This document shows positions 1-64,000 of a DNA stretch of 64,000 bases, piece by piece. The first letter of the stretch is position 1. Every line of letters starts with the position of its first letter. Source of the DNA: Chitinophaga pinensis (GTDB lineage: Bacteria; Bacteroidota; Bacteroidia; UBA4408); assembly GCA_945861665.1 (NCBI GenBank), contig CAMAVS010000004.1, positions 186,001-250,000 of the forward strand, given 5' to 3'. The position numbers and the translations under genes were made by a program. The notes beneath the pieces are model-generated. The model did no database searches. It was not told the origin of the DNA and worked only from the letters and a program-made list of their open reading frames with translations.

Positions 1-678
1 TGCAAGTTTTTGTAATTGGTCTGCAACATCAATAGGTGCTTGATGAATAACTGTAGTTGCAGCTGTTTCTTTTGGTTTACCAATATTAGCCCTTACAAGG
101 TCTGAAAATTGTTTTGCTGGTATCTTCTGCAACTTATCAATTACAGCTTTATTACCAGAAGCAAGTATTGTTATTTTACCGAATAGTAAACCAGTTTCAT
201 ATTGAAGTGATGTTATTTTATCATAACCAAAATCTTCTACAGATGAACCATATAAAAAACCCACATCAATAAATATAAGTCTTAAATTGGTCGCAACCAA
301 TACACCTTGCTTATCTTTGTACATACCTTGAATGATGTGTTCAAACTCTTCACCTTCAATCATTATTTCTGGTAGCTTATTAATTTCTTTTCTACCTAAG
401 TAAGCAGAAAAACCATCCATACCTAAAGACTTAATTTTAGCTTTAATATCATTCAGTTTTTTTGTAGCTGCATCAACAGCTATATCACTTTCTGCTAAAA
501 ATTGAGTTATACTTTCTTTGGTTTCATTTTTAAGTTTAGCTGCAATCTTTGGTGATTTTTTATTTATCTTTTTAAAACAATCTAAACAAACAATAGTATT
601 ATCAGATAGTTTACCTAAACCAAAGTTAGGTGTATTCAAGAATCCTAAATTTGCATTACATATAGTACAATTCGACAT
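1..678 (-). CDS. Zinc-ribbon / bacterial PH domain protein with a SHOCT start (3' end cut by window edge)
   Basis: 226 codons are visible from an ATG at 678; the C-terminus lies beyond the left edge. Two cysteine pairs (C4/C7 and C31/C34) form an N-terminal zinc ribbon like DUF4428. A lysine-rich helical linker follows, then roughly residues 105-195 have the pattern of a bacterial PH (YokE-like) domain, including the stretch VLVATNLRLIFID. The last visible residues (DVADQLQKLA) match the opening of a SHOCT domain, a short helical module usually at the very C-terminus, so only some 20-30 residues are probably missing. No signal peptide or membrane segment is seen. PH-SHOCT proteins are common on phages and mobile elements but their role is unknown. 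The next gene upstream ends in its own terminator, so this gene is probably transcribed alone. Confidence 0.75.
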   Translation of the reverse strand, partial: MSNCTICNANLGFLNTPNFGLGKLSDNTIVCLDCFKKINKKSPKIAAKLKNETKESITQFLAESDIAVDAATKKLNDIKAKIKSLGMDGFSAYLGRKEINKLPEIMIEGEEFEHIIQGMYKDKQGVLVATNLRLIFIDVGFLYGSSVEDFGYDKITSLQYETGLLFGKITILASGNKAVIDKLQKIPAKQFSDLVRANIGKPKETAATTVIHQAPIDVADQLQKLA

Positions 679-724
679 AATTTTATATTTTTTAATTACC
701 CTAAAGGTACTTAAAATATAGGAA

Positions 725-760
725 ATAAAAAAGGGTGTAGAACCATAATCTATACCCTTC
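725..760 (-). terminator. Rho-independent terminator of the 786-1196 gene
   Basis: An 11-bp stem (731-741 with 749-759, one G-U pair) and a 7-nt loop are followed, on the minus strand, by a run of T. It sits between the end of the 136-residue protein gene and the start of the zinc-ribbon gene. Confidence 0.75.
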
Positions 761-785
761 TTATATATTCCATTTAAGGACAAAC

Positions 786-1196
786 TTATTTTATTGTTTT
801 TGAAAGTAGGAAAGCAATTACTTGTAATCTTTCAATACTTGAGCTTTCACCTAATGATTTAAAATAAGCTTGTATAATTGAATCTTCTGAATCAAAAGAA
901 GGTACACAAAGATATTGTGTAGGTAATGTTAATCTTTCATAAATAATTAAATGTGCAACAGTTTTCTTTGTCGCACCAGTAACTTTTACAAATTTCTTAA
1001 GATAAGCTGTTCTTTCACCAGAATATGCTTTTTCAACATCAACTAATTCATAACCCTTTTTAATATCACCACCTTGTTCAATTACTTGGACTTTATAACC
1101 TTTGGTAAGGTAATTATATTCTTCTTGTGTTGTTTGAGCAAATAACCCAGAAGATAAGATTAAGGTTATTGCAGTTAGTGTAAGTAGTTTTTTCAT
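786..1196 (-). CDS. Hypothetical exported protein, 136 residues
   Basis: The N-terminus (MKKLLTLTAITLILSSGLFAQ) is a clear Sec signal peptide with an expected cleavage after the Ala-Gln at about residue 20-21. The mature part is about 115 residues of mixed alpha/beta character without cysteines, repeats or a motif I recognise. The start is fixed by the signal peptide. The gene is monocistronic or the second of two with the 119-residue gene upstream; a terminator follows. It belongs to the accessory-looking left end of the window, so an orphan or mobile-element origin is possible. No function can be given. Confidence 0.7.
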   Translation of the reverse strand: MKKLLTLTAITLILSSGLFAQTTQEEYNYLTKGYKVQVIEQGGDIKKGYELVDVEKAYSGERTAYLKKFVKVTGATKKTVAHLIIYERLTLPTQYLCVPSFDSEDSIIQAYFKSLGESSSIERLQVIAFLLSKTIK

Positions 1197-1231
1197 TGTT
1201 TTTAGTTTTAATACAAATATATAATTAATAA

Positions 1232-1591
1232 CTAACTCACATTCATATAATGCAAATCTAACTTAACAGCAAATTCAAACACTTCATTTTTTGGGTGAGA
1301 ATATACCATAATGACTTTATACAATTGTGCTGTACCATCATTGTATTTATTCTCTACATAAACTGGACAATCAAAATCATTTGGTGAATATGTTATTGGT
1401 GTGATGTAGTAAGGCTGAACACTACTTTCATTTTTAAATTCAAGTATTAGATTGAAGTTCAATTCAGAAAGGTTATTAAACTTATCTGAATGTGGTTTAA
1501 CACATAGATTATAAGCACCATCTTTAACTAAATTTGGGTTGAAATAAATTTCTTTAAAATTATCATTACTAGTAAAATTAACTGTTTTCAT
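1232..1591 (-). CDS. Hypothetical cytoplasmic protein, 119 residues
   Basis: An open frame of 119 codons without a signal peptide or transmembrane segment. The protein is rich in Asn, Tyr and Phe with alternating hydrophobic residues, suggesting an all-beta fold. I recognise no family. It ends 35 bp upstream of the exported-protein gene on the same strand, so the two may be co-transcribed. Codon use is very AT-rich, like its two left neighbours. Its upstream region (1592 onward) holds the GTCCCTAA repeat cluster, which could be its regulatory region. Confidence 0.6.
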   Translation of the reverse strand: MKTVNFTSNDNFKEIYFNPNLVKDGAYNLCVKPHSDKFNNLSELNFNLILEFKNESSVQPYYITPITYSPNDFDCPVYVENKYNDGTAQLYKVIMVYSHPKNEVFEFAVKLDLHYMNVS

Positions 1592-1807
1592 AATATTTAT
1601 ATATTGGTTTATGACCTTAAAATTAAATAATAATTGGCTGAAACCCTATAAAATACTATCAACACCGTTGATAAATACTTTGTGAATTATTACTATAAAA
1701 AACATTTCATTTAAGTTTTATCACTATTGCATCATAAAACATCAACTTCTGCTTATTGAATGCTTTTCAATTTCTTAAAGCTTTTCTGTAAAAACTACTA
1801 AAAAAGT

Positions 1808-1871
1808 ACGTCCCTAAATTAGTCCCTAATTAGGGACTTAAATCTTAAAACGTCCCTAAATCAGTCCCTAA
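1808..1871. repeat. GTCCCTAA repeat cluster (iteron-like) in a gene-free stretch
   Basis: Five copies of the 8-mer GTCCCTAA lie within 62 bp: direct copies at 1810, 1822, 1852 and 1864, and one inverted copy at 1830-1837. Pairs are spaced 12 bp apart and the two pairs 42 bp apart, giving a 22-bp direct repeat (1808-1829 and 1850-1871) with one mismatch. The second and inverted copies form a perfect 18-bp palindrome at 1821-1838. This fits a protein-binding site array, an operator, or an element end. The rest of the 1592-1976 gap shows only AT-rich sequence. Confidence 0.8.
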
Positions 1872-1878
1872 CTTGTAA

Positions 1879-1894
1879 TACTGAATATTCAGTA
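1879..1894. repeat. Perfect 16-bp palindrome
   Basis: TACTGAATATTCAGTA is perfectly self-complementary and lies 8 bp from the GTCCCTAA cluster. It lacks a loop, so it looks more like a dimer-binding operator than a terminator. Confidence 0.55.
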
Positions 1895-1930
1895 CTATTC
1901 CGTACATAACCCTTTATTATCAATGGTTAT

Positions 1931-1962
1931 AAAAGAAAAAACCCTCATTTTATTGAGGGTTT
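1931..1962 (-). terminator. Terminator downstream of tRNA-Gln
   Basis: A 9-bp stem (1939-1947 with 1954-1962) with a 6-nt loop is followed on the minus strand by a T-rich run. It lies 15 bp past the tRNA 3' end. Confidence 0.8.
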
Positions 1963-1976
1963 CATTTGTTAAAAAG

Positions 1977-2049
1977 TTGTCCGACTAGGTCTCGAACCTA
2001 GACTCTTCTGTACCAAAAACAGACGTGTTGCCAATTACACCATCGGACA
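1977..2049 (-). tRNA. tRNA-Gln (anticodon TTG)
   Basis: On the minus strand the 7-bp acceptor stem TGTCCGA pairs with TCGGACA. The T arm contains GGTTCGAGACC, and the anticodon arm TCTGT-TTTTGGT-ACAGA places TTG at positions 34-36, which reads CAA. The discriminator base is A; the CCA end is not encoded. A terminator follows directly. The cluster of short repeats and orphan genes beyond its 3' end suggests that the tRNA may mark an integration border. Confidence 0.93.
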
Positions 2050-2164
2050 ATAAAATTAAGTTATAATCGTTTAATTGGGGTGCAAATTTATAAAATATAT
2101 TTTCATAGTCCAAAATTTATTTTGCTAACTTCGCGTCTTTGACTAACAACCATAAAATTACACT

Positions 2165-5100
2165 ATGAATTATCAACGTATTAATAACATTACAGGTTGG
2201 GCAGTTTTTGCTGTTGCAGCATTTACATACCTTTCAACCATTGAACCCACAGCCAGTTTTTGGGATTGTGGAGAGTATATTTCTACTGCATACAAATTAG
2301 AAGTTGGCCACCCTCCGGGAGCACCACTCTTTAATTTAATAGGTAAATTCTTTTCGTTGTTTGCTTCAGACAAGGCACACATTGCACAAATGGTAAACAG
2401 TATGTCGGCAATGATGAGTGCTTTCACCATCCTTTTTCTTTTCTGGACCATCACTGCACTTGCACTTAAAGTTGCAAAAAAATCGGGCGAACTGAACCAA
2501 TCAAAAATATTGACCATCATTGGAAGTGGTTTAGTGGGTGCTTTGGCATATACTTTCTCCGATTCATTTTGGTTTTCGGCTGTTGAAGGTGAGGTATATG
2601 CTTCTTCATCCTTTTTTACAGCCATTGTTTTTTGGGCAATATTAAAATGGGAACGTGTTACCGATGAAAAATATTCGGAACGTTGGCTTGTACTAATAGC
2701 TTATTTGATGGGACTTTCTGTTGGTATCCACTTATTAAACTTATTGGCTATACCTGCTATTGTATTTGTTTACTATTTTAAGAAACACGAAACAACACGC
2801 AAAGGACTTATCATTACTTTCATCACTTCTATCTTTTTATTAGGATTTGTTCAAGCCGGAATTATTCCAGGAATAGCAAGTTGGGCAGCAAAATTTGAAT
2901 TATTTTTCGTAAATACAATTGGATTACCATTCAATTCTGGAAGTATTATTTTCTTCCTTACAGTAATAGGAGCTATTATATGGGGACTTAAATATACTAC
3001 AAATAACAACAAGGCCTTTGCAAACACAATGATACTTTGTTTTACAATGCTTTTAATAGGGTACTCATCGTTTATAACCCTTATTATTCGTTCGCAAGCA
3101 AACCCACCAATGGATGAAAATAATCCTGAAAACGCTATTAACTTATTATCGTATTTGAATCGCGAACAATACGGTGATTGGCCAATATTGTATGGACAGT
3201 ATTATAATGCACCACTTGACCCGTCAAAACCATATAACGATGGAAATCCAGTTTATACTAAAAGTGTAGAAAAGGGCGAATATGTTATTACTGACGAAAG
3301 AAAAAACAGCATACCAAACTATGACCCTAATTTCAAAACCATTTTCCCACGGATGCACAGTGCCCAAAACAATCACGTTATTGGATATAAAGACTGGGCT
3401 GATATTAAAGGAAAACCAACCAAAGTTGTAAACAACAAAGGCGAAACAGAAACAATAATGAAACCAACCTTTGGAGACAACTTGAAATTCTTTTTTAAGT
3501 ACCAAATTGGACATATGTACGGACGTTATTTTATGTGGAATTTTGTTGGAAGACAAAATGATATTCAAGGAAATGGAAGTATATTAAAAGGAAATTGGAT
3601 GAGTGGTATTGGTGCATTGGATGCTCCACGCTTGGGACCTCAAAGCAATTTGCCAAAAAGCATGAAAGAAAACAAAGGGATGAACAAGTTTTATTTCTTA
3701 CCTCTAATACTTGGAATTATTGGTATATATTTTCACTTTAAGCAAGACAGAAAAGATGCTACCGTAGTTACATTACTATTTGTACTGACCGGTGTTGCCA
3801 TTATTGTTTATTTGAATAATACCCCATACCAACCACGTGAACGTGATTACGGTTATGTAGGATCCTTTTATGCATTTGCAATTTGGATTGGATTTGGAGT
3901 ATATGCCATACAAGATTATTTAAGCAGAAAATTATCTGCGACAAGCGGTGCAGCAATAGCAACTCTTGTTGGATTATTAGCAGCTCCTGTTTTAATGGCT
4001 AAAGGTGGTTGGAACGATCACGACCGTTCAAAAAGATACACTGCTCGTGACTTCGCATATGACTATTTAATATCCTGCGCGCCAAATGCAATTTTGTTTA
4101 CGAACGGTGATAACGATACCTTCCCATTGTGGTATGCACAAGAGGTAGAAGGAATTCGGACAGATGTGCGTGTAGTGAACTTGAGTTTATCCAATACCGA
4201 TTGGTACATCGAACAAATGCGAAGGGCAGCTTATGAATCGGAAGGTATTCCTTTAACAATTCAAGAGCCTCAATACCGACAAGGAACAAGAGATTATGTT
4301 CCATTTTACAACAATCCTCAATTGGGTATAGATTCAACTAAATATTATGATATTCACGAATTGATAAAATTTGTTGCGAGTGATGAATCTCAAAACAAAG
4401 TTCAAACACAGGGTGGAAGTGAATTGAGTTATCTTCCAACCAATAAAATTTGGATTCCGGTTGATTCAGTTGCTGCTGTAAACAATGGTACTATTTCTGA
4501 AAAAGATGCTGGAAAAATTTTAAAAGGCATTCCTTGGGAAATTAAAAAAAGCTACTTAATGAAAAATGATTTGATGATATTTGATATCATTGCTACAAAT
4601 AACTGGAAACGTCCTATATACTTTGCTATTACGGTAGGTGACGACAGCTATTTAAACTTAGAAGATTATTTTCAATTAGAAGGAATGACCTACCGTTTGG
4701 TACCATTGAGAAACAACAGTTTTGATGGTCAGATAGGAAAAGTAAATACCGGCATTATGTATAAAAATATGATGGAAACATTTAAATGGGGCGGCATGGA
4801 AAACGGCAATGTTTATATGGATGAAAACAATTTAAGAATGACAATGAACTTCCGCAACAACTTTGCTCGCTTAGCAGATGAATTGGTAAACGAAGGTAAG
4901 AATGAGCAAGCTATTAAAGCATTGGACAAAGCAATGCAAGTTATGCCAAGAAGCATTGTTCCATTTAACTTCTTTATGCTTCCTATTGCCAACAGTTATT
5001 TTAGAGCAGGAGGTAATGAAAAGGGTACTGCAATAATAAAAGAATTAGCAGCTATTTACGAAGAAGATTTAAATTACTATTTTGGCTTAAAGGGTGAATT

Positions 5101-5248
5101 TAAAAAGAATGTTGATTCCGATATGCAACAAGCAATGAGCGTTATGCAAAAGCTTGTTTACATCGCGAAATCTAGCAATCAGCCTAAGTTGATGAAGGAT
5201 ATTGAGGCGCGTTTTAACAAACTACAAAGTAGATATACCGGCAGTTAA
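2165..5248 (+). CDS. GT117 / DUF2723 family membrane glycosyltransferase-like protein
   Basis: This 1027-residue protein belongs to the DUF2723 family (CAZy GT117, related to eukaryotic TMEM260, an O-mannosyltransferase). The family's N-terminal signature is present: FWDCGEY at residues 32-38 and GHPPGAP at 48-54, with the acidic residues typical of the first periplasmic loop in GT-C enzymes. About ten to twelve membrane segments cover residues 10-620. A soluble C-terminal part follows, ending in helical, TPR-like sequence (about 900-1020). By homology it would transfer a sugar from a lipid carrier to exported proteins at the inner membrane; the acceptor in bacteria is inference. The gene stands alone between tRNA-Gln and its own terminator. 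Confidence 0.85.
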   Translation: MNYQRINNITGWAVFAVAAFTYLSTIEPTASFWDCGEYISTAYKLEVGHPPGAPLFNLIGKFFSLFASDKAHIAQMVNSMSAMMSAFTILFLFWTITALALKVAKKSGELNQSKILTIIGSGLVGALAYTFSDSFWFSAVEGEVYASSSFFTAIVFWAILKWERVTDEKYSERWLVLIAYLMGLSVGIHLLNLLAIPAIVFVYYFKKHETTRKGLIITFITSIFLLGFVQAGIIPGIASWAAKFELFFVNTIGLPFNSGSIIFFLTVIGAIIWGLKYTTNNNKAFANTMILCFTMLLIGYSSFITLIIRSQANPPMDENNPENAINLLSYLNREQYGDWPILYGQYYNAPLDPSKPYNDGNPVYTKSVEKGEYVITDERKNSIPNYDPNFKTIFPRMHSAQNNHVIGYKDWADIKGKPTKVVNNKGETETIMKPTFGDNLKFFFKYQIGHMYGRYFMWNFVGRQNDIQGNGSILKGNWMSGIGALDAPRLGPQSNLPKSMKENKGMNKFYFLPLILGIIGIYFHFKQDRKDATVVTLLFVLTGVAIIVYLNNTPYQPRERDYGYVGSFYAFAIWIGFGVYAIQDYLSRKLSATSGAAIATLVGLLAAPVLMAKGGWNDHDRSKRYTARDFAYDYLISCAPNAILFTNGDNDTFPLWYAQEVEGIRTDVRVVNLSLSNTDWYIEQMRRAAYESEGIPLTIQEPQYRQGTRDYVPFYNNPQLGIDSTKYYDIHELIKFVASDESQNKVQTQGGSELSYLPTNKIWIPVDSVAAVNNGTISEKDAGKILKGIPWEIKKSYLMKNDLMIFDIIATNNWKRPIYFAITVGDDSYLNLEDYFQLEGMTYRLVPLRNNSFDGQIGKVNTGIMYKNMMETFKWGGMENGNVYMDENNLRMTMNFRNNFARLADELVNEGKNEQAIKALDKAMQVMPRSIVPFNFFMLPIANSYFRAGGNEKGTAIIKELAAIYEEDLNYYFGLKGEFKKNVDSDMQQAMSVMQKLVYIAKSSNQPKLMKDIEARFNKLQSRYTGS

Positions 5249-5272
5249 TATTATATTAGTACAACAAAAACT

Positions 5273-5300
5273 CCTTCTGAAAATATCGGAAGGTTTTTTT
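5273..5300 (+). terminator. Terminator of the GT117 gene
   Basis: An 8-bp stem (5273-5280 with 5286-5293, one G-U pair) and 5-nt loop are followed by eight T. Confidence 0.8.
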
Positions 5301-5467
5301 TATAAAATTAATTATTTTAGCTACCAGTTCAATGACCCCTTGTTTATAAACTCAAAAAAAACAGCGAAAATGTTGTTTCACCTAAAGGGGTAAAATAAAC
5401 GGGTGAATAAACCATTAAAATTGCCATACCCCTTGCCCCATCTAAAAAATATTTTCACTATATACTG

Positions 5468-5490
5468 AAATGCCCCAACTTGATTTATTC
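5468..5490 (+). promoter_or_regulatory. Sequence upstream of aroC that recurs upstream of dapA
   Basis: AAATGCCCCAACTTGATTTAT lies about 50 bp upstream of aroC. Nearly the same sequence, with one indel and one substitution, is found at 16260-16281 in the same orientation upstream of dapA. Candidate shared operator; no known regulator recognised. Confidence 0.35.
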
Positions 5491-5525
5491 GTTCAAATCT
5501 AATTCGATTTTTATTATTTAAGTAT

Positions 5526-5533
5526 TACCTTTG
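5526..5533 (+). promoter_or_regulatory. -7 promoter element of aroC
   Basis: TACCTTTG matches the Bacteroidota -7 element TAnnTTTG. It ends only 7 bp before the aroC ATG, so the transcript would be leaderless or nearly so. The -33 element is weak (TTCG). Confidence 0.5.
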
Positions 5534-5540
5534 CAATAAT

Positions 5541-6620
5541 ATGGCAGGAAATACTTTTGGAACACTTTTTAAGTTGAGTACTTTTGGTGAATCGCACGGT
5601 GTTGCATTAGGTGGTATTATTGATGGTTGTCCTGCTGGATTGAAAATTGACCTTTCCTTTATTTCCAACGAACTTGCAAAACGCAGACCTGGACAATCAA
5701 AAATAGTTAGTCAACGAAAAGAACAAGATGAAATAGAATTCCTATCTGGTCTTTATCAAGGAAAAACAACCGGTGCACCAATTGGTTTTATTATTAAAAA
5801 TACAGATGTAAAAAGCAAAGATTACAACCATTTAAAAGATGTTTTAAGACCTTCACACGCTGATTATACTTATATCGAAAAATATGGAATTCGTCATACA
5901 GATGGTGGCGGAAGATCATCAGCAAGAGAAACAGTTTGCAGAGTTGTTGGAGGAGCCATAGCTAAATTATTGCTCAAAAAATATAAAATAACTGTACAGG
6001 CATACACTTCTCAAGTAGGTAATATTATTCTTAACAAAAATTACAAAGAATTAAATCTTAATACTACTTACGATAACGATGTGCATTGTCCCGATGCAAG
6101 CATTGCTCAGCAAATGAAAAACAAAATTGAAGAGGTTCGAAAAGAAGGGGATACTATTGGCGGAACAATTACTTGCATTGTATATTCAGTACCTGTAGGA
6201 TTAGGCGAACCAGTATTCGACAAACTACACGCTGATTTAGGGAAAGCTATGTTAAGTATTAACGCAGCAAAAGGATTTGAATATGGTTCAGGATTTGAAG
6301 GAACAAAAATGAAAGGGTCAGAGCATAACGACCTGTTTATTTCAAATAAAAATAAAGTAAGTACAATAACAAATTATTCGGGTGGTGTACAAGGTGGGGT
6401 TAGTAATGGGCAAGACATCTATTGTAAAGTTGCTTTTAAGCCGGTATCAACGATAATGAAAGAACAAAAGTCCATCAATAAGGAAGGAAATGAAGTGGTG
6501 TATAGCGGAAAAGGTCGGCATGATCCTTGTGTATTACCACGCGCTGTAGTTATAGTGGAAGCAATGGCAGCCTTAGTAATAGCCGACCACTTATTGCGTA
6601 ATAAAACATCTAAAATATAA
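5541..6620 (+). CDS. aroC: Chorismate synthase
   Basis: This is the last enzyme of the shikimate pathway. It converts 5-enolpyruvylshikimate-3-phosphate to chorismate with reduced FMN in the cytoplasm. Family signatures are present: GESHG at residues 16-20, RRPGQS near 48, the glycine/arginine-rich [10 protein letters not shown] near 122-131 and HDPCVLPRA near 329. At 359 residues it is full length. The start ATG follows the -7 element directly, so no alternative start is likely. The AsmA-like gene begins 31 bp downstream on the same strand and may share its transcript. No other aro genes are in the window. Confidence 0.96.
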
Positions 6621-6651
6621 TTAATTTAATAATCAATTAGCTTAATCAAAA

Positions 6652-9339
6652 ATGAAAAAAGCTCTAAAAATTATCTGTATAATTGTAACACTATTAATTG
6701 CAACAGTAATTGCACTTCCATTTATTTTTAAAGGCAAAATAATTCAGAAAATAAAGGACGAATCAAACAAGAACTTAAATGCTAAAATGGATTTTGCGAG
6801 CTTTGATGTGTCTATTATTAGCACCTTTCCTGATTTCAAATTTACCCTAAACAAATTTTACCTTGCCGGCATTAAAGAGTTTGAGGGCGACACACTTATT
6901 TCTTTAAACACTTTAGAGATCAACGTCAATTTCATGAGCGTTATAAATGGCAGCCAATATAAAATCAACAGTATATTGCTCGACCATCCAACTATATTGG
7001 CAAAAATATTAAAAGACGGAAAATTCAACTGGGATATAACAAAATTATCAGCGGCTTCAGCACCCGCAACAAGCGAATCATCGCCTTTTAAAATGACGCT
7101 TAAAAAATTCGAAATTATTGAAGGAAATATTGTTTATGATGATGCATCTTTAGACTTTTTTACTGCAGTAAAAAAGATGAACTACACCCTTAGTGGTGAT
7201 TTTACAGAGGTTAATTTTACAATGAAAACAAACACAAGTATTGAACAATTAGATATGGTTTATGCTGGTGTTAAATATTTAAACAAAGTAAAAACAACTA
7301 TCAAAGCCGATTTAGAAGCCGATATGCCTAACTTTAAATTCACATTTAAGGAAAACAAATTTAATTTAAATGAACTGAGTTTTGGGCTGGATGGATGGTT
7401 TGCGATGCCAAAAGAAGATATGGATATGGACTTAAAGTTTGACGCCAAAAAAGCTTCTTTCAAAAGTTTTCTATCTCTTATACCAGGAATTTACACCAAA
7501 GACTTTGCAGATGTAAAAACATCCGGAAACTTAGCATTTAATGGTTATGCAAAAGGAACTTATAACGATAAATTAATACCTGCATTTGGTTTAAAAGTAA
7601 AAATAGACAATGCAATGTTTAAGTATCCATCCTTACCAAAATCAGTAAACAACATATTTGTAGATGTAAACATTAGCAATAAAGATGGTAAGCCGGATAA
7701 TACAATCATCGATTTAAATAAACTGCATCTCGAAATGGGAGCAAATCCGGTTGATGTAAAAATGCACGTTTCTACACCTGCATCCGACCCTAATATTGAT
7801 GGTGATATAAAAGCTAAAATTGATTTGGCTTCTGTAAAAGAATTTATTCCTCTGGAAAGCGACCAAAGCCTTAATGGAACAATCATTTCGGACATTGCAC
7901 TTAAGGGAAGGATGTCTTCAATTGATAAAAAGGAATACGAAAAATTTATAGCAAAGGGACAAATTATTGTAATGGACCTTAACTACAAAAGTAAAGATAC
8001 TCCTTATGGAATTTTACTAAATAAAATGTATATGAACTTTACTCCCCAATTGGTTGAGATATCACAGTTTAGTGCTAAAATTGGAAAGAGTGATGTAAAT
8101 GCAAAAGGAAAACTCGATAATTTTTTAGCTTATTTCTTTAAAGACGAAACATTAAAAGGAGAATTCTCAATGAATTCTAACTTGATGGATTTAAATGAAT
8201 TTATGGGTGAGCCGGAAACGGCTGCAACACCTGCCGCAGCAGACACAATGCCGATGAGTATTGTTGAGGTACCATCCAACATTGATCTAACTTTAACTTC
8301 AGCTTTTAATATGCTCATTTACGATAACATTGAAATAAAAAATGTTTCGGGAGGAGTAAAAATAAAAGAAAGTAAAATTACACTTGACAATTTAAAAATG
8401 AATTTGTTGGATGGAAGTATGGTGATGAATGGTATTTATGCAACAACGAATCCGAAACAACCTCAAGTTGATATGGACTTAAACATCACAAATTTTGATA
8501 TTCACAAAACTCATAAAACATTTCAAACGATTGATAAACTGGCGCACGTTAGCCAATACACTACAGGTAAATTTTCAACTGCATTAAAATTAAGTACTGC
8601 ATTAGACAGTAAAATGGAGCCTGTTTTAACCACCTTAAATGGGACAGGATCACTTCAAACAAGCAATATTGTTATTTCGGGCTATGAACCATTGGTTAAA
8701 ATTGCCGATGCGCTAAAAATGGATAAGTATAAACGAATGGATTTAAATAATGTTGATATTACTTATGAATTTAAAGATGGGAGAGTATTTGTTAAACCGT
8801 TTGATATTAAAGCAGGAAACTCAAATGTAAATATTGCCGGGTCAAGTGGTTTCGACCAAACACTTGATTTCAAAATGATATTTGAAATTCTTAGATCTGA
8901 TTTTGGTGATGCCGCAAATAGCGTGCTAACAGGATTGTTATCAAAAGCGAATATTAAAGGAGCAAACTTTACTGCAGGTAACAAAGTAAAAGTAGAAGTA
9001 TTGGTTACAGGAACTAGCAGTAAGCCTATTATTAAAACCGGATTAAAAGATGCAGCAAAAGGTGCTATTGATGATTTAAAAGATAAAGCAAAAGAAGAAT
9101 TAGATAAAAAGAAAAAAGAACTTGAGGATAAAGCCAGAGCTGAAGGAGATAAGGCAAAAGCTGAGGCTGAGGCAAGAGCAAGGGCAGAAGCTGATAAATT
9201 GAAAGCACAAGGCGACAAAGCAAAAGCAGAGGCTGAAGCAAAAGCAAAAGCGGAAGCAGAAAGGTTGAAGAAAGAAGCCGAAGCTAAAGTTAAAAAAGAA
9301 GCGGAAAATAAATTAAAGGGTATACTTAAGAAAAAATAA
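6652..9339 (+). CDS. AsmA family protein with a Lys/Ala/Glu-rich tail
   Basis: The 895-residue protein starts with a signal anchor (residues 4-25) and has the AsmA pattern: an N-terminal AsmA block rich in beta strands and a C-terminal AsmA_2-like block (about residues 540-780) with motifs such as GTGSL and NVDITYEFKDG. AsmA-like proteins are bridge-like, anchored in the inner membrane and reaching into the periplasm, and are linked to lipid transport to the outer membrane and its homeostasis. The last 90 residues are an almost pure K/A/E/D coiled coil with tandem KAKAEAEA-type repeats, a low-complexity addition to the family's usual length. A terminator follows. The function is inferred from the family only. 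Confidence 0.85.
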   Translation: MKKALKIICIIVTLLIATVIALPFIFKGKIIQKIKDESNKNLNAKMDFASFDVSIISTFPDFKFTLNKFYLAGIKEFEGDTLISLNTLEINVNFMSVINGSQYKINSILLDHPTILAKILKDGKFNWDITKLSAASAPATSESSPFKMTLKKFEIIEGNIVYDDASLDFFTAVKKMNYTLSGDFTEVNFTMKTNTSIEQLDMVYAGVKYLNKVKTTIKADLEADMPNFKFTFKENKFNLNELSFGLDGWFAMPKEDMDMDLKFDAKKASFKSFLSLIPGIYTKDFADVKTSGNLAFNGYAKGTYNDKLIPAFGLKVKIDNAMFKYPSLPKSVNNIFVDVNISNKDGKPDNTIIDLNKLHLEMGANPVDVKMHVSTPASDPNIDGDIKAKIDLASVKEFIPLESDQSLNGTIISDIALKGRMSSIDKKEYEKFIAKGQIIVMDLNYKSKDTPYGILLNKMYMNFTPQLVEISQFSAKIGKSDVNAKGKLDNFLAYFFKDETLKGEFSMNSNLMDLNEFMGEPETAATPAAADTMPMSIVEVPSNIDLTLTSAFNMLIYDNIEIKNVSGGVKIKESKITLDNLKMNLLDGSMVMNGIYATTNPKQPQVDMDLNITNFDIHKTHKTFQTIDKLAHVSQYTTGKFSTALKLSTALDSKMEPVLTTLNGTGSLQTSNIVISGYEPLVKIADALKMDKYKRMDLNNVDITYEFKDGRVFVKPFDIKAGNSNVNIAGSSGFDQTLDFKMIFEILRSDFGDAANSVLTGLLSKANIKGANFTAGNKVKVEVLVTGTSSKPIIKTGLKDAAKGAIDDLKDKAKEELDKKKKELEDKARAEGDKAKAEAEARARAEADKLKAQGDKAKAEAEAKAKAEAERLKKEAEAKVKKEAENKLKGILKKK

Positions 9340-9358
9340 AACAGGGTTTGTAACAATA

Positions 9359-9396
9359 AAAATCCCCATTAGGAATTTCCTAACGGGGATTTTTCT
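9359..9396. terminator. Bidirectional terminator between asmA-like and T9SS genes
   Basis: A long stem around 9361-9392 (AATCCCC...GGGGATT, one mismatch) is flanked by A and T runs. It serves two convergent genes. Confidence 0.85.
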
Positions 9397-9415
9397 TGTT
9401 GTTATTCTATTGAAA

Positions 9416-11614
9416 CTAGTTCTTCACAATCTTCACTTGTTTCAATTCATTATCTGATTTTACTGTTACAAAATACATTCCATTTGATAAATTACTGATA
9501 TCCATTCTCACATTCTTTGAGTTCGAATATTTTTCTGATTTTACCAAGGCTCCGTTTAATTCCATTACGCTTACTTCTATTGATTTACTAATTGACCCTA
9601 AATTAATAGTTAATATTCCCGATGTTGGGTTTGGATAAACTATTATTCTTGAATCATTAAATCCATCATTTATTCCGGCACATAATACTACCGCTATTAA
9701 TGTAGAATCAATACCTGTACATCCATTTGCATTGGTGCTTGAGTAAACTACATAGTGATTTCCTAAGCCTGCGGTTGCCGGATTAAAGTTTCCACCTACT
9801 ACGCCTGCTCCACTAAAGGTTCCTCCTGCAGGAGTCGCATTTGGTAAAGCTACTGCTGCATCTCCTTCACAAATGGTATCATTTGCAAAAGCACTCAATA
9901 CAACTACTGGATTCAAATTTACAGTTAATGCTGTATGTAAAATACTATCACAACCCAGAGCGGATAACAAAGTATCTAGGTAAGTTGCTGCCGTGGTTTG
10001 ATAAGAACCACCTAACAATATACTATCACCTTGACACATTACAGCTGTTTTGTTTGTATTATAACTTAGATTTACTAAAACGTTAAATACACAGTTATTT
10101 GTATTACCTGAAGCATCTGTGATAGTATACATTACTGATGTAGTTCCAACATTAAAAGTTGTTCCACTTGCATCTGTAAATCCATTACCAATTGTTGCTC
10201 CTGTTAAGGTATATCCTACCGTTGAACCTGCACAATTATCGCTTGTATTGGTTGGTGCTATACCTGTGACTATAGGATTACAAACTGTTATGTTACCTAA
10301 ACAACTTATAGTTGGCAACTCACTGTCTACTACTGTAACGGTAAATGAACAAAGTGTTGAATTTCCTGCCGCATCTGTTACTCTATAGCTTTCTGTTGTT
10401 ACACCAATTGGAAATATTGAACCGCTTGGCAAACCTACTGTTAGAGCTGTTGTTGCAGAACAATTATCCGTTCCTACAGGAGCGTTAAATGTTACTACTG
10501 CACCACAAGTTCCTAAGGCATTGTTTACGGTTATATTACTCGGACAAATTATTGCTGGAACTTGATTATCTCTTACTGTTACTGTAAAAGAACAAACTGC
10601 TGTATTTCCTAAACCATCACTTACTTGAAAGGTATTTGTTGTTGTTCCTACTGGAAATAATGAACCACTCGCCAAACCTACCGTTTGGGTGGTGGTTGGT
10701 ACTCCACCAGGATAAGTAATAATAACTTCACCGTCCAATGTATTTACACCTGAAGTAGTTACCCCATTCAATACACCACCAATATAAGATGATCCGCCAC
10801 CACCGTGTCCATCCTCAGCACTACCACCACCACCATAATAACCACCACCACCACTGCCTCCGTGACCTTGGGGGTGATTTCCTGAAGCTCCTCCAACCCC
10901 TAGAAGTCCAGGAGAACCATTATAGGCTCCAACACCACTAACTCCTCCTACTCCTTGTATTGCACCACCACCATTCCTTCCGCCAAAACCACCTTCATTC
11001 CCACCAATTCCAGATAAACCACCACCATCACCACCATTACCATTACAACCAGAATATTCAACACCTCCACCACCAGCTGCAACAATTTTTCTGTCACTCA
11101 ATGCATTTCCACCTTGTCTAACATCTGATGCACCACCACCCCTTGAGCAAGTGTTAACATCAGGACAAGCAGCGCCTCCACCATTGTAGCCACCAACATT
11201 TCCCGCTTGTCCTCTTCCACCCACATAAATATTTAATACCTGACCAGGAACTACAGTCAAAGCACCTGAAGCAGAACCACCTAAACCTCCTCTTTGTCCA
11301 CACTGAGCATTATCATTACCACTTGTCCCACCTCTTGCACCTTTCGCAGCAATATTAATGGAAGTAACACCAGCAGGAACTGTAAATGTTTGAACTGCAC
11401 CGGTATAAATAAAGGTTCGTGTTTGTCCTACCCCACAAGGATTTACACCAACAGGAGTTACATACGTAACAACTGCACCACAAGTACCGGGTGTATTATT
11501 TACTGTTTGATTACCAGGACAAGTTATGGCTGGACACTGAGCAGAGACTATCTGCACCGATAACAAACCGACAAATGCTATTTTCGACCGTAAAAAATGT
11601 GTGTTAGTTTTCAT
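9416..11614 (-). CDS. Secreted glycine-rich HYR-domain protein with T9SS type A sorting domain
   Basis: Counting from the ATG at 11614 (preferred over the one at 11626 because it gives a compact signal peptide), the protein has 732 residues. It has a Sec signal peptide ending ...VSAQ, then a first HYR-like repeat split by a large glycine-rich region (about residues 60-310, with motifs GGGGYYGGGG and GGGGSSYIGG). Two or three further HYR modules follow (about 310-520; each contains TCPGN/ICPSNITVNN and GTCGAVV). A PKD/Ig-like stretch comes next, and last a T9SS C-terminal domain (YPNPTSG ... MDISNLSNGMYFV ... KIVKN). The expected location is the cell surface or secreted. Adhesin-like function is inference. 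The coding strand is unusually GC-rich in the Gly block. Confidence 0.88.
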   Translation of the reverse strand: MKTNTHFLRSKIAFVGLLSVQIVSAQCPAITCPGNQTVNNTPGTCGAVVTYVTPVGVNPCGVGQTRTFIYTGAVQTFTVPAGVTSINIAAKGARGGTSGNDNAQCGQRGGLGGSASGALTVVPGQVLNIYVGGRGQAGNVGGYNGGGAACPDVNTCSRGGGASDVRQGGNALSDRKIVAAGGGGVEYSGCNGNGGDGGGLSGIGGNEGGFGGRNGGGAIQGVGGVSGVGAYNGSPGLLGVGGASGNHPQGHGGSGGGGYYGGGGSAEDGHGGGGSSYIGGVLNGVTTSGVNTLDGEVIITYPGGVPTTTQTVGLASGSLFPVGTTTNTFQVSDGLGNTAVCSFTVTVRDNQVPAIICPSNITVNNALGTCGAVVTFNAPVGTDNCSATTALTVGLPSGSIFPIGVTTESYRVTDAAGNSTLCSFTVTVVDSELPTISCLGNITVCNPIVTGIAPTNTSDNCAGSTVGYTLTGATIGNGFTDASGTTFNVGTTSVMYTITDASGNTNNCVFNVLVNLSYNTNKTAVMCQGDSILLGGSYQTTAATYLDTLLSALGCDSILHTALTVNLNPVVVLSAFANDTICEGDAAVALPNATPAGGTFSGAGVVGGNFNPATAGLGNHYVVYSSTNANGCTGIDSTLIAVVLCAGINDGFNDSRIIVYPNPTSGILTINLGSISKSIEVSVMELNGALVKSEKYSNSKNVRMDISNLSNGMYFVTVKSDNELKQVKIVKN

Positions 11615-11684
11615 AATAAATGACATTATTAGTTAAAATTGTTTTTTCGAAAGTACAATATATTTTTAAAAGAAAAAAATGACA

Positions 11685-11966
11685 TTAAACATATAAAGCC
11701 TTGTTATAATTTTCCATTGCACTTTTATCATCGTTTTGATCGTATCTTTTATCTTCGAATACTTAATAGACTTCAAAGTTTTTGGGTTCAATTGCAATAG
11801 CATTATTAAAGTCGATAATAAATCCAATCATATCTACTTCTTTAAACTTTTCGGTTCCGCTTTTAATTAAAGCTGTAACATTATCCTTTTGTGTAAATAA
11901 AAAAAGCATATGCAGAGATAATAATAGAATTGATGTTTTAAAATTTCTCATTAGAAAAGACAACAA
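11685..11966 (-). pseudogene. TPR-repeat gene remnant with an in-frame stop
   Basis: From 11966 the frame reads a hydrophobic leader and a first TPR unit (GTEKFKEVD...DFNNAIAIEPKN). It then meets TAA at 11763-11765 exactly one residue into the next repeat. The same frame continues past the stop with KRYDQNDDKSAMENYNKAL, in perfect TPR register, before ending at 11685. So the stop falls in what should be one repeat, without a frameshift. Only about two repeats remain, short for a TPR protein. It fills the 470-bp gap between the T9SS gene and the ABC-F gene; nothing else was seen there besides the ABC-F promoter. Confidence 0.7.
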
Positions 11967-12047
11967 GTGGTAAGTGAATTTTCAACTATTAATAGCAAAC
12001 AAATATAAAATAGACTTTTACAAAATCAATGCAAGGAAGCACAACTA

Positions 12048-12077
12048 TTGGTTATTTAGCATATTTTACTACCTTTG
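12048..12077 (+). promoter_or_regulatory. Promoter of the ABC-F gene
   Basis: TTG at 12048-12050, a 19-bp spacer and TACCTTTG at 12070-12077: a textbook Bacteroidota promoter. The leader to the ATG is about 15-20 nt. Confidence 0.75.
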
Positions 12078-12098
12078 CAGCCCAAAATTTAAAACAAA

Positions 12099-13727
12099 AT
12101 GATTGCTACCAGTAACGTTACCTTACAGTATGGAAAAAGGATACTTTTTGAAAAAGTAAGCATACAATTTACTGCCGGTAACTGTTATGGACTTATTGGT
12201 GCAAATGGGGCTGGAAAAACCACCTTTTTGAAAATACTTTCAGGTGAAATAGAACCACAAGCTGGGCAAGTGTCTATAACACCTGGGGAACGTTTATCGG
12301 TACTGAACCAAAATCAGAATGAATTTGACTCTATTATGGTATTAAATACTGTAATAATGGGCAACAAAAAGCTATATAAAGTAATTCATGAAAAAGAAGC
12401 CATTTATTCGAAAGCCGATTTTTCGGATGCTGATGGTTTAAAGGCGGCCGAATTAGAAAATGAGTTTGTAGAAATGAATGGTTGGGATGCGGAAACAAAT
12501 GCATCTGAGTTGTTGAGCAGTTTAGGGATAAAAGAAAACCTGCACGCTAAATTAATGAAGGAATTAAGTGGAAGCGAGAAAGTACGTGTTTTGTTGGCTC
12601 AAGCTTTATTCGGAAATCCAGATGTATTGTTATTGGATGAGCCTACAAATAACTTAGATGTTGAAACAATTATGTGGCTTGAAGATTTTTTAGCCAATTT
12701 TCAGAATACAGTTATTGTAATTTCCCACGATCGCCACTTTCTAGACTCCGTTTGTACACATATAGCAGATATTGACTTTAATCAAATAAGTGTTTTTACA
12801 GGCAATTACTCCTTTTGGTATGAATCAAGCCAATTGATACTTAAGCAAAAACAAGATGCAAACAAAAAAACGGATGATAAACGAAAGGAGCTTCAAGAAT
12901 TCGTTGCCCGTTTCAGTGCAAATGCATCAAAATCAAGGCAAGCTACTTCCCGAAAAAAATTGTTAGAAAAATTAGTGTTGGATGAAATTAAACCTTCAAC
13001 ACGAAAATACCCATACATCGTATTTACTCCAAAATCGGCTTCACGAAACCAAATACTAGAAGTAAATAATATTAAGAAGAAAATAGACGGTGTTGAGCTA
13101 TTTAAAAATATGAACTTCACTTTGGAGAGTGGCGACAAAGTTGCTTTTTTAAGCAAAGACGGCTTTTCTGTGACCACCATTTTTGATATTTTAATGGGAG
13201 AAAGTAAACCAGATATTGGAGAATTTAAGTGGGGAGGAACATGTACGCAATCCTATTTTAATAAAAACAACGGTCATTATTTTAATGTTGATTATAATTT
13301 AATTGATTGGTTAGCTCAATATTCTGAAGAAAAGGATCAAAGTTGGATACGTAGTTTTTTAGGAAAAATGTTATTTACTGGTGAGGAATCGCTAAAGAAA
13401 TGTAAGGTTCTTTCGGGAGGTGAAAAGGTTCGTTGTTTAATTGCTAAAATGATGCTGGACGGAGCCAACACCTTGATATTAGACCAGCCTACGAACCACT
13501 TAGATTTGGAATCCATCACTTCATTAAATGATTCCTTGGTAAATTTTAAAGGTAATTTATTGTTTGCCTCACATGATCACCAGTTTTTACAAACTATTGC
13601 TAATCGCATTATTGAAATAACGCCAAATGGAATTATTGACCGTAAAATGAGTTACGATGAGTACATTTCAGACCCAACTATACAAGAAATAAAGACAAGT
13701 TTATATCACAAAGCTGTTTCACAATAA
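12099..13727 (+). CDS. ABC-F family ATPase (YkpA/YbiT-like)
   Basis: Two ABC ATPase domains lie in one 542-residue soluble chain without membrane segments, the layout of ABC-F ribosome-associated factors. Domain 1 has Walker A GANGAGKTT (34-42), signature LSGSEKVR and Walker B LLDEPTNNLD. The linker (about 240-310) is Lys/Arg-rich. Domain 2 has signature LSGGEKVR, but its Walker A region is degenerate (SKDGFSVTT; no Gly-Lys pair), as I recall for the Bacillus YkpA group. Its Walker B reads LILDQPTNHLD, with Gln at residue 463 where the catalytic Glu belongs. Domain 2 may therefore bind but not hydrolyse ATP. hutH begins 30 bp downstream on the same strand. The role is probably rescue or tuning of translation; antibiotic protection cannot be judged. 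Confidence 0.88.
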   Translation: MIATSNVTLQYGKRILFEKVSIQFTAGNCYGLIGANGAGKTTFLKILSGEIEPQAGQVSITPGERLSVLNQNQNEFDSIMVLNTVIMGNKKLYKVIHEKEAIYSKADFSDADGLKAAELENEFVEMNGWDAETNASELLSSLGIKENLHAKLMKELSGSEKVRVLLAQALFGNPDVLLLDEPTNNLDVETIMWLEDFLANFQNTVIVISHDRHFLDSVCTHIADIDFNQISVFTGNYSFWYESSQLILKQKQDANKKTDDKRKELQEFVARFSANASKSRQATSRKKLLEKLVLDEIKPSTRKYPYIVFTPKSASRNQILEVNNIKKKIDGVELFKNMNFTLESGDKVAFLSKDGFSVTTIFDILMGESKPDIGEFKWGGTCTQSYFNKNNGHYFNVDYNLIDWLAQYSEEKDQSWIRSFLGKMLFTGEESLKKCKVLSGGEKVRCLIAKMMLDGANTLILDQPTNHLDLESITSLNDSLVNFKGNLLFASHDHQFLQTIANRIIEITPNGIIDRKMSYDEYISDPTIQEIKTSLYHKAVSQ

Positions 13728-13757
13728 ATTCGCTACATTTGAATTAGTAGTTCGAAA

Positions 13758-15236
13758 ATGAAAAGTCATAATATATCCCCTGCACAATTAACATTCGAAA
13801 TTATTTCGGAAATACTAGCTGAAAAAAAAACGCTGAGTTTATCGGCTGAAGCAAAGAAAAGAATAAGCAATTGCAGAACTTTTCTAGAAAAAAAACTAGC
13901 TGCTTCAAAAGCCCCTATTTATGGAATTAACACGGGATTTGGCTCATTGTGCGATGTCAAAATATCGAATAGTGATTTAGAAAAACTACAACAAAACTTA
14001 GTAATGTCGCACGCTTGTGGAACCGGTGACGAAGTTCCTCAAGATATTGTAAAGTTGATGTTGTTATTAAAAATTCAATCCTTGTCGTACGGAAATTCGG
14101 GAGTGCAATTACAAACCGTTGAACGACTTATTTATTTTTTCAATAATGACATTTTACCTGTAATTTACACACAGGGTTCATTGGGTGCATCGGGCGATTT
14201 AGCACCATTAGCACATTTATCCTTACCACTGTTGGGAATGGGTGAAGTTTACAACAAAGGAAAAAAACAAGCGGTTGCCGATTTATACAAGGTTTTAAAA
14301 TTAAAACCGATTAAGCTTAAATCGAAAGAAGGCTTGGCTTTATTAAATGGAACACAGTTTATGAGTGCATATGGTACTTGGTGCATCTTAAAATCGAAAC
14401 AAATTGTTGAACAAAGTAACCTTATTGCCAGCATTTCGTTAGATGCTTTTGATTGTAGAATTGACCCTTTTAAAGAGCATATACAAAGTATACGTCCACA
14501 TAAAGGACAAATACTTACTGCTAAAAAAATTAGAGAAAATTTAAAGGGCAGTTCAATATCAAAAAGCGAAAAAAGCCAAGTTCAAGACCCCTACTCTTTC
14601 CGCTGCATTCCTCAAGTTCACGGAGCTTCGCACGATGCTATAGAATATAGTTCATCAGTATTTTTAGTAGAAATAAATTCGGTTACAGATAACCCAACCA
14701 TTTTTCCGGACAAAGACGAGATAATTTCGGGAGGTAATTTTCATGGACAACCCTTAGCAATTGCACTTGATTTATTGTGTATTGCATTGGCTGAACTAGG
14801 AAGCATATCTGAGAGAAGAACATATTTACTTATTTCAGGTCAACGTGGGTTACCACCATTTTTGGTAGTAAAAGCAGGTTTAAATTCCGGTTTTATGATA
14901 CCTCAGTATACAGCAGCATCTATTGTGAGTCAAAGTAAGCAATTGTGTACACCCGCTTCTGTAGATTCGATTGTTTCTTCAAACGGGCAAGAAGATCATG
15001 TAAGTATGGGAGCAAATGCAGCAACAAAAGCGTATAAAGTAGTTGAAAATACACAACGCATATTGGCAATTGAACTTTTTACTGCCGCTCAGGCATTGGA
15101 TTTCAAAAGACCGCTTAAATCATCCTCTGTGGTTGAAAAGTTTATAAACGATTATCGCAAAAAAATCCCATTTATTAAAGAAGATAAAATACTTCATCCT
15201 GAGATTGAGAAAACGATTCGTTTTTTAAACAATTAA
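13758..15236 (+). CDS. hutH: Histidine ammonia-lyase
   Basis: The enzyme deaminates L-histidine to urocanate, the first step of histidine use. The Ala-Ser-Gly triad that forms the MIO cofactor is at residues 144-146 within GSLGASGDLAPLAH. The YGINTGFG motif with the catalytic Tyr is at 55-62. The active-site stretch SVDSIVSSNGQEDHVSMG is also present. The length of 492 residues is normal for HAL. The rest of the hut pathway (hutU, hutI, hutG) is not in the window. A tyrosine ammonia-lyase or aminomutase from the same superfamily is the main alternative; the SNGQEDHVSMG region favours histidine. It converges with dapA; the stop codons are only 3 bp apart. Confidence 0.88.
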   Translation: MKSHNISPAQLTFEIISEILAEKKTLSLSAEAKKRISNCRTFLEKKLAASKAPIYGINTGFGSLCDVKISNSDLEKLQQNLVMSHACGTGDEVPQDIVKLMLLLKIQSLSYGNSGVQLQTVERLIYFFNNDILPVIYTQGSLGASGDLAPLAHLSLPLLGMGEVYNKGKKQAVADLYKVLKLKPIKLKSKEGLALLNGTQFMSAYGTWCILKSKQIVEQSNLIASISLDAFDCRIDPFKEHIQSIRPHKGQILTAKKIRENLKGSSISKSEKSQVQDPYSFRCIPQVHGASHDAIEYSSSVFLVEINSVTDNPTIFPDKDEIISGGNFHGQPLAIALDLLCIALAELGSISERRTYLLISGQRGLPPFLVVKAGLNSGFMIPQYTAASIVSQSKQLCTPASVDSIVSSNGQEDHVSMGANAATKAYKVVENTQRILAIELFTAAQALDFKRPLKSSSVVEKFINDYRKKIPFIKEDKILHPEIEKTIRFLNN

Positions 15237-15239
15237 TTT

Positions 15240-16121
15240 CTAATTACCTTTCTTAATTAATTCTTCAAGCTTTTTAAATACGGTTGAATTAATCTTTACA
15301 AGAGGCAAGCGTATTAAATCATCGCAAATATGTAACAATTTTAACGCAGCTTTTATTCCAGCCGGGTTTCCATCGGCAAATAACTGTTCAGTAATTTCAA
15401 AGGTTTTATAATGTAATTCTCGCGCAGCATGAAAATCGTTTGCTAAACACTTGCGAACCATTTCGGAAAACTCTTTTGGAAAAGCATTTGCAACAACTGA
15501 TATAACACCATCTCCACCCGCTGACATAATAGGCAAGGTTAAATTATCATCACCCGATATTACCAAAAAACCTGGTAGTCTGTTCTTTATAATCTGCATA
15601 GTTTGCTCAATAATACCCGATGCTTCTTTGATGGCAATAATATTTTTAAAATCATTTGCCAAACGTAAAGTAGTAGCTGCAGTTATGTTTGAAGCCGTTC
15701 GCCCGGGAACATTATACAATATTATTGGTAAAGGAGACTTCTCGCTTATTGCTTTATAGTGTTGGTAAATACCCTCCTGAGTTGGCTTATTGTAATATGG
15801 CGAAACGGACAAGATTGCCGATATGCCAGAAAAATCTAAATTTTCAAAAGCTTCTACAATTTCTGCGGTGTTGCTACCACCTAAGCCCAATACAATTGGC
15901 ACTCTCGCATTTACTGTTCTTACTACGTGTTTAACTACTTCCCTTTTTTCTTCTTTGCTAAGTGTTACAGATTCACCGGTGGTTCCAAGAACAACTACAT
16001 ACTCAATTTTGTTTGTAATAATATGCTCAATCAGTTTTGTTAATGAAGTATAATCTACTTCATTTTTTGTATTAAATGGAGTTACAATTGCAACTCCTGT
16101 CCCCTTTAAATTTAGCACCAT
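15240..16121 (-). CDS. dapA: 4-hydroxy-tetrahydrodipicolinate synthase
   Basis: It condenses pyruvate and aspartate semialdehyde in the lysine/diaminopimelate pathway. Numbered from the preferred start at 16121, the pyruvate-binding GTTGE is at 46-50, the catalytic Tyr at 136 (YNVPGRT) and the Schiff-base Lys at 165 (IAIKEASG). The length is 293 residues, normal. The longer frame's ATG at 16142 lies on top of the -7 promoter element, so it cannot be the start. There is no neighbour in the lysine pathway; it converges with hutH. Family relatives (N-acetylneuraminate lyase, KDG aldolase) share the fold, but the motifs fit DapA best. Confidence 0.93.
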   Translation of the reverse strand: MVLNLKGTGVAIVTPFNTKNEVDYTSLTKLIEHIITNKIEYVVVLGTTGESVTLSKEEKREVVKHVVRTVNARVPIVLGLGGSNTAEIVEAFENLDFSGISAILSVSPYYNKPTQEGIYQHYKAISEKSPLPIILYNVPGRTASNITAATTLRLANDFKNIIAIKEASGIIEQTMQIIKNRLPGFLVISGDDNLTLPIMSAGGDGVISVVANAFPKEFSEMVRKCLANDFHAARELHYKTFEITEQLFADGNPAGIKAALKLLHICDDLIRLPLVKINSTVFKKLEELIKKGN

Positions 16122-16139
16122 ATTTAATAAATTAGATTG

Positions 16140-16147
16140 CAAATATA
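16140..16147 (-). promoter_or_regulatory. -7 promoter element of dapA
   Basis: TATATTTG on the minus strand, about 19 bp before the ATG at 16121. The -33 box is not clear. Its position decides the dapA start. Confidence 0.5.
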
Positions 16148-16259
16148 CTAAGAAACAGATTAGCGAATATTAAATATGAATGCTTATTATGCAAACATCT
16201 TCTGCTTTTTCAAAATCAACTTTCAAGTTATTAAAAGCAGTTAGTAAAAGTTATTTATG

Positions 16260-16281
16260 ATAAATCATGTTTGGGGCATTT
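16260..16281 (-). promoter_or_regulatory. Copy of the aroC-upstream motif, upstream of dapA
   Basis: On the minus strand AAATGCCCCAAACATGATTTAT, about 115 bp upstream of the dapA -7 element. Compare 5468-5490. Confidence 0.35.
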
Positions 16282-16310
16282 TATAAAAAACAGAAATTTT
16301 ACCGAAACAA

Positions 16311-17264
16311 CTACTGCTTAAAAAGAGAATCAACAAATTCATACTTATTAAACACCTGAAGGTCTTCCATTTTTTCACCTACACCTATGTATTTCACAGG
16401 AATTTTAAATTGATCGGAAATACCTATCACAACACCGCCTTTTGCTGTTCCATCAAGTTTAGTAAGTGCCAAGGCATTTACATCCGTAGCAGCAGTAAAT
16501 TGTTTACATTGTTCAATGGCATTTTGTCCCATAGAAGCATCCAGCACTAAAAGTATTTCGTGTGGAGCATTTTGGACTACCTTTTGCATCACATTTTTTA
16601 TTTTACTAAGCTCAGTCATCAAATTCACCTTGTTGTGCAATCTTCCCGCTGTATCAATAATAACAACGTCAACATTTTTTGTAATTGCCGAACTCAAAGT
16701 ATCAAATGCTACTGAAGCGGGGTCGGCATTCATACCTTGCGAAACAACTGGAACTCCTACCATTTCGCCCCAAATTTTTAATTGTTCAACAGCGGCTGCG
16801 CGAAATGTATCGGCCGCACCCAACATAACACTTTTTCCTGCTTTTTTAAATTGGTTTGACAATTTCCCTATTGTAGTAGTTTTACCTACTCCATTTACGC
16901 CAACAACCATTATCACATATGGTTTTATCCCTTTGGGAGTATCAAAATCTACTTTATTTTCCGTTCCATTTTCAACTAGCAAAGCCGATATCTCTTCTCG
17001 TAAAATAGTATTTAATTCGGTAGCTTCAATCTTTCGTTGCTTTTCAACCCGCTTTTGAATTTTTTCAATAATTCTTAAGGAAGTTTCAACCCCAACATCG
17101 GATGTTAAAAGCGTTTCTTCTAAATTAGCCAACACTTCGTCATCAATGGTGGCTTTGCCCATTACGACCTTTGCTAGTTTAGAGAAAAAACTTTGTTTGG
17201 TTATAAAAAGGCCCTTATCTAAATTTTCTTTTTTTTCCTTTGAAAAAAAACTAAAAATGCTCAT
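16311..17264 (-). CDS. ftsY: Signal recognition particle receptor FtsY
   Basis: This is the SRP receptor GTPase that docks ribosome-SRP complexes at the membrane. The NG domain is complete: the four-helix N region, P-loop GVNGVGKTT, DTAGRLHN, and TKLDGTAKGG with the guanine-specificity motif. From ATG 17264 (MSIFSFFSKEK) the protein has 317 residues and lacks the long acidic A domain of E. coli FtsY, as is usual in Bacteroidota. The amphipathic N-terminus could be the membrane-targeting helix. The more upstream ATG at 17282 gives an unlikely extension. It follows DUF4295 and rpmG on the same strand (110-bp gap). Confidence 0.94.
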   Translation of the reverse strand: MSIFSFFSKEKKENLDKGLFITKQSFFSKLAKVVMGKATIDDEVLANLEETLLTSDVGVETSLRIIEKIQKRVEKQRKIEATELNTILREEISALLVENGTENKVDFDTPKGIKPYVIMVVGVNGVGKTTTIGKLSNQFKKAGKSVMLGAADTFRAAAVEQLKIWGEMVGVPVVSQGMNADPASVAFDTLSSAITKNVDVVIIDTAGRLHNKVNLMTELSKIKNVMQKVVQNAPHEILLVLDASMGQNAIEQCKQFTAATDVNALALTKLDGTAKGGVVIGISDQFKIPVKYIGVGEKMEDLQVFNKYEFVDSLFKQ

Positions 17265-17374
17265 TGTTAACGTCTTTATCAAAAACAGAAAGCGGAATAT
17301 AATTATTCCGCTTTACTAATAAATATAATACTTACCTACAAATTCAAAAAAATTCGCAACAAACATTTACTTAC

Positions 17375-17530
17375 TTATTTCGAAGCAAGAAAATCTTTTA
17401 TATGATCGTTATGAACAATCTCTTCTTTAAAAGCATAAGCACCTGTTTTAGGCGATTTAACCATTTTAATAACTTTAGTAAAGTCTTTTCCTTTACCTGA
17501 TTTTAATGATGCAACAACTTTTTTAGCCAT
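17375..17530 (-). CDS. DUF4295 family protein (51 residues)
   Basis: A short basic protein starting MAKKVVASLKSGKGKDF and ending DFLASK, the DUF4295 family found in Bacteroidota. It is regularly placed between rpmG and ftsY, as here. It lies 18 bp downstream of rpmG on the same strand, so it is almost certainly in the same transcript. Its size, charge and neighbours suggest a ribosome-associated role, but the function is not known to me. Confidence 0.9.
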   Translation of the reverse strand: MAKKVVASLKSGKGKDFTKVIKMVKSPKTGAYAFKEEIVHNDHIKDFLASK

Positions 17531-17548
17531 TGTGTTTTTTTTTAGGTA

Positions 17549-17731
17549 TTATTTAATTTCTTTGTGAACTGTGCTCTTCTTCATAATTGGATTGTATTTC
17601 TTTAATTCCAATCTATCGGGAGTATTGCGTTTGTTTTTAGTGGTAATGTGACGAGATGTACCCGGTAAACCACTATTTTTATGCTCTGTGCATTCAAGAA
17701 TAACTTGTATTCTATTGCCTTTCTTAGCCAT
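17549..17731 (-). CDS. rpmG: Large ribosomal subunit protein bL33
   Basis: A 60-residue bL33 beginning [18 protein letters not shown] and ending in a basic tail ([11 protein letters not shown]). The zinc-binding cysteine pairs of C+ bL33 are absent (only one Cys), so it is a zinc-independent paralogue type. It has its own strong promoter at 17776-17806. In many Bacteroidota rpmB lies directly upstream; here a 1.4-kb peptidase gene separates them. Confidence 0.95.
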
Positions 17732-17775
17732 TTTGTTTTATTTTTAAGATATTACACGTTTTTTAAAACGGGTTG

Positions 17776-17806
17776 CAAATGTATCATTTTTATTTAAAAT
17801 TTCCAA
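17776..17806 (-). promoter_or_regulatory. Promoter of rpmG-DUF4295
   Basis: On the minus strand: TTG at 17806-17804, a 20-bp spacer, and TACATTTG at 17783-17776, followed by GCAACCC. A similar GC(A/G)(A/T/G)CCC follows the -7 element before rpmB, rpsU and the ABC-F gene. Confidence 0.75.
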
Positions 17807-17810
17807 AAAA

Positions 17811-19238
17811 TCACTTCTGTTCATTAAAAAAACTCCTTTCTTTCATCAACTTTTCAATTTCATCTGCATTTCTTGGAATAGATTCTGATAAATTTTTCGG
17901 TGCACCCTCTGTTATTAATAAATCATCCTCAATTCTTATTCCTATGTTCCACCATTTTTTATCACAATCAGAACCTTCAGGAATGTATATTCCCGGCTCT
18001 ACTGTAATAATATTACCCGGTTTCAACTTTCCAAAAAGCCCAACATCGTGAACATCTAAACCCAAATAATGGGATGTCCCGTGCATAAAATACTTACGGT
18101 ACTCTGAAGCATCCTTAATTATTCCTAACTCCAACAATCTAGCTTGTATAATCTTAATAGCAGCATTATGTGGTTCCCAAAAATTATTTCCATTTAAACA
18201 TGCCTTTATTCCTGCTGATTGTGCAGCCAATACAACGTTATAAAGTGTTTTTTCTTCGGCTGAAAAAATGCCGCTAATAGGCAATGTGCGCGTTATATCT
18301 GCAGTATAACCATGGTATTCAGCCCCCATATCAATTAACAATAATTTTTCATTATTTAACTGCTTACGATTGCTGCTATAATGCAAGACACAAGAGTTTT
18401 CAGCACCACCTACAATAGAAGGGTAACCTACATATTCGGAACCATATTTTTTAAACATATACTCAACTATTGCCTGAGCATGATACTCAGTAAAAAGTGG
18501 CTCCAATGCCTTTATTAATTCAATATGAGCCAAACATGACATTTCAATAGCTTTTGTCATAAGCACCAACTCTTCTACCTGCTTTACTTCACGCATTTTA
18601 GCCATTAATTGTGCCAATGAAAAAGCGTCTGTATTTAAAATGCACTTTTCTATGTCCGACTTAAACTCATTTACCAAACTATATAAATCACCGCGATCAT
18701 TGGGGTTATCACGAATATCATTTTTAGGGGTTTGTGTCAATATTTTATCAAAAACACACAAGTTAAATTGAGCATCTTTATAGGTACTATTTTCAAGTAC
18801 ATTTTCAAAACCAAGAAGCTTTTTTACACCATTTACACCTAATCGCCTGCCATTCCAAATTTCTTGCTCAATATTTCGTTGCCGAACAAACAACAATTCA
18901 TTTGTTTTAAAACTATCGAAATTTTGTTCTTCTTTAAAAATAAGTAAAACAGCATCTGGCTCAAGATATCCTGTTAAATAATAAAAATTAGGATCTTGAT
19001 GATATTGAAAGTCTACATCGTTGGAGCGATTCCGAACTGGATTAGCAAAAAAAACAGCTATAGAATTAGCAGGCATTTTTTTTCGAAGGGTATCGCGATT
19101 ATTTTTATGAAAAGAAGTCGGCAACAAATCCTTATCATACTTATATTTAAACAAGGCACTATCGTTCATTATTAAACTACCTTGTTGTGCAAAGACACAA
19201 GAACTCAAAGCAAGCAATATGTAAAATAATATCTTCAT
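17811..19238 (-). CDS. Exported Xaa-Pro aminopeptidase (peptidase M24B)
   Basis: It removes N-terminal residues preceding proline. An N-terminal signal peptide (start at 19238, MKILFYILLALSSCVFAQ) directs it to the periplasm, unlike cytoplasmic PepP. The aminopeptidase P N-domain spans about 45-190. The pita-bread catalytic domain carries the five metal ligands: Asp in LLIDMGAEY, Asp in TADITRTLP, His in HGTSHYLGLDVHD, Glu in VEPGIY and Glu in IRIEDDLL. It has 475 residues, normal for the family. It sits between rpmB and rpmG but is separated by a terminator upstream and the rpmG promoter downstream, so it is an independent unit. Confidence 0.9.
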   Translation of the reverse strand: MKILFYILLALSSCVFAQQGSLIMNDSALFKYKYDKDLLPTSFHKNNRDTLRKKMPANSIAVFFANPVRNRSNDVDFQYHQDPNFYYLTGYLEPDAVLLIFKEEQNFDSFKTNELLFVRQRNIEQEIWNGRRLGVNGVKKLLGFENVLENSTYKDAQFNLCVFDKILTQTPKNDIRDNPNDRGDLYSLVNEFKSDIEKCILNTDAFSLAQLMAKMREVKQVEELVLMTKAIEMSCLAHIELIKALEPLFTEYHAQAIVEYMFKKYGSEYVGYPSIVGGAENSCVLHYSSNRKQLNNEKLLLIDMGAEYHGYTADITRTLPISGIFSAEEKTLYNVVLAAQSAGIKACLNGNNFWEPHNAAIKIIQARLLELGIIKDASEYRKYFMHGTSHYLGLDVHDVGLFGKLKPGNIITVEPGIYIPEGSDCDKKWWNIGIRIEDDLLITEGAPKNLSESIPRNADEIEKLMKERSFFNEQK

Positions 19239-19245
19239 ATAAAAC

Positions 19246-19277
19246 AAAAAACGCTGTACAAAAGTACAGCGTTTTTT
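19246..19277 (-). terminator. Terminator of rpmB
   Basis: A perfect 9-bp GC-rich stem (19251-19259 with 19264-19272), extended by A/T pairs, with loop AAAA and T run. It lies between rpmB and the peptidase gene. Confidence 0.85.
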
Positions 19278-19301
19278 AAACTAAAATTTAAATTATATTG
19301 A

Positions 19302-19538
19302 CTATTTCATCAAGCCATTTACTTTTGCTTCTTTTAAGCAAGCAGATATACCTTTTTTATTGATTGTACGCAACGCTGAAGTAGAAACCTTCAATGTTAT
19401 CCAACGATCTTCATCAGCGATAAAGAACTTTTTAACCTTCAAATTCGGGTTAAATTTTCTTTTCGTTTTTTTATTAGAAAACGATACTTTATTACCGCCT
19501 ATAGATGTTTTTCCTGTTAAATCACAAACTCTTGACAT
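19302..19538 (-). CDS. rpmB: Large ribosomal subunit protein bL28
   Basis: A 78-residue bL28 with the typical opening MSRVCDLTGK, followed by SFSNKKTKRKFNPNL and the C-terminal LRTINKKGI motif. It is transcribed from its own promoter at 19562-19593 and closed by a terminator, hence monocistronic here. Confidence 0.95.
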   Translation of the reverse strand: MSRVCDLTGKTSIGGNKVSFSNKKTKRKFNPNLKVKKFFIADEDRWITLKVSTSALRTINKKGISACLKEAKVNGLMK

Positions 19539-19561
19539 AATATTATTTTTTTATCGGGTCG

Positions 19562-19593
19562 CAAATATACATAACATTTGTAATAAATAACAA
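19562..19593 (-). promoter_or_regulatory. Promoter of rpmB
   Basis: On the minus strand: TTG at 19593-19591, a 21-bp spacer and TATATTTG at 19569-19562, followed by CGACCC. The ATG is about 23 bp downstream. Confidence 0.65.
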
Positions 19594-19637
19594 AAAAAAG
19601 ATTAAATAATTGGGTGAGCCCAGCCATTATTGTATAG

Positions 19638-19769
19638 TTCGCTAACTTTTTTGATAGTAATAATGGTGTAAACATAGACCTAAGTAACCTTAGCAGCGGT
19701 ACTTACACCTAAACATTACTTGCCGATGGGAATGTAGTAGATACTAAAAAAATGGTGTATACAAAATAG
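19638..19769 (+). pseudogene. Remnant of a T9SS C-terminal sorting domain
   Basis: The plus-strand frame reads FANFFDSNNGVNIDLSNLSS, then GTYT, a TAA at 19710-19712, and TLLADGNVVDTKKMVYTK before a final stop at 19767-19769. This is the last third of a type A T9SS sorting domain (VDLSNLSSGTY...LxxDGxxxxxKxVxxK) with one TAA where Leu (TTA) would be expected. Another stop lies directly upstream (19635-19637), and no coding sequence is recognisable before it. Only the 3' end of a cargo gene survives, followed by a perfect terminator at 19791-19820. This explains most of the gap between rpmB and the YkgJ gene. Confidence 0.75.
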
Positions 19770-19790
19770 TGGAATAAATTATTTTTTTAA

Positions 19791-19820
19791 ACAAAGGCTC
19801 GGAAATTTCCGAGCCTTTGT
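19791..19820. terminator. Perfect 15-bp terminator hairpin, bidirectional
   Basis: ACAAAGGCTCGGAAA and its exact complement lie back to back, flanked by T on one side and A on the other. It serves the YkgJ gene on the minus strand and would have served the lost T9SS gene on the plus strand. Confidence 0.85.
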
Positions 19821-19845
19821 TTTGACTAATTTAAAAGAGTAATCT

Positions 19846-20328
19846 CTAATAAACCTTTTTTATTTTCTCTGTAATTTCAAATACGGCAGGGCAAATAGCT
19901 GCATTTTTTGCCGTCAAATCAAGTAATTGATACATTCTCTTTCGGTCAGTATGAGGGTACTCGCGACAAGCTGTTGGTCTGTTATCGTATATTGAACAAT
20001 AATTATCTTCTCCCAAAAAAGTACAAGGGGCTGACTTTAAAACATAATCCTTGTCGTCATCAATCTTCAAATGATTTTCAATAAACTGTAATGGTGAAAT
20101 CTTAAATAGTTTTGATAATCGTTCAATATCTCTTTGAGTAAAAATCGGACTTGTGGTTTTACAGCAATTCGCACAGTTTAAGCAATCGATGTGTTCGAAT
20201 GCCTCTTCGTGTAATGTGTGAAAAACGTCATCTAAATTACTTGGTTTTAACTTCTTGAGTTTTAGAAAAAGCTTTTTAGTAACGGCTTCGGCTTTTAAAG
20301 CTTTTATTTTAAGACTTTTTATGTCCAT
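19846..20328 (-). CDS. YkgJ family cysteine-cluster protein
   Basis: A 160-residue cytoplasmic protein with the family's metal-binding cysteine cluster: CLNCANCCKT, then CTFLGEDNYCSIYDNRPTACREYP, and a final Cys near ICPAVF. The family binds zinc or an iron-sulfur cluster; its function is unknown. The ATG at 20328 is preferred to that at 20382 because the latter lies inside the upstream esterase gene; the chosen start leaves an 8-bp gap and implies co-transcription. A terminator follows. Confidence 0.85.
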   Translation of the reverse strand: MDIKSLKIKALKAEAVTKKLFLKLKKLKPSNLDDVFHTLHEEAFEHIDCLNCANCCKTTSPIFTQRDIERLSKLFKISPLQFIENHLKIDDDKDYVLKSAPCTFLGEDNYCSIYDNRPTACREYPHTDRKRMYQLLDLTAKNAAICPAVFEITEKIKKVY

Positions 20329-20336
20329 AAAGAATG

Positions 20337-21029
20337 CTACTTCAATAGGCTTATTGCAACCGGCAGTATGATTTTTTCCCATAAAGCATACTCTTTTGCT
20401 GAAGGATGTAAACCATCTTTTGCAACCAAATTGGCATCGTGTTTCATTCCTTTTGAAAGTTCAAAAATATCAACGGTTTTAAGGTTTTTTTTGGCGGCTT
20501 CTTTTAGAATTATTGCATTGAATTTGGCAATGCCCTTACTAATATCCCTTCCACCGAAATACCTTGCACCTGTTGGTGTAACACCAAAATCAGGAATGGT
20601 AATAATTAGTATTTGCTCTTTATTCGATATATCCTTTTCAATTTCATTCAAGATATATGTGAAATTTTGTGCAAACATAGCCGTATCAAAACCTATTACC
20701 CAATCATTCACCCCGATAAGTAGGGTAACAAAGTCAACTTTTGATTTTTTCAACAAGGGTAATTCTTGTTCAATTAATTGTTGGGTAGTATAACCCGTAA
20801 CCGAAGGATTTACAATCAATTCAATATGAATTCCTTTTTCATTTAGATGTTGAGTCAATAGTTTTGGCCACGACTCGCTTATATCAGCGCCTTCACATAT
20901 TGTATATGAATCCCCTAAGGCAATGTATTTTATTGTTCCACTTTTAATCACAGTACCTGTATTTTGCTCAAATGTACAAGACAGAAATAAAAATGAAATG
21001 ATACACGGAAAAAGCAGTCTTATATTCAT
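20337..21029 (-). CDS. SGNH/GDSL-family lipoprotein esterase
   Basis: Block I is GDSYT with the nucleophile Ser41. Block III is GVNDW, and block V DGLHPS carries the catalytic Asp and His. The oxyanion Gly/Asn positions are therefore all present. The N-terminus is a lipoprotein signal (FLSC, Cys18), so the enzyme is anchored at a membrane, probably facing the periplasm or surface. It resembles the TesA/arylesterase-type SGNH hydrolases of 200-230 residues. The substrate (acyl ester of lipid or polysaccharide) cannot be told. It is followed closely by the YkgJ gene. Confidence 0.88.
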   Translation of the reverse strand: MNIRLLFPCIISFLFLSCTFEQNTGTVIKSGTIKYIALGDSYTICEGADISESWPKLLTQHLNEKGIHIELIVNPSVTGYTTQQLIEQELPLLKKSKVDFVTLLIGVNDWVIGFDTAMFAQNFTYILNEIEKDISNKEQILIITIPDFGVTPTGARYFGGRDISKGIAKFNAIILKEAAKKNLKTVDIFELSKGMKHDANLVAKDGLHPSAKEYALWEKIILPVAISLLK

Positions 21030-21050
21030 TTTTCATTGATTTTTTTCACA

Positions 21051-21080
21051 AAAAAAGCGCCAGAATTCTGACGCTTTTTT
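21051..21080 (-). terminator. Terminator of the 21099-21581 gene
   Basis: An imperfect palindrome (AAAAAAGCG, one mismatch, CAGAA and its complement) with T run on the minus strand. Confidence 0.75.
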
Positions 21081-21098
21081 ATATTGGAAACAGAGAGG

Positions 21099-21581
21099 TT
21101 AAAATCCTGTTTTAGGAGTAGGTCGCGTTTGAATTAACACCCCTAAACAAGCCATATCCACATCTTTTAATTTGTTGGTTTTTTTATCCTTTTCACCCGA
21201 ACTATCTCCCGGAATTGTAACCACTATGATTAAGGTTCTAGAGTTATCGCAACTAAAGTCAAACTCTTGTGACATATTATCTGCAGCATTATCATACAAT
21301 ACCTCGCTTGTTTTACCATCCTTTATTTTAAAAGCTACTTTACCACCCAATGAAGCTTGAGTACAAATATTTATATAATAATCAACTCCCTTATAGCCAA
21401 CAATTCTTAATGAAGATGTTTGGCCTTTTTCAAACAAACCGCTTTTGGATTGAGCATTGTAAATGTAGTCTAGATCAGGGTTAAGCTTACAATTCTTTTT
21501 ATGAAAATCAGTACAAAATTGTTGGGCGAAAATTGATTGTGCAGAAAATAAAACTGCAACTATTAATAGTGTTTTTTTCAT
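21099..21581 (-). CDS. Hypothetical exported protein, 160 residues
   Basis: A Sec signal peptide (ending IFAQ) precedes a 140-residue mature domain with six cysteines that could form disulfides (CTDFHKKNC, NICTQ, FSCDN, DMACLG). The sequence looks all-beta. I believe similar proteins occur across Bacteroidota, but I know no function. The lipoprotein gene at 21602-22498 lies just upstream on the same strand (20-bp gap), so they probably form an operon. Confidence 0.75.
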   Translation of the reverse strand: MKKTLLIVAVLFSAQSIFAQQFCTDFHKKNCKLNPDLDYIYNAQSKSGLFEKGQTSSLRIVGYKGVDYYINICTQASLGGKVAFKIKDGKTSEVLYDNAADNMSQEFDFSCDNSRTLIIVVTIPGDSSGEKDKKTNKLKDVDMACLGVLIQTRPTPKTGF

Positions 21582-21601
21582 GTTGGTTACTTTATTATAA
21601 T

Positions 21602-22498
21602 TTAATCAATAATCATCGTTCTTAGTTTAGCAACTTTTTCAACTAATTGGTTATACTGCTCTTCGGTAATTGAAATTTTTGTTCCTCCGCCAAGTATGCG
21701 TTTGCCTGCTTTGTTTTTAGTTAAAGAACTTGCCGATTCTTCTTGTTTTATGCCCTCAAAAACAACTTTTAAATCTTGCATAGCTGTTATGGTTGAAGAA
21801 ACCTGTTCTTCGCTTTCATATTTTTTTAAATACTCCAACAGATTATCCAAGGACAACTTTTGTTCAGCAATACGATTTGTAATGGGACTATTCTTTACAT
21901 ATTTATCATTAATCTTTGTGGAGATATACAAGGCTTCAACCCAACCACCAGTAACGACTAAAGCCAAACTGCTTCCTTTATCATTTTGCTCTAATTTTTC
22001 GTAAGCAGAATAAAACACATCTTCAGTTATTTTAGTGAGTGTATCGTTGTTGCCTAAATTTGATTGCACACGCTTCATCACATCTTCATTAATAGCAGAG
22101 GATATCCCTAAATCGTCCCCCATTTTTTTTACAGTAACATAATATTTTACAGCCTGAGGGCCAAAATCGAAAATACTGCAATAAAGTAAATCGGCAGAGT
22201 ATATTCCAAAATTAAGCGACTTACTCTTGGTATCAACGTACTTTATTAGCTTGTCAGCAGGATTCAATATTTCAATGCCTTTTGCTTTACCTTTATTTTC
22301 CTTTATAAAAAAGAAAATTTCATTGGGAGCTGGTATCTGATAAAAATCCTTAACTGCTTCCTGAATATCCTTTTTGTTTAAAGAATCTACTGCTGTAGTA
22401 TTTGTTGTTTCTTCACTTTCTCCATCAGAAGAGCATCCTGTTATAAAGCCTCCAATCGAAAATAAAGTTAAACCTATGATTATACTTGATTTTTTCAT
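21602..22498 (-). CDS. Hypothetical lipoprotein, 298 residues
   Basis: From the ATG at 22498 there is a lipoprotein signal peptide with lipobox ITGC, followed by an acidic spacer. The mature part is mainly helical (motifs NFGIYSADLLYCS, GGWVEALYIST). The last third is a predicted coiled coil. The earlier ATG at 22531 would add a charged stretch before the signal and is unlikely. Similar lipoproteins of about 300 residues are familiar from Bacteroidota but are uncharacterised as far as I know. It is co-directional with the exported 160-residue gene. Confidence 0.75.
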   Translation of the reverse strand: MKKSSIIIGLTLFSIGGFITGCSSDGESEETTNTTAVDSLNKKDIQEAVKDFYQIPAPNEIFFFIKENKGKAKGIEILNPADKLIKYVDTKSKSLNFGIYSADLLYCSIFDFGPQAVKYYVTVKKMGDDLGISSAINEDVMKRVQSNLGNNDTLTKITEDVFYSAYEKLEQNDKGSSLALVVTGGWVEALYISTKINDKYVKNSPITNRIAEQKLSLDNLLEYLKKYESEEQVSSTITAMQDLKVVFEGIKQEESASSLTKNKAGKRILGGGTKISITEEQYNQLVEKVAKLRTMIID

Positions 22499-22564
22499 AT
22501 TGTTTATTATAATTCTTTTAATAAAAAACAAAAATAGTTATTTTATTCAAATAAAAAAGCAATT

Positions 22565-23818
22565 CTATTTCGCTTCCTCTTCCCAGACCATGCATAAATG
22601 TAATATCGTTAATACCGCCTTTTGCATATCCTGAACCGATATCCATTCCTGTTTTGAATGAAATGCGTGCTCACCTGCAAAAATATTTGGGCATGGTAAC
22701 CCCATATAGGAAAGCCTTGAACCATCCGTTCCGCCTCTAATACTTGATAAATGAGGCTTTACTCCTGCCCTACGAATTGCTTGCAAAGCATTTTCAACTA
22801 TTTCTGGATATTTATCCAATACCTTCTTCATATTTCTATACTGTTCTTTAACCTCAAAAGTAAAATTTGATTTAGGGTACTCTTTCATTATTTTTTGGGT
22901 AAGAATCAATAACTCATCTTCCAGCACCTTTAATCCTTCTTCAGTAAAATCTCTCATAATAAATTTTATAACAGTGCTTTCAATACCACCAGCTATTGAA
23001 ATAGGATGAACAAACCCTTCCTTATTTTCAGTTGTTTCGGGTGAAATTCTATTTTTTGGCAAACTGTCGACAATCCGTGAAGCGATTTTTATAGCACTTT
23101 CCATTTTGTCTTTGGCAAAACCGGGGTGAGTACTAAATCCTTGTATTGTAATAATAACTCCATCAGCCGAAAACGTTTCGTCCTCAATATGACCCAGACT
23201 TTCACCGTCCATTGTATATCCAAAGTCGGCCGATAATTTTTTCATATCGGCCTTGTCTACTCCTCGTCCTATTTCTTCATCGGGAGTAAATAAAATTTTA
23301 ATTGTTCCGTGTTTTATTTCTGGATGCTTCATTAAATAATTTGCCGCATCCATTATTTCTGCAAGACCTGCTTTATTATCGGCACCAAGCAAAGTTGTAC
23401 CATCTGTTGTTATGATATCATTACCAATTTGATCCAATAAAGCCGGATGCTCGCTTACCTTTATTACTTGAGTGCCATCGTTGAGCAAAATAATATCTTG
23501 TCCCGAATAACTTTTATTTATTATTGGATTTACATTTTTACCAGTACAGTCAGGCGAAGTATCCATATGCGAACAAAAGCATATAACTGGCACTTTTTTA
23601 TGACTTGTGGAAGGAATAGTACCATACACATAACCATTTTCATCCATATGTGCATCTACAATTCCTAACTCCAATAATTCTTTTACTAATACTCTTCCTA
23701 AATCCTTTTGCTTTTCTGTGGAAGGACAAGTAGGCGATTCGGGATCCGATTGAGTATCGATTTTTACATAATTTAAAAACCTTTCGGTTACAGAGTAGTC
23801 AATCGTTAATATATTCAT
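22565..23818 (-). CDS. pepT: Peptidase T (tripeptide aminopeptidase)
   Basis: This M20B metallopeptidase cleaves the N-terminal residue from tripeptides in the cytoplasm. Zinc-site motifs are present: CSHMDTSPD (first His and catalytic Asp), GADNKAG (bridging Asp), TPDEEIGRG (catalytic Glu pair), DGESLG and GGTDGS. From ATG 23818 it has 417 residues, usual for PepT; the ATG at 23839 would add seven unmatched residues. It is divergent from purE with an 84-bp shared upstream region. Confidence 0.93.
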   Translation of the reverse strand: MNILTIDYSVTERFLNYVKIDTQSDPESPTCPSTEKQKDLGRVLVKELLELGIVDAHMDENGYVYGTIPSTSHKKVPVICFCSHMDTSPDCTGKNVNPIINKSYSGQDIILLNDGTQVIKVSEHPALLDQIGNDIITTDGTTLLGADNKAGLAEIMDAANYLMKHPEIKHGTIKILFTPDEEIGRGVDKADMKKLSADFGYTMDGESLGHIEDETFSADGVIITIQGFSTHPGFAKDKMESAIKIASRIVDSLPKNRISPETTENKEGFVHPISIAGGIESTVIKFIMRDFTEEGLKVLEDELLILTQKIMKEYPKSNFTFEVKEQYRNMKKVLDKYPEIVENALQAIRRAGVKPHLSSIRGGTDGSRLSYMGLPCPNIFAGEHAFHSKQEWISVQDMQKAVLTILHLCMVWEEEAK

Positions 23819-23902
23819 AATATAAAATTTTATTAGCAAGTGAAATTAATTAAAAATTAGTTAGACACATTTAAAAATCATAAATTTGAGCAAATAATAT
23901 AC

Positions 23903-24415
23903 ATGAAAGCACTTGTAGGAATTATTATGGGCAGCCAAAGCGATTTATCGGTGATGAACGAGGCTGCTATTGTATTAGACAAATTAGAAATACCTTTTGA
24001 AATAACGATTGTATCAGCACATCGAACACCCGAAAGGATGTTTGAATATGCTAAAAATGCTGTCTCCCGAGGAGTTAAAGTAATTATTGCAGGTGCAGGT
24101 GGTGCAGCCCATTTACCAGGTATGGTAGCATCGATTACCCCCTTGCCTGTAATTGGTGTTCCAATAAAATCGAGCAACAGTATTGATGGATGGGATTCAA
24201 TCCTCTCTATACTACAAATGCCAAATGGTGTGCCTGTTGCAACTGTAGCACTAAATGCGGCACAAAATGCAGGTATTATTGCTGCTCAAATTATAGGAAC
24301 ATCCGATGAAAAAACACTCAATAGAATTTCGTCTTTTAAAAATGAATTAAAAAGCAAAGTAATGAAGTCCGTTGAGGACATGAAAACAACAGAATTTAAA
24401 TTTAAAGTAAAGTAA
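23903..24415 (+). CDS. purE: N5-carboxyaminoimidazole ribonucleotide mutase
   Basis: Class I PurE of purine synthesis: it moves the carboxylate of N5-CAIR to give CAIR. The nucleotide-binding GSQSD (10-14), SAHRTP and GAGGAAHLPGM motifs are intact. It has 170 residues, a normal length. A TAAATTTG -7-like element lies 14 bp before the ATG. purK is not in the window. The PorV/Q-like gene starts 23 bp downstream on the same strand. Confidence 0.95.
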   Translation: MKALVGIIMGSQSDLSVMNEAAIVLDKLEIPFEITIVSAHRTPERMFEYAKNAVSRGVKVIIAGAGGAAHLPGMVASITPLPVIGVPIKSSNSIDGWDSILSILQMPNGVPVATVALNAAQNAGIIAAQIIGTSDEKTLNRISSFKNELKSKVMKSVEDMKTTEFKFKVK

Positions 24416-24438
24416 ACGTTTATCCAAAATTTTGGTTT

Positions 24439-25254
24439 ATGATAAAAAGATTATCAGTCATATTACTTTTTTTCAATTCTTTAAATGGAAATGCAGGAAA
24501 TGAGAACACAGGTGGGGCAGCGAGCTCAAGCGCATTAGGCGGTGCTTCTGTGTGTGTGAGTAATTTGTGGAGTGTTCAAAATAATCAAGCAGGATTAGCG
24601 AATTTAAAAACAATGGAATTTGGTATTTTTAGTGAAAGAAGGTATCTACTTCAGCAATTATCAAACAATTCAGCAGCTTTTGCTATGCCAACAAAACTTG
24701 GCACATTTGCACTTAATTTTTCTCGTTTTGGGTATACCCATTATAACGAAAGCAAATACGGACTAGCATATGCAAAAGCCTTCGGAAAGAATTTTTCGGC
24801 AGGAATGCAAATTGATTATTTAACAATGCACCTTGGGGATATTTACGGAAACAGAAGCACCTTTTCTATAGAAGCAGGAATACAAGCAAATATTGTAAAA
24901 GGATTATCAGTTGGTGTACACATATACAACCCTAACAGAGCTAAAACTGCGACTTATAATAACGAGCGTGTGCCAAGCATTATGCGATTAGGACTAAAAT
25001 ATGATTTCTCAAAAAAAGTGTTTTGGAGTGTTGAAACCGAAAAAGACATTGACCATAAAGCCGTTTTTAAGTCGGGAGTAGAATACCATATAATAAAAGA
25101 GTTTTACATACGTGGAGGATTTTCTACCAATCCAATGGTAAGTTCATTTGGATTTGGACTGGAATTACAAAAAATCAAACTTGATTTCTACAACTCTTTT
25201 CACCCTCAATTGGGATACACACCAGGCTTATCAATGAATTATAAAATAAAGTAA
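24439..25254 (+). CDS. PorV/PorQ-like outer-membrane beta-barrel protein
   Basis: A 271-residue protein with a signal peptide and the opening typical of the PorV/PorQ group (ALGGASVCVSNLWSVQNNQAGLA), followed by alternating hydrophobic strands that fit a FadL-like barrel. PorV and PorQ proper are T9SS components that shuttle or anchor cargo. This one is shorter than PorV and may be a general outer-membrane protein of the same superfamily. It ends 2 bp before the helix-hairpin-helix barrel gene, and the pair are surely co-transcribed, probably with purE upstream and cdd downstream. Confidence 0.75.
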   Translation: MIKRLSVILLFFNSLNGNAGNENTGGAASSSALGGASVCVSNLWSVQNNQAGLANLKTMEFGIFSERRYLLQQLSNNSAAFAMPTKLGTFALNFSRFGYTHYNESKYGLAYAKAFGKNFSAGMQIDYLTMHLGDIYGNRSTFSIEAGIQANIVKGLSVGVHIYNPNRAKTATYNNERVPSIMRLGLKYDFSKKVFWSVETEKDIDHKAVFKSGVEYHIIKEFYIRGGFSTNPMVSSFGFGLELQKIKLDFYNSFHPQLGYTPGLSMNYKIK

Positions 25255-25256
25255 GG

Positions 25257-27350
25257 ATGAGAAGGTGGCAAATTATTTCGGTATTAATTTGTTTGCAGTT
25301 TGCTACAAATGCGATTGCTCAAGAGGACACGCCTGATATTTTAAAAGACAATGTGATTGAGCAAAAAATTGAGACCGTTGTAGAAACGGATGGAAACTAT
25401 GATTATACAAGTTTACTTGACAAATTAGAATACTACAAAAAACACCCTATCAACTTAAATCATACAAGCAAAGAAGAACTGAATGAATTAAATATTTTAG
25501 ATGATATTCAGATAAACAAATTAATGGAACATATAGACAAGAATGGAAATCTACTATTCTTGTATGAACTGCAAACCATCGATGGATTTGAAAAAGATGT
25601 CATACAAAAAATACTACCTTATGTAACTATTTCAGAAAATTATAGCAAACCTAACGTATCGTTTAATGAACTATTTAAATACTCAAAAAACACTATTATA
25701 ATAAGATCCCAACAAATAATAGAAAACGAAAAAGGCTATTCTTCAATTACTGATTCAGCATTATTAGCAAGTCCAAACTCTCGTTATTTGGGGAGTAAGC
25801 AAACAGTGTATGCTCGCTACCGATTTACGTATAGTAACAATATTAGTGTTGGTTTAACTGCCCAAAAAGATGCGGGAGAAGAATTTTTCAAGGGAACTCA
25901 AAAGCAAGGTTTCGATTTTTATTCAGCACATTTTTACACCCACAATATTGGCAATTTAAAATCATTTGCTGTTGGCGATTACCAAGCACAATTCGGACAA
26001 GGCTTAACAATGTGGAGCGGTTTGGCATTTGGAAAGTCGGTCGATGCTACGCTTTTGAAACGAAATGCAAGAGGTATTTCTCCTTATACTTCGGTAGATG
26101 AAAATTTATTTTTAAGAGGTGGCGCTGCAACAATTCCGGTGGGAAAATTTGACGTAACAGGATTCGGCTCGATTAAAACAAAAGATGCAAATGTGACATT
26201 ATTGGATAGCGCAAGCAATTCGATTGAGACTGTTAGTTCATTTCAAACAACAGGAGACCACAATACAGCAGCTAGTATTGCCGATAAAGATCTAATTACC
26301 GAAAAAATTGGTGGCGGAAACATATCGTATTCCAATAAAAATTTGAAAATTGGTACTACATTAGTTGTTGTGCAATACAACACTTTTTTGAAACGCAATC
26401 TAGATTATTACAATCAATTTGAATTTACTGGCACACACAACAATAATCTTGGACTTGACTACAGCTATTTATGGCATAATATTAATATATATGGTGAAGC
26501 AAGCAGAAGTGAAAATGGTGGAATGGCTTTTGTAAATGGTGCTATAATAAGTTTAGATCCTCGCTTTTCTGTTTCACTTTTTCAACGAAACTACCAACGA
26601 AATTTTCAGCCAGTTTTAAATAATCCGATTGCTGAGTCAAGCAAGAGTGCAAATGAGAAAGGCTTATTAATGGGTGTGTCAACTAAACCTTTTCCTTTTA
26701 TTACACTTACCGGGTATTACGACCGCTTTGCATTTGATTGGTTACGTTATCAAACAAACAGCTCCTCATACGGAAATGATTTTATAGTACAACTCAACTA
26801 TACTCCATCAAAAAAAACTGATGCTTATCTTAGAATACGTCAGCGTAACAAAGAAAAAAACAGCTCTCTAAACTTAAACCCATTAGATTATTTAATAAAA
26901 ACACAACAAACAAATTATCGCTTTAATGTAAGTTACAATGTTACTCCATCTATTAAATTAAGAAGTAGAGTAGAACTAATCGATTACTATGAACACGAGT
27001 CAACTGCACAACACGGATATATGATTTATCAGGATGTAATGTATAAAGCATTGAGTAAGCCACTTTCCATTACTTTCCGCTATGCTCTTTTTGATACCGA
27101 TGGTTACGACAGCAGGATTTATGCTTATGAAAACGATGTACTTTACTCCTACTCGCTTCCGGCATTATCTGAAAAAGGCAGTAGAACGTATTTGTTACTA
27201 AACTACAATGTTACTCGTAACATAGAGGTTTGGTTGCGCTATGCACAAACATTTTATAACAATAAAAATATTATAAGCGAGGGTTCTTTGGGTGAAATAA
27301 TGGGCAATACCAAATCGGAAATAAAAGCACAAATACGTTTTAGTTTTTAA
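25257..27350 (+). CDS. Helix-hairpin-helix (ComEA-like) domain fused to a predicted outer-membrane barrel
   Basis: The signal peptide ends ...AIAQ. Residues about 58-125 resemble the tandem helix-hairpin-helix of ComEA (opening INLNHTSKEELNEL, second hairpin LQTIDGFEKDVIQKI). The Gly-Ile-Gly loops that bind the DNA backbone are changed (LDDI, IDGF). Residues 130-697 are a long series of amphipathic beta strands, with YRFTYSNN and YLLLNYNVTRN-type repeats and a terminal aromatic (RFSF), as in outer-membrane barrels. Of such an arrangement I know only that it is seen in Bacteroidota under generic names. A role in DNA or protein passage is inference. Confidence 0.72.
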   Translation: MRRWQIISVLICLQFATNAIAQEDTPDILKDNVIEQKIETVVETDGNYDYTSLLDKLEYYKKHPINLNHTSKEELNELNILDDIQINKLMEHIDKNGNLLFLYELQTIDGFEKDVIQKILPYVTISENYSKPNVSFNELFKYSKNTIIIRSQQIIENEKGYSSITDSALLASPNSRYLGSKQTVYARYRFTYSNNISVGLTAQKDAGEEFFKGTQKQGFDFYSAHFYTHNIGNLKSFAVGDYQAQFGQGLTMWSGLAFGKSVDATLLKRNARGISPYTSVDENLFLRGGAATIPVGKFDVTGFGSIKTKDANVTLLDSASNSIETVSSFQTTGDHNTAASIADKDLITEKIGGGNISYSNKNLKIGTTLVVVQYNTFLKRNLDYYNQFEFTGTHNNNLGLDYSYLWHNINIYGEASRSENGGMAFVNGAIISLDPRFSVSLFQRNYQRNFQPVLNNPIAESSKSANEKGLLMGVSTKPFPFITLTGYYDRFAFDWLRYQTNSSSYGNDFIVQLNYTPSKKTDAYLRIRQRNKEKNSSLNLNPLDYLIKTQQTNYRFNVSYNVTPSIKLRSRVELIDYYEHESTAQHGYMIYQDVMYKALSKPLSITFRYALFDTDGYDSRIYAYENDVLYSYSLPALSEKGSRTYLLLNYNVTRNIEVWLRYAQTFYNNKNIISEGSLGEIMGNTKSEIKAQIRFSF

Positions 27351-27353
27351 GCT

Positions 27354-27848
27354 ATGAAAAAAAAAGAAATACGGGTTTGGTACTCTGAATACACTGCAAT
27401 TACAGACCTTGTGCCCGAGCAACAGGAAGTTGTAAGAGCAGCCGAGGAGGCCTCTAAAATTGCATATGCTCCTTATTCCGGATTTTATGTAGGAGCAGCT
27501 GTAAAGCTCGCAAATGGCAATATTATTAAAGGAAATAATCAGGAGAATGCAGCCTACCCATCTGGAATATGTGCCGAAAGAGTGGCTATGTGGTCGGCTA
27601 TGGCAAATAATTTAGACACAAAAATTAAGTGCATTGCCATTGTTTCTGTTGCAAAAAAAACGGGGGATATTATTCCGGTAACCCCCTGTGGTTCTTGTCG
27701 ACAAGCACTCTTAGAATATGAAACGCTACAAGGAAAACCCATTCAAGTAATTATGTATACGAAAAACAGAATGGTAATTGTGTTCGATAGCATAGCAAAC
27801 TTGTTGCCTATGCAGTTTGATGGCAAAGTGTTGAAAGGGGTTAACTAA
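27354..27848 (+). CDS. cdd: Cytidine deaminase
   Basis: It deaminates cytidine and deoxycytidine to uridine in pyrimidine salvage. The zinc ligands are Cys73 (in CAERVA, with catalytic Glu75) and Cys112/Cys115 (PCGSCRQ), the tetrameric T-CDA pattern. It has 164 residues, slightly longer than the 130-140 usual because of an N-terminal extension of about 20 residues. It follows the barrel gene by 3 bp. It converges with the MFS gene, sharing 4 bp at the stops. Confidence 0.92.
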   Translation: MKKKEIRVWYSEYTAITDLVPEQQEVVRAAEEASKIAYAPYSGFYVGAAVKLANGNIIKGNNQENAAYPSGICAERVAMWSAMANNLDTKIKCIAIVSVAKKTGDIIPVTPCGSCRQALLEYETLQGKPIQVIMYTKNRMVIVFDSIANLLPMQFDGKVLKGVN

Positions 27849-29107
27849 TCCACTTTATCATCTATAATCATTCCTAACCTCTCCCTCTTATTGTAATCGA
27901 GTATTAAAAAGTAATACATCACTACCCCAATTCCATAAAGTAAAGCTGTAATCAAAAAAACTTCTACATAGGGAATGTCTCTTTCTCTAAGTACTTTAAA
28001 AATAATAGAACTCACAAACCAACTACCACTCCAAATAGCAGCAGTAAGTGCACTTACAATCTCTCTGTTTTTATGCCCTACATAATTCATCACAATGTCA
28101 GAGGTCATTGGTCCTGCCATATTCATAAGCGGTTGACGCAACATAAAACAACCTACAGCTATGTAAATAGCAATGTGCATTTGACTGTAAAGCTGAGTAG
28201 TAGCAAGTAAAACCAATGCCAATACCGCAAAGAATTGCGTAGTAGGAATAGCAATTTTATAACCAATTTCTCTTTTTACTTTAGGAACCAAAATAGCCGC
28301 CATTGCCACCAATACAGCGGCTGCAGAGCTAATAATGGAGAAATGATTGGTATCAAGATGGTGTACATTGAAAAAGAAAATACTAATAAAAGGAATGGTG
28401 AGTCCTGCACCGACTGCAATTATTAAGGTTGGAAACAGTGATTTAAAAATAAGATTCCAATTATACTCCTTCAAAGAATAACTGTGTTTTGTTTTAGATT
28501 CCATCTTTACGTGATCCACCATTTTTGCCCTGTGTATAAAATAGGCACTAGCGAAACCGCTTATGGCAATTATTTCTAAAATGAGTTTCTCATCAAAAAG
28601 TAGTGGATTAATAGTATTGAGTACATAAATAAGCAAACCACTTATAATGCCAGCAAAGCTATAAGTAGAATAACTCAAGGCAATTGCCTCTGTTTGTGTT
28701 TCCTTTTTAGCATTACGAAGTATATAAGGCATAATGGGTATTTGAATGAAGGTAAAAGATATACCCCATAAAAATTGTGCAATATAGAGCAAGCCATCCA
28801 AATGATTCCAAGTAGCATAAATAATCATCAATGCAGTTAACGGAACCGTTAAACAAGAAAGGTAAAAAAAGGGCTTAATGCTCCTACTTTTAATAAACAA
28901 GCCCAAAGGCAAGGCAAACAACAAAACTCCCAAAAAACGGAAAGAAACAAAACCTGCACTTTCGTAGTCTGAATAACCACACTTTTGCATATAAATAAGC
29001 TGAATGGAAAGGAATGAGGCATTTATAAGCTGAATAAAAAATTCGGCACAAATTAAATTCAGAATCGACTTTTCGAGTTTTCTATAATCTCTTATGATTC
29101 CTAACAT
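27845..29107 (-). CDS. MFS transporter (12 membrane segments)
   Basis: A 420-residue integral membrane protein with two sets of six hydrophobic segments and a charged central loop (about 195-215), the layout of the major facilitator superfamily. The substrate is not recognisable; there is no drug-efflux motif C that I can see. Its ATG overlaps the miaA stop (TAATG), so it is translationally coupled to miaA. Its stop overlaps the cdd stop on the other strand. Confidence 0.8.
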   Translation of the reverse strand: MLGIIRDYRKLEKSILNLICAEFFIQLINASFLSIQLIYMQKCGYSDYESAGFVSFRFLGVLLFALPLGLFIKSRSIKPFFYLSCLTVPLTALMIIYATWNHLDGLLYIAQFLWGISFTFIQIPIMPYILRNAKKETQTEAIALSYSTYSFAGIISGLLIYVLNTINPLLFDEKLILEIIAISGFASAYFIHRAKMVDHVKMESKTKHSYSLKEYNWNLIFKSLFPTLIIAVGAGLTIPFISIFFFNVHHLDTNHFSIISSAAAVLVAMAAILVPKVKREIGYKIAIPTTQFFAVLALVLLATTQLYSQMHIAIYIAVGCFMLRQPLMNMAGPMTSDIVMNYVGHKNREIVSALTAAIWSGSWFVSSIIFKVLRERDIPYVEVFLITALLYGIGVVMYYFLILDYNKRERLGMIIDDKVD

Positions 29108-30012
29108 TATGGTTTCATATTATTACTCACATAATCAATAGCACTTTGCACATCAGTCGGGTCAACCCATTTTATTTCAGTATATCTTCTGAACCACGTC
29201 AATTGACGCTTTGCATAATTTCTGCTATGCTGTTTTATTTTTTCTATGGCTGTTGGTAAATCTATTTTGTTTTCAAAATAATCAAACAGCTCTACATAGC
29301 CAATTGTTTGAAGTGCATTTAAAGATTTTTGCGGAAACAATGTACTCGCCTCTTCCACCAAACCTTTTTCAATCATTTCATCTACACGTTTGTTTATTTT
29401 ATGATATAAAAGCTCTCTTCCTATATTCAACCCAATTATAATAGGTGTAAAATTTCGTTGCTTTTTAATTCCTTTCATTGCTTCCGAATATGAATTTCCA
29501 GTAGTAATACAAACTTCCAAGGCGCGAATTAATCGTTGCGGATTATTACTATCCATTTTGCTGAATTGCACATCATCTAGTTGCTTTAATTTTTCTTGTA
29601 GTGCTTCAATGCCTTTTATTTCATAAAGCAAATTTAGTTCTTCTCTAATCTTTTCATCCCTTTCCGGTAATTCATCCAAACCATTGCACAAGGCGCCTAC
29701 ATATAAACCTGTTCCACCACAAAGAATGGCGATGTTACTTTTTTCATACAGTTTGTCTAAACATACCAGTGCATCATTTTCAAAGTGTGCTGTGGTATAA
29801 TTATCAGTAATGCTTACAGAGTCAATAAAAAAGTGTTTTACACCTTTCATCTCTTCTAAAGTAGGCTTGGCTGTACCAATATTTAATTCTTTGTATAGTT
29901 GCCTTGAATCGGCCGACAAAATGGAAGTATTAAAATGTTGTGCCAGTGAAACAGAAAAAGCTGTTTTGCCAACTCCAGTAGGTCCAACAACAATTACTAA
30001 GTGCTTATTCAA
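29107..30012 (-). CDS. miaA: tRNA dimethylallyltransferase
   Basis: It adds a dimethylallyl group to A37 of tRNAs reading codons that begin with U. The P-loop GPTGVGKT is at 10-17, followed by the DSRQLYK motif and NPQRLIRALEV. It has 301 residues, full length. It lies 9 bp downstream of the pRiA4b-ORF3-like gene and overlaps the MFS start by one base, so the three form an operon. Confidence 0.95.
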   Translation of the reverse strand: MNKHLVIVVGPTGVGKTAFSVSLAQHFNTSILSADSRQLYKELNIGTAKPTLEEMKGVKHFFIDSVSITDNYTTAHFENDALVCLDKLYEKSNIAILCGGTGLYVGALCNGLDELPERDEKIREELNLLYEIKGIEALQEKLKQLDDVQFSKMDSNNPQRLIRALEVCITTGNSYSEAMKGIKKQRNFTPIIIGLNIGRELLYHKINKRVDEMIEKGLVEEASTLFPQKSLNALQTIGYVELFDYFENKIDLPTAIEKIKQHSRNYAKRQLTWFRRYTEIKWVDPTDVQSAIDYVSNNMKP

Positions 30013-30020
30013 ATGTTATT

Positions 30021-30617
30021 TTATTCGAATTCAGTGAACGATTCGCGTGCTTCAACACCATCTTCATCTTCTTCCCTAAAGCCATCTAAATCGTCATCGT
30101 TTGCATCCAAGACATACTCATTCTCTTCATCAAACATTGCTTGCTTTTTCTTCGATTTTGGTTCATCCTCATCGTCATCAGATGGTTGAGGAGCAACACC
30201 ATTTTTATATTGCTTTGGCGCAACACCAAAACTTTTACTGCAGATTGGATATTTTACTTTTGCATTGTCGGGTTGTATTTTCATCAATTCCACCATAAAA
30301 TTCCACATCGCCATAAAATCAAAAACATAAATTATTTTTTGGTGTGGGTCTTCAATAAAGTCTGCGAGTTTGCAGCTTTTCATAACAGCTTTAGGAGTTT
30401 CCTCTTCTTCCTCGTTCATATCCATCAAGGTTATCTCCCTACCCTTTCTCCACATATCGTTACTCATATAAAAAGAAGCCAGTTGCTTATTGTCGAAGCC
30501 AATAGAATCCTGAATGGCTTTGTGCAAATCTTCAAATGTTTGAGACGACTTTATCTCTATTTCACGGTAAACATCATCGTAGTCCTCAAAAGTAACGCTG
30601 AACTTATATACTGCCAT
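30021..30617 (-). CDS. pRiA4b ORF-3-like (IS1096 TnpR-like passenger) protein
   Basis: The N-terminal 150 residues have the pattern of the plasmid pRiA4b ORF-3-like family: VYKFSVTFEDYDDVYREIEI, LHKAIQDSIGFDNKQLASFYMS, IIYVFDFMAMWNFMVEL. The family is named from mobile elements, but chromosomal copies are widespread. No transposase or repeat ends lie nearby, so this looks domesticated. The last 55 residues are an acidic, disordered tail (DDDEDEPKSKKK ... EEDEDGVEARESFTEFE). It is the first gene of the miaA operon. The function is unknown. Confidence 0.82.
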   Translation of the reverse strand: MAVYKFSVTFEDYDDVYREIEIKSSQTFEDLHKAIQDSIGFDNKQLASFYMSNDMWRKGREITLMDMNEEEEETPKAVMKSCKLADFIEDPHQKIIYVFDFMAMWNFMVELMKIQPDNAKVKYPICSKSFGVAPKQYKNGVAPQPSDDDEDEPKSKKKQAMFDEENEYVLDANDDDLDGFREEDEDGVEARESFTEFE

Positions 30618-30715
30618 AAAAACGAATTAAAAATTATTGATTTAAATGTTTGGATGTTGCAAAAATACAAATTATTGCTTTTGCCGAAAACAGAAACGGG
30701 TATTTTTTGATAGTT

Positions 30716-30736
30716 TAGTTGTTGGTTGTTGGGAAT
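30716..30736 (+). repeat. TNGTTGT heptamer array (about 3 units)
   Basis: Adjacent 7-nt units TAGTTGT and TGGTTGT, then a diverged third. It is the same unit family as the array at 51008-51042 and lies 17 bp from the array at 30754-30802. Confidence 0.5.
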
Positions 30737-30753
30737 CGATTTCATTAATCTTT

Positions 30754-30802
30754 ATTCTTGCATCTTAACTCTTGATTCTTACATCTTGGCTCTTGCGTCT
30801 TA
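30754..30802 (-). repeat. YAAGANN heptamer array downstream of cca (7 units)
   Basis: On the minus strand seven consecutive 7-nt units fit YAAGANN (for example TAAGACG, CAAGAGC), with strict 7-bp spacing. The array starts 3 bp after the cca stop codon. Confidence 0.85.
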
Positions 30803-30805
30803 ATT

Positions 30806-32224
30806 CTAACCCACATAGCGTAACCCCAATTCTTTCCCTTTTGTTATCATAAACTGCGTAGCCTCCTGAACATCATTTTTTATAATACCATCCAAAATAG
30901 CTTCACGTATGGCATTTTTAATCAGCCCTACTTCCTTTCCTGCAGGCACATTAAAAGCCTTCATAATGTCTTCACCACTAATGGGAGGTTGCCAATTGCG
31001 CATATTGTCTTTCTCTTCAATCTCTTTCAATTTATGCCTAACCAGTTCAAAATTTTTCAGATATTTCTGCACTTTATATTCGTTTTTCGAAGTAATATCG
31101 GCTTCACACAAACACATCAAATCGTCAATATCATCGCCAGCTTCAAACAACAATCTACGCACAGCACTGTCGGTAACTTCGCTTTTTGCCAAAACAATGG
31201 GACGTAAATGAAGTAAAACAAGCTTTTGAACGTACTTCATTTTTTCATTCAAAGGCAGTTTTAATTCGGCAAATATTTTTGGAACCATCCGTGAACCTTT
31301 GTCCTCGTGACCGTGAAAGGTCCAGCCGTGGGTAGGTTCGAAACGTTTGGTTTGTGGCTTGGCAATATCGTGTAATAAGGCAGCCCAGCGCAACCAAAGG
31401 TTCTCTGTGTTTTTGCAAATATTATCGAGTACTTGCAAAGTATGGTAAAAATTATCTTTGTGCGATTTCCCATCAATGGTTTCAACACCATATAGCAATA
31501 CCATTTGCGGAAAAATAAGATGAAGCAGGCCGGTATCGAAAAGCAATTTAAAGCCCACTGAAGGAACAGGTGCAAGCATTATTTTATTTAGTTCATCGCT
31601 GATACGTTCTTTTGATATAATACCTATTCTTTCTTTATTTGTTACAATTCCGGCTAAGGGTTCAGCTGCAATGGTATAATTTAACTGCGCTGCAAAACGT
31701 ATGGCACGCATCATTCGCAAGGGGTCGTCCGAAAAAGTAATATCAGGATTCAAAGGAGTACGTATAATTCCCAACTTCATATCATCAATGCCATTGAAAG
31801 GGTCGAGCAATGTTCCATAATCACCTTTACATAAGCTTATAGCCAAAGCATTAATGGTCAAGTCCCTCCTATTTTGATCGTCTTCCAAGGTACCGTTTTC
31901 AACGCTGGGTTTACGACTTTCAAATTGATATGATTCTTTTCTGCCACCTACAAACTCAATATCATAATCACCGTATACGATTTGAGCTGTACCAAAATTT
32001 TTATAGATATTAACCTTATGCCCTCCTCCCAATTTTTTTGAAACCAATTTTGCCAATTCAATTCCACTGCCTATCGCGACTATATCAATATCTTTAGAAG
32101 GTCGTCCCAATAACAAATCGCGCACCCAACCGCCAATTACATAAGCTGGCACATTTAGCTCGTCAGCACACTGTAATACAATGGCAAAAACAGGATGAGT
32201 TAGCTTGTCTTTTAAATTATTCAT
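30806..32224 (-). CDS. cca: CCA tRNA nucleotidyltransferase / poly(A) polymerase family with HD domain
   Basis: Class II nucleotidyltransferase fold: [19 protein letters not shown] with the metal-binding aspartates at 45 and 47. The RRDLTINAL motif follows, and the template-like region around EDDQNRRD. An HD phosphohydrolase domain (LLHDIAKP) occupies about 250-400. It has 472 residues, the usual size for the Bacteroidota enzyme. It most likely adds or repairs the CCA end of tRNAs, as fits the tRNA-Gln gene here that lacks an encoded CCA; a poly(A) polymerase is the alternative. The heptamer array begins right after the stop. Confidence 0.88.
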
Positions 32225-32270
32225 TTGCGATTCAAAATTAGATTTTTATTTTTACTCCCTCATTAATTAT

Positions 32271-32729
32271 ATGAAACTAAGTAGAAAACAAATATTTTGG
32301 GTAGGTACAATAGCTATAGTACTATTTTACTTCGTTAATAGAGGACGAATATTGTACTCTTCTACCATTACAACAGGAACAGTCGCAACGGTAAAACTAT
32401 CTAAACAAACAGAAAATGAAGCCGCAACAGCAAATCCTGCTATTTTATTCAGCGACAAAAACAATCAACGTTATTTATTTTGGGGCTATGCAAATGAAAT
32501 AATGCTAGCCATTGGCGATACCGTAAAAGTAATTTACGAAGATACCCAACCAAGCAAAGCAAATATTTTTAGTGCGAGTGCTTTTTGGTTTGAAACGGCC
32601 ATTTATTTTATTGTCCCTTTTGTAGTTTGGGCAGCCTTTGTACTTAGCTTTATTGAAGCAAATGGTAAAATTACCTTACGATTAAAGCTATTTGAAAAAA
32701 AGAAAAGTGATGATTTGTGGATTGAATGA
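32271..32729 (+). CDS. Hypothetical membrane protein (DUF3592-like)
   Basis: From the ATG at 32271, 152 residues remain: a membrane segment at about 8-24, an 80-residue extracytoplasmic beta-rich part (GTVATVKLSKQ ... GDTVKVIYED) and a second membrane segment at about 107-128. This is the layout of DUF3592-like proteins. The upstream ATG at 32205 lies inside the divergent cca gene and is less likely. No operon partner. Function unknown. Confidence 0.65.
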   Translation: MKLSRKQIFWVGTIAIVLFYFVNRGRILYSSTITTGTVATVKLSKQTENEAATANPAILFSDKNNQRYLFWGYANEIMLAIGDTVKVIYEDTQPSKANIFSASAFWFETAIYFIVPFVVWAAFVLSFIEANGKITLRLKLFEKKKSDDLWIE

Positions 32730-32927
32730 TTACTATTCTTATCAATAGGGCAAGCTTATAGGAATATAGTTATTTACATTAATTAGTTTTTATTTACTTT
32801 GACGATATACAGCACGAACAAAAAAAACGCAAGTGCCATTAGCAATTGAATAGGAAAGAATGAGTAAACTAACGATGTACTTTAATGGAAATACGATTTT
32901 AAAATATCCTATTTATTTTCATATTCT

Positions 32928-32935
32928 TATATTTG
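32928..32935 (+). promoter_or_regulatory. -7 promoter element of the DUF1456 gene
   Basis: TATATTTG, 24 bp before the ATG; no convincing -33 box. The rest of the 230-bp gap upstream shows nothing recognisable. Confidence 0.4.
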
Positions 32936-32959
32936 CACTTCCAATTAACAAGTTTATAA

Positions 32960-33196
32960 ATGCTAAACAACAATAACATACTCAAAAAAATACGTGTAGC
33001 ACTGGAATTAAAGGATGAAGACATTATTCATATCTTAAAACTATCCAACTTTGAAGTGAGTAAAAGTGAAATAAATGCCCTTTTCCGCAATGAAGACCAC
33101 CCAAATTACGTAGAATGTGGTGATCAATTGCTTCGTAATTTTTTGAATGGTTTAATTACCTACAAGCGCGGTCCGAAACCAGAAAAGAAGAACTAA
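32960..33196 (+). CDS. DUF1456 family protein, single-repeat form
   Basis: A 78-residue protein that matches one DUF1456 (YehS-like) repeat: NNILKKIRVALELKDEDII ... FRNEDHPNYVECGDQ, then LRNFLNGLITYKRG. The classical family has two such repeats in about 150-160 residues; here only one is present and no second is found downstream. It may be a genuine half-size form, or truncated. It looks helical and cytoplasmic; function unknown. It stands alone with its own -7 element. Confidence 0.8.
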   Translation: MLNNNNILKKIRVALELKDEDIIHILKLSNFEVSKSEINALFRNEDHPNYVECGDQLLRNFLNGLITYKRGPKPEKKN

Positions 33197-33256
33197 ACAA
33201 GTATATTTACAACATATATTACCATCCCTAGGTGCTCATGGAATGACTTTCTAAAC

Positions 33257-33290
33257 AAAAAAAGGGACACCAATCGGCACCCCTTTTATA
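33257..33290 (-). terminator. Terminator of rpsU
   Basis: Stem AAAAGGG with CCCTTTT and inner imperfect pairs, T-rich on the minus strand, just after the rpsU stop. Confidence 0.6.
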
Positions 33291-33308
33291 AAATATATAA
33301 AAGTGAAA

Positions 33309-33506
33309 TTAATTACCCTGCTCTTCTCTTCTTAAACCCTCAACGTAACGAGCCTTAATCATTTCGGTTCTTCTAACAACAGACGGTTTTGTGAATTTTG
33401 AACGCTCACGCAACTGTTTTACAACACCTGTTTTTTCGAATTTCTTCTTGAACTTCTTAAGGGCCTTTTCAATTGCCTCTCCATCTTTTACTGGTACTAT
33501 TAACAT
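33309..33506 (-). CDS. rpsU: Small ribosomal subunit protein bS21
   Basis: A 65-residue basic protein with the bS21 pattern: MLIVPVKDGEAIEKALKKFKKKFEKTG, then VVKQLRERSKFTKPS. It has a strong promoter at 33531-33560 and its own terminator. In Bacteroidota bS21 has been implicated in holding the 16S anti-Shine-Dalgarno end; the gene here would be autonomous. Confidence 0.95.
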   Translation of the reverse strand: MLIVPVKDGEAIEKALKKFKKKFEKTGVVKQLRERSKFTKPSVVRRTEMIKARYVEGLRREEQGN

Positions 33507-33530
33507 ACTGTTTTTTTATTTATTGGGATG

Positions 33531-33560
33531 CAAATGTAGTTATTAAATCTAAAATAGCAA
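33531..33560 (-). promoter_or_regulatory. Promoter of rpsU
   Basis: On the minus strand: TTG at 33560-33558, a 19-bp spacer and TACATTTG at 33538-33531, followed by CATCCC. The ATG is about 25 bp further on. Confidence 0.8.
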
Positions 33561-33576
33561 AATTAGACTTGTTTTT

Positions 33577-34440
33577 TTATTTAAACTCTGCTGTCGGAAA
33601 AAACTTCCTCTCTTTTATTAAATAATGATTACACTTTACCAATATATGTACCACCATATGCTCTATCGAAATGGGTTCTCTGTGCTCTATATCAGCAATA
33701 TTGGAATGTCTAATTTCGTGACCGTCAAATATAACCACCAATCCTGAGCCTATAACCTCTAACATATTGCCATCGCTCACCACAACTGCCGTATTTTCCC
33801 CTAATCCAATACCAATACAACCCGGATTACTAGCAACCGCTTGAGTTAACCTACCAAATCGACTCCTTTTTTCAAAATGTGAATCGATTATTACATCTTT
33901 CATAAAACCCAAACCGGTAGTTATCTTTACCTCTCCCTTAAACAGCGATTCAGAACTACTTCCTTGATATATCATTGTGTTCGACATTGCCATTGCTCCC
34001 GCACTTGTTCCTGCAATCACAAATGGCTCATTCAAATAGCGATGATGCAAGGTTTTCAAAAATTCAGTGCCTCCAAAAATCATACTAAGGCGTAATTGAT
34101 TACCGCCACTAAACATAACACCGTCCGCCCTTTTTATTCGTTCAAGGTATTCAGGTATCATTGCCTCTTCACGGTTTTTAATGTGAATAACACCCACATT
34201 TGCACAACCCAATTTGCCAAATGCATCCAAGTAATTTGCACCCACTTCCTCGGGTATGCTTGATGCTGTAGTAATAACCTCTACACGCGATTCAGGACCT
34301 TTCATTTCGGAAAGAATACGTTTTAGTATTCCAAATTCGAAAAAATTAAGACTAGTTTTTTGAGTGAAATTTTTTTCAGTATCAGTTCCCTTGTCTTCTG
34401 CTCCTCCCACCGAAATTAATTTACCTATTGGTACTTGCAT
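33577..34440 (-). CDS. cphB: Cyanophycinase
   Basis: This S51-family serine peptidase breaks cyanophycin (multi-L-arginyl-poly-L-aspartate) into beta-Asp-Arg dipeptides. The nucleophile elbow is GTSAGAM, with Ser146. The SGGNQLRLS motif at 111-119 and the ITTASSIPEEVG segment are also typical. It has 287 residues, near the 270-290 of intracellular CphB. There is no signal peptide, so it should act on intracellular granules, unlike secreted CphE. It is divergent from cphA across 154 bp. The dipeptide-cleaving isoaspartyl peptidase is not in the window. Confidence 0.93.
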   Translation of the reverse strand: MQVPIGKLISVGGAEDKGTDTEKNFTQKTSLNFFEFGILKRILSEMKGPESRVEVITTASSIPEEVGANYLDAFGKLGCANVGVIHIKNREEAMIPEYLERIKRADGVMFSGGNQLRLSMIFGGTEFLKTLHHRYLNEPFVIAGTSAGAMAMSNTMIYQGSSSESLFKGEVKITTGLGFMKDVIIDSHFEKRSRFGRLTQAVASNPGCIGIGLGENTAVVVSDGNMLEVIGSGLVVIFDGHEIRHSNIADIEHREPISIEHMVVHILVKCNHYLIKERKFFPTAEFK

Positions 34441-34594
34441 AATTTTATTTTAAGTTGACAAAATTAATTTAATACACGCTAACTAATTAAAACCATTCAG
34501 TTAAATATCAACCATTTTTTAACAAGTAGTTGATTTTATTGAAATAATTTGATACTTTCAGCAACTCTATTATTAAATACTGAAACTGATTTTT

Positions 34595-37246
34595 ATGGAA
34601 ATTGTTGAAATTAAAGCAATGAGAGGACCGAATTACTGGTCTATTTGGCGGCACAAATTAATTGTAATGAAACTTGATTTACAAGAACTAGAGGAATTGC
34701 CAACAAACAAAATTGAAGGATTCTCTGAACATTTTGAGAAAATGTTCCCTACAATATTTGAACACCGCTGTTCTGAAGGAGTACCTGGAGGATTTTATTC
34801 ACGAGTAAAAGATGGAACGTGGATGGGGCACGTTATTGAGCATATTGCTTTGGAAATACAGACACTTGCAGGCATGGACTGCGGTTTCGGCCGTACTCGT
34901 ACAACGGGCGAAAAAGGAGTATACAATGTTGTATTCTCCTATATGGAAGAAAAAGTAGGTATTTATGCTGCAAAAGCTGCCGTACGTATGGCTGAAGCAC
35001 TTGTACGAAAGGAAGAGTACAATATGGATGAAGACATCCAAAATATGCGTGAAATAAGGGAAGATAATCGATTGGGTCCAAGTACTGGATCCATTGTGGA
35101 AGAAGCTGTAAAAAGAGGTATTCCTTGGATACGGTTGAACAGACATTCCTTGGTTCAGCTTGGATATGGTATTAATCAAAAAAGGATATTGGCTACAGTA
35201 AGCAGTACTACCAGTAATATTGCCGTTGATATAGCCTGTGACAAAGAAGAAACTAAAAATTTATTAGAAGCTGCGAACATCCCTGTTCCGAAAGGTCGGA
35301 TAGTATACGATGAAGAGGATTTACAAGCAGCACTGGATCGTATTGGATTTCCAGTGGTTCTAAAACCTGTTAACGGCAATCACGGAAGAGGTGCTACCAT
35401 CAATGTAAAAACTTGGGAAGAAGCCGTTGAAGCATTGGTACACGCAAAAAAAGTATCGCGTGGTGTTATTGTTGAAACATTTATAACAGGCTATGATTTC
35501 CGTTTATTGGTAATCGATTACAAACTAGTTGCTGCAGCAAAACGCACACCCGCTTGCGTTATCGGAGATGGGAAACATACTGTAGAAGAACTCGTAAACA
35601 TAGTAAACAGTGACCCGCGAAGAGGTTACGGACACGAAAAGGTACTTACTGCAATTAAAATAGACGATACCACATTAAATATCATAAAGGAAAAAAGTCT
35701 CACATTAGATTCAGTATTAAACAAAGACGAAGTATTGTATCTAAAGGCTACAGCAAACCTAAGCACAGGTGGTACAGCTTCCGACATTACCGACTTGGTG
35801 CATCCTTACAATGTATTTATGGCAGAACGTATTGCCCGAATAATTGGTTTAGATATTTGCGGTATTGATATTATGGCTCCCGACTTAACATCTCCCATCA
35901 ATCAAAATGGAGGTGCTATTTTAGAAGTGAATGCCGGGCCTGGTTTCCGAATGCACATTGCTCCTACGCAAGGTTTACCGCGCAACGTGGCTGAACCTGT
36001 AATTGATATGCTGTATCCTCCAGGCTCAGAAGTAAGAATCCCGATTATTGCCGTAAGCGGTACTAATGGGAAAACCACCACTACCCGATTAATTGCACAT
36101 ATGGTAAAAACCATGGGCTACAAGGTTGGTTTTACAACAACAGATGGTATTTACATACAAAACCGTATGATGGAAACGGGAGATTGTACTGGTCCTGTTA
36201 GTGCTGAGTTTGTGTTAAAAGACCCTACTATTAATTTTGCAGTGTTAGAATGCGCTAGAGGCGGAATTTTACGTGCAGGGCTTGGTTTTCACCATTGCGA
36301 CATTGGAATTGTAACAAACGTTTCAGAAGATCACTTAGGATTAAAAGATATAAATACCATTGAAGAAATGGCACGCGTAAAAGCTGTAGTGCCCGAAAGT
36401 GTGCTAAAAAAAGGCTATGCTATTTTGAATGCCGATGATGATTTGGTATACAAAATGGCAGAAGGATTAGAATGCAACATTGCTTATTTTAGTTTGGATG
36501 AAAACAATCCACGCATCAAAAAACACTGTAATGCAGGAGGAATAGCAGCTGTTGTTGAAAATGGTTACGTAACCATTTGTAAGGGTACTTGGAAAATACG
36601 TGTTGATAAAGTAGTAAACATACCTATTACATTTTCGGGGAAAGCTGTATTTATGATACAAAACGTTTTACCGGCAGTACTTGCAGGATTTGTTCGCAAC
36701 TTTAAAATTGAAGATATGCGTTTGGCATTGGAAACCTTTATTCCATCGCCTACACAAACACCGGGACGTATGAATATGTTCCAGTTTAAGCACTTCCAAA
36801 TAATGGTAGATTATGCACACAATACAGCAGGTTTTACGGCATTGGGTAAGTTTGTTGAAAAAATGAACGGCTCACCAAAGGTTGGAATTATTGCAGGTGT
36901 TGGCGACAGACGCGAAGAAGATACGGTAAGCTTAGGAAGGGTAGCAGCAAAAATATTTGATGAAATTATTATCAGGCAAGATAAAAATTTACGCGGTCGC
37001 TCCGACCAAGAAATAATTGATTTTATCTTAAAAGGAATTCACGAAGTAGATAAGAATAAACCCGTTAAAGTAATACCATCGGAAGCCGAAGCAATAACCT
37101 ATGCTATTAAAAATGGCAAAAAAGGTTCTTTTATAACTATTTGTAGTGATGTAGTTCCTGCGGCATTGGATGCAGTTATGAAATACAAAGAAGAGGAAGA
37201 CAAGTTTGAGATAAGCAAGGACGATATTCCTAATCAGAAGGGATAG
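34595..37246 (+). CDS. cphA: Cyanophycin synthetase
   Basis: It polymerises aspartate and arginine into the storage polymer cyanophycin using ATP. All three parts of CphA1 are present. They are an N-terminal domain (1-160), an ATP-grasp domain with KPVNGNHGRG (257-266), STGGTASD (390-397) and EVNAGPG (444-450), and a Mur-ligase-like domain with P-loop SGTNGKTTT (488-496), ECARGGILR and the C-terminal VDYAHN motif. It has 883 residues, full length. It is divergently arranged with cphB, and a perfect terminator follows. There is no fused or separate second synthetase (CphA2) in the window. Its storage role in this organism is inference from the family. Confidence 0.95.
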   Translation: MEIVEIKAMRGPNYWSIWRHKLIVMKLDLQELEELPTNKIEGFSEHFEKMFPTIFEHRCSEGVPGGFYSRVKDGTWMGHVIEHIALEIQTLAGMDCGFGRTRTTGEKGVYNVVFSYMEEKVGIYAAKAAVRMAEALVRKEEYNMDEDIQNMREIREDNRLGPSTGSIVEEAVKRGIPWIRLNRHSLVQLGYGINQKRILATVSSTTSNIAVDIACDKEETKNLLEAANIPVPKGRIVYDEEDLQAALDRIGFPVVLKPVNGNHGRGATINVKTWEEAVEALVHAKKVSRGVIVETFITGYDFRLLVIDYKLVAAAKRTPACVIGDGKHTVEELVNIVNSDPRRGYGHEKVLTAIKIDDTTLNIIKEKSLTLDSVLNKDEVLYLKATANLSTGGTASDITDLVHPYNVFMAERIARIIGLDICGIDIMAPDLTSPINQNGGAILEVNAGPGFRMHIAPTQGLPRNVAEPVIDMLYPPGSEVRIPIIAVSGTNGKTTTTRLIAHMVKTMGYKVGFTTTDGIYIQNRMMETGDCTGPVSAEFVLKDPTINFAVLECARGGILRAGLGFHHCDIGIVTNVSEDHLGLKDINTIEEMARVKAVVPESVLKKGYAILNADDDLVYKMAEGLECNIAYFSLDENNPRIKKHCNAGGIAAVVENGYVTICKGTWKIRVDKVVNIPITFSGKAVFMIQNVLPAVLAGFVRNFKIEDMRLALETFIPSPTQTPGRMNMFQFKHFQIMVDYAHNTAGFTALGKFVEKMNGSPKVGIIAGVGDRREEDTVSLGRVAAKIFDEIIIRQDKNLRGRSDQEIIDFILKGIHEVDKNKPVKVIPSEAEAITYAIKNGKKGSFITICSDVVPAALDAVMKYKEEEDKFEISKDDIPNQKG

Positions 37247-37267
37247 TTACAGAATCCTATTAAAAGA

Positions 37268-37299
37268 AAAGGGCAAAACGAAATTTCGTTTTGCCCTTT
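37268..37299. terminator. Perfect 16-bp bidirectional terminator
   Basis: AAAGGGCAAAACGAAA and its exact complement abut with no spacer, between convergent cphA and the T9SS remnant. Confidence 0.9.
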
Positions 37300-37326
37300 A
37301 TTATTGCTTTGTGCTTGTAAATAGCC

Positions 37327-37788
37327 TTATTCGTTTATTAGTTTTTTGTTCATCACTTTACCATCTGTTAGCACCTGTAACATATAAATCCCAGGAGTCT
37401 TAATTTCAATCTGTTTTGTTCCAGTAACTACTGTGTGACTAACAATACTTCCTAAACAATTAAAAATAGTTACTTCAGAAGTGCGGTTAACCGAAATGTT
37501 AAAAACACCAGTTGAGGGGTTTGGGTAAATACTAACTTCTTGTGCAGAAGACAAGTTATTTATTCCGTTACCTGCAGGTGCAACTATTGCAGTATCGATA
37601 GAAATACATCCGTTCCCATCAGTTACAGTAACAGTATAAGTAAGAGCAGCTAATCCATTAATTGCCTGCATAATAGATGCATTACTCCACAAGTAAGTAT
37701 AGGGAGAAACACCACCTAAAGGGAATACACTTGCTGTTCCATCATTCGAAACAATTACACCAGTACTTGCAGTAAGTTTAGGTATACA
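37327..37788 (-). pseudogene. 3' remnant of a SprB-repeat / T9SS type A cargo gene
   Basis: The open frame runs from about 37788 to the stop at 37327 with no ATG at its start. It begins within a SprB-type repeat (TASTGVIVSNDGTASVFPLGG, then VSPYTYLWSNAS, TVTVTDGNGC) and ends with a complete T9SS type A sorting domain (IYPNPSTGVFNI ... IKTPGIYMLQVLTDGKVMNKKLINE). The signal peptide and the body of the protein are missing. At its 5' edge it overlaps, in another frame, the cut end of a TPR gene (37755-38156). The simplest reading is a deletion that joined two neighbouring genes out of frame. Confidence 0.8.
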
Positions 37789-38156
37789 TTTGCCAGCTGT
37801 TTAGTATTCTTTTCCTTTTTTAAAAACTCTATGGCTTCTTTGTTAAAAACAATTGACTGTTCATTGCTATCCGAATAATAATAAGCTTGAGCAAGCGAAA
37901 GAGCAGCACTAATTTTGTACTTTACATCTGTAATGTTTTTAGAAATGGCATATCCCTTCTTCGCATATATTAATCCTTCTGCAGGTTCTACCCTTGAAGT
38001 ATTACTTACAATTTGAACAACAATTGAAATTCTAGAAGTATCCGATTTTGCAGCATTATAGGTTCGTATTAAGCTCTTGGTATCTTGTCCGAACAAAATA
38101 CTACTAAATAGAAAAAAGAAAATTGTACTATTTATTCTAAGGTTTAAGTGTTTCAA
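37755..38156 (-). pseudogene. 5' remnant of an exported TPR gene (histidine-kinase-like N-terminus)
   Basis: From the ATG at 38156 the protein has a signal peptide (ending ILFGQ) and the sequence YNAAKSDTSRISIVVQI ... EGLIYAKKGYAISK ... NTKQLANVYLNLLQVLV. This is the start of the exported TPR proteins that in Bacteroidota usually continue into a transmembrane histidine kinase or cyclase of 500-700 residues. Here it stops after 133 residues, in the middle of a TPR helix, exactly where the SprB/T9SS sequence begins in another frame. A truncated, probably non-functional gene. Confidence 0.75.
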
Positions 38157-38175
38157 TTGCTAATCTTATTTAGTA

Positions 38176-38928
38176 TCATTTTCTCACTGAAACCGTAGCA
38201 CTCGCTTGTGCTGTAGGCATAATAACTATATCATTTATGGTTACGTGTGCAGGACGGGAAGCTGTCCAATATACAGTTTCAGCAATATCATTTGGCGATA
38301 ATGGAGTTATGCCTTGATATACTTTTTTTGCTCTTTCTTCATCTCCTTTAAAACGTACTAAAGAAAATTCTGTTTCTACCATACCCGGATTAATAGCTGT
38401 TACTTTTATTCCGTGCTGTACCATATCAATTCGCATAGCTTTGCTTAAAGAGTCTACTGCGTGTTTGGTTGCACAGTATACATTTCCATTGGCGTATGTT
38501 TCTTTTCCAGCAACGGAACCAATATTAATAATATGCCCTACTCCGTTTGAAATCATTAATGGGGCAATGGTTCTACTAACGTATAATAATCCTTTGATAT
38601 TGGTGTCAATCATCCTTTCCCAATCATCTACAACACCTTCTTGTATAGAACCCAAACCAACAGCCAAACCTGCATTGTTCACCAATATATTTATTTTTTT
38701 CCAGTCAGCAGGTATTGCATTTAACTCCTGCTCTACTGCTTGCTTATCTCTAACATCAAAACAAAGTGGAAGGACTTTCACTGAATACTTTTCAGTTAAT
38801 TCTGCTGCAAGCACATCCAAACGTTCTTTCCTTCGGCCGGTAATAATTACATTGTACTTATTCGCGGCAAAAATTTCGGCAATGGCTTTTCCTATGCCCG
38901 ATGTGGCACCGGTAACAAGTACTATCAT
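38176..38928 (-). CDS. Short-chain dehydrogenase/reductase (YdfG-like)
   Basis: NAD(P)-binding GATSGIG at 7-13, NNAG near 84-87, and a catalytic triad of Ser138, Tyr151 and Lys155 (YCATK). It has 250 residues. The GRRKERLDVL segment after the second strand suggests NADP preference. The sequence is closest to the YdfG group (3-hydroxy acid / L-allo-threonine dehydrogenase), but SDR substrates cannot be read from sequence. Its ATG overlaps the stop of the permease gene by 4 bp (ATGA), so the two are translationally coupled. Confidence 0.85.
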   Translation of the reverse strand: MIVLVTGATSGIGKAIAEIFAANKYNVIITGRRKERLDVLAAELTEKYSVKVLPLCFDVRDKQAVEQELNAIPADWKKINILVNNAGLAVGLGSIQEGVVDDWERMIDTNIKGLLYVSRTIAPLMISNGVGHIINIGSVAGKETYANGNVYCATKHAVDSLSKAMRIDMVQHGIKVTAINPGMVETEFSLVRFKGDEERAKKVYQGITPLSPNDIAETVYWTASRPAHVTINDIVIMPTAQASATVSVRK

Positions 38929-40889
38929 ACGTGAGGTGTGTGTTGCTTTCTTAATTTACTATTCCAGGTGCTGTAACCAAAATAAATTACCAAACCTGCT
39001 ACTAACCATAATAAAAATCCTATCCAATTTTTAATCCCTAACTCACTCATCATATAAAGGCAACTCATAAGTCCCAATACTGGTATTAGTGAGAAACTAT
39101 AGGTTAAACAAAAATAGCACATAATAATAGAAACAAGTAAAAATATCCAGTGAGGTATATTGTGTTTAAATATTTCCCATCCGCTTTGAATTATTTTATT
39201 TTCTTCAATGCCAGCACCACGCAATGTTTTTAAATAACTTTCATTATCTAATTTTTCCAGATATGCTTGTGCAACATCAACGGTTGAATATAATTCAGGT
39301 TGAATTTTATCGTTCTCAATGGCATATTTTTGAATTTCATATTTTTCTTCAGCACTCAATTGAGCAATCACTGTTTCAACATCGTTCACCTTTTTTGAGG
39401 TAAAAAAGTTTACTGTATTTTCATAATTGAACAGCAATAAAGCACTAAAGGAAAGTAGAAAAAGCAAAGGAGCAATGAATTTCGAATTGATATAAGGTGT
39501 TTTAAATTTACTTTTCGGAGCATCTTTATCCATACTCAACTTAAGCACACCACCACACACAAGGACAAAAGCAAACAATGTTCCTATACTGCAAATATCT
39601 GCAACGGTCGAAAGATCCATAAACAAAGTTGGTATACCTACAACAAAACCTGTTACTATAGTAGCGAATCCTGGAGTTTTAAATCGTGGGTGTATTTTTG
39701 AAAACTTTTTTGGCAACAAACCATCCCTGCTCATACTCATCCAAATCCGCGGTTGCCCCATTTGAAAAACAAGTATTACACTTGCCATAGCCACAACGGC
39801 ACTAACGGCAATAATACCTGAAAGCCATTTTAAATTTAGTTTTTCAAATACAAAAGCCAAGGGGTCTCCAACAGAAAGTTCTTTGTAACTTACCATACCG
39901 GTAATCACCAAAGCTATCGCAACGTACAAAATGGTACAAATAATGATGGAGTACATCATCCCTTTGGGCAAATCTCGTTGCGGATTTTTACACTCTTCAG
40001 CAGTAGTAGAGATGGCGTCAAAGCCAATGTAGGCAAAGAATACAGCCGATACTCCTTTTAATACACCGCTTGCACCGTTCGGAGCAAAATCACTCCAATT
40101 ACTTACGTCAACGTAAAACACACCTATAATAATTACTAATAATACCACTGCCAGTTTTATCACTACCATTATGTTGGTTGCAATTCTTGATTCTTTCATT
40201 CCCCTGTATACAACCCAAGTGATGAGGAAAATAATCACCAATGCAGGAATGTCTAAAACAATATGAAAACTGCCCAACAAAGGAGATTCGTTCCAAGCCC
40301 TGTATGCTGATTGTAAATTTGCTGACAAGGAATTTAATAATTGGCCATCACCGATAGCTTTTGAAGCTTCGTTAAAACCATTGCTGGCAGTAAAATAATC
40401 CATTGTTGCCCAATCGGGTATATGGATTCCATTTATCCCGAGAAAGGGTATGTGAATTAATTTACAAAGTGTAACAAAATAATCGCTCCAAGAAATAGCA
40501 ACAACAATGTTACCAATGGCATATTCCATTATAAGTGCCCAGCCTATTATCCAAGCAAACAATTCTCCAAAGGCAACATAGGAATAGGTGTAGGCACTTC
40601 CCGAAACAGGAATCAAGGATGCAAACTCGGCATACGAAAAGGCTGCAAAGCCACAAGCAATGGCTGTAAAAATAAAAAGGAAAATAACTGCAGGACCGCC
40701 ATCGGCACTTGCCTTTCCAATGGTGCTAAAAATACCTGCACCAATGATGGCGGCAATACCAAAGGCGGTTAAATCTCTTACTCCTAAATGTTTTGTTAGA
40801 CTATGCCCACCTTGTTCTGAGCCATCTTTCTGAACCTGTTTTAAAATCTGAGGAATCGACTTTTTTCTGAACAGATTAGAAAAATTCAT
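38925..40889 (-). CDS. APC-family amino-acid permease with a soluble insertion
   Basis: A 654-residue permease with the APC signature: TAFGIAAIIGAGIFSTIG (TM1), GGPAVIFLFIFTAIACGFAAFSYAEF (TM2-3) and FFAYIGFDAISTTAEECKNPQRDLP (TM8 loop). Twelve to fourteen membrane segments are visible; the CAT (cationic amino acid) subgroup is the best guess. Between the segment ending near 488 and the next starting near 581 lies about 90 residues of charged, helical, non-membrane sequence. A further long loop is at about 150-205. The substrate is unknown. It follows the MoxR gene by 14 bp. Confidence 0.85.
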   Translation of the reverse strand: MNFSNLFRKKSIPQILKQVQKDGSEQGGHSLTKHLGVRDLTAFGIAAIIGAGIFSTIGKASADGGPAVIFLFIFTAIACGFAAFSYAEFASLIPVSGSAYTYSYVAFGELFAWIIGWALIMEYAIGNIVVAISWSDYFVTLCKLIHIPFLGINGIHIPDWATMDYFTASNGFNEASKAIGDGQLLNSLSANLQSAYRAWNESPLLGSFHIVLDIPALVIIFLITWVVYRGMKESRIATNIMVVIKLAVVLLVIIIGVFYVDVSNWSDFAPNGASGVLKGVSAVFFAYIGFDAISTTAEECKNPQRDLPKGMMYSIIICTILYVAIALVITGMVSYKELSVGDPLAFVFEKLNLKWLSGIIAVSAVVAMASVILVFQMGQPRIWMSMSRDGLLPKKFSKIHPRFKTPGFATIVTGFVVGIPTLFMDLSTVADICSIGTLFAFVLVCGGVLKLSMDKDAPKSKFKTPYINSKFIAPLLFLLSFSALLLFNYENTVNFFTSKKVNDVETVIAQLSAEEKYEIQKYAIENDKIQPELYSTVDVAQAYLEKLDNESYLKTLRGAGIEENKIIQSGWEIFKHNIPHWIFLLVSIIMCYFCLTYSFSLIPVLGLMSCLYMMSELGIKNWIGFLLWLVAGLVIYFGYSTWNSKLRKQHTPHV

Positions 40890-40903
40890 AGTATTGAACT
40901 TTT

Positions 40904-41875
40904 TTATTTTAGTAATTCTTCAATAATTTTTTCTACTGAATAACCTTCTGCTTCGGCCTTGTAATTGCGCACAATACGGTGCCTTAAAATAGACATTGCT
41001 ACTGCTTTTACATCTTCAATATCGGGTGAATATTTGCCGCTAATCATTGCATGACATTTTGCACCTACTACTAAATATTGTGATGCTCTAGGTCCTGCCC
41101 CCCAAGTAAGGTAATTGTTTACAATAGCAGGAGCGAGCTCTGTATTAGGACGTGTTTTACTCGCAAGTCGCACTGCGTATTCCATTACATTATCGGTTAC
41201 CGGAATTTTCCGAACCAAGTCTTGAAAATATAGTATTTCTTTAGCATCCAATATTTTAGTAAGCTCAATTTTAGTATTGGATGTAGTATTTTTTACTATG
41301 TTAATCTCCTCTTTAAACTTTGGATAATCGAGCCAAACGCTAAACATAAAACGATCTAACTGGGCTTCAGGGAGAGGATAAGTACCCTCCTGCTCTATTG
41401 GATTTTGTGTTGCCAATACAAAAAAAGGACATCCCAATTCGTGTTTTTTTCCACCTGTTGTAATGGTTCTTTCCTGCATTGCTTCCAATAATGCCGATTG
41501 TGTTTTAGGCGGTGTTCTGTTTATCTCATCCGCCAAAATAATATTAGCAAATAAAGGACCTTTTATAAAACGAAAATTTCGTGTTTCATCTAAAATCTCC
41601 GAACCAATAATGTCGGACGGCATTAAATCGGGAGTAAATTGTATTCTACTAAATTGTAAGCCAAGTGCTTCAGAAATGGTATTCACCAAAAGTGTTTTAG
41701 CTAATCCGGGAACCCCAACTAGCAAACAATGTCCTTTACTAAAAATAGATATTAAAACACTCTTAATAGCTTCCTCTTGTCCAACAATTACTTTTGCAAT
41801 TTCAGTATTCAGTTGCTTGTACTTTTGCACAAATGCATCTACCGCTTCAACTTCAGATTTATAGGTATTCATCAT
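40904..41875 (-). CDS. MoxR family AAA ATPase
   Basis: Walker A GVPGLAKT at 54-61, Walker B ILADEINR and the sensor ATQNPIEQEGTYPLPEAQLDRF, followed by the small C-terminal helical lid. It has 323 residues, full length. MoxR ATPases act as chaperones, often with VWA/DUF58 partners. None of those partners follows here; instead a permease does. Upstream by 36 bp lies the SurA-like gene. It may form an operon with the folding factors. Confidence 0.93.
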   Translation of the reverse strand: MMNTYKSEVEAVDAFVQKYKQLNTEIAKVIVGQEEAIKSVLISIFSKGHCLLVGVPGLAKTLLVNTISEALGLQFSRIQFTPDLMPSDIIGSEILDETRNFRFIKGPLFANIILADEINRTPPKTQSALLEAMQERTITTGGKKHELGCPFFVLATQNPIEQEGTYPLPEAQLDRFMFSVWLDYPKFKEEINIVKNTTSNTKIELTKILDAKEILYFQDLVRKIPVTDNVMEYAVRLASKTRPNTELAPAIVNNYLTWGAGPRASQYLVVGAKCHAMISGKYSPDIEDVKAVAMSILRHRIVRNYKAEAEGYSVEKIIEELLK

Positions 41876-41911
41876 AACAATTGTTATACTACAAATATAG
41901 TATTTTATTGA

Positions 41912-43300
41912 TTATTTACTTGCTTTATCCTCGCTGATCCACTTAAAAGTAAAATTACATTTTTGGTAATCTTCGTCAATCTTAATATGAGTGCTAGATG
42001 CTTTTTTGTTTACCCATTCGTTGGTAAGTTTTTGTTGCTTTTGTTGCAATGCAATACCCTGTATTCGTTGGTAATCATCTTTTAAATTTGCACGATGAGG
42101 CTGTGTTTTACTTTTTAACATTACCAATCTATAGGATTGTTTCCCATCTGTAGTTTGCGTTTTAATTGGATTTGACATTTCTCCAATTTTTAAATTTTCG
42201 ATGGCATAAAATATTTCAGTACCCAATTCACTCATTTCAAAACGTGTTGTACCAGTTTGGGGATTTACCATTAAACCGCTGTTGTATTTACTTTCAGCAT
42301 CGTCCGAAAATTTTGCTGCCGCTATACTAAAAGGAATAGAGTCCTTAACCATTACCTGTTTCACAGAATCAAGAAATAACTGAGCTTTTCTAATATCGGA
42401 CGAAGCAATTTTGGGTGCCAATAAAATGTGTCGAACATTTACTTGTTCGCCCCTTCTTTCAATCAACTGAATAATATGGTATCCAAATGCAGACTCTACA
42501 ACAGGTGAAACATCTTTCCCTTTTAAATTAAAGGCTTCACCTGCAAATTCAGGAACTAAGTCGGTACGGCTTACAAATCCTAACTCACCGCCATTTTTAG
42601 CTGAACCCGGATCCTCGGAATACAAAATCGCTAAGGTTGCAAAATCTTCTCCGGCTAAAATTCTTTCACGTAATTTCTCTACTTTTTCTTTTATATACCT
42701 TTTTTCATCTGGACTAATTGGTGGGTTTCTCACTATTTGTGCTACTTCCACTTCCGCATTCAGTAAAGGCAAACTGTCCTGTGGTATTGAATTAAAAAAT
42801 GTTCGTACTTCAGAAGGGGTTACCTTAACATTAGCCGTAATTTTAGCCTGCATTGCTTTTGCTAACAATAACTTTCTGATTTCGTCTTTAAAGTCGGCCT
42901 TTATTTGAATTATACTCTTGCCATAATAATCTTCTAATTTTTTTTCTGAACCAACTTGTGCTATAAAATAACGAATACGTTGATCGAGCTCCCCCTCCAC
43001 TTGCTGTTCTGTTACCTCTACACTATCCACCTCAGCTTGATTTATAAGTAATTTTTGAAAAAGTAATTGTTCCAAAATTTCACAACGGGTATCTCCATCC
43101 GTTGCTTCTCCTTGAGCAACCCTCTGTTGAAAATCATTCTCAATTTCAGATTTTAATATTAAATTAGCTCCAACCACGGCCACTACTTTATCAATCGATT
43201 TACCTTGATTTGGTTGAGCTAAAGCGGTAAAGCCAAGCCCTGAAAATAGTACTAATAGTTTAATATATTTCAAAACTTTTATTTTTAAGTCCATTGTCAT
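41912..43300 (-). CDS. SurA-like periplasmic peptidyl-prolyl isomerase
   Basis: Signal peptide (ending ALAQ), a SurA N-terminal chaperone domain (about 35-170, with DKVVAVVGANLILKSEIENDF) and two parvulin-type domains. The second is complete (VNVRHILLAPK ... GYHIIQLIERRGE lies at the first/second boundary); the repeated LGFVSRTDLVPEFAGEAF motif is clear. It has 462 residues, close to E. coli SurA at 428. It would help fold outer-membrane proteins. Its start overlaps the upstream lipoprotein gene by about 40 bp, so the two are coupled. An ATG at 43294 is an equally possible start. Confidence 0.87.
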   Translation of the reverse strand: MTMDLKIKVLKYIKLLVLFSGLGFTALAQPNQGKSIDKVVAVVGANLILKSEIENDFQQRVAQGEATDGDTRCEILEQLLFQKLLINQAEVDSVEVTEQQVEGELDQRIRYFIAQVGSEKKLEDYYGKSIIQIKADFKDEIRKLLLAKAMQAKITANVKVTPSEVRTFFNSIPQDSLPLLNAEVEVAQIVRNPPISPDEKRYIKEKVEKLRERILAGEDFATLAILYSEDPGSAKNGGELGFVSRTDLVPEFAGEAFNLKGKDVSPVVESAFGYHIIQLIERRGEQVNVRHILLAPKIASSDIRKAQLFLDSVKQVMVKDSIPFSIAAAKFSDDAESKYNSGLMVNPQTGTTRFEMSELGTEIFYAIENLKIGEMSNPIKTQTTDGKQSYRLVMLKSKTQPHRANLKDDYQRIQGIALQQKQQKLTNEWVNKKASSTHIKIDEDYQKCNFTFKWISEDKASK

Positions 43301-44117
43301 AAATACCCTTATTCATACTATCTATCAGTTCAAGTTTTCGCTTATTTAAAATAATATTTTTAATATTATCTCGTTCAAAATTCAACGGAGATGTACTGTC
43401 TTTTATTTTAAACCCCTTTATATTTAAAAAGTAAATGTAAGCCGAGTCTTGAACTTCTACCAACCTATTATTTTGCAAAAACTGCTCTTTGTTATATGTT
43501 TTAATTGGAATCTCCTTTAGTAAATCATCAAACAGTAACCAATTTTGATCGTCTGCATAAAAATTCTCGGCAAATTGATGGCAATAATCTTCCAACTTCT
43601 TTATGTCTTCTACCTTATTAGATTTGTACCAATCTTGTACTTTTTTCAAGTTAGGTGCATTCTTCTTCACTTTAACATATAATACCTTTATGATATTGTC
43701 CTTCAATTCGAAATTTTGCGGATGTTTCTTATAATAATTTTCTATTTCAGCCTCGTTCACTATTGTATCTAATTTCTGACTCACCAACTCCTTTTCAAAG
43801 GCATAGGTAATCAAGGAGTTTCTGTAATTTAGCAATTGTTTCTCTATCTCTTTTTGTATTGAATCACCTTCTAAATTTGATTCTGCTTGATGAATCAATA
43901 AGTTCAACTTTACCCAATTATTGATGTATTTTTTTACAATCATCGAGCTATCTTTACCATTTGCATTAGAAGGAATAATATTTACAACGTCCTCCATGTA
44001 CAAATATTTGTCAAACACACGAGCTACCATATTATCCTTTTGCTTTCCATTAAAAAAAAAAGCACAAGAAGAAAACACTAAGCAAAAAAACATATATGTT
44101 ATAAACGATTTCAACAT
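43260..44117 (-). CDS. SurA-N-like lipoprotein without a recognisable parvulin core
   Basis: From ATG 44117 the signal is a lipoprotein type (VFSSC). The 285-residue protein follows the SurA pattern at low similarity: an N-terminal helical chaperone part (KKYINNWVKLNLLIHQAE, NSLITYAFEKELV), the linker EIENYYKKHPQNFELKDNIIKVLYV, and a middle region where the parvulin domain should be but the usual ARHIL / GG.LG motifs are missing. It is probably a chaperone-only relative. It lies between two true PPIase genes, overlapping the downstream one. The longer start at 44156 falls in a terminator stem and is rejected. Confidence 0.75.
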   Translation of the reverse strand: MLKSFITYMFFCLVFSSCAFFFNGKQKDNMVARVFDKYLYMEDVVNIIPSNANGKDSSMIVKKYINNWVKLNLLIHQAESNLEGDSIQKEIEKQLLNYRNSLITYAFEKELVSQKLDTIVNEAEIENYYKKHPQNFELKDNIIKVLYVKVKKNAPNLKKVQDWYKSNKVEDIKKLEDYCHQFAENFYADDQNWLLFDDLLKEIPIKTYNKEQFLQNNRLVEVQDSAYIYFLNIKGFKIKDSTSPLNFERDNIKNIILNKRKLELIDSMNKGIYDNGLKNKSFEIY

Positions 44118-44126
44118 CTCATTTGT

Positions 44127-44169
44127 TACAAAAAAAAGAAGTTTATAGTGTATCACTATAAACTTCTTC
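44127..44169 (-). terminator. Terminator of the two-parvulin gene
   Basis: A perfect 14-bp stem (44137-44150 with 44154-44167), 3-nt loop and T8 on the minus strand. It sits within the three-gene folding cluster, so it may act as an attenuator between the first and second gene. Confidence 0.88.
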
Positions 44170-44185
44170 CATTGTGTTCTTTTTC

Positions 44186-46147
44186 TTACTTTATTGTTTG
44201 CAACACATCGTTATTAACGGTTACAGTATATTTTTTTCTTAATTCTTCCACCCAATACTTTTCCAATTCTGTTTGGTAGTCAGCAGTTACCAGTCCTTTC
44301 GACTCACTCAATGATTTTGGCTCAGGCGAAATCACTTTGTTCACTAACACAAAAACAGTTTGTTTGTTCATTTCCATATCAGCACCAATACCTAGAACCC
44401 ATTTGGTTTTATCAACAGCTTCATTTTCACCTTTATTAAACTTACTTTTTTCTATTTTAAGATTTAATTGTGAATCCTTATTAATTTCTTTTAACAAATC
44501 ATCGTCCGTCTTTTTGCTTTTGTTTTTCTTTCTTAAAGCAAGTTCTTTGTGCACTTGTTTTGCAATTTCTGGAATAGCACAAGTATACACTGCTGCATCT
44601 AGTCGTTCATTCCACATATACTTGCTTTTATTCTTTTCATAAAACTCCTTTAATCCAACCGTATCCTTAATTGCTTTTGACCATACTTTTTTATCCGTTA
44701 AATCAAACAACAATATACCATCACGGTATTCAGCTAAAATATTTTTAAATTCCGGTTGGGTTGACTCTAATTTACTTTCTTTATAAGCCATTACAACTTC
44801 GTCCGTATACAATTTATACATATCAATTACTATAGAAGTAAAGGTTGTTTTAGGCCTTTTGCTCTGATGACTTTCTAAGTATTTTTTAAAGTCTGTTTGA
44901 GTATATTTTTTATCTCCAATACTAAACAATTCCTTGTTTAACTTAGAAGCTTTTGTAGCATCCCACTTCCCTTCAAAGTATGAGCTATCAAGAGCGGTAA
45001 AAAACTCGTCTCTGGATTTTAAATTTTCTTTAAAATCATACTCCTTCTTAATTTTAACAATTAAGGACTCTTTGCTTTTTTGTGAACGAGTATCCTTTGT
45101 AACCTTAGCTTTTAGCTCTGGCTTAAGCTCTTCAAAAGTGCCAAGGTTTTTCTTTTCTAATCTTTTAATGATGTGCCATCCATATTGAGTTAACACAGGT
45201 ACTGAATAATCACCGTTCTTCGCCAATTCAAAAGCCGGCTTTTCAAACTCAAGCACCATTCTTCCAGTGCCGAACAATGGCAGCTCTCCACCTTTTGTTT
45301 TCGATCCTTTGTCGTCCGAAAATTGAGATGCTAATTGAGCAAAATCGTCACCGTTCTTTAATTTAGTATATATTTCGTCAATTTTAATTTTTGCATTCAA
45401 GGAATCTTCTTTTTTCATTTCAGGTGTATAGCGTATCATAATGTGTGCAGCCAATAGCTGACCTTGATTCGGTCTTCTTTCAAAAACTTTAATAAGGTGG
45501 TATCCAAAACGAGTACGAACAGGCATTGACACCTCTCCAACCTTTGTAGCGTAAGCTACATTTTCAAAAGGGTACACCATTTGCATTGCAGTAAAATATC
45601 CTAAATCACCCCCATTTTCTTTTGCAGAAGGATCGTCAGAAATTTGTCTAGAAAGCTTTCCAAAATCTTCTCCCTTTAGTATTTTATTTCTGGCCATAAG
45701 GGCCTTATTATATGCTGCTAAAGAATCTTTTGGCAAAACATTGGTACCACAATTAATCAACAAATGGCTTGCTCTTACATCAACCTTCATCCTCTCGTAA
45801 GCCTCTTTTAGTAATTGATCGTTTACTTCATTATCCGTTAAGTATGGTTGTGCAAGTTGCTTCTTATACCCTTCAAATTCGGATTTAAATTGACTAAGTG
45901 TGTCCAAACCCATAACTTCTGCTTCCTTCACTTTAAGTTTAAAATTAACGAACAACTGAACATAGTCGTTTACCGTTTTTCCTTCAGCAGCTGCATCCTT
46001 TGAGTTGTTTTTAGAGTAAATACTCTGGAATTCCGATTTGTATATCGGTTTCCCGGCTATTATCATTAATACAGGGTCTTGAGCACAAGCTTTTGAAACA
46101 ACAAAAATTGCACATAACAAAGCAGCCTTTAATACGTTATTTTTCAT
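44186..46147 (-). CDS. Exported PpiC-type peptidyl-prolyl isomerase with two parvulin domains
   Basis: From ATG 46147, 653 residues: a signal peptide (ending ACAQ), an N-terminal SurA-like helical part, parvulin domain 1 (VRASHLLINCG ... GGDLGYFTAMQMVYPFE), parvulin domain 2 (LAAHIMIRYTPE ... GGELPLFGTGRMVLEFE), and a long C-terminal region (about 360-650) rich in Lys and Glu that is specific to the Bacteroidota proteins. A periplasmic folding factor for outer-membrane or T9SS cargo is the likely role. The upstream ATG at 46228 would put 27 residues before the signal and is rejected. Confidence 0.87.
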   Translation of the reverse strand: MKNNVLKAALLCAIFVVSKACAQDPVLMIIAGKPIYKSEFQSIYSKNNSKDAAAEGKTVNDYVQLFVNFKLKVKEAEVMGLDTLSQFKSEFEGYKKQLAQPYLTDNEVNDQLLKEAYERMKVDVRASHLLINCGTNVLPKDSLAAYNKALMARNKILKGEDFGKLSRQISDDPSAKENGGDLGYFTAMQMVYPFENVAYATKVGEVSMPVRTRFGYHLIKVFERRPNQGQLLAAHIMIRYTPEMKKEDSLNAKIKIDEIYTKLKNGDDFAQLASQFSDDKGSKTKGGELPLFGTGRMVLEFEKPAFELAKNGDYSVPVLTQYGWHIIKRLEKKNLGTFEELKPELKAKVTKDTRSQKSKESLIVKIKKEYDFKENLKSRDEFFTALDSSYFEGKWDATKASKLNKELFSIGDKKYTQTDFKKYLESHQSKRPKTTFTSIVIDMYKLYTDEVVMAYKESKLESTQPEFKNILAEYRDGILLFDLTDKKVWSKAIKDTVGLKEFYEKNKSKYMWNERLDAAVYTCAIPEIAKQVHKELALRKKNKSKKTDDDLLKEINKDSQLNLKIEKSKFNKGENEAVDKTKWVLGIGADMEMNKQTVFVLVNKVISPEPKSLSESKGLVTADYQTELEKYWVEELRKKYTVTVNNDVLQTIK

Positions 46148-46258
46148 AATTAAATAGTAACATTTTTTAATAAGGGAAACAAATGTAATTAAACTTGGCG
46201 AATGTTTCAAAAAAAATAAAAAGGCCAAGGTGTATTAACATTATTTAACGGCAACTAA

Positions 46259-47032
46259 TCAAACATCAATGTTTAGTCCATCATAGGCCAATTTAATGAA
46301 GGGAGGAAGCTCCTTTTCAACTTCATTGTGTAACCCCAACTGGTGGCTAATATGTGTAAAATATGCTTGTTTCGGCTTTAACTCCATCATTAAATCAATT
46401 GCCTCCTGTAATGTAAAATGAGATGGATGTGGCTCTTTTCTCAAGGCGTTCAAAACAATTACATCACAGCCTTTTATTTTCGCCTTCTCATCTTCACTAA
46501 TATAGTTAGCATCGGTGATGTAAGTAAAGCCTCCTATTCGGTAACCTAAAACAGGTAATTTTAAATGTTGCACTTCAATGGGAAGGATAGACACCCCCTC
46601 TATTGAAAAAAGTTTGTTCTCTATGATATGTATATCTATTTCAGGTATTCCGGGATATTTAAATTCCGAAAAAATATATGGAAATTGACGCTTAATGCTA
46701 TCCTTAACATACTCGGAACAATAAATATCCATTCTTTTTTTCAATACATAATTAAAGGCTCGTATATCGTCCAAGCCTGATATATGATCAATGTGGTCGT
46801 GTGTATACACTACTGCATCAATCCTGTTTACTTTTTCACGTAACATTTGTTGCCTAAAATCAGGACCAGTATCAATAACGATATGCTTGCCACCCGTCTC
46901 TATCAGTATAGAAGAACGTAATCGCTTATTTTTATAGTCAAGCGAAACACAAACTTTACATTTACAGGCAATAACAGGAACTCCTTGCGAAGTGCCTGTC
47001 CCTAAAAAAGTTACTTTAACATTAGGATTCAT
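46259..47032 (-). CDS. Metallo-beta-lactamase-fold hydrolase (PhnP-like)
   Basis: The zinc motif THDHIDH at 77-83, the start GTGTSQGVPVIACKCKVC with an extra metal-binding Cys/His patch, DANY and the C-terminal FTHISHQLG motif. This combination is that of the PhnP-like phosphodiesterase group within the RNase Z branch. It has 257 residues, full length. There are no phn genes around, so a role in C-P lyase is not supported; a general phosphodiesterase is more likely. The gene is divergent from pntA. Confidence 0.85.
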   Translation of the reverse strand: MNPNVKVTFLGTGTSQGVPVIACKCKVCVSLDYKNKRLRSSILIETGGKHIVIDTGPDFRQQMLREKVNRIDAVVYTHDHIDHISGLDDIRAFNYVLKKRMDIYCSEYVKDSIKRQFPYIFSEFKYPGIPEIDIHIIENKLFSIEGVSILPIEVQHLKLPVLGYRIGGFTYITDANYISEDEKAKIKGCDVIVLNALRKEPHPSHFTLQEAIDLMMELKPKQAYFTHISHQLGLHNEVEKELPPFIKLAYDGLNIDV

Positions 47033-47085
47033 TACAGTGTAAATGTAACGAACATTAACAAATAATTTAGCAGAATTAATAGGTT

Positions 47086-47114
47086 TTGATATTTGATTTT
47101 ATTTTTTAATTTTG
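47086..47114 (+). promoter_or_regulatory. Promoter of pntAB
   Basis: TTG at 47086-47088, an 18-bp spacer and TAATTTTG at 47107-47114. It predicts a leader of about 105 nt before the pntA ATG, long for this genome; I see no known riboswitch in it. Confidence 0.55.
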
Positions 47115-47227
47115 GCAACCAAAACAAAAAATTTACAATGGTGCTTGCGTTATATTAAATTAAATGCACCTCAAGCAGATTACCAAATTTTGTACTCAAA
47201 AAAAATTTAAAATAATATAGTTTAATT

Positions 47228-48772
47228 ATGAAGGTAGGCATTCCATCGGAAATTTCCCCAAATGAGTTAAGGGTTGCGGCAACTCCCAAAACTGTCAAAC
47301 GGCTTCAGAAACAAGGCTTTGAAGTTTATATTCAGCATAACGCTGGCATAAAAGCTTATTTTTCAGATAAAGAATTTGAAGAAGCTGGAGCTAAAATAGT
47401 TGCTACAGCGGCTGATATTTATGGCAAATCAGACATTGTTTTGAAAGTTAAGGAACCTTCAATAGAAGAAGTGGATATGATGAAAGAAGGTTTGGTTATG
47501 CTAAGCTATTTATGGCCTGCACAAAATCAACCTTTGCTTCAAAAATTAGCGGATAAAAAAGTAAATGCTGTGGCAATGGATGCGATTCCTCGTATTTCCA
47601 GAGCACAAAAAATGGATGTTTTGTCATCGATGGCAAACATTGCAGGATATAGATCAGTTATCGAAGGATCTTACCATTTCGGAAGATTCCTTAACGGACA
47701 AATTACTGCTGCGGGTAAAGTAGAACCGGCAAAAGTATTGGTAATTGGTGCTGGTGTTGCTGGTTTAGCAGCTATCGGTGCTGCCAATTCATTGGGTGCT
47801 ATTGTCAGGGCTTTTGATACACGTAAAGAAGTTGCAGAACAAATTGAATCGATGGGTGCTACATTTCTTACTGTTGAAATTGAAGAAGATGGAGCTACAT
47901 CATCGGGCTATTCAAAAGAAATGAGTCCTGCTTTTATTGAAGCAGAGATGAAATTATTTTTAGAACAAGCAAAAGAAGTTGATATCGTAATTACTACTGC
48001 ACAAATTCCTGGCAGACCCGCTCCTAAATTGTGGATGGATTATCACGTAGCTGCCATGAAACCAGGTTCAGTGATTGTTGATTTAGCAGCTTCAAGCGGT
48101 GGTAACTGTGCTCTTACAAAAAACGGAGAAGTTTATACAACTGATAATGGAGTTGTGATGGTTGGTAAATTAAGTCAATTACCAAGTCAAGCTTCACAAT
48201 TATATGGAAACAACTTATGTCACTTATTAGATGACATGGGCAAAGCAGAAAAATGGAAAATTGATATGGAAGATGCTGTTGTGTCAAGAGCAATGGTAAC
48301 TTACAATGGTAAAATCAATTGGCCTCCTGCCCCCCTTCCTGTTAGCCCAACTGCGGGTGGAAAAGCAAAAGTAGTTGCACCAACAGAAGCGGAAACAAAA
48401 GCAACCGCAGAAGCAGCAGCAAAAAAAGCAACCAACTCTATGGTCATAACTTTGGCATCCGTTGGAGCAATGTTATTCTTGGTTGGTAAATATGCACCAA
48501 GCGAATTCATTCAGCATTTCACAGTATTCATACTAGCGATTTTTGTCGGTTGGCAATTGATTACCAACGTTGCACACGCTTTGCACACACCATTAATGGC
48601 CGTAACAAATGCCATCAGTGGAATTATCGTTGTGGGTGGTTTATTACAAACTACGAATGACATCAAAGATCCAGTGACCATTATAGCAGTGATTGCTATT
48701 TTGATTGCCAGCATCAATATTGTTGGTGGATTCTTAGTGACACACCGTATGTTAAAAATGTTTAAAAAATAG
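47228..48772 (+). CDS. pntA: NAD(P) transhydrogenase subunit alpha
   Basis: It carries the NAD(H)-binding domain I and the first part of the membrane domain of the proton-translocating transhydrogenase. [15 protein letters not shown] opens the protein, [13 protein letters not shown] near 174 is the Rossmann loop, and RAFDTRKEV follows. An Ala/Lys/Thr-rich linker (about 380-410) leads to four membrane segments. It has 514 residues, as for the two-subunit E. coli type. pntB starts 58 bp downstream. The pair exchanges hydride between NADH and NADP+ using the proton gradient, supplying NADPH. Confidence 0.95.
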
Positions 48773-48830
48773 AAAGCGCAAGCTTCAACGACATAAATAA
48801 TAAAAAATTATAAGGAGTTAAACTGAAATT

Positions 48831-50237
48831 ATGATTGAAATAGCAAAAGAAATTCAAACAGCAGCATATTTATTTGCAAGTATCCTGTTCATTTTAAGTT
48901 TAGGAGGATTAGCCTCTCAAGAATCCGCAAAACGTGGAGTTATCTACGGAATTGTTGGTATGATCGTAGCCATAATTGCTACTGTTTTAGGGCAGGGAGT
49001 TGAAGGACATGTTTATATTATTGGAGCCATTGCCATTGCTTCTCTAATTGGTACTATGGTCGCACGTAAAGTGGAAATGACTTCAATGCCTCAACTGGTT
49101 GCCATCCTTCATAGTTTTGTGGGATTAGCAGCAGTATTGGTTGGTTTCGGTTCTTATCTAGATCCGGAAACACAAACATTAACCGGAGCAGCACACACTA
49201 TCCACTTGGTGGAAGTGTTTATTGGAATTTTTATTGGTGCTATTACTTTTACCGGTTCTATTGTTGCTTGGGGAAAATTAGATGGTAAAATCCCTTCTAA
49301 ACCTTGGGCATTTAGCGCGCTTCAAATAATGAATCTATCCCTACTAACTGCATGTATTGTTTTGGGAGTATTTTTCTGTAAAGCAGAAGGAACAAGCGGA
49401 ATGCTTCCCTTGTTGATTATGACAGGAATTGCATCCTTCATTGGTGTTGTATTGGTGATGGCTATTGGAGGCGGAGATATGCCGGTGGTTGTTTCTATGT
49501 TGAACTCCTATTCGGGTTGGGCTGCTTCGGCTGCAGGATTTATGTTAGGAAATGACTTGTTGATTGTAACCGGAGCTTTGGTAGGCAGTTCAGGGGCGAT
49601 ACTTTCTATGCATATGTGTCACGCAATGAACCGTTCTTTCTTTGCTGTGATTTTTGCAAATGCAACTGCATCTTCATCGCAAGGCGGTGAGAAAAAAGCC
49701 ATTGAAGGTGAAGTAACATCATTAAATCACGAGGAAGTTGCGGCATTATTAAAAGAAGCAAGATCAGTTGTTATTGTTCCCGGTTATGGAATGGCTGTTG
49801 CAAAAGCACAGTATCCAATTTATGACATGGTTCAAACATTACAAAAAGCTGGTAAAAAAGTAAGATTCGCTATACATCCTGTGGCAGGTCGTTTACCAGG
49901 TCACATGAATGTGTTATTAGCTGAAGCAAACGTACCTTACGATATTGTAATGGAAATGGACGAAATAAATCCTGATATGCCGGATACAGATGTAGTAATG
50001 GTAATTGGAGCAAACGATGTGGTAAACCCAAGCGCACAAGATGATCCTGCAAGTTCTATTTACGGAATGCCTGTGATTGAAGTTTGGAAAGCAGAAAAAG
50101 TAATCATCATGAAACGTTCTATGTCGGCAGGTTATTCAGGTGAAGACAATCCTTTGTTCTACAAACCAAATTCAGAAATGCTTTACGGTGATGCGAAAGT
50201 GAGTGTTGAGAAATTATTAGGATTTTTGAAATCATAA
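48831..50237 (+). CDS. pntB: NAD(P) transhydrogenase subunit beta
   Basis: Eight to nine membrane segments (about 10-270) form the rest of the proton channel domain II. The C-terminal domain III binds NADP(H): [41 protein letters not shown] and [13 protein letters not shown] are the family motifs. It has 468 residues, full length. It shares the pntA transcript, closed by a terminator at 50262-50290. Confidence 0.96.
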
Positions 50238-50261
50238 ATTACAAATAGATAATTCTGAAAA

Positions 50262-50290
50262 GTCTTCTCATTAAATGAGAAGCTTTTTTG
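50262..50290 (+). terminator. Terminator of pntAB
   Basis: A perfect 9-bp stem (50264-50272 with 50274-50282) over one loop base, so with a real loop of 5 or more nt, then a T run. Confidence 0.8.
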
Positions 50291-50332
50291 TTTTAAGCCA
50301 CAATCGCGATGTTTGCGGTAGCGATGGGCAGA

Positions 50333-50971
50333 TTACTCCTTGACCAGCTTAGCTCTTAACACATTTTGCTGGTCGCTCAACTCAATAAAATAAATAGCTT
50401 TTGAATAGGTTGAAATATCCAAAAAGAAAGAATTTCCAGAAAGACCCATTGTTTCATATACTGTTTGCCCCATTATATCCAGCAGCCTGAGACTTGCATT
50501 GTGCAACACTTTGCTAAGGTCGATTGTTGTTTTTCCACCTGAAGGATTTGGAAATAAATAGATACTATTTGACAAAGCAACAGCGGCTATCCCAATACCA
50601 TTAAAAATATGGCACGCTGAAGTATCGCTGCAATTGACATTGTTTACAACTACTTTGTAACTCCCATTGACCAGTGGCGTATAACTTTGGCTGGTGGCAC
50701 CTGCAATTGAGGTATTCCCGTTATTACAATCTAACCACTGATACGTAACTCCTCCGCTTGCATTAGAACTTAGAATTGCTCCGTTCAATTGTACCGAGGT
50801 ATCCACCAGGCATTGACTTAGTTTATGCACAAAAATATCATCACAGCCTGCTGAATAAAGATGATAGGTTGATGCCCCGGAATCAAAATCAATAGTATCT
50901 GTAAAAAAAACAGTTGTGAATACATTTCCTTGTAAATCTAATGTAATCGAATTCCCCCAGCAATTTCCTCC
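50333..50971 (-). pseudogene. 3' remnant of an SBBP-repeat / T9SS cargo gene
   Basis: The minus-strand frame is open from a TGA at 50974-50972 to the stop at 50333, with no plausible start at its beginning. Its first 45 residues read as one SBBP/beta-propeller repeat (GNSITLDLQGNVFTT, DTIDFDSGASTYHLYSAGCDD, IFVHKLSQC). An Ig-like segment (GVTYQWLDCNNG) follows, then a full T9SS type A sorting domain (YLFPNPSGGKTTIDL ... ISTYSKAIYFIELSD ... AKLVKE). The signal peptide and most propeller blades are missing. The cut 5' edge lies next to the array at 51008-51042. Confidence 0.78.
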
Positions 50972-51007
50972 TCACTCAACTCTCACTCGCGCAAGCGCCC
51001 CACTTGT

Positions 51008-51042
51008 GAGACAAACAACGAACAACTAGCCACTAACAACCA
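51008..51042 (-). repeat. TNGTTGT heptamer array abutting the ubiD-like stop (5 units)
   Basis: On the minus strand five 7-nt units follow the stop codon without any gap: TGGTTGT, TAGTGGC, then three more of which two fit TNGTTGT exactly. Strict 7-bp spacing. Confidence 0.7.
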
Positions 51043-52881
51043 TTATATAATCCCAAACAAGCTTCCACCCTTCTCTCCCAGCCTATCCACTCTTTTCTCA
51101 ATAGCAGGGTCTTTTAACAAAGGCGGTGCGTGATGCGGTTTTATCCTCGCATCAATTATCAAGGAACCTTTGCAGCCCCAATGCTTGTTTTCTGTAAATT
51201 CATTTACACCGCTTATATCTGCAGCAGGATTACTGCGTGTAAATGTTACCCATAAAAAATTATTTATTGTAGCAGAAACAAAATCAACATCGTCAACAAC
51301 AACAATCAGCGGAAAGCCTTTTAGTTTTTCAGGTATCGCAGAAAGATTTTCAGACAGTTTTTTTATTTCATTATGTGCTTCCTGTTCGTTTTTGTATTTA
51401 CCCATCTCAATTGCTAATATACCGGGCATTACGGGTTTTATTTTTACTACACCATCAATAGCATTTTCATAATTAAATGCGGAAGCAAGTTCACGCTTTT
51501 TATTTCCTGCGGCAGCAATTACCAATTTGGATCCGCTGTTGAGTCCTTTACCGGAGTAATCCAAGGTATCAATGCTGGTATTGGTTTGAAAATGTAAATC
51601 CCTGGCAAAATCAATGCGCTCCAATACGTGTGCAAAATAGGCTGGAATATCGTATACTGTTAAATTGGCATTGTCCTCTTGCGCCACAATGAATAAGTAT
51701 TTAGCCAAACTCATTTGTCCAAATCCAAGAATGTGATTTGCAATGGTGAGAATTTCGCTCGGCTTTCTTTCTTTGATGTATGGTGTGTAACGCTCACTTC
51801 CTATTGCCAATAACAAAGGATGCACACCAGCAGCATCCACTGCATTCACTGCTTTTAATCCGGGAATTTGATTGGGTAATTCATCTCCTGTTATTTCATG
51901 TATGAGTGCACCAAAGCTGGTGTCTTCTTGTGGTGGTCTGCCAACAACCGTAAAAGGCCAAATGGCATCTTTGCGATGATACACTTTATGCACACGCATC
52001 ACAGGAAAATCGTGTTTCAAACTATAATATCCTAAATGGTCACCAAAAGGGCCTTCCAGTTTATTTTCGTTGGGATATACTTCACCGGTAATTACAAAAT
52101 CGGCATCCGATGAAATACAATAACCGTCTTCATAAGTATATCTAAATCTTCTTCCGCCCATAGCACCGGCAAAGGTGAGTTCGGAAAGTCCCTCGGGTAA
52201 AGGCATTACAGCTGCTAAGGAATGGGATGGTGGACCACCCAAAAATATGCTCACTTTTAATGGTTGCCCTTTTGCATTCGATTTGGATTGATGTACACCA
52301 ATGCCTCTGTGCAATTGATAGTGTAAACCTACTTCCTTGTTTTGTATGTAATCGTTTCCTCCCAATTGTATTCTGTACATTCCTAAGTTGGAGTTCATCA
52401 CCCCGGGTTTGTCAATGTCTTCGGTATACACAAGGGGAAGCGTTACAAAAGGTCCGCCATCACCCTTCCAACATTTTAATTGTGGTAATTTATCGATGCT
52501 TGTTTCTTTGTATAAAACTGGATGTCCGAAAATTTGTCTTTTAGGTAGCGCATTCCAAGCAGTAAATAAAGCTGCAGAATTTTTTATGGGATGCTTAATT
52601 GCTTCCAATAGATTTGATTTTAGTCGAATTAAATTCTTTACATTCTCCAAGGTATCTTTAAAGATAAAACGGCTGCGTTCCATATTTCCAAACAGGTTGG
52701 AAACCGCTTTAAATTCGGAGCCTTTAATGTTTTCAAAAAGTAGTGCTGGACCATTTTTTTCAAAAACGCGCAAATGAATAGCAGCCATTTCGAGCTCGGC
52801 ATCAACTTCCTCCTTGATACGAATTAAATGACCGTTTTTTTCGAGGTCGTTTATGCAATCACTAATACTTTTGTATGCCAT
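51043..52881 (-). CDS. UbiD family decarboxylase (menaquinone-type)
   Basis: A 612-residue UbiD-fold protein from ATG 52881 (the ATG at 52920 adds an unmatched 13 residues). Motifs: GGPPSHSLAAVMPLPEGLSE, RYTYEDGYCISSDADFVITGEV, EGPFGDHLGYYS with the catalytic Glu, and VDDVDFVSATINNFLWVTFTRSNP. UbiD enzymes use prenylated FMN made by UbiX to decarboxylate aromatic acids. Bacteroidota respire with menaquinone, and this length matches the proteins annotated as menaquinone biosynthesis decarboxylase (futalosine route), but I cannot tell the substrate. No ubiX or mqn gene is in the window. The gene stands alone. Confidence 0.85.
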   Translation of the reverse strand: MAYKSISDCINDLEKNGHLIRIKEEVDAELEMAAIHLRVFEKNGPALLFENIKGSEFKAVSNLFGNMERSRFIFKDTLENVKNLIRLKSNLLEAIKHPIKNSAALFTAWNALPKRQIFGHPVLYKETSIDKLPQLKCWKGDGGPFVTLPLVYTEDIDKPGVMNSNLGMYRIQLGGNDYIQNKEVGLHYQLHRGIGVHQSKSNAKGQPLKVSIFLGGPPSHSLAAVMPLPEGLSELTFAGAMGGRRFRYTYEDGYCISSDADFVITGEVYPNENKLEGPFGDHLGYYSLKHDFPVMRVHKVYHRKDAIWPFTVVGRPPQEDTSFGALIHEITGDELPNQIPGLKAVNAVDAAGVHPLLLAIGSERYTPYIKERKPSEILTIANHILGFGQMSLAKYLFIVAQEDNANLTVYDIPAYFAHVLERIDFARDLHFQTNTSIDTLDYSGKGLNSGSKLVIAAAGNKKRELASAFNYENAIDGVVKIKPVMPGILAIEMGKYKNEQEAHNEIKKLSENLSAIPEKLKGFPLIVVVDDVDFVSATINNFLWVTFTRSNPAADISGVNEFTENKHWGCKGSLIIDARIKPHHAPPLLKDPAIEKRVDRLGEKGGSLFGII

Positions 52882-52951
52882 ATTGAAATCAAAAATAGGG
52901 TATTTTATAGCATATATCAATTACGTACTAAATAGCTATCGGATCTAAAAC

Positions 52952-54211
52952 TTAAGTTTTCTGCTTTTTCTTTTTAGCAGCCGGAAACAAAATATTGTTT
53001 AGGATTAGGCGATAGCCAGGAGAATTTGGATGTAAGTTTAAATCAGTTGGAGGATCACCCACAAAATGTTGATAGTCCTCGGGATCGTGTCCACCATAAA
53101 AAGTCCAAGTACCTTTTCCGAAATCACCGTGTATATAACGTGCTTCGTTTCCAGCTTTGTTATCGCCTAAAATTAATACGTTTGGCTTAATTACTTTTTT
53201 ATTAAAAGATGTTGATTGTCCCATAAAACCTTTTATGATGCGCTCGTGATCTTGACATAACATAGTGGGTACAGGATCCCATTTTGCTGAAAATTCAAAC
53301 AAAGCAAAGTAATCACTACTCTCCGTAACCCTTCTGGTACCTGTTGCATCGATGTTTGAAAATTCATATTGATAAGGGTCTGTTACTAAGCTAAAATCTT
53401 TAAAAGCAAAGCAATTATCAAAATTGAGTTTTGAATTGTAACTTGGACTTGAGCCATCGCCATCGTATATGTTTTCACATATATCCAAACCGTCTGCGGA
53501 AAGCGCTACATCATAAGAATCGGTAGCAGAACACATCGCAAAAAGAAATCCTCCTCCAGCTGTGAAGTCGCGAATTTTTTGCGCCACACCCAATTTTAAC
53601 TGTGATACTTTTTTGAAACCCAATTTGGCAGACATCGCTTGTGAAGATCTCTCTTCCTCTTGATACCAAGCAATGTTATGATAAGCAGCATAAAATTTCC
53701 CGTACTGTCCTGTAAAATCTTCGTGGTGTAAATGCAACCAATCATATAATGGCAACTTCCCTACTATTATTTCTTCATCGTAAATAACATCGTATGGTAT
53801 TTCTGCATAGGTCAACACCATAGTAACCGCATCGTCCCAAGGCAACTTTGTTTTGGGTGAATAAACAGCAATTTTAGGCGCTTTTTCCAATTTAACAACG
53901 TCCATATTTACCTCAGGGTTTGCTATTTCCTGAAGGATTGCGGAATATTGAACATCGGCAATAACTTGGTAACTCACACCACGGATGGTGCATTCCTTTT
54001 CAATATCTTTTAAATATTTTATAGCAAAACTACCACCACGGTAATTCAACAGCCAGTCAACTTCAATATCGTGTCCCAGTGTCCAATAAGCAATGCCATA
54101 AGACTTCAGGTGGTTCTTTTGCGAAACATCCATTGGGATTAGTAAATAGGATGCAAAAGAAGGCAGCGAAAACAGCAATAATACAATTACAGAAAGTAGC
54201 ACTTTTTTCAT
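52952..54211 (-). CDS. Conserved exported protein often labelled 'asparagine synthetase B'
   Basis: From ATG 54211 there is a signal peptide (ending SFAS), so the protein is exported. The body (419 residues) has the motifs PWDDAVTMVLTYAEIPY, YDWLHLHHEDFTGQYGKF, GGGFLFAMCSATDSYDVALSA and ARYIHGDFGKGTWTFYGGHDPEDYQH. Database entries of this Bacteroidota family are often called asparagine synthetase B. It has neither the N-terminal Cys glutaminase domain nor the ATP-pyrophosphatase loop of AsnB, so the label is not supported. The GGGFLFAMCSATDS segment resembles a class I amidotransferase-like elbow. Function unknown. The thioredoxin gene starts 37 bp upstream. Confidence 0.8.
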   Translation of the reverse strand: MKKVLLSVIVLLLFSLPSFASYLLIPMDVSQKNHLKSYGIAYWTLGHDIEVDWLLNYRGGSFAIKYLKDIEKECTIRGVSYQVIADVQYSAILQEIANPEVNMDVVKLEKAPKIAVYSPKTKLPWDDAVTMVLTYAEIPYDVIYDEEIIVGKLPLYDWLHLHHEDFTGQYGKFYAAYHNIAWYQEEERSSQAMSAKLGFKKVSQLKLGVAQKIRDFTAGGGFLFAMCSATDSYDVALSADGLDICENIYDGDGSSPSYNSKLNFDNCFAFKDFSLVTDPYQYEFSNIDATGTRRVTESSDYFALFEFSAKWDPVPTMLCQDHERIIKGFMGQSTSFNKKVIKPNVLILGDNKAGNEARYIHGDFGKGTWTFYGGHDPEDYQHFVGDPPTDLNLHPNSPGYRLILNNILFPAAKKKKQKT

Positions 54212-54247
54212 TGTAAATCTATTATTCATTAAAATTTAGAGCGTGAT

Positions 54248-54805
54248 TTACTTCACAGTCCACTTTTGCAACTCAGCATCAAGCGCTTCACCACGCAAAT
54301 TTTTTGCAACAATAATTCCTTTGTTGTTAACCAAAAAATTTGTCGGAATACCTTCAACTCCATACAATGCAGCTGCATCAGAAGCCCATTGTTTCAAATC
54401 GCTTCCGTGATGAGCCCAAATTAATCCGTCAACAGAAATCGCATTTGCCCAATCTTTAGGATTTGCATCCAATGAAACACTAAATACAGTATAAGATGCA
54501 CCACCAATAAATTTTTTACCATTGTACGCTTTGTATGCTGCAACTACGGCTGGATTTTCTCTACGACAAGGACGACACCAAGATGCCCAAAAATCGATTA
54601 GTACATACATATCCTTGTTCACTGTTGAAAGTTTAATTTCTTTTCCTTCAGGATTTTTTAAAATAATTTCCGGTGCTTTATCACCTATGTTTGTCCCAAC
54701 ATCTCCTGTTATTTTAACAGCCCCATCAGTTGACGGTTGATAGATAAAACCAAATGCTACCAAAGCAACAGCAGCTAATCCTAAAAAAATATTTACTTTT
54801 TTCAT
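54248..54805 (-). CDS. TlpA/ResA-like exported thiol-disulfide oxidoreductase
   Basis: An N-terminal hydrophobic segment (residues 5-22) exports or anchors it. The thioredoxin fold follows, with active site DFWASWCRPCRRENP; the CRPC motif and the TlpA-type EGIPTNFLVNNKGIIVAKNL with the cis-Pro are intact. It has 185 residues. It would reduce or isomerise disulfides outside the cytoplasm. It is co-directional with the exported protein at 52952, which has several cysteines, and with murA upstream (33-bp gap). Confidence 0.9.
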   Translation of the reverse strand: MKKVNIFLGLAAVALVAFGFIYQPSTDGAVKITGDVGTNIGDKAPEIILKNPEGKEIKLSTVNKDMYVLIDFWASWCRPCRRENPAVVAAYKAYNGKKFIGGASYTVFSVSLDANPKDWANAISVDGLIWAHHGSDLKQWASDAAALYGVEGIPTNFLVNNKGIIVAKNLRGEALDAELQKWTVK

Positions 54806-54838
54806 TGTTGTATATGTTTAATTTATGTTTATTTCTTT

Positions 54839-56143
54839 TTACTTTCTTATAATTTCCGCGCCAAGAGCATTTAATCGTTCATCGATGTGCTGATAGCCTC
54901 TATCTATTTGCTCAATGTTGTGTATGGTGCTTTTTCCTTCGGCCGACAATGCTGCAATAAGTAAGGATACTCCTGCTCTAATATCGGGCGATGTCATTGA
55001 AATACCTTTTAGTTTATGGTCGTGATTTAGACCAATAACAGTAGCTCTATGTGGGTCGCACAAAATAATTTGCGCACCCATATCAATTAATTTATCGACA
55101 AAGAACAAGCGGCTTTCAAACATTTTTTGATGTATTAAAACACTTCCTTTTGCTTGTGTAGCAACAACCAAAACAATACTCAATAAATCGGGAGTAAAGC
55201 CAGGCCATATAGCATCGGCAATGGTAAGTATGGAGCCATCAATAAATGTATCTATTTCGTATGAATCTTGAGCAGGAATATAAATATCATCTCCTCTACG
55301 TTCTAGTTTAATACCCAAACGTTGAAAGATTGTTGGAATAACGCCTAGCTCATCGTAAGCAACATTTTTAATGGTTATTTCACTTTTTGTCATTGCTGCC
55401 AAACCAATGAAACTACCTATTTCAATCATATCGGGCAGTAATCTGTGGTCTGTTCCATATAAGGAAGTTACTCCTTCAACGCTAACCATATTTGAACCAA
55501 TCCCCGTTATTTTGGCACCCATCCTATTCAACATTTTACATAATTGCTGCACGTAAGGTTCGCAAGCTGCATTGTATATAGTTGTAATACCTTTTGCCAT
55601 TACAGCCGCCATAATAATATTGGCAGTACCGGTAACTGATGCTTCATCCAACAACATATAACAACCATTCAAGTTACCTGCCTCCACCCTATAAAATTCA
55701 TCTCCCGGATCATAACTGAATTTTGCACCTAAATTTTGAAAGCCTATAAAATGAGTATCCAATCTGCGTCTTCCTATTTTGTCTCCTCCCGGTTTAGGTA
55801 TATAGCCTTTTCCAAACCTTGATAATAGTGGACCTACAATCATTATAGAACCTCTTAAACTTGCTCCTTTTTTCTTAAATTCAGGTGTGTTCAAAAAATC
55901 CACATTCACATTATCTGCCTGAAAAGTATATTGTTCGTGCCCTGTTTTTTCAACCTTCACACCCAAATCCTTCAACAAGTCGATTAACTTATTTACATCA
56001 ACTATATCCGGAATATTGCTGATTGTAACTTTTTCGGATGTCAACAACACTGCACACAACACTTGCAATGCTTCATTTTTTGCTCCTTGCGGAACTAACT
56101 CTCCTTTTAATGACTTACCCCCTATTACTTCAAATGTGGCCAT
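54839..56143 (-). CDS. murA: UDP-N-acetylglucosamine 1-carboxyvinyltransferase
   Basis: The first committed enzyme of peptidoglycan synthesis: it adds enolpyruvate to UDP-GlcNAc. The catalytic Lys22-Asn23 are present (GAKNEAL), as are LRGSIMIVGPLL and the C-terminal IRAGVSLL. The active-site loop reads PKPGGDKIGRRRLDTH: Asp121 stands where E. coli has Cys115, the residue alkylated by fosfomycin. Enzymes with Asp there remain active and are insensitive to the drug (known from mycobacteria and chlamydia). It has 434 residues, full length. The DUF4290 gene lies just upstream (16 bp). Confidence 0.95.
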   Translation of the reverse strand: MATFEVIGGKSLKGELVPQGAKNEALQVLCAVLLTSEKVTISNIPDIVDVNKLIDLLKDLGVKVEKTGHEQYTFQADNVNVDFLNTPEFKKKGASLRGSIMIVGPLLSRFGKGYIPKPGGDKIGRRRLDTHFIGFQNLGAKFSYDPGDEFYRVEAGNLNGCYMLLDEASVTGTANIIMAAVMAKGITTIYNAACEPYVQQLCKMLNRMGAKITGIGSNMVSVEGVTSLYGTDHRLLPDMIEIGSFIGLAAMTKSEITIKNVAYDELGVIPTIFQRLGIKLERRGDDIYIPAQDSYEIDTFIDGSILTIADAIWPGFTPDLLSIVLVVATQAKGSVLIHQKMFESRLFFVDKLIDMGAQIILCDPHRATVIGLNHDHKLKGISMTSPDIRAGVSLLIAALSAEGKSTIHNIEQIDRGYQHIDERLNALGAEIIRK

Positions 56144-56158
56144 AATTGAAATGGAATT

Positions 56159-56797
56159 TTATCCGTTATTACTTCTGCGGTATGGATTACTGTGTGGTTT
56201 CCCGTTATTTTTCTTTTTGTTTTTTGGAATATTTGTTAGGGGTTTAGCGGTAGCAATGTTAACAAATGCCAAGCGTGTATTCTCTTTCACTTTTAACTTA
56301 CCTTTTGATAACAAACTCATATGATCAAGAATAATCTCATCGTTTACTACATCCTTGTTCCAATTGATGTATGATTTTTTCATCAAGTTTGCCACATCTT
56401 CGGCAAACGAAACTCGCTCCTCGCCTTCTTCAACTTGCATCGCCTTTTCAACAAAAGCTTCTACTATTCTACCATAATGTTTAAACTTAATATTTTTAGT
56501 TGGGTATGAAACCCTGTCCGGTTTGGTAGTAAAAGTTTCTTTAGATGGAATGGGGTAAGGCGAATCAACATCTAATTTAAAATTAGAAATTACAAAAAGG
56601 TGATCCCACAACTTATGTGTAAAATCGGTAATGTCCCTTAAGTGTGGGTTTAATTGACCCATAACTTGAATAATTGCCTTTGCAAATTTATTACGCTCTT
56701 CTCTATTTTCAAGAGTACAGGCGTGTTCAATCATATTTTGGATATGCCTACCGTATTCGGGTAAAACAAGTTCCGGTTTGCTCGTATTGTATTCCAT
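56159..56797 (-). CDS. DUF4290 family protein
   Basis: A 212-residue cytoplasmic protein with the Bacteroidota-specific DUF4290 pattern (PEYGRHIQNMIEHACTL, RNKFAKAIIQVMGQLNPHLRD, HKLWDHLFVISNF). The C-terminus is a basic, Asn-rich tail (NKKKNNGKPHSNPYRRSNNG). It is regularly next to murA, as here, and probably transcribed with it. Function unknown; the tail suggests binding to nucleic acid or membrane, which is inference. Confidence 0.9.
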   Translation of the reverse strand: MEYNTSKPELVLPEYGRHIQNMIEHACTLENREERNKFAKAIIQVMGQLNPHLRDITDFTHKLWDHLFVISNFKLDVDSPYPIPSKETFTTKPDRVSYPTKNIKFKHYGRIVEAFVEKAMQVEEGEERVSFAEDVANLMKKSYINWNKDVVNDEIILDHMSLLSKGKLKVKENTRLAFVNIATAKPLTNIPKNKKKNNGKPHSNPYRRSNNG

Positions 56798-56870
56798 AAA
56801 ATTATTTATTTATCAAAAGTAAGCATTTTAAACTAAAAGGAAAATGTTAATGTGAACTTGTTATAGAGGC

Positions 56871-58295
56871 TTAAGTTTTAAAAAATTCGTTTTTAAAATT
56901 AACCAAATACAGCTTTTCTGTGGCACGTGTTAATGCTGTATAAAGCCACCGTAAAAATTCAATGTTAATCATTTCATCCGTTAAGTAGCCTTGTTCAACA
57001 AAAACAGATTTCCATTGTCCGCCTTGTGCTTTGTGGCACGTTACAGCATATGCAAACTTCACTTGTAATGCATTATAATAAGGATCTTTTTTTATTTTTT
57101 GATAGCGAAGGGATTTGTTTTGTATCTCCATATAATCTGCTAAAACACTTTCGTAAAGTTTCTTATTTTCATCATAAGTTAAGGAAGCACTTTCCGACAT
57201 TATACTGTTTAATATAATTTTAGCATCAAACTCTTCGTCCTCGTAATCAATCATTTTGAGTGTTACATCGGCAAATGCAAAACCATACATTTCCTCACGC
57301 TTTTTTATTCTTGTTATGATAACAGTATCACCATTTGCAATAAAATCGGCTTTTGAATCGGAAGCTAGCCAATGGTAATTGTTTCGTACCACCATCAAAT
57401 AATCTCCAATGGATATATCGCTTTCCTGCCAACGAATGAGTGCCCTTATTTGCTGATTGTAAATGTTTGCTCTTTTGTTGCTTCTACAAATTACAATTGT
57501 TTCATCGGCACCATATGTTGTATATGATTGCTGTAAAGCCTCTTGTAATTCGCTTCCCGGCAAACGTTCAATATCAGAAAAACCATCCACTTCAAAAGCG
57601 GGAAAACCGCTTTTCATTTCCAACATTTGCAATCTTAATTTAGTCGCATTGATTAAAATACCAGATAAATCGGCTTGGCGCATTACTTCTTTGAGTTCCA
57701 CCGAGTCGATATTCATACCAAAAGAAGAACTTAAATATTCTATATCCAAAGCAGGACTTCCTTCCAATTTTACCGGAGGTAATTGCGCAGTATCACCTAC
57801 CAACAAGAGTTTACAATTTTCACCACTGTAAACAAATGAAAATAAATCCTCCAGCAAACTTCTACCGCCAAACAAATTACCATCGCTTTCATAGCTGTCG
57901 CCAATCATTGAAGCCTCATCTACTATAAAAAGCGTATTTGTGTATTTGTTCGCTTGTATGCTGAATTTTATATTTCCAAATGCATCGGGTTCCAACTTGT
58001 ATATTTTTGAATGAATTGTAAAAGCAGGTTGTTTTGAATACTTCGACATAACTTTTGCTGCCCTTCCCGTAGGTGCCATCAAAAGCGATTTCATACTTAT
58101 TGATGGCAAAACATTCACCAATGCACCTATAAGACTTGTTTTCCCTGTACCTGCATACCCTTTTAATACAAACAGTTCAGATGTTTCTTTATGAATAATA
58201 AAGTGTGAAATTTTTTGAATAAAAACCGATTGGTCGTTTGTTGCTTCAAAAGGAAGCTGAAGGGTAAAAATGGAAGAAAACTGTTCCTGCTGCAC
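56871..58295 (-). CDS. RecD/Pif1-like superfamily 1B helicase
   Basis: A 474-residue SF1 helicase: Walker A GYAGTGKTS at 46-54, Walker B FIVDEASMIGD, the GDTAQLPPV motif III, and the C-terminal YAVTCHKAQGGQW plus FLRWLYTALTRA motifs (V and VI). It resembles the motor core of RecD2/TraA or Pif1 without extra domains. There are no RecB or RecC partners here, so it is probably an independent 5'-3' DNA helicase for repair or replication. It has an independent upstream region. Confidence 0.88.
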   Translation of the reverse strand: MQQEQFSSIFTLQLPFEATNDQSVFIQKISHFIIHKETSELFVLKGYAGTGKTSLIGALVNVLPSISMKSLLMAPTGRAAKVMSKYSKQPAFTIHSKIYKLEPDAFGNIKFSIQANKYTNTLFIVDEASMIGDSYESDGNLFGGRSLLEDLFSFVYSGENCKLLLVGDTAQLPPVKLEGSPALDIEYLSSSFGMNIDSVELKEVMRQADLSGILINATKLRLQMLEMKSGFPAFEVDGFSDIERLPGSELQEALQQSYTTYGADETIVICRSNKRANIYNQQIRALIRWQESDISIGDYLMVVRNNYHWLASDSKADFIANGDTVIITRIKKREEMYGFAFADVTLKMIDYEDEEFDAKIILNSIMSESASLTYDENKKLYESVLADYMEIQNKSLRYQKIKKDPYYNALQVKFAYAVTCHKAQGGQWKSVFVEQGYLTDEMINIEFLRWLYTALTRATEKLYLVNFKNEFFKT

Positions 58296-58306
58296 AAATC
58301 TGTTAT

Positions 58307-58350
58307 AAAAAAAATAGCCCTTTCTTTAAAAACAAGAAAGGACTATTAAT
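58307..58350 (-). terminator. Terminator of the 58367-59311 gene
   Basis: A 12-bp stem with one mismatch (58315-58326 with 58334-58345), then T8 on the minus strand. Confidence 0.85.
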
Positions 58351-58366
58351 ATGGCGTAAATAAAAA

Positions 58367-59311
58367 TTATAAATATTTGTAAATTTTGGCTTTAGTTTTC
58401 TTCTTGTATTTCCACTCTACTTTAAAACCGTAAGCACAGTTATTTACAGCTGGCGCTACTACATTTCCGCTTTGGTCGACAGCTGCAGTTGTAGTTAGTT
58501 CAAACTGTTTGGCATCAACACGAATAATTAGCTGACCTTCAATAGGTGCATTTGCTCCGCAGCTCGAATTCCAAATGATAGGTGTAGATACCTGGCTGGT
58601 AAAGTTATCGCCTTCGCGTGTAGTTCCCCAATTCTCCAAATTGCTCAATCCATCTTGTGAACCCAAGCCTTCACCCTTACAAGTCAATACTGCATTTGCA
58701 TAGGTGTAAGTATATTTACGATTGATATTCCAAGTTGAATGATTTCCGTCATCGAAAGTCACATCCAAGTTTGTTCCTGCAACTGTAACCGCTAATGAAG
58801 GTTGTAATGCGAAAACCAAAAGTACCCAATTACCACCGGTAACGTTTGTTATTGTATGTGTACCATCAAAGGTTAAACTTTTACTATCCGAAACTCTGGT
58901 TACTTTATAGGTAGTATAATCCAATTGCAAAACCGCACCTACATCTTTCCATCGCTTTCCATTCACATAATCAACAAGTGTTACTTTTATTGAACCGCTT
59001 CTTTTTCTATTATTACAAGCAGTAACACCATCGTAGTTAATTGTAACTATTCCTTGTACACGTAAACTTGTATCCACTGTTGCACCACAAATACTTGTAG
59101 CTGCAATTTGTGCAGGTGTCATTGTTTTTCCTGCCAACAAATTATTGTTCGAAACAGCAATGTTCGCATCAGAAACAGCCCCATCAGTATTGGACTGAAC
59201 ATTTTGATTATCCTCAGATGTATGCCCATCCTCATCTTTAAATTCTTGATTTTTTTTGCAAGATGCCAGGCCTATCACTACTAAGGCAGTTAGAAATACT
59301 ATTTTTCTCAT
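58367..59311 (-). CDS. Hypothetical lipoprotein, 314 residues
   Basis: From ATG 59311 the lipoprotein signal ends in the lipobox GLASC followed by KK, as in Bacteroidota lipoproteins. An Asn/Ser/Asp-rich linker (about 20-70) leads into a beta-rich domain of about 230 residues with repeated GTHTITNVTGGN and NINRKYTYTYANA-type strands and two Cys. It ends in a strongly basic tail (VEWKYKKKTKAKIYKYL). No family is recognised with confidence. The ATG at 59380 would put 23 residues before the signal and is rejected. Confidence 0.75.
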   Translation of the reverse strand: MRKIVFLTALVVIGLASCKKNQEFKDEDGHTSEDNQNVQSNTDGAVSDANIAVSNNNLLAGKTMTPAQIAATSICGATVDTSLRVQGIVTINYDGVTACNNRKRSGSIKVTLVDYVNGKRWKDVGAVLQLDYTTYKVTRVSDSKSLTFDGTHTITNVTGGNWVLLVFALQPSLAVTVAGTNLDVTFDDGNHSTWNINRKYTYTYANAVLTCKGEGLGSQDGLSNLENWGTTREGDNFTSQVSTPIIWNSSCGANAPIEGQLIIRVDAKQFELTTTAAVDQSGNVVAPAVNNCAYGFKVEWKYKKKTKAKIYKYL

Positions 59312-59492
59312 AACAAAATATCGTTTATGATTATTTTTCACAAAATTATTAAAATTCCGCATCAAAAAAAGAAAAATCATATTAATTTTAAATCAACATA
59401 ATTGCTTTTCTAAAAGTTTTATAATACAGCATAAAATATATAATTTCGTATCGTATTATTTAACCAACATACCTAAAAACAACAAAAACACT

Positions 59493-61760
59493 ATGGCTTT
59501 TGACATTGAGATGATTAAGGCGGTTTATGAAAGACTTCCTGCGAAAGTAGAGGCAGCCCGCAAATTGGTTGGCCGCCCGCTTACATTAACAGAAAAAATA
59601 TTGTATGCACATTTGCATACAAACCAAAAAGCAGAAAATTTTGGAAGAGGCCAATCTTACGTTGATTTTACTCCAGATAGAGTTGCTATGCAAGATGCAA
59701 CTGCACAAATGGCCTTGTTGCAATTTATGCAAGCAGGTCGCCCGAAGGTAGCAATACCCTCAACTGTTCATTGCGACCACTTAATTACAGCCAAAGAAGG
59801 AGCTGCAACCGATTTAGCTTTTGCAACAAAAGAAAGCAAAGAAGTGTTCGATTTCTTAGGTTCAGTTTCAAATAAATATGGTATTGGTTTTTGGAAACCG
59901 GGTGCAGGAATTATTCACCAAGTGGTGCTTGAAAACTATGCATTCCCCGGTGGAATGATGATTGGTACCGATTCGCACACAGTAAATGCTGGTGGATTAG
60001 GTATGATTGCCATAGGTGTTGGTGGTGCCGATGCTTGTGATGTAATGGCAGGATTGGCTTGGGAACTAAAAATGCCTAAATTAATTGGTGTAAAGTTGAC
60101 CGGAAAATTAAATGGTTGGACTGCCCCAAAAGATGTAATTTTAAAAGTGGCTGGTATCTTAACTGTTAAAGGCGGAACAGGTGCAGTAGTTGAATATTTT
60201 GGTGAGGGAGCAACTTCAATGAGTTGTACAGGTAAAGGAACCATTTGTAATATGGGTGCTGAAATTGGTGCAACCACTTCAACATTTGGTTACGATGCAT
60301 CGATGGAGCGTTATTTAAAAGCAACAGACAGAGCCGATGTAGCAGAATTGGCAAATAAAATAAAAGAACATTTAACAGCGGATGCAGATGTTTATGCAAA
60401 TCCAGCTACCTACTTTGACCAAGTTATTGAAATTGATTTGAATACCTTGGAGCCACACGTAAACGGTCCATTTACGCCCGATTTAGCAACCCCTATCTCA
60501 CAATTGAAAGAAGCTGCTATCAAAAATGGCTGGCCTACTAAAATATCCGTTGGTTTGTTAGGTTCTTGTACCAACTCATCTTACGAAGATATATCTCGTG
60601 CGGTAAGTTTGGCAAAACAAGTTTCATCCAAAAATTTAAAATGTAAATCAGAATATTTAATTAATCCGGGATCAGAGCAAATTCGCTACACCATTAAACG
60701 CGATGGTTTCCTAGATGTGTTTAACCAAATAGGAGCAAAAGTATTTACAAATGCTTGCGGACCATGTATTGGAATGTGGGACAGAATGGGTGCCGAAAAA
60801 CAAGAAAAAAACACCATTATCCACTCATTTAACAGAAACTTTGCGAAACGTGCCGATGGAAATCCAAATACCTATGCATTTGTTGCATCGCCAGAGATAG
60901 TTACAGCGATGGCAATTGCGGGCGACTTAACTTTTAACCCACTGACCGATTATTTAACAAACGAAAAAGGAGAACAAGTAAAATTAGATGCGCCAAGCGG
61001 TGATGAATTGCCAACTAAAGGTTTTGCTGTTGAAGATGCAGGTTACCAAGCTCCCGCTGAAGATGGAAGTAAAGTAAGTGTTGTAGTTTCACCGACATCC
61101 GACAGATTACAACTACTAGACCCTTTTGCGGCTTGGGAAGGTGTTGATTTAAAAGGATTAAAATTACTTATTAAAGCAAAAGGTAAATGCACCACTGATC
61201 ATATTTCTATGGCAGGACCTTGGTTAAAATACCGCGGACATTTAGATAATATCTCTAACAACATGTTGATTGGCGCTGTTAACTTCTTCAATGAAAAAAC
61301 AGACAATGTAAAAAACCAATTGACAGGTTCGTACGATGCTGTCCCTAAAGTACAACGTTCATACAAAGCACAAAACATAGGTTCAATTGTGGTGGGTGAT
61401 GAAAATTATGGCGAAGGCTCTTCTCGTGAACACGCAGCGATGGAGCCGCGTCACTTAGGTGTACGTGCCGTATTGGTAAAATCATTTGCACGTATTCACG
61501 AAACCAATTTGAAAAAGCAAGGAATGCTTGGTTTAACTTTTGCCGATAAAGCAGATTATGATAAAATTAAAGAGGATGATATCATTGATATCAACGGTTT
61601 AACATCATTTACAGCAAACGTTCCATTAACTTTAGTATTGAATCACGCTGACGGCAGTAAAGAAGAAATTAAAGTAAATCATACCTATAACGAGCAACAA
61701 ATTGAATGGTTTAAAGCGGGTGGTGCATTGAATATTATTAGGGCGAATGTGAAAGCGTAA
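59493..61760 (+). CDS. acn: Aconitate hydratase
   Basis: The citric acid cycle enzyme that converts citrate to isocitrate through cis-aconitate. The 4Fe-4S ligands are Cys359 (GSCTNSS), Cys422 and Cys425 (ACGPCIG). Other active-site parts are GTDSHT (158-163), HIxPGS-like [10 protein letters not shown] and the swivelling domain motif [12 protein letters not shown]. The 755 residues match the mitochondrial-type aconitase rather than the 890-residue AcnA or AcnB. The gene is followed immediately by a short heptamer array and then by the bestrophin gene. Confidence 0.95.
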
Positions 61761-61763
61761 AAT

Positions 61764-61791
61764 AAGACACAAGACATAAGATTCAAGATAA
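61764..61791 (+). repeat. YAAGANN heptamer array after the aconitase stop (4 units)
   Basis: Four contiguous units, TAAGACA, CAAGACA and two more, fit YAAGANN with exact 7-bp spacing, starting 3 bp after the stop codon and in the same sense as the gene. Confidence 0.75.
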
Positions 61792-61818
61792 AATGCATTT
61801 TTTAATAGTGAATAAAAT

Positions 61819-62697
61819 ATGAAAGCATATAACCCAAAAGATTGGTCAAGTCTTATTTTTAATTTTCACAAAAGCGATACATTTCGGATGTTACTTCCGG
61901 CAATGTTAGGTTTAGCAATACTTTCAGGAGGACTGTGTTATTTACACATTGAATTGAAATGTGTAACATTCAGAAGCACCACGGTAATGCATTCATTGTT
62001 AGGGTTTGTTATTTCATTGTTGTTGGTTTTTAGAACCAATACGGCATATGACCGCTGGTGGGAAGGCCGAAAAATATGGGGAGATTTGGTGAACAACAGC
62101 CGAAATTTAATGTTAAAATACACCGCATTTTTACCAACTGAAAAACAAGAATTAAAAAATGAATTCAGAATTTTAATTACAAATTATTCCTTTGCGCTAA
62201 AAGAACATTTAAGAGGCGGATTCAAGGAAGAATTTCTAGAAGAACACCCTCGCCTACATATACAGGATTTAAAAAACATCAATCATATCCCCAATAGAAT
62301 TGCGCAACAACTATATACTGATTCGGATGCATTGGTTAAACAAAATTTAATTTCAGAAGAAAAACTCATTGTTTTAAACGAGGAACTACGTTCTTTTACA
62401 AATGCTACCGGGGCTTGTGAGCGAATTAAAAAAACACCGATTCCATACTCTTATAGTACGTTTATAAAACGAATCATTTTTTTATACATTGTAACCTTAC
62501 CTATTGGTTTGATTCCTGATTTGAAATGGGCCACAATCCCAATTGTACTATTTGTGTTTTATGCCTTTGCAGGATTGGAACTATTGGCTGAAGAAATTGA
62601 AGACCCCTTTGGCTTTGAACGAAACGATTTACCTACGGACGATTTGGCTAATACAATTAAGAAAAATTTGATTGAGATTATAAATGTTATACATTAG
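61819..62697 (+). CDS. Bestrophin-like ion channel protein
   Basis: A 292-residue protein of the bestrophin/UPF0187 family: helical with hydrophobic segments at about 25-45, 58-75, 215-232 and 240-258. Family motifs are the pore-lining LGFVISLLLVFRTNTAYDRWWEGRKIWG and, near the C-terminus, GLELLAEEIEDPFG. Bacterial bestrophins form pentameric channels, in studied cases cation-selective rather than chloride-selective. Selectivity here cannot be judged. It is separated from aconitase by 58 bp and may be co-transcribed with it. Confidence 0.9.
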   Translation: MKAYNPKDWSSLIFNFHKSDTFRMLLPAMLGLAILSGGLCYLHIELKCVTFRSTTVMHSLLGFVISLLLVFRTNTAYDRWWEGRKIWGDLVNNSRNLMLKYTAFLPTEKQELKNEFRILITNYSFALKEHLRGGFKEEFLEEHPRLHIQDLKNINHIPNRIAQQLYTDSDALVKQNLISEEKLIVLNEELRSFTNATGACERIKKTPIPYSYSTFIKRIIFLYIVTLPIGLIPDLKWATIPIVLFVFYAFAGLELLAEEIEDPFGFERNDLPTDDLANTIKKNLIEIINVIH

Positions 62698-62742
62698 ATT
62701 TTAGACTTGAGATTTAAGAATCAAGATTTTGGATTTTAGAAA
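62694..62742 (+). repeat. Degenerate heptamer array overlapping the bestrophin stop (7 units)
   Basis: Seven consecutive 7-nt units fit YNRGANN, two of them (TAAGAAT, CAAGATT) matching YAAGANN. The first unit contains the TAG stop codon. A terminator follows. Confidence 0.7.
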
Positions 62743-62778
62743 TAAAAAACTCCGGAAAATTCCGGAGTTTTTTATTTT
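62741..62778. terminator. Bidirectional terminator, bestrophin and lipoprotein genes
   Basis: A 14-bp perfect stem (62744-62757 with 62760-62773), A-rich before and T-rich after, between convergent genes. Confidence 0.9.
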
Positions 62779-62818
62779 GAGGTGGAGTTAATTACAGCTT
62801 AAACGCTTTGTTTTTTTA

Positions 62819-63763
62819 CTAAGGTAAAGCAGCTAAACTATTTGCAAATGCATCTTCCGTTGTTTCGCTAAGCGTAAGGTTATAGGTTGCATTCGTTGTA
62901 ATTGTTGTTCCTAAAACAGCAGTATACAATTTTCCATCTTTAAAACTGACCACGATAAAGTGTGCAGGTAAGCCAGAAGCGGTGTGATTATCCGAAAACA
63001 CATTTGTTGCAGTATTAAAATGTTTCCAAAAGGACCACACTGTCTTAACATTATCATACCACACATATGCCTTTATTTCTGACGGGTCATAATTACCAGC
63101 AATATTCAAAGTAACAGAAGTATAATTGGGATTGGGTAAAAACCTATCTGCGTTACCCCAACGTAAACTATCGCAATTCACAAAATATCCTTTGGGTGAA
63201 GTGGAAGTGGGCAATACAACTGTGTCCTTATTCAATGCCCAAACTATGCCCTCTGGTTTAATACTTCCATTAAAATAATTCATTCCAGGGTCTGGAACAC
63301 TAATGCTTGGTAAAAAAGCACTAAACTTTTGTCCTTGTCTCAATTTAAGCTGAATACCATTTTGTGTAGCATTTACATAAAATTCACCTCCCGAAACAAG
63401 AGGCTCTTGTTGACCATTTAACAAACCATTAGTAGTTATATCAGACAATAACATAGTTTTCTTATCATAAATTTCCTTCAACTCAATATTTATATTTCCT
63501 GTCACTTCAGCTCCAGCAAAAGTTACAAAGCTATTAGGGTTAAAAGTGATTTTTGTTCCTTGTGCACCCGTAATAATTTGAGTGTTAATATTATCAATTG
63601 TAAAATTTTGACTTTGGGCACCCTTATGTTCAAACAAACTATTAAGTGATGATAAACCTGCAGGTGGCGGTGGTGTGGTTGGTGTATTAGTAACAGGTTC
63701 GGGAGTTGCATCTTTTTTACAACTCATTGTTGTGAATATTGCCACTATTAAAGTTAGCAACAT
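62819..63763 (-). CDS. Hypothetical lipoprotein with a Bacteroidota ZU5-like segment
   Basis: The short lipoprotein signal has the lipobox TTMSC followed by KKD. A Pro/Thr-rich linker (PVTNTPTTPPPPAG) precedes a beta domain with the pattern GTKITFNPNSFVTFAGAEV, TGNINIELKEIYDKKTMLL, VSGGEFYVNATQNG. This pattern recurs in Bacteroidota lipoproteins and resembles ZU5-type domains; I hold that match loosely. The C-terminal 150 residues are unrecognised. 314 residues in all. Surface display is likely, function unknown. About 170 bp upstream to the next gene show nothing more than AT-rich sequence. Confidence 0.72.
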   Translation of the reverse strand: MLLTLIVAIFTTMSCKKDATPEPVTNTPTTPPPPAGLSSLNSLFEHKGAQSQNFTIDNINTQIITGAQGTKITFNPNSFVTFAGAEVTGNINIELKEIYDKKTMLLSDITTNGLLNGQQEPLVSGGEFYVNATQNGIQLKLRQGQKFSAFLPSISVPDPGMNYFNGSIKPEGIVWALNKDTVVLPTSTSPKGYFVNCDSLRWGNADRFLPNPNYTSVTLNIAGNYDPSEIKAYVWYDNVKTVWSFWKHFNTATNVFSDNHTASGLPAHFIVVSFKDGKLYTAVLGTTITTNATYNLTLSETTEDAFANSLAALP

Positions 63764-63931
63764 TAATTTTGAAACTGTTTTGATATTTTTAAATTTTAAT
63801 TATTTTTTATAAAAATACTAAAATTACTGCAGTCTCAAATTAAAACGATATTATTATTACCTATTCAAAATAATTAAAACAACCCATTTAAGCCAATAAA
63901 ATGAAATAATAACAGTTAAATTATTACTCCC

Positions 63932-64000
63932 TCACAAAGCCATCAAGCCTTCAATTCCTTTCATTTCTTTGTATTTATCAATTACCGATTCAGGGTTTAG
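63932..64000 (-). CDS. C-terminal end of a gene entering from the right edge (partial)
   Basis: On the minus strand 22 codons (ending NPESVIDKYKEMKGIEGLMAL) run into TGA at 63934-63932. The balanced charged and hydrophobic pattern looks like the last helix of a real protein. It is too short to name. Confidence 0.45.
   Translation of the reverse strand, partial: LNPESVIDKYKEMKGIEGLMAL

Follow-up and report, generated by a model that had tools for sequence, protein, structure and literature searches.

Degenerate heptanucleotide tandem repeats lie in sense orientation behind stop codons in a Bacteroidia genome

In Xanthomonas, heptamers of the form (GGGANTN)n, and in Nostoc GGGGA(C/T)T, lie on the coding strand within 50 bp past stop codons, overlapping the stop, and on the non-coding strand before starts; they are rare in divergent gaps and frequently form inverted pairs (Rehm et al. 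2015, PMC4692102). The STRR sequences of cyanobacteria are likewise degenerate heptads, with hairpins formed by opposed repeats (PMC2670836). In the P6b element of the Nostoc trnL intron, opposed repeats of the heptads TDNGATT or NNTGAGT form a hairpin, and whole classes of heptads have been replaced at this fixed site (PMC4476775). Intergenic arrays of the 7-nt direct repeat TAACTGA occur in five Bacteroidetes as well, and a post-transcriptional role has been proposed for them (MacGregor 2015, PMC4679880). Within coding sequence, the CTCTT repeats in the leader peptide of Neisseria opa genes are perfect 5-nt repeats that phase-vary (PMC3960869).

The window analyzed here is a stretch of 64,000 nucleotides from Chitinophaga pinensis, and positions refer to it unless otherwise stated. 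Its best array lies behind a cca-like gene of the tRNA nucleotidyltransferase / poly(A) polymerase family (30806..32224, minus strand; Pfam PolyA_pol, PolyA_pol_RNAbd and HD). Seven YAAGANN units had been noted 3 bp past the cca stop; we find eight NAAGANN units in phase starting at that distance (30747..30802, minus strand; G000:C4:216747-216802, where G000 is the window's genome), seven of them YAAGANN. Read on the minus strand from 30802 to 30747, the units are TAAGACG, CAAGAGC, CAAGATG, TAAGAAT, CAAGAGT, TAAGATG, CAAGAAT, and AAAGATT; the core AAGA is present in 8/8 units and all eight 3-nt spacers are distinct. On this strand the spacer AAT separates the stop codon TAG (30808-30806) from the first unit, and the stop codon is itself in phase with the array, lying inside a degenerate unit, TTAGAAT, that together with its preceding base spans 30803..30810 in register with the other units. 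TNGTTGT units had also been noted beside the array. There are two complete ones, TAGTTGT TGGTTGT (30716-30729, plus strand), and a partial third, TGG, so that this second array, antisense to cca, covers 30716..30732. The cca array is predicted to be unpaired and without RNA structure (fold z -0.37); an Rfam search of the window returned a tRNA as the sole match and no match to the array.

Comparable arrays were found at the other three stop codons named in the original prediction, all looser than the one behind cca. Four YAAGANN units on the plus strand (61763..61790) begin 2 bp past the TAA of the aconitase gene (61758-61760). Behind the bestrophin gene, looser units on the plus strand (TAGATTT, TAGACTT, GAGATTT, AAGAATC, AAGATTT, TGGATTT; 62695..62742) run in register from the stop codon TAG at 62695, which opens the first unit, up to an intrinsic terminator hairpin, AACTCCGGAAAATTCCGGAGTTTTTT (62748..62774, plus strand). 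About four degenerate TNGTTGT-like units (51010..51042, minus strand) begin 1 nt past the TAA (51045-51043) of the gene of the UbiD family.

Across the 2.49-Mb genome from which the window comes, three successive YAAGANN units match 17 times, compared to 0 for the reversed control, the surplus that had been expected of this unit. For TNGTTGT the expectation stood only in part: two exact units give a weaker excess (16 matches versus 4 in the control), and with one mismatch allowed there is no surplus (88 versus 100). A recurrent intergenic palindrome, cccgatagctatcggg, occurs near several TNGTTGT arrays in this genome (L291, L294, L295, L304) and looks like a separate dispersed repeat. We also scanned, without any motif, for column conservation at each of the periods 4 to 15 in 97 kb of intergenic DNA of the window's genome, which was sampled in part (~0.85 Mb). 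At a score of at least 12, there are 8 period-7 arrays compared to 0.7 in shuffles, and 0-3 arrays at the other periods; period 7 is the sole clearly over-represented period in the intergenic DNA of this genome. The excess is larger in the cca-locus set, 80 named loci of Bacteroidia that surround cca, with 44 period-7 arrays versus 1 at a score of at least 9, and a 400-kb sample of another genome, G293, exceeds this with 46 versus 0 at a score of at least 12. We rejected a background 7-nt periodicity outside the arrays; no signal is left after the arrays are masked.

Most heptad arrays are intergenic, and they are scattered throughout the genome, with a few inside genes. Four successive YAAGARN units are present in 43/295 Bacteroidia genomes, and the unit words of this class are numerous, including TGAGATN, YATGAAC, AAATNCG, GTAATGG, CTGATAT, and others. 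Each genome has a few favored core words, and these vary among neighboring genera.

The position of the arrays with respect to stop codons, and their strand, are non-random. Using gene calls made in this analysis, exact for stops and approximate for starts, we find array densities (score at least 12) of 0.40 per kb in codirectional, 0.37 in convergent, and 0.07 in divergent gaps; arrays are thus about six times rarer between divergent genes. Placed at random in the same gaps, 20 arrays would be expected within 12 nt of a stop, and 28 are observed (P=0.01). In gaps of 100-250 nt, array coverage is 3.3% at 0-40 nt past stops and zero beyond 80 nt. The polarity is equally real. Among intergenic YAAGANN arrays within 10 nt of a stop, collected regardless of context, 16 are sense and 0 antisense (P=3e-5); strictly behind the stop, at the same distance, the counts are 8 and 0. 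With all unit types pooled, a purine-rich sense strand prevails in arrays past stops (27 versus 8) and a pyrimidine-rich one in arrays before starts (22 versus 6). The original prediction, that the YAAGANN unit points the same way as its gene and that stop distance and strand depart from chance, is therefore confirmed by the sense excess, the coverage peak at 0-40 nt, and the depletion in divergent gaps.

Part of the stop abutment has a trivial, mechanical cause. Whatever the frame, runs of TAAGANN and TAGTTGT bring a stop codon, so a gene that enters such an array ends at its first unit, and the gene's stop can be a TAA or TAG of the array. The stop codon lies inside roughly half of the arrays that abut (negative distances). 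These observations would fit a reading in which abutment is nothing but a by-product, with arrays landing anywhere they are tolerated and a TAA, TAG, or TGA in the unit ending the frame. This reading, already weakened, is very improbable: enrichment and orientation persist strictly behind the stop (8:0), coverage declines over 80 nt, and stop-free CAAGANN arrays abut stop codons as well. A further candidate pattern, more stop codons in the sense than in the antisense direction of post-stop arrays, was weak (214 versus 169; 21 arrays versus 17), and we set it aside.

The exact phase and partial conservation of the units had been taken to mean that simple slippage of an identical unit is insufficient. 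This stood for the core of the cca array, whose column heterogeneity departs from a simulated model of duplication plus mutation (P=0.018), but not for most arrays: 12/86 have P<0.05 and most are compatible with the model. Strong within-unit selection as a general rule was rejected on these grounds, being mostly accounted for by duplication plus mutation. We also rejected copying of arrays among loci in the window's genome, where shared unit pairs are not above chance (P=0.38). Shared unit order in G293 traces to four loci with a second array in common ~3.7 kb off, probably a duplicated operon such as rRNA. At these loci (L202, L208, L212, L213) the region of the two shared arrays has no called genes; the arrays probably flank rRNA operons, and the YAAGANN run shifts stepwise into YAGATAT units with its phase unchanged. 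Elsewhere in G293 (L216:10026-11079), a stretch of ~333 bp is repeated four times in tandem, with a CAAAATC heptad array in every copy.

About nine independent loci in the window's genome share AAGA with nearly random spacers and no shared order, and a shared core with nearly free spacers at independent loci speaks against plain slippage from random seeds. It is what an array of binding sites would look like, in which a protein (e.g. of the cold-shock or RRM type) or an sRNA reads AAGA once per 7 nt in the 3′ UTR and controls decay or 3′ ends; the sense orientation of YAAGANN past stops and the heterogeneity of the cca core (P=0.018) point the same way. We nevertheless consider this explanation quite unlikely. 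The arrays are lineage-specific: 0/6 family-level orthologues with a readable cca stop carry an array behind cca, the nearest cca relatives compared being those that differ from the window's genome at family level. Many cores coexist within one genome, unit words are unlike at orthologous sites of neighboring genera, and Rfam holds no match. The same arrays also occur inside proteins. In the window's genome, heptad arrays lie in frame within linkers of MutS, alanyl-tRNA synthetase (AlaRS), and YggS, and ACAACYA units occupy a variable loop of RmlB. The 3′ UTR role that had been suggested, as a site for an RNA-binding protein or small RNA, is thus unsupported, and a dedicated or fixed regulatory site there appears unlikely, judging from its absence behind cca in six relatives, the different words between genera, and the arrays in protein linkers. 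The in-frame coding arrays themselves (L145:9370 in MutS, L144:6655 in AlaRS, L144:15849 in YggS, L133:2111 in RmlB) sit in variable linkers, in an orientation that is always coding-compatible.

Many arrays in relatives are paired. In the cca-locus set, a partner in reverse complement lies within 220 nt of 23/34 arrays, compared to 3/34 in a complement-only control. The paired arms are 81% complementary in register, and shifting one against the other by one or two units lowers this to 58%; since they match in one register and less when slid, the variable bases also match from arm to arm. Behind two genes of Mucilaginibacter-like species, the gap folds as a long hairpin that begins at the stop codon and ends near the start of the next gene, and the heptads vary by species with pairing kept; in Pedobacter relatives, short hairpins replace one of these long ones. 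In the gaps behind one and the same gene (L054, L058, L070, L084, L048), heptad arrays make up the hairpin arms, with the second arm extending to the start codon that follows. Pairing that is kept while heptads change could reflect selection for the stem or copying from arm to arm.

Single arrays such as those in the window might accordingly be read as half or decayed arms of inverted-pair elements, the complete element being a hairpin in intergenic RNA, its first arm rich in purines and its second in pyrimidines, that serves transcript 3′-end formation or translational coupling. The frequent partners in the cca-locus set, the in-register match of the arms, the strong folds that Mucilaginibacter-like relatives keep at the same place, the purine-first polarity, and the absence between divergent genes all favor such an element. 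In the window's genome, however, just 2/15 arrays have a candidate partner, the cca array is unpaired, and the bestrophin array already precedes a normal terminator; template-switch copying from arm to arm could, moreover, yield the same match. On this evidence we think that half-hairpins are unlikely to account for the arrays of the window.

Outside the window, heptads also write signal peptides. In the genome G010, its genus, and several other genera, arrays of the opposite sense, NNTCTTR, start 5-40 nt past the ATG and encode signal peptides such as MMNYFLPLASCLLLLASDLSAQ and MKTNYEFKILASCFLLLASCYSFAQ; repeats of the unit TCTTGCT, translated through the three frames in turn, spell SCFLLLA. 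As a TCTTG-type heptad, in whichever frame it is read, specifies a hydrophobic peptide free of stops, such arrays may, we suggest tentatively, provide a pool of ready-made signal peptides. In one orthologue, whose mature part is 99% identical between G010 and G183, the heptads are CTATTTT in two genomes, TTTCTTG in two, and CTACTGC in a fifth, and the swap begins at the start codon and stops near the point where the signal peptide ends. The loci concerned (L223:6361-6440 in G010, and L270-L274) were found via a search for the same words.

The arrays have a 7-nt step, a constant core of 4-5 nt, and variable remaining bases. They are degenerate heptanucleotide repeats in tandem, of the type of STRR or simple-sequence repeats, and we lean, by a narrow measure, toward the view that they arise by 7-nt tandem duplication, decay, and are kept where tolerated. 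Birth and turnover would proceed by 7-nt tandem duplication (slippage) followed by substitution, and arrays would persist only where a 7-nt change spares reading frame and promoter, chiefly in the interval from a stop codon to whatever signal follows. In that interval, the statistics above show, it is the purine-rich strand that is retained as message. We favor this view because period 7 alone is over-represented, with no signal after masking; most arrays fit the duplication-mutation null; loci in the window's genome show no copying; and the divergent depletion, the 0-40 nt peak, and the lack of an array behind cca in family relatives all agree with it. The polarity, the arrays in protein linkers, the unstructured cca array, the inverted partners, and the placement rules of Xanthomonas and Nostoc also entered into this choice. 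Strand polarity nonetheless counts against it, as neutrality gives no account of polarity. Being single and unpaired, the arrays in the window would be expected to appear in transcripts as short 3′ stretches, rich in A and G and without structure, each with a weak function or none; their function is probably weak. In relatives with an opposite array downstream, the two would pair in the RNA as a long stem-loop between genes, which may act on 3′-end formation, mRNA stability, or coupling.

The arrays are real, and repeats of their kind are known from other bacteria. They have a 7-nt unit in exact phase, at least three copies, and an occurrence above chance, as STRR/LSSR sequences do, and in unit, phase, and dispersal the likeness to degenerate heptanucleotide families that had been pointed out for them is correct. 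They share the degenerate 7-nt unit with the STRR and trnL heptads and differ from these in the units themselves, in phylum, and, in the window, in being unpaired. They are unlike the TAACTGA repeats, which are invariant and lie mostly upstream of start codons, whereas the window's unit is a different and degenerate one. The signal-peptide arrays of relatives, which are not in the window, resemble Neisseria opa in that non-triplet tandem repeats encode a leader. These relatives point to 7-nt-repeat signal peptides and to long intergenic hairpins that keep pairing as their sequence changes. A general rule spanning at least three phyla is a more speculative possibility, and one we hold only tentatively: that at either gene end the purine-rich strand runs outward, whatever the unit word, that opposed arrays co-evolve as hairpin arms, and that the same pool supplies signal peptides in Bacteroidia, exchangeable wholesale between near-identical orthologues.

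The closest match is to the heptamers of Xanthomonas and Nostoc. Like these, the Bacteroidia arrays have a degenerate 7-nt unit with a conserved core, lie on the coding strand within 50 bp past stops and on the opposite strand before starts, and are rare in divergent gaps; for inverted pairs, frequent in Xanthomonas and Nostoc, the counts are 2/15 arrays with a candidate partner in the window's genome and 23/34 in the cca-locus set. In contrast to those G-rich heptamers, YAAGANN has no runs of three or more G, and the Bacteroidia have many core words. Because YAAGANN lacks a G-tract, G-quadruplexes cannot be the common cause of the heptamer pattern, and with that cause removed the origin of the 7-nt step becomes testable across phyla. 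The stop-proximal, strand-biased pattern known from Xanthomonas and Nostoc now extends to Bacteroidota, with a unit incapable of forming G-quadruplexes.
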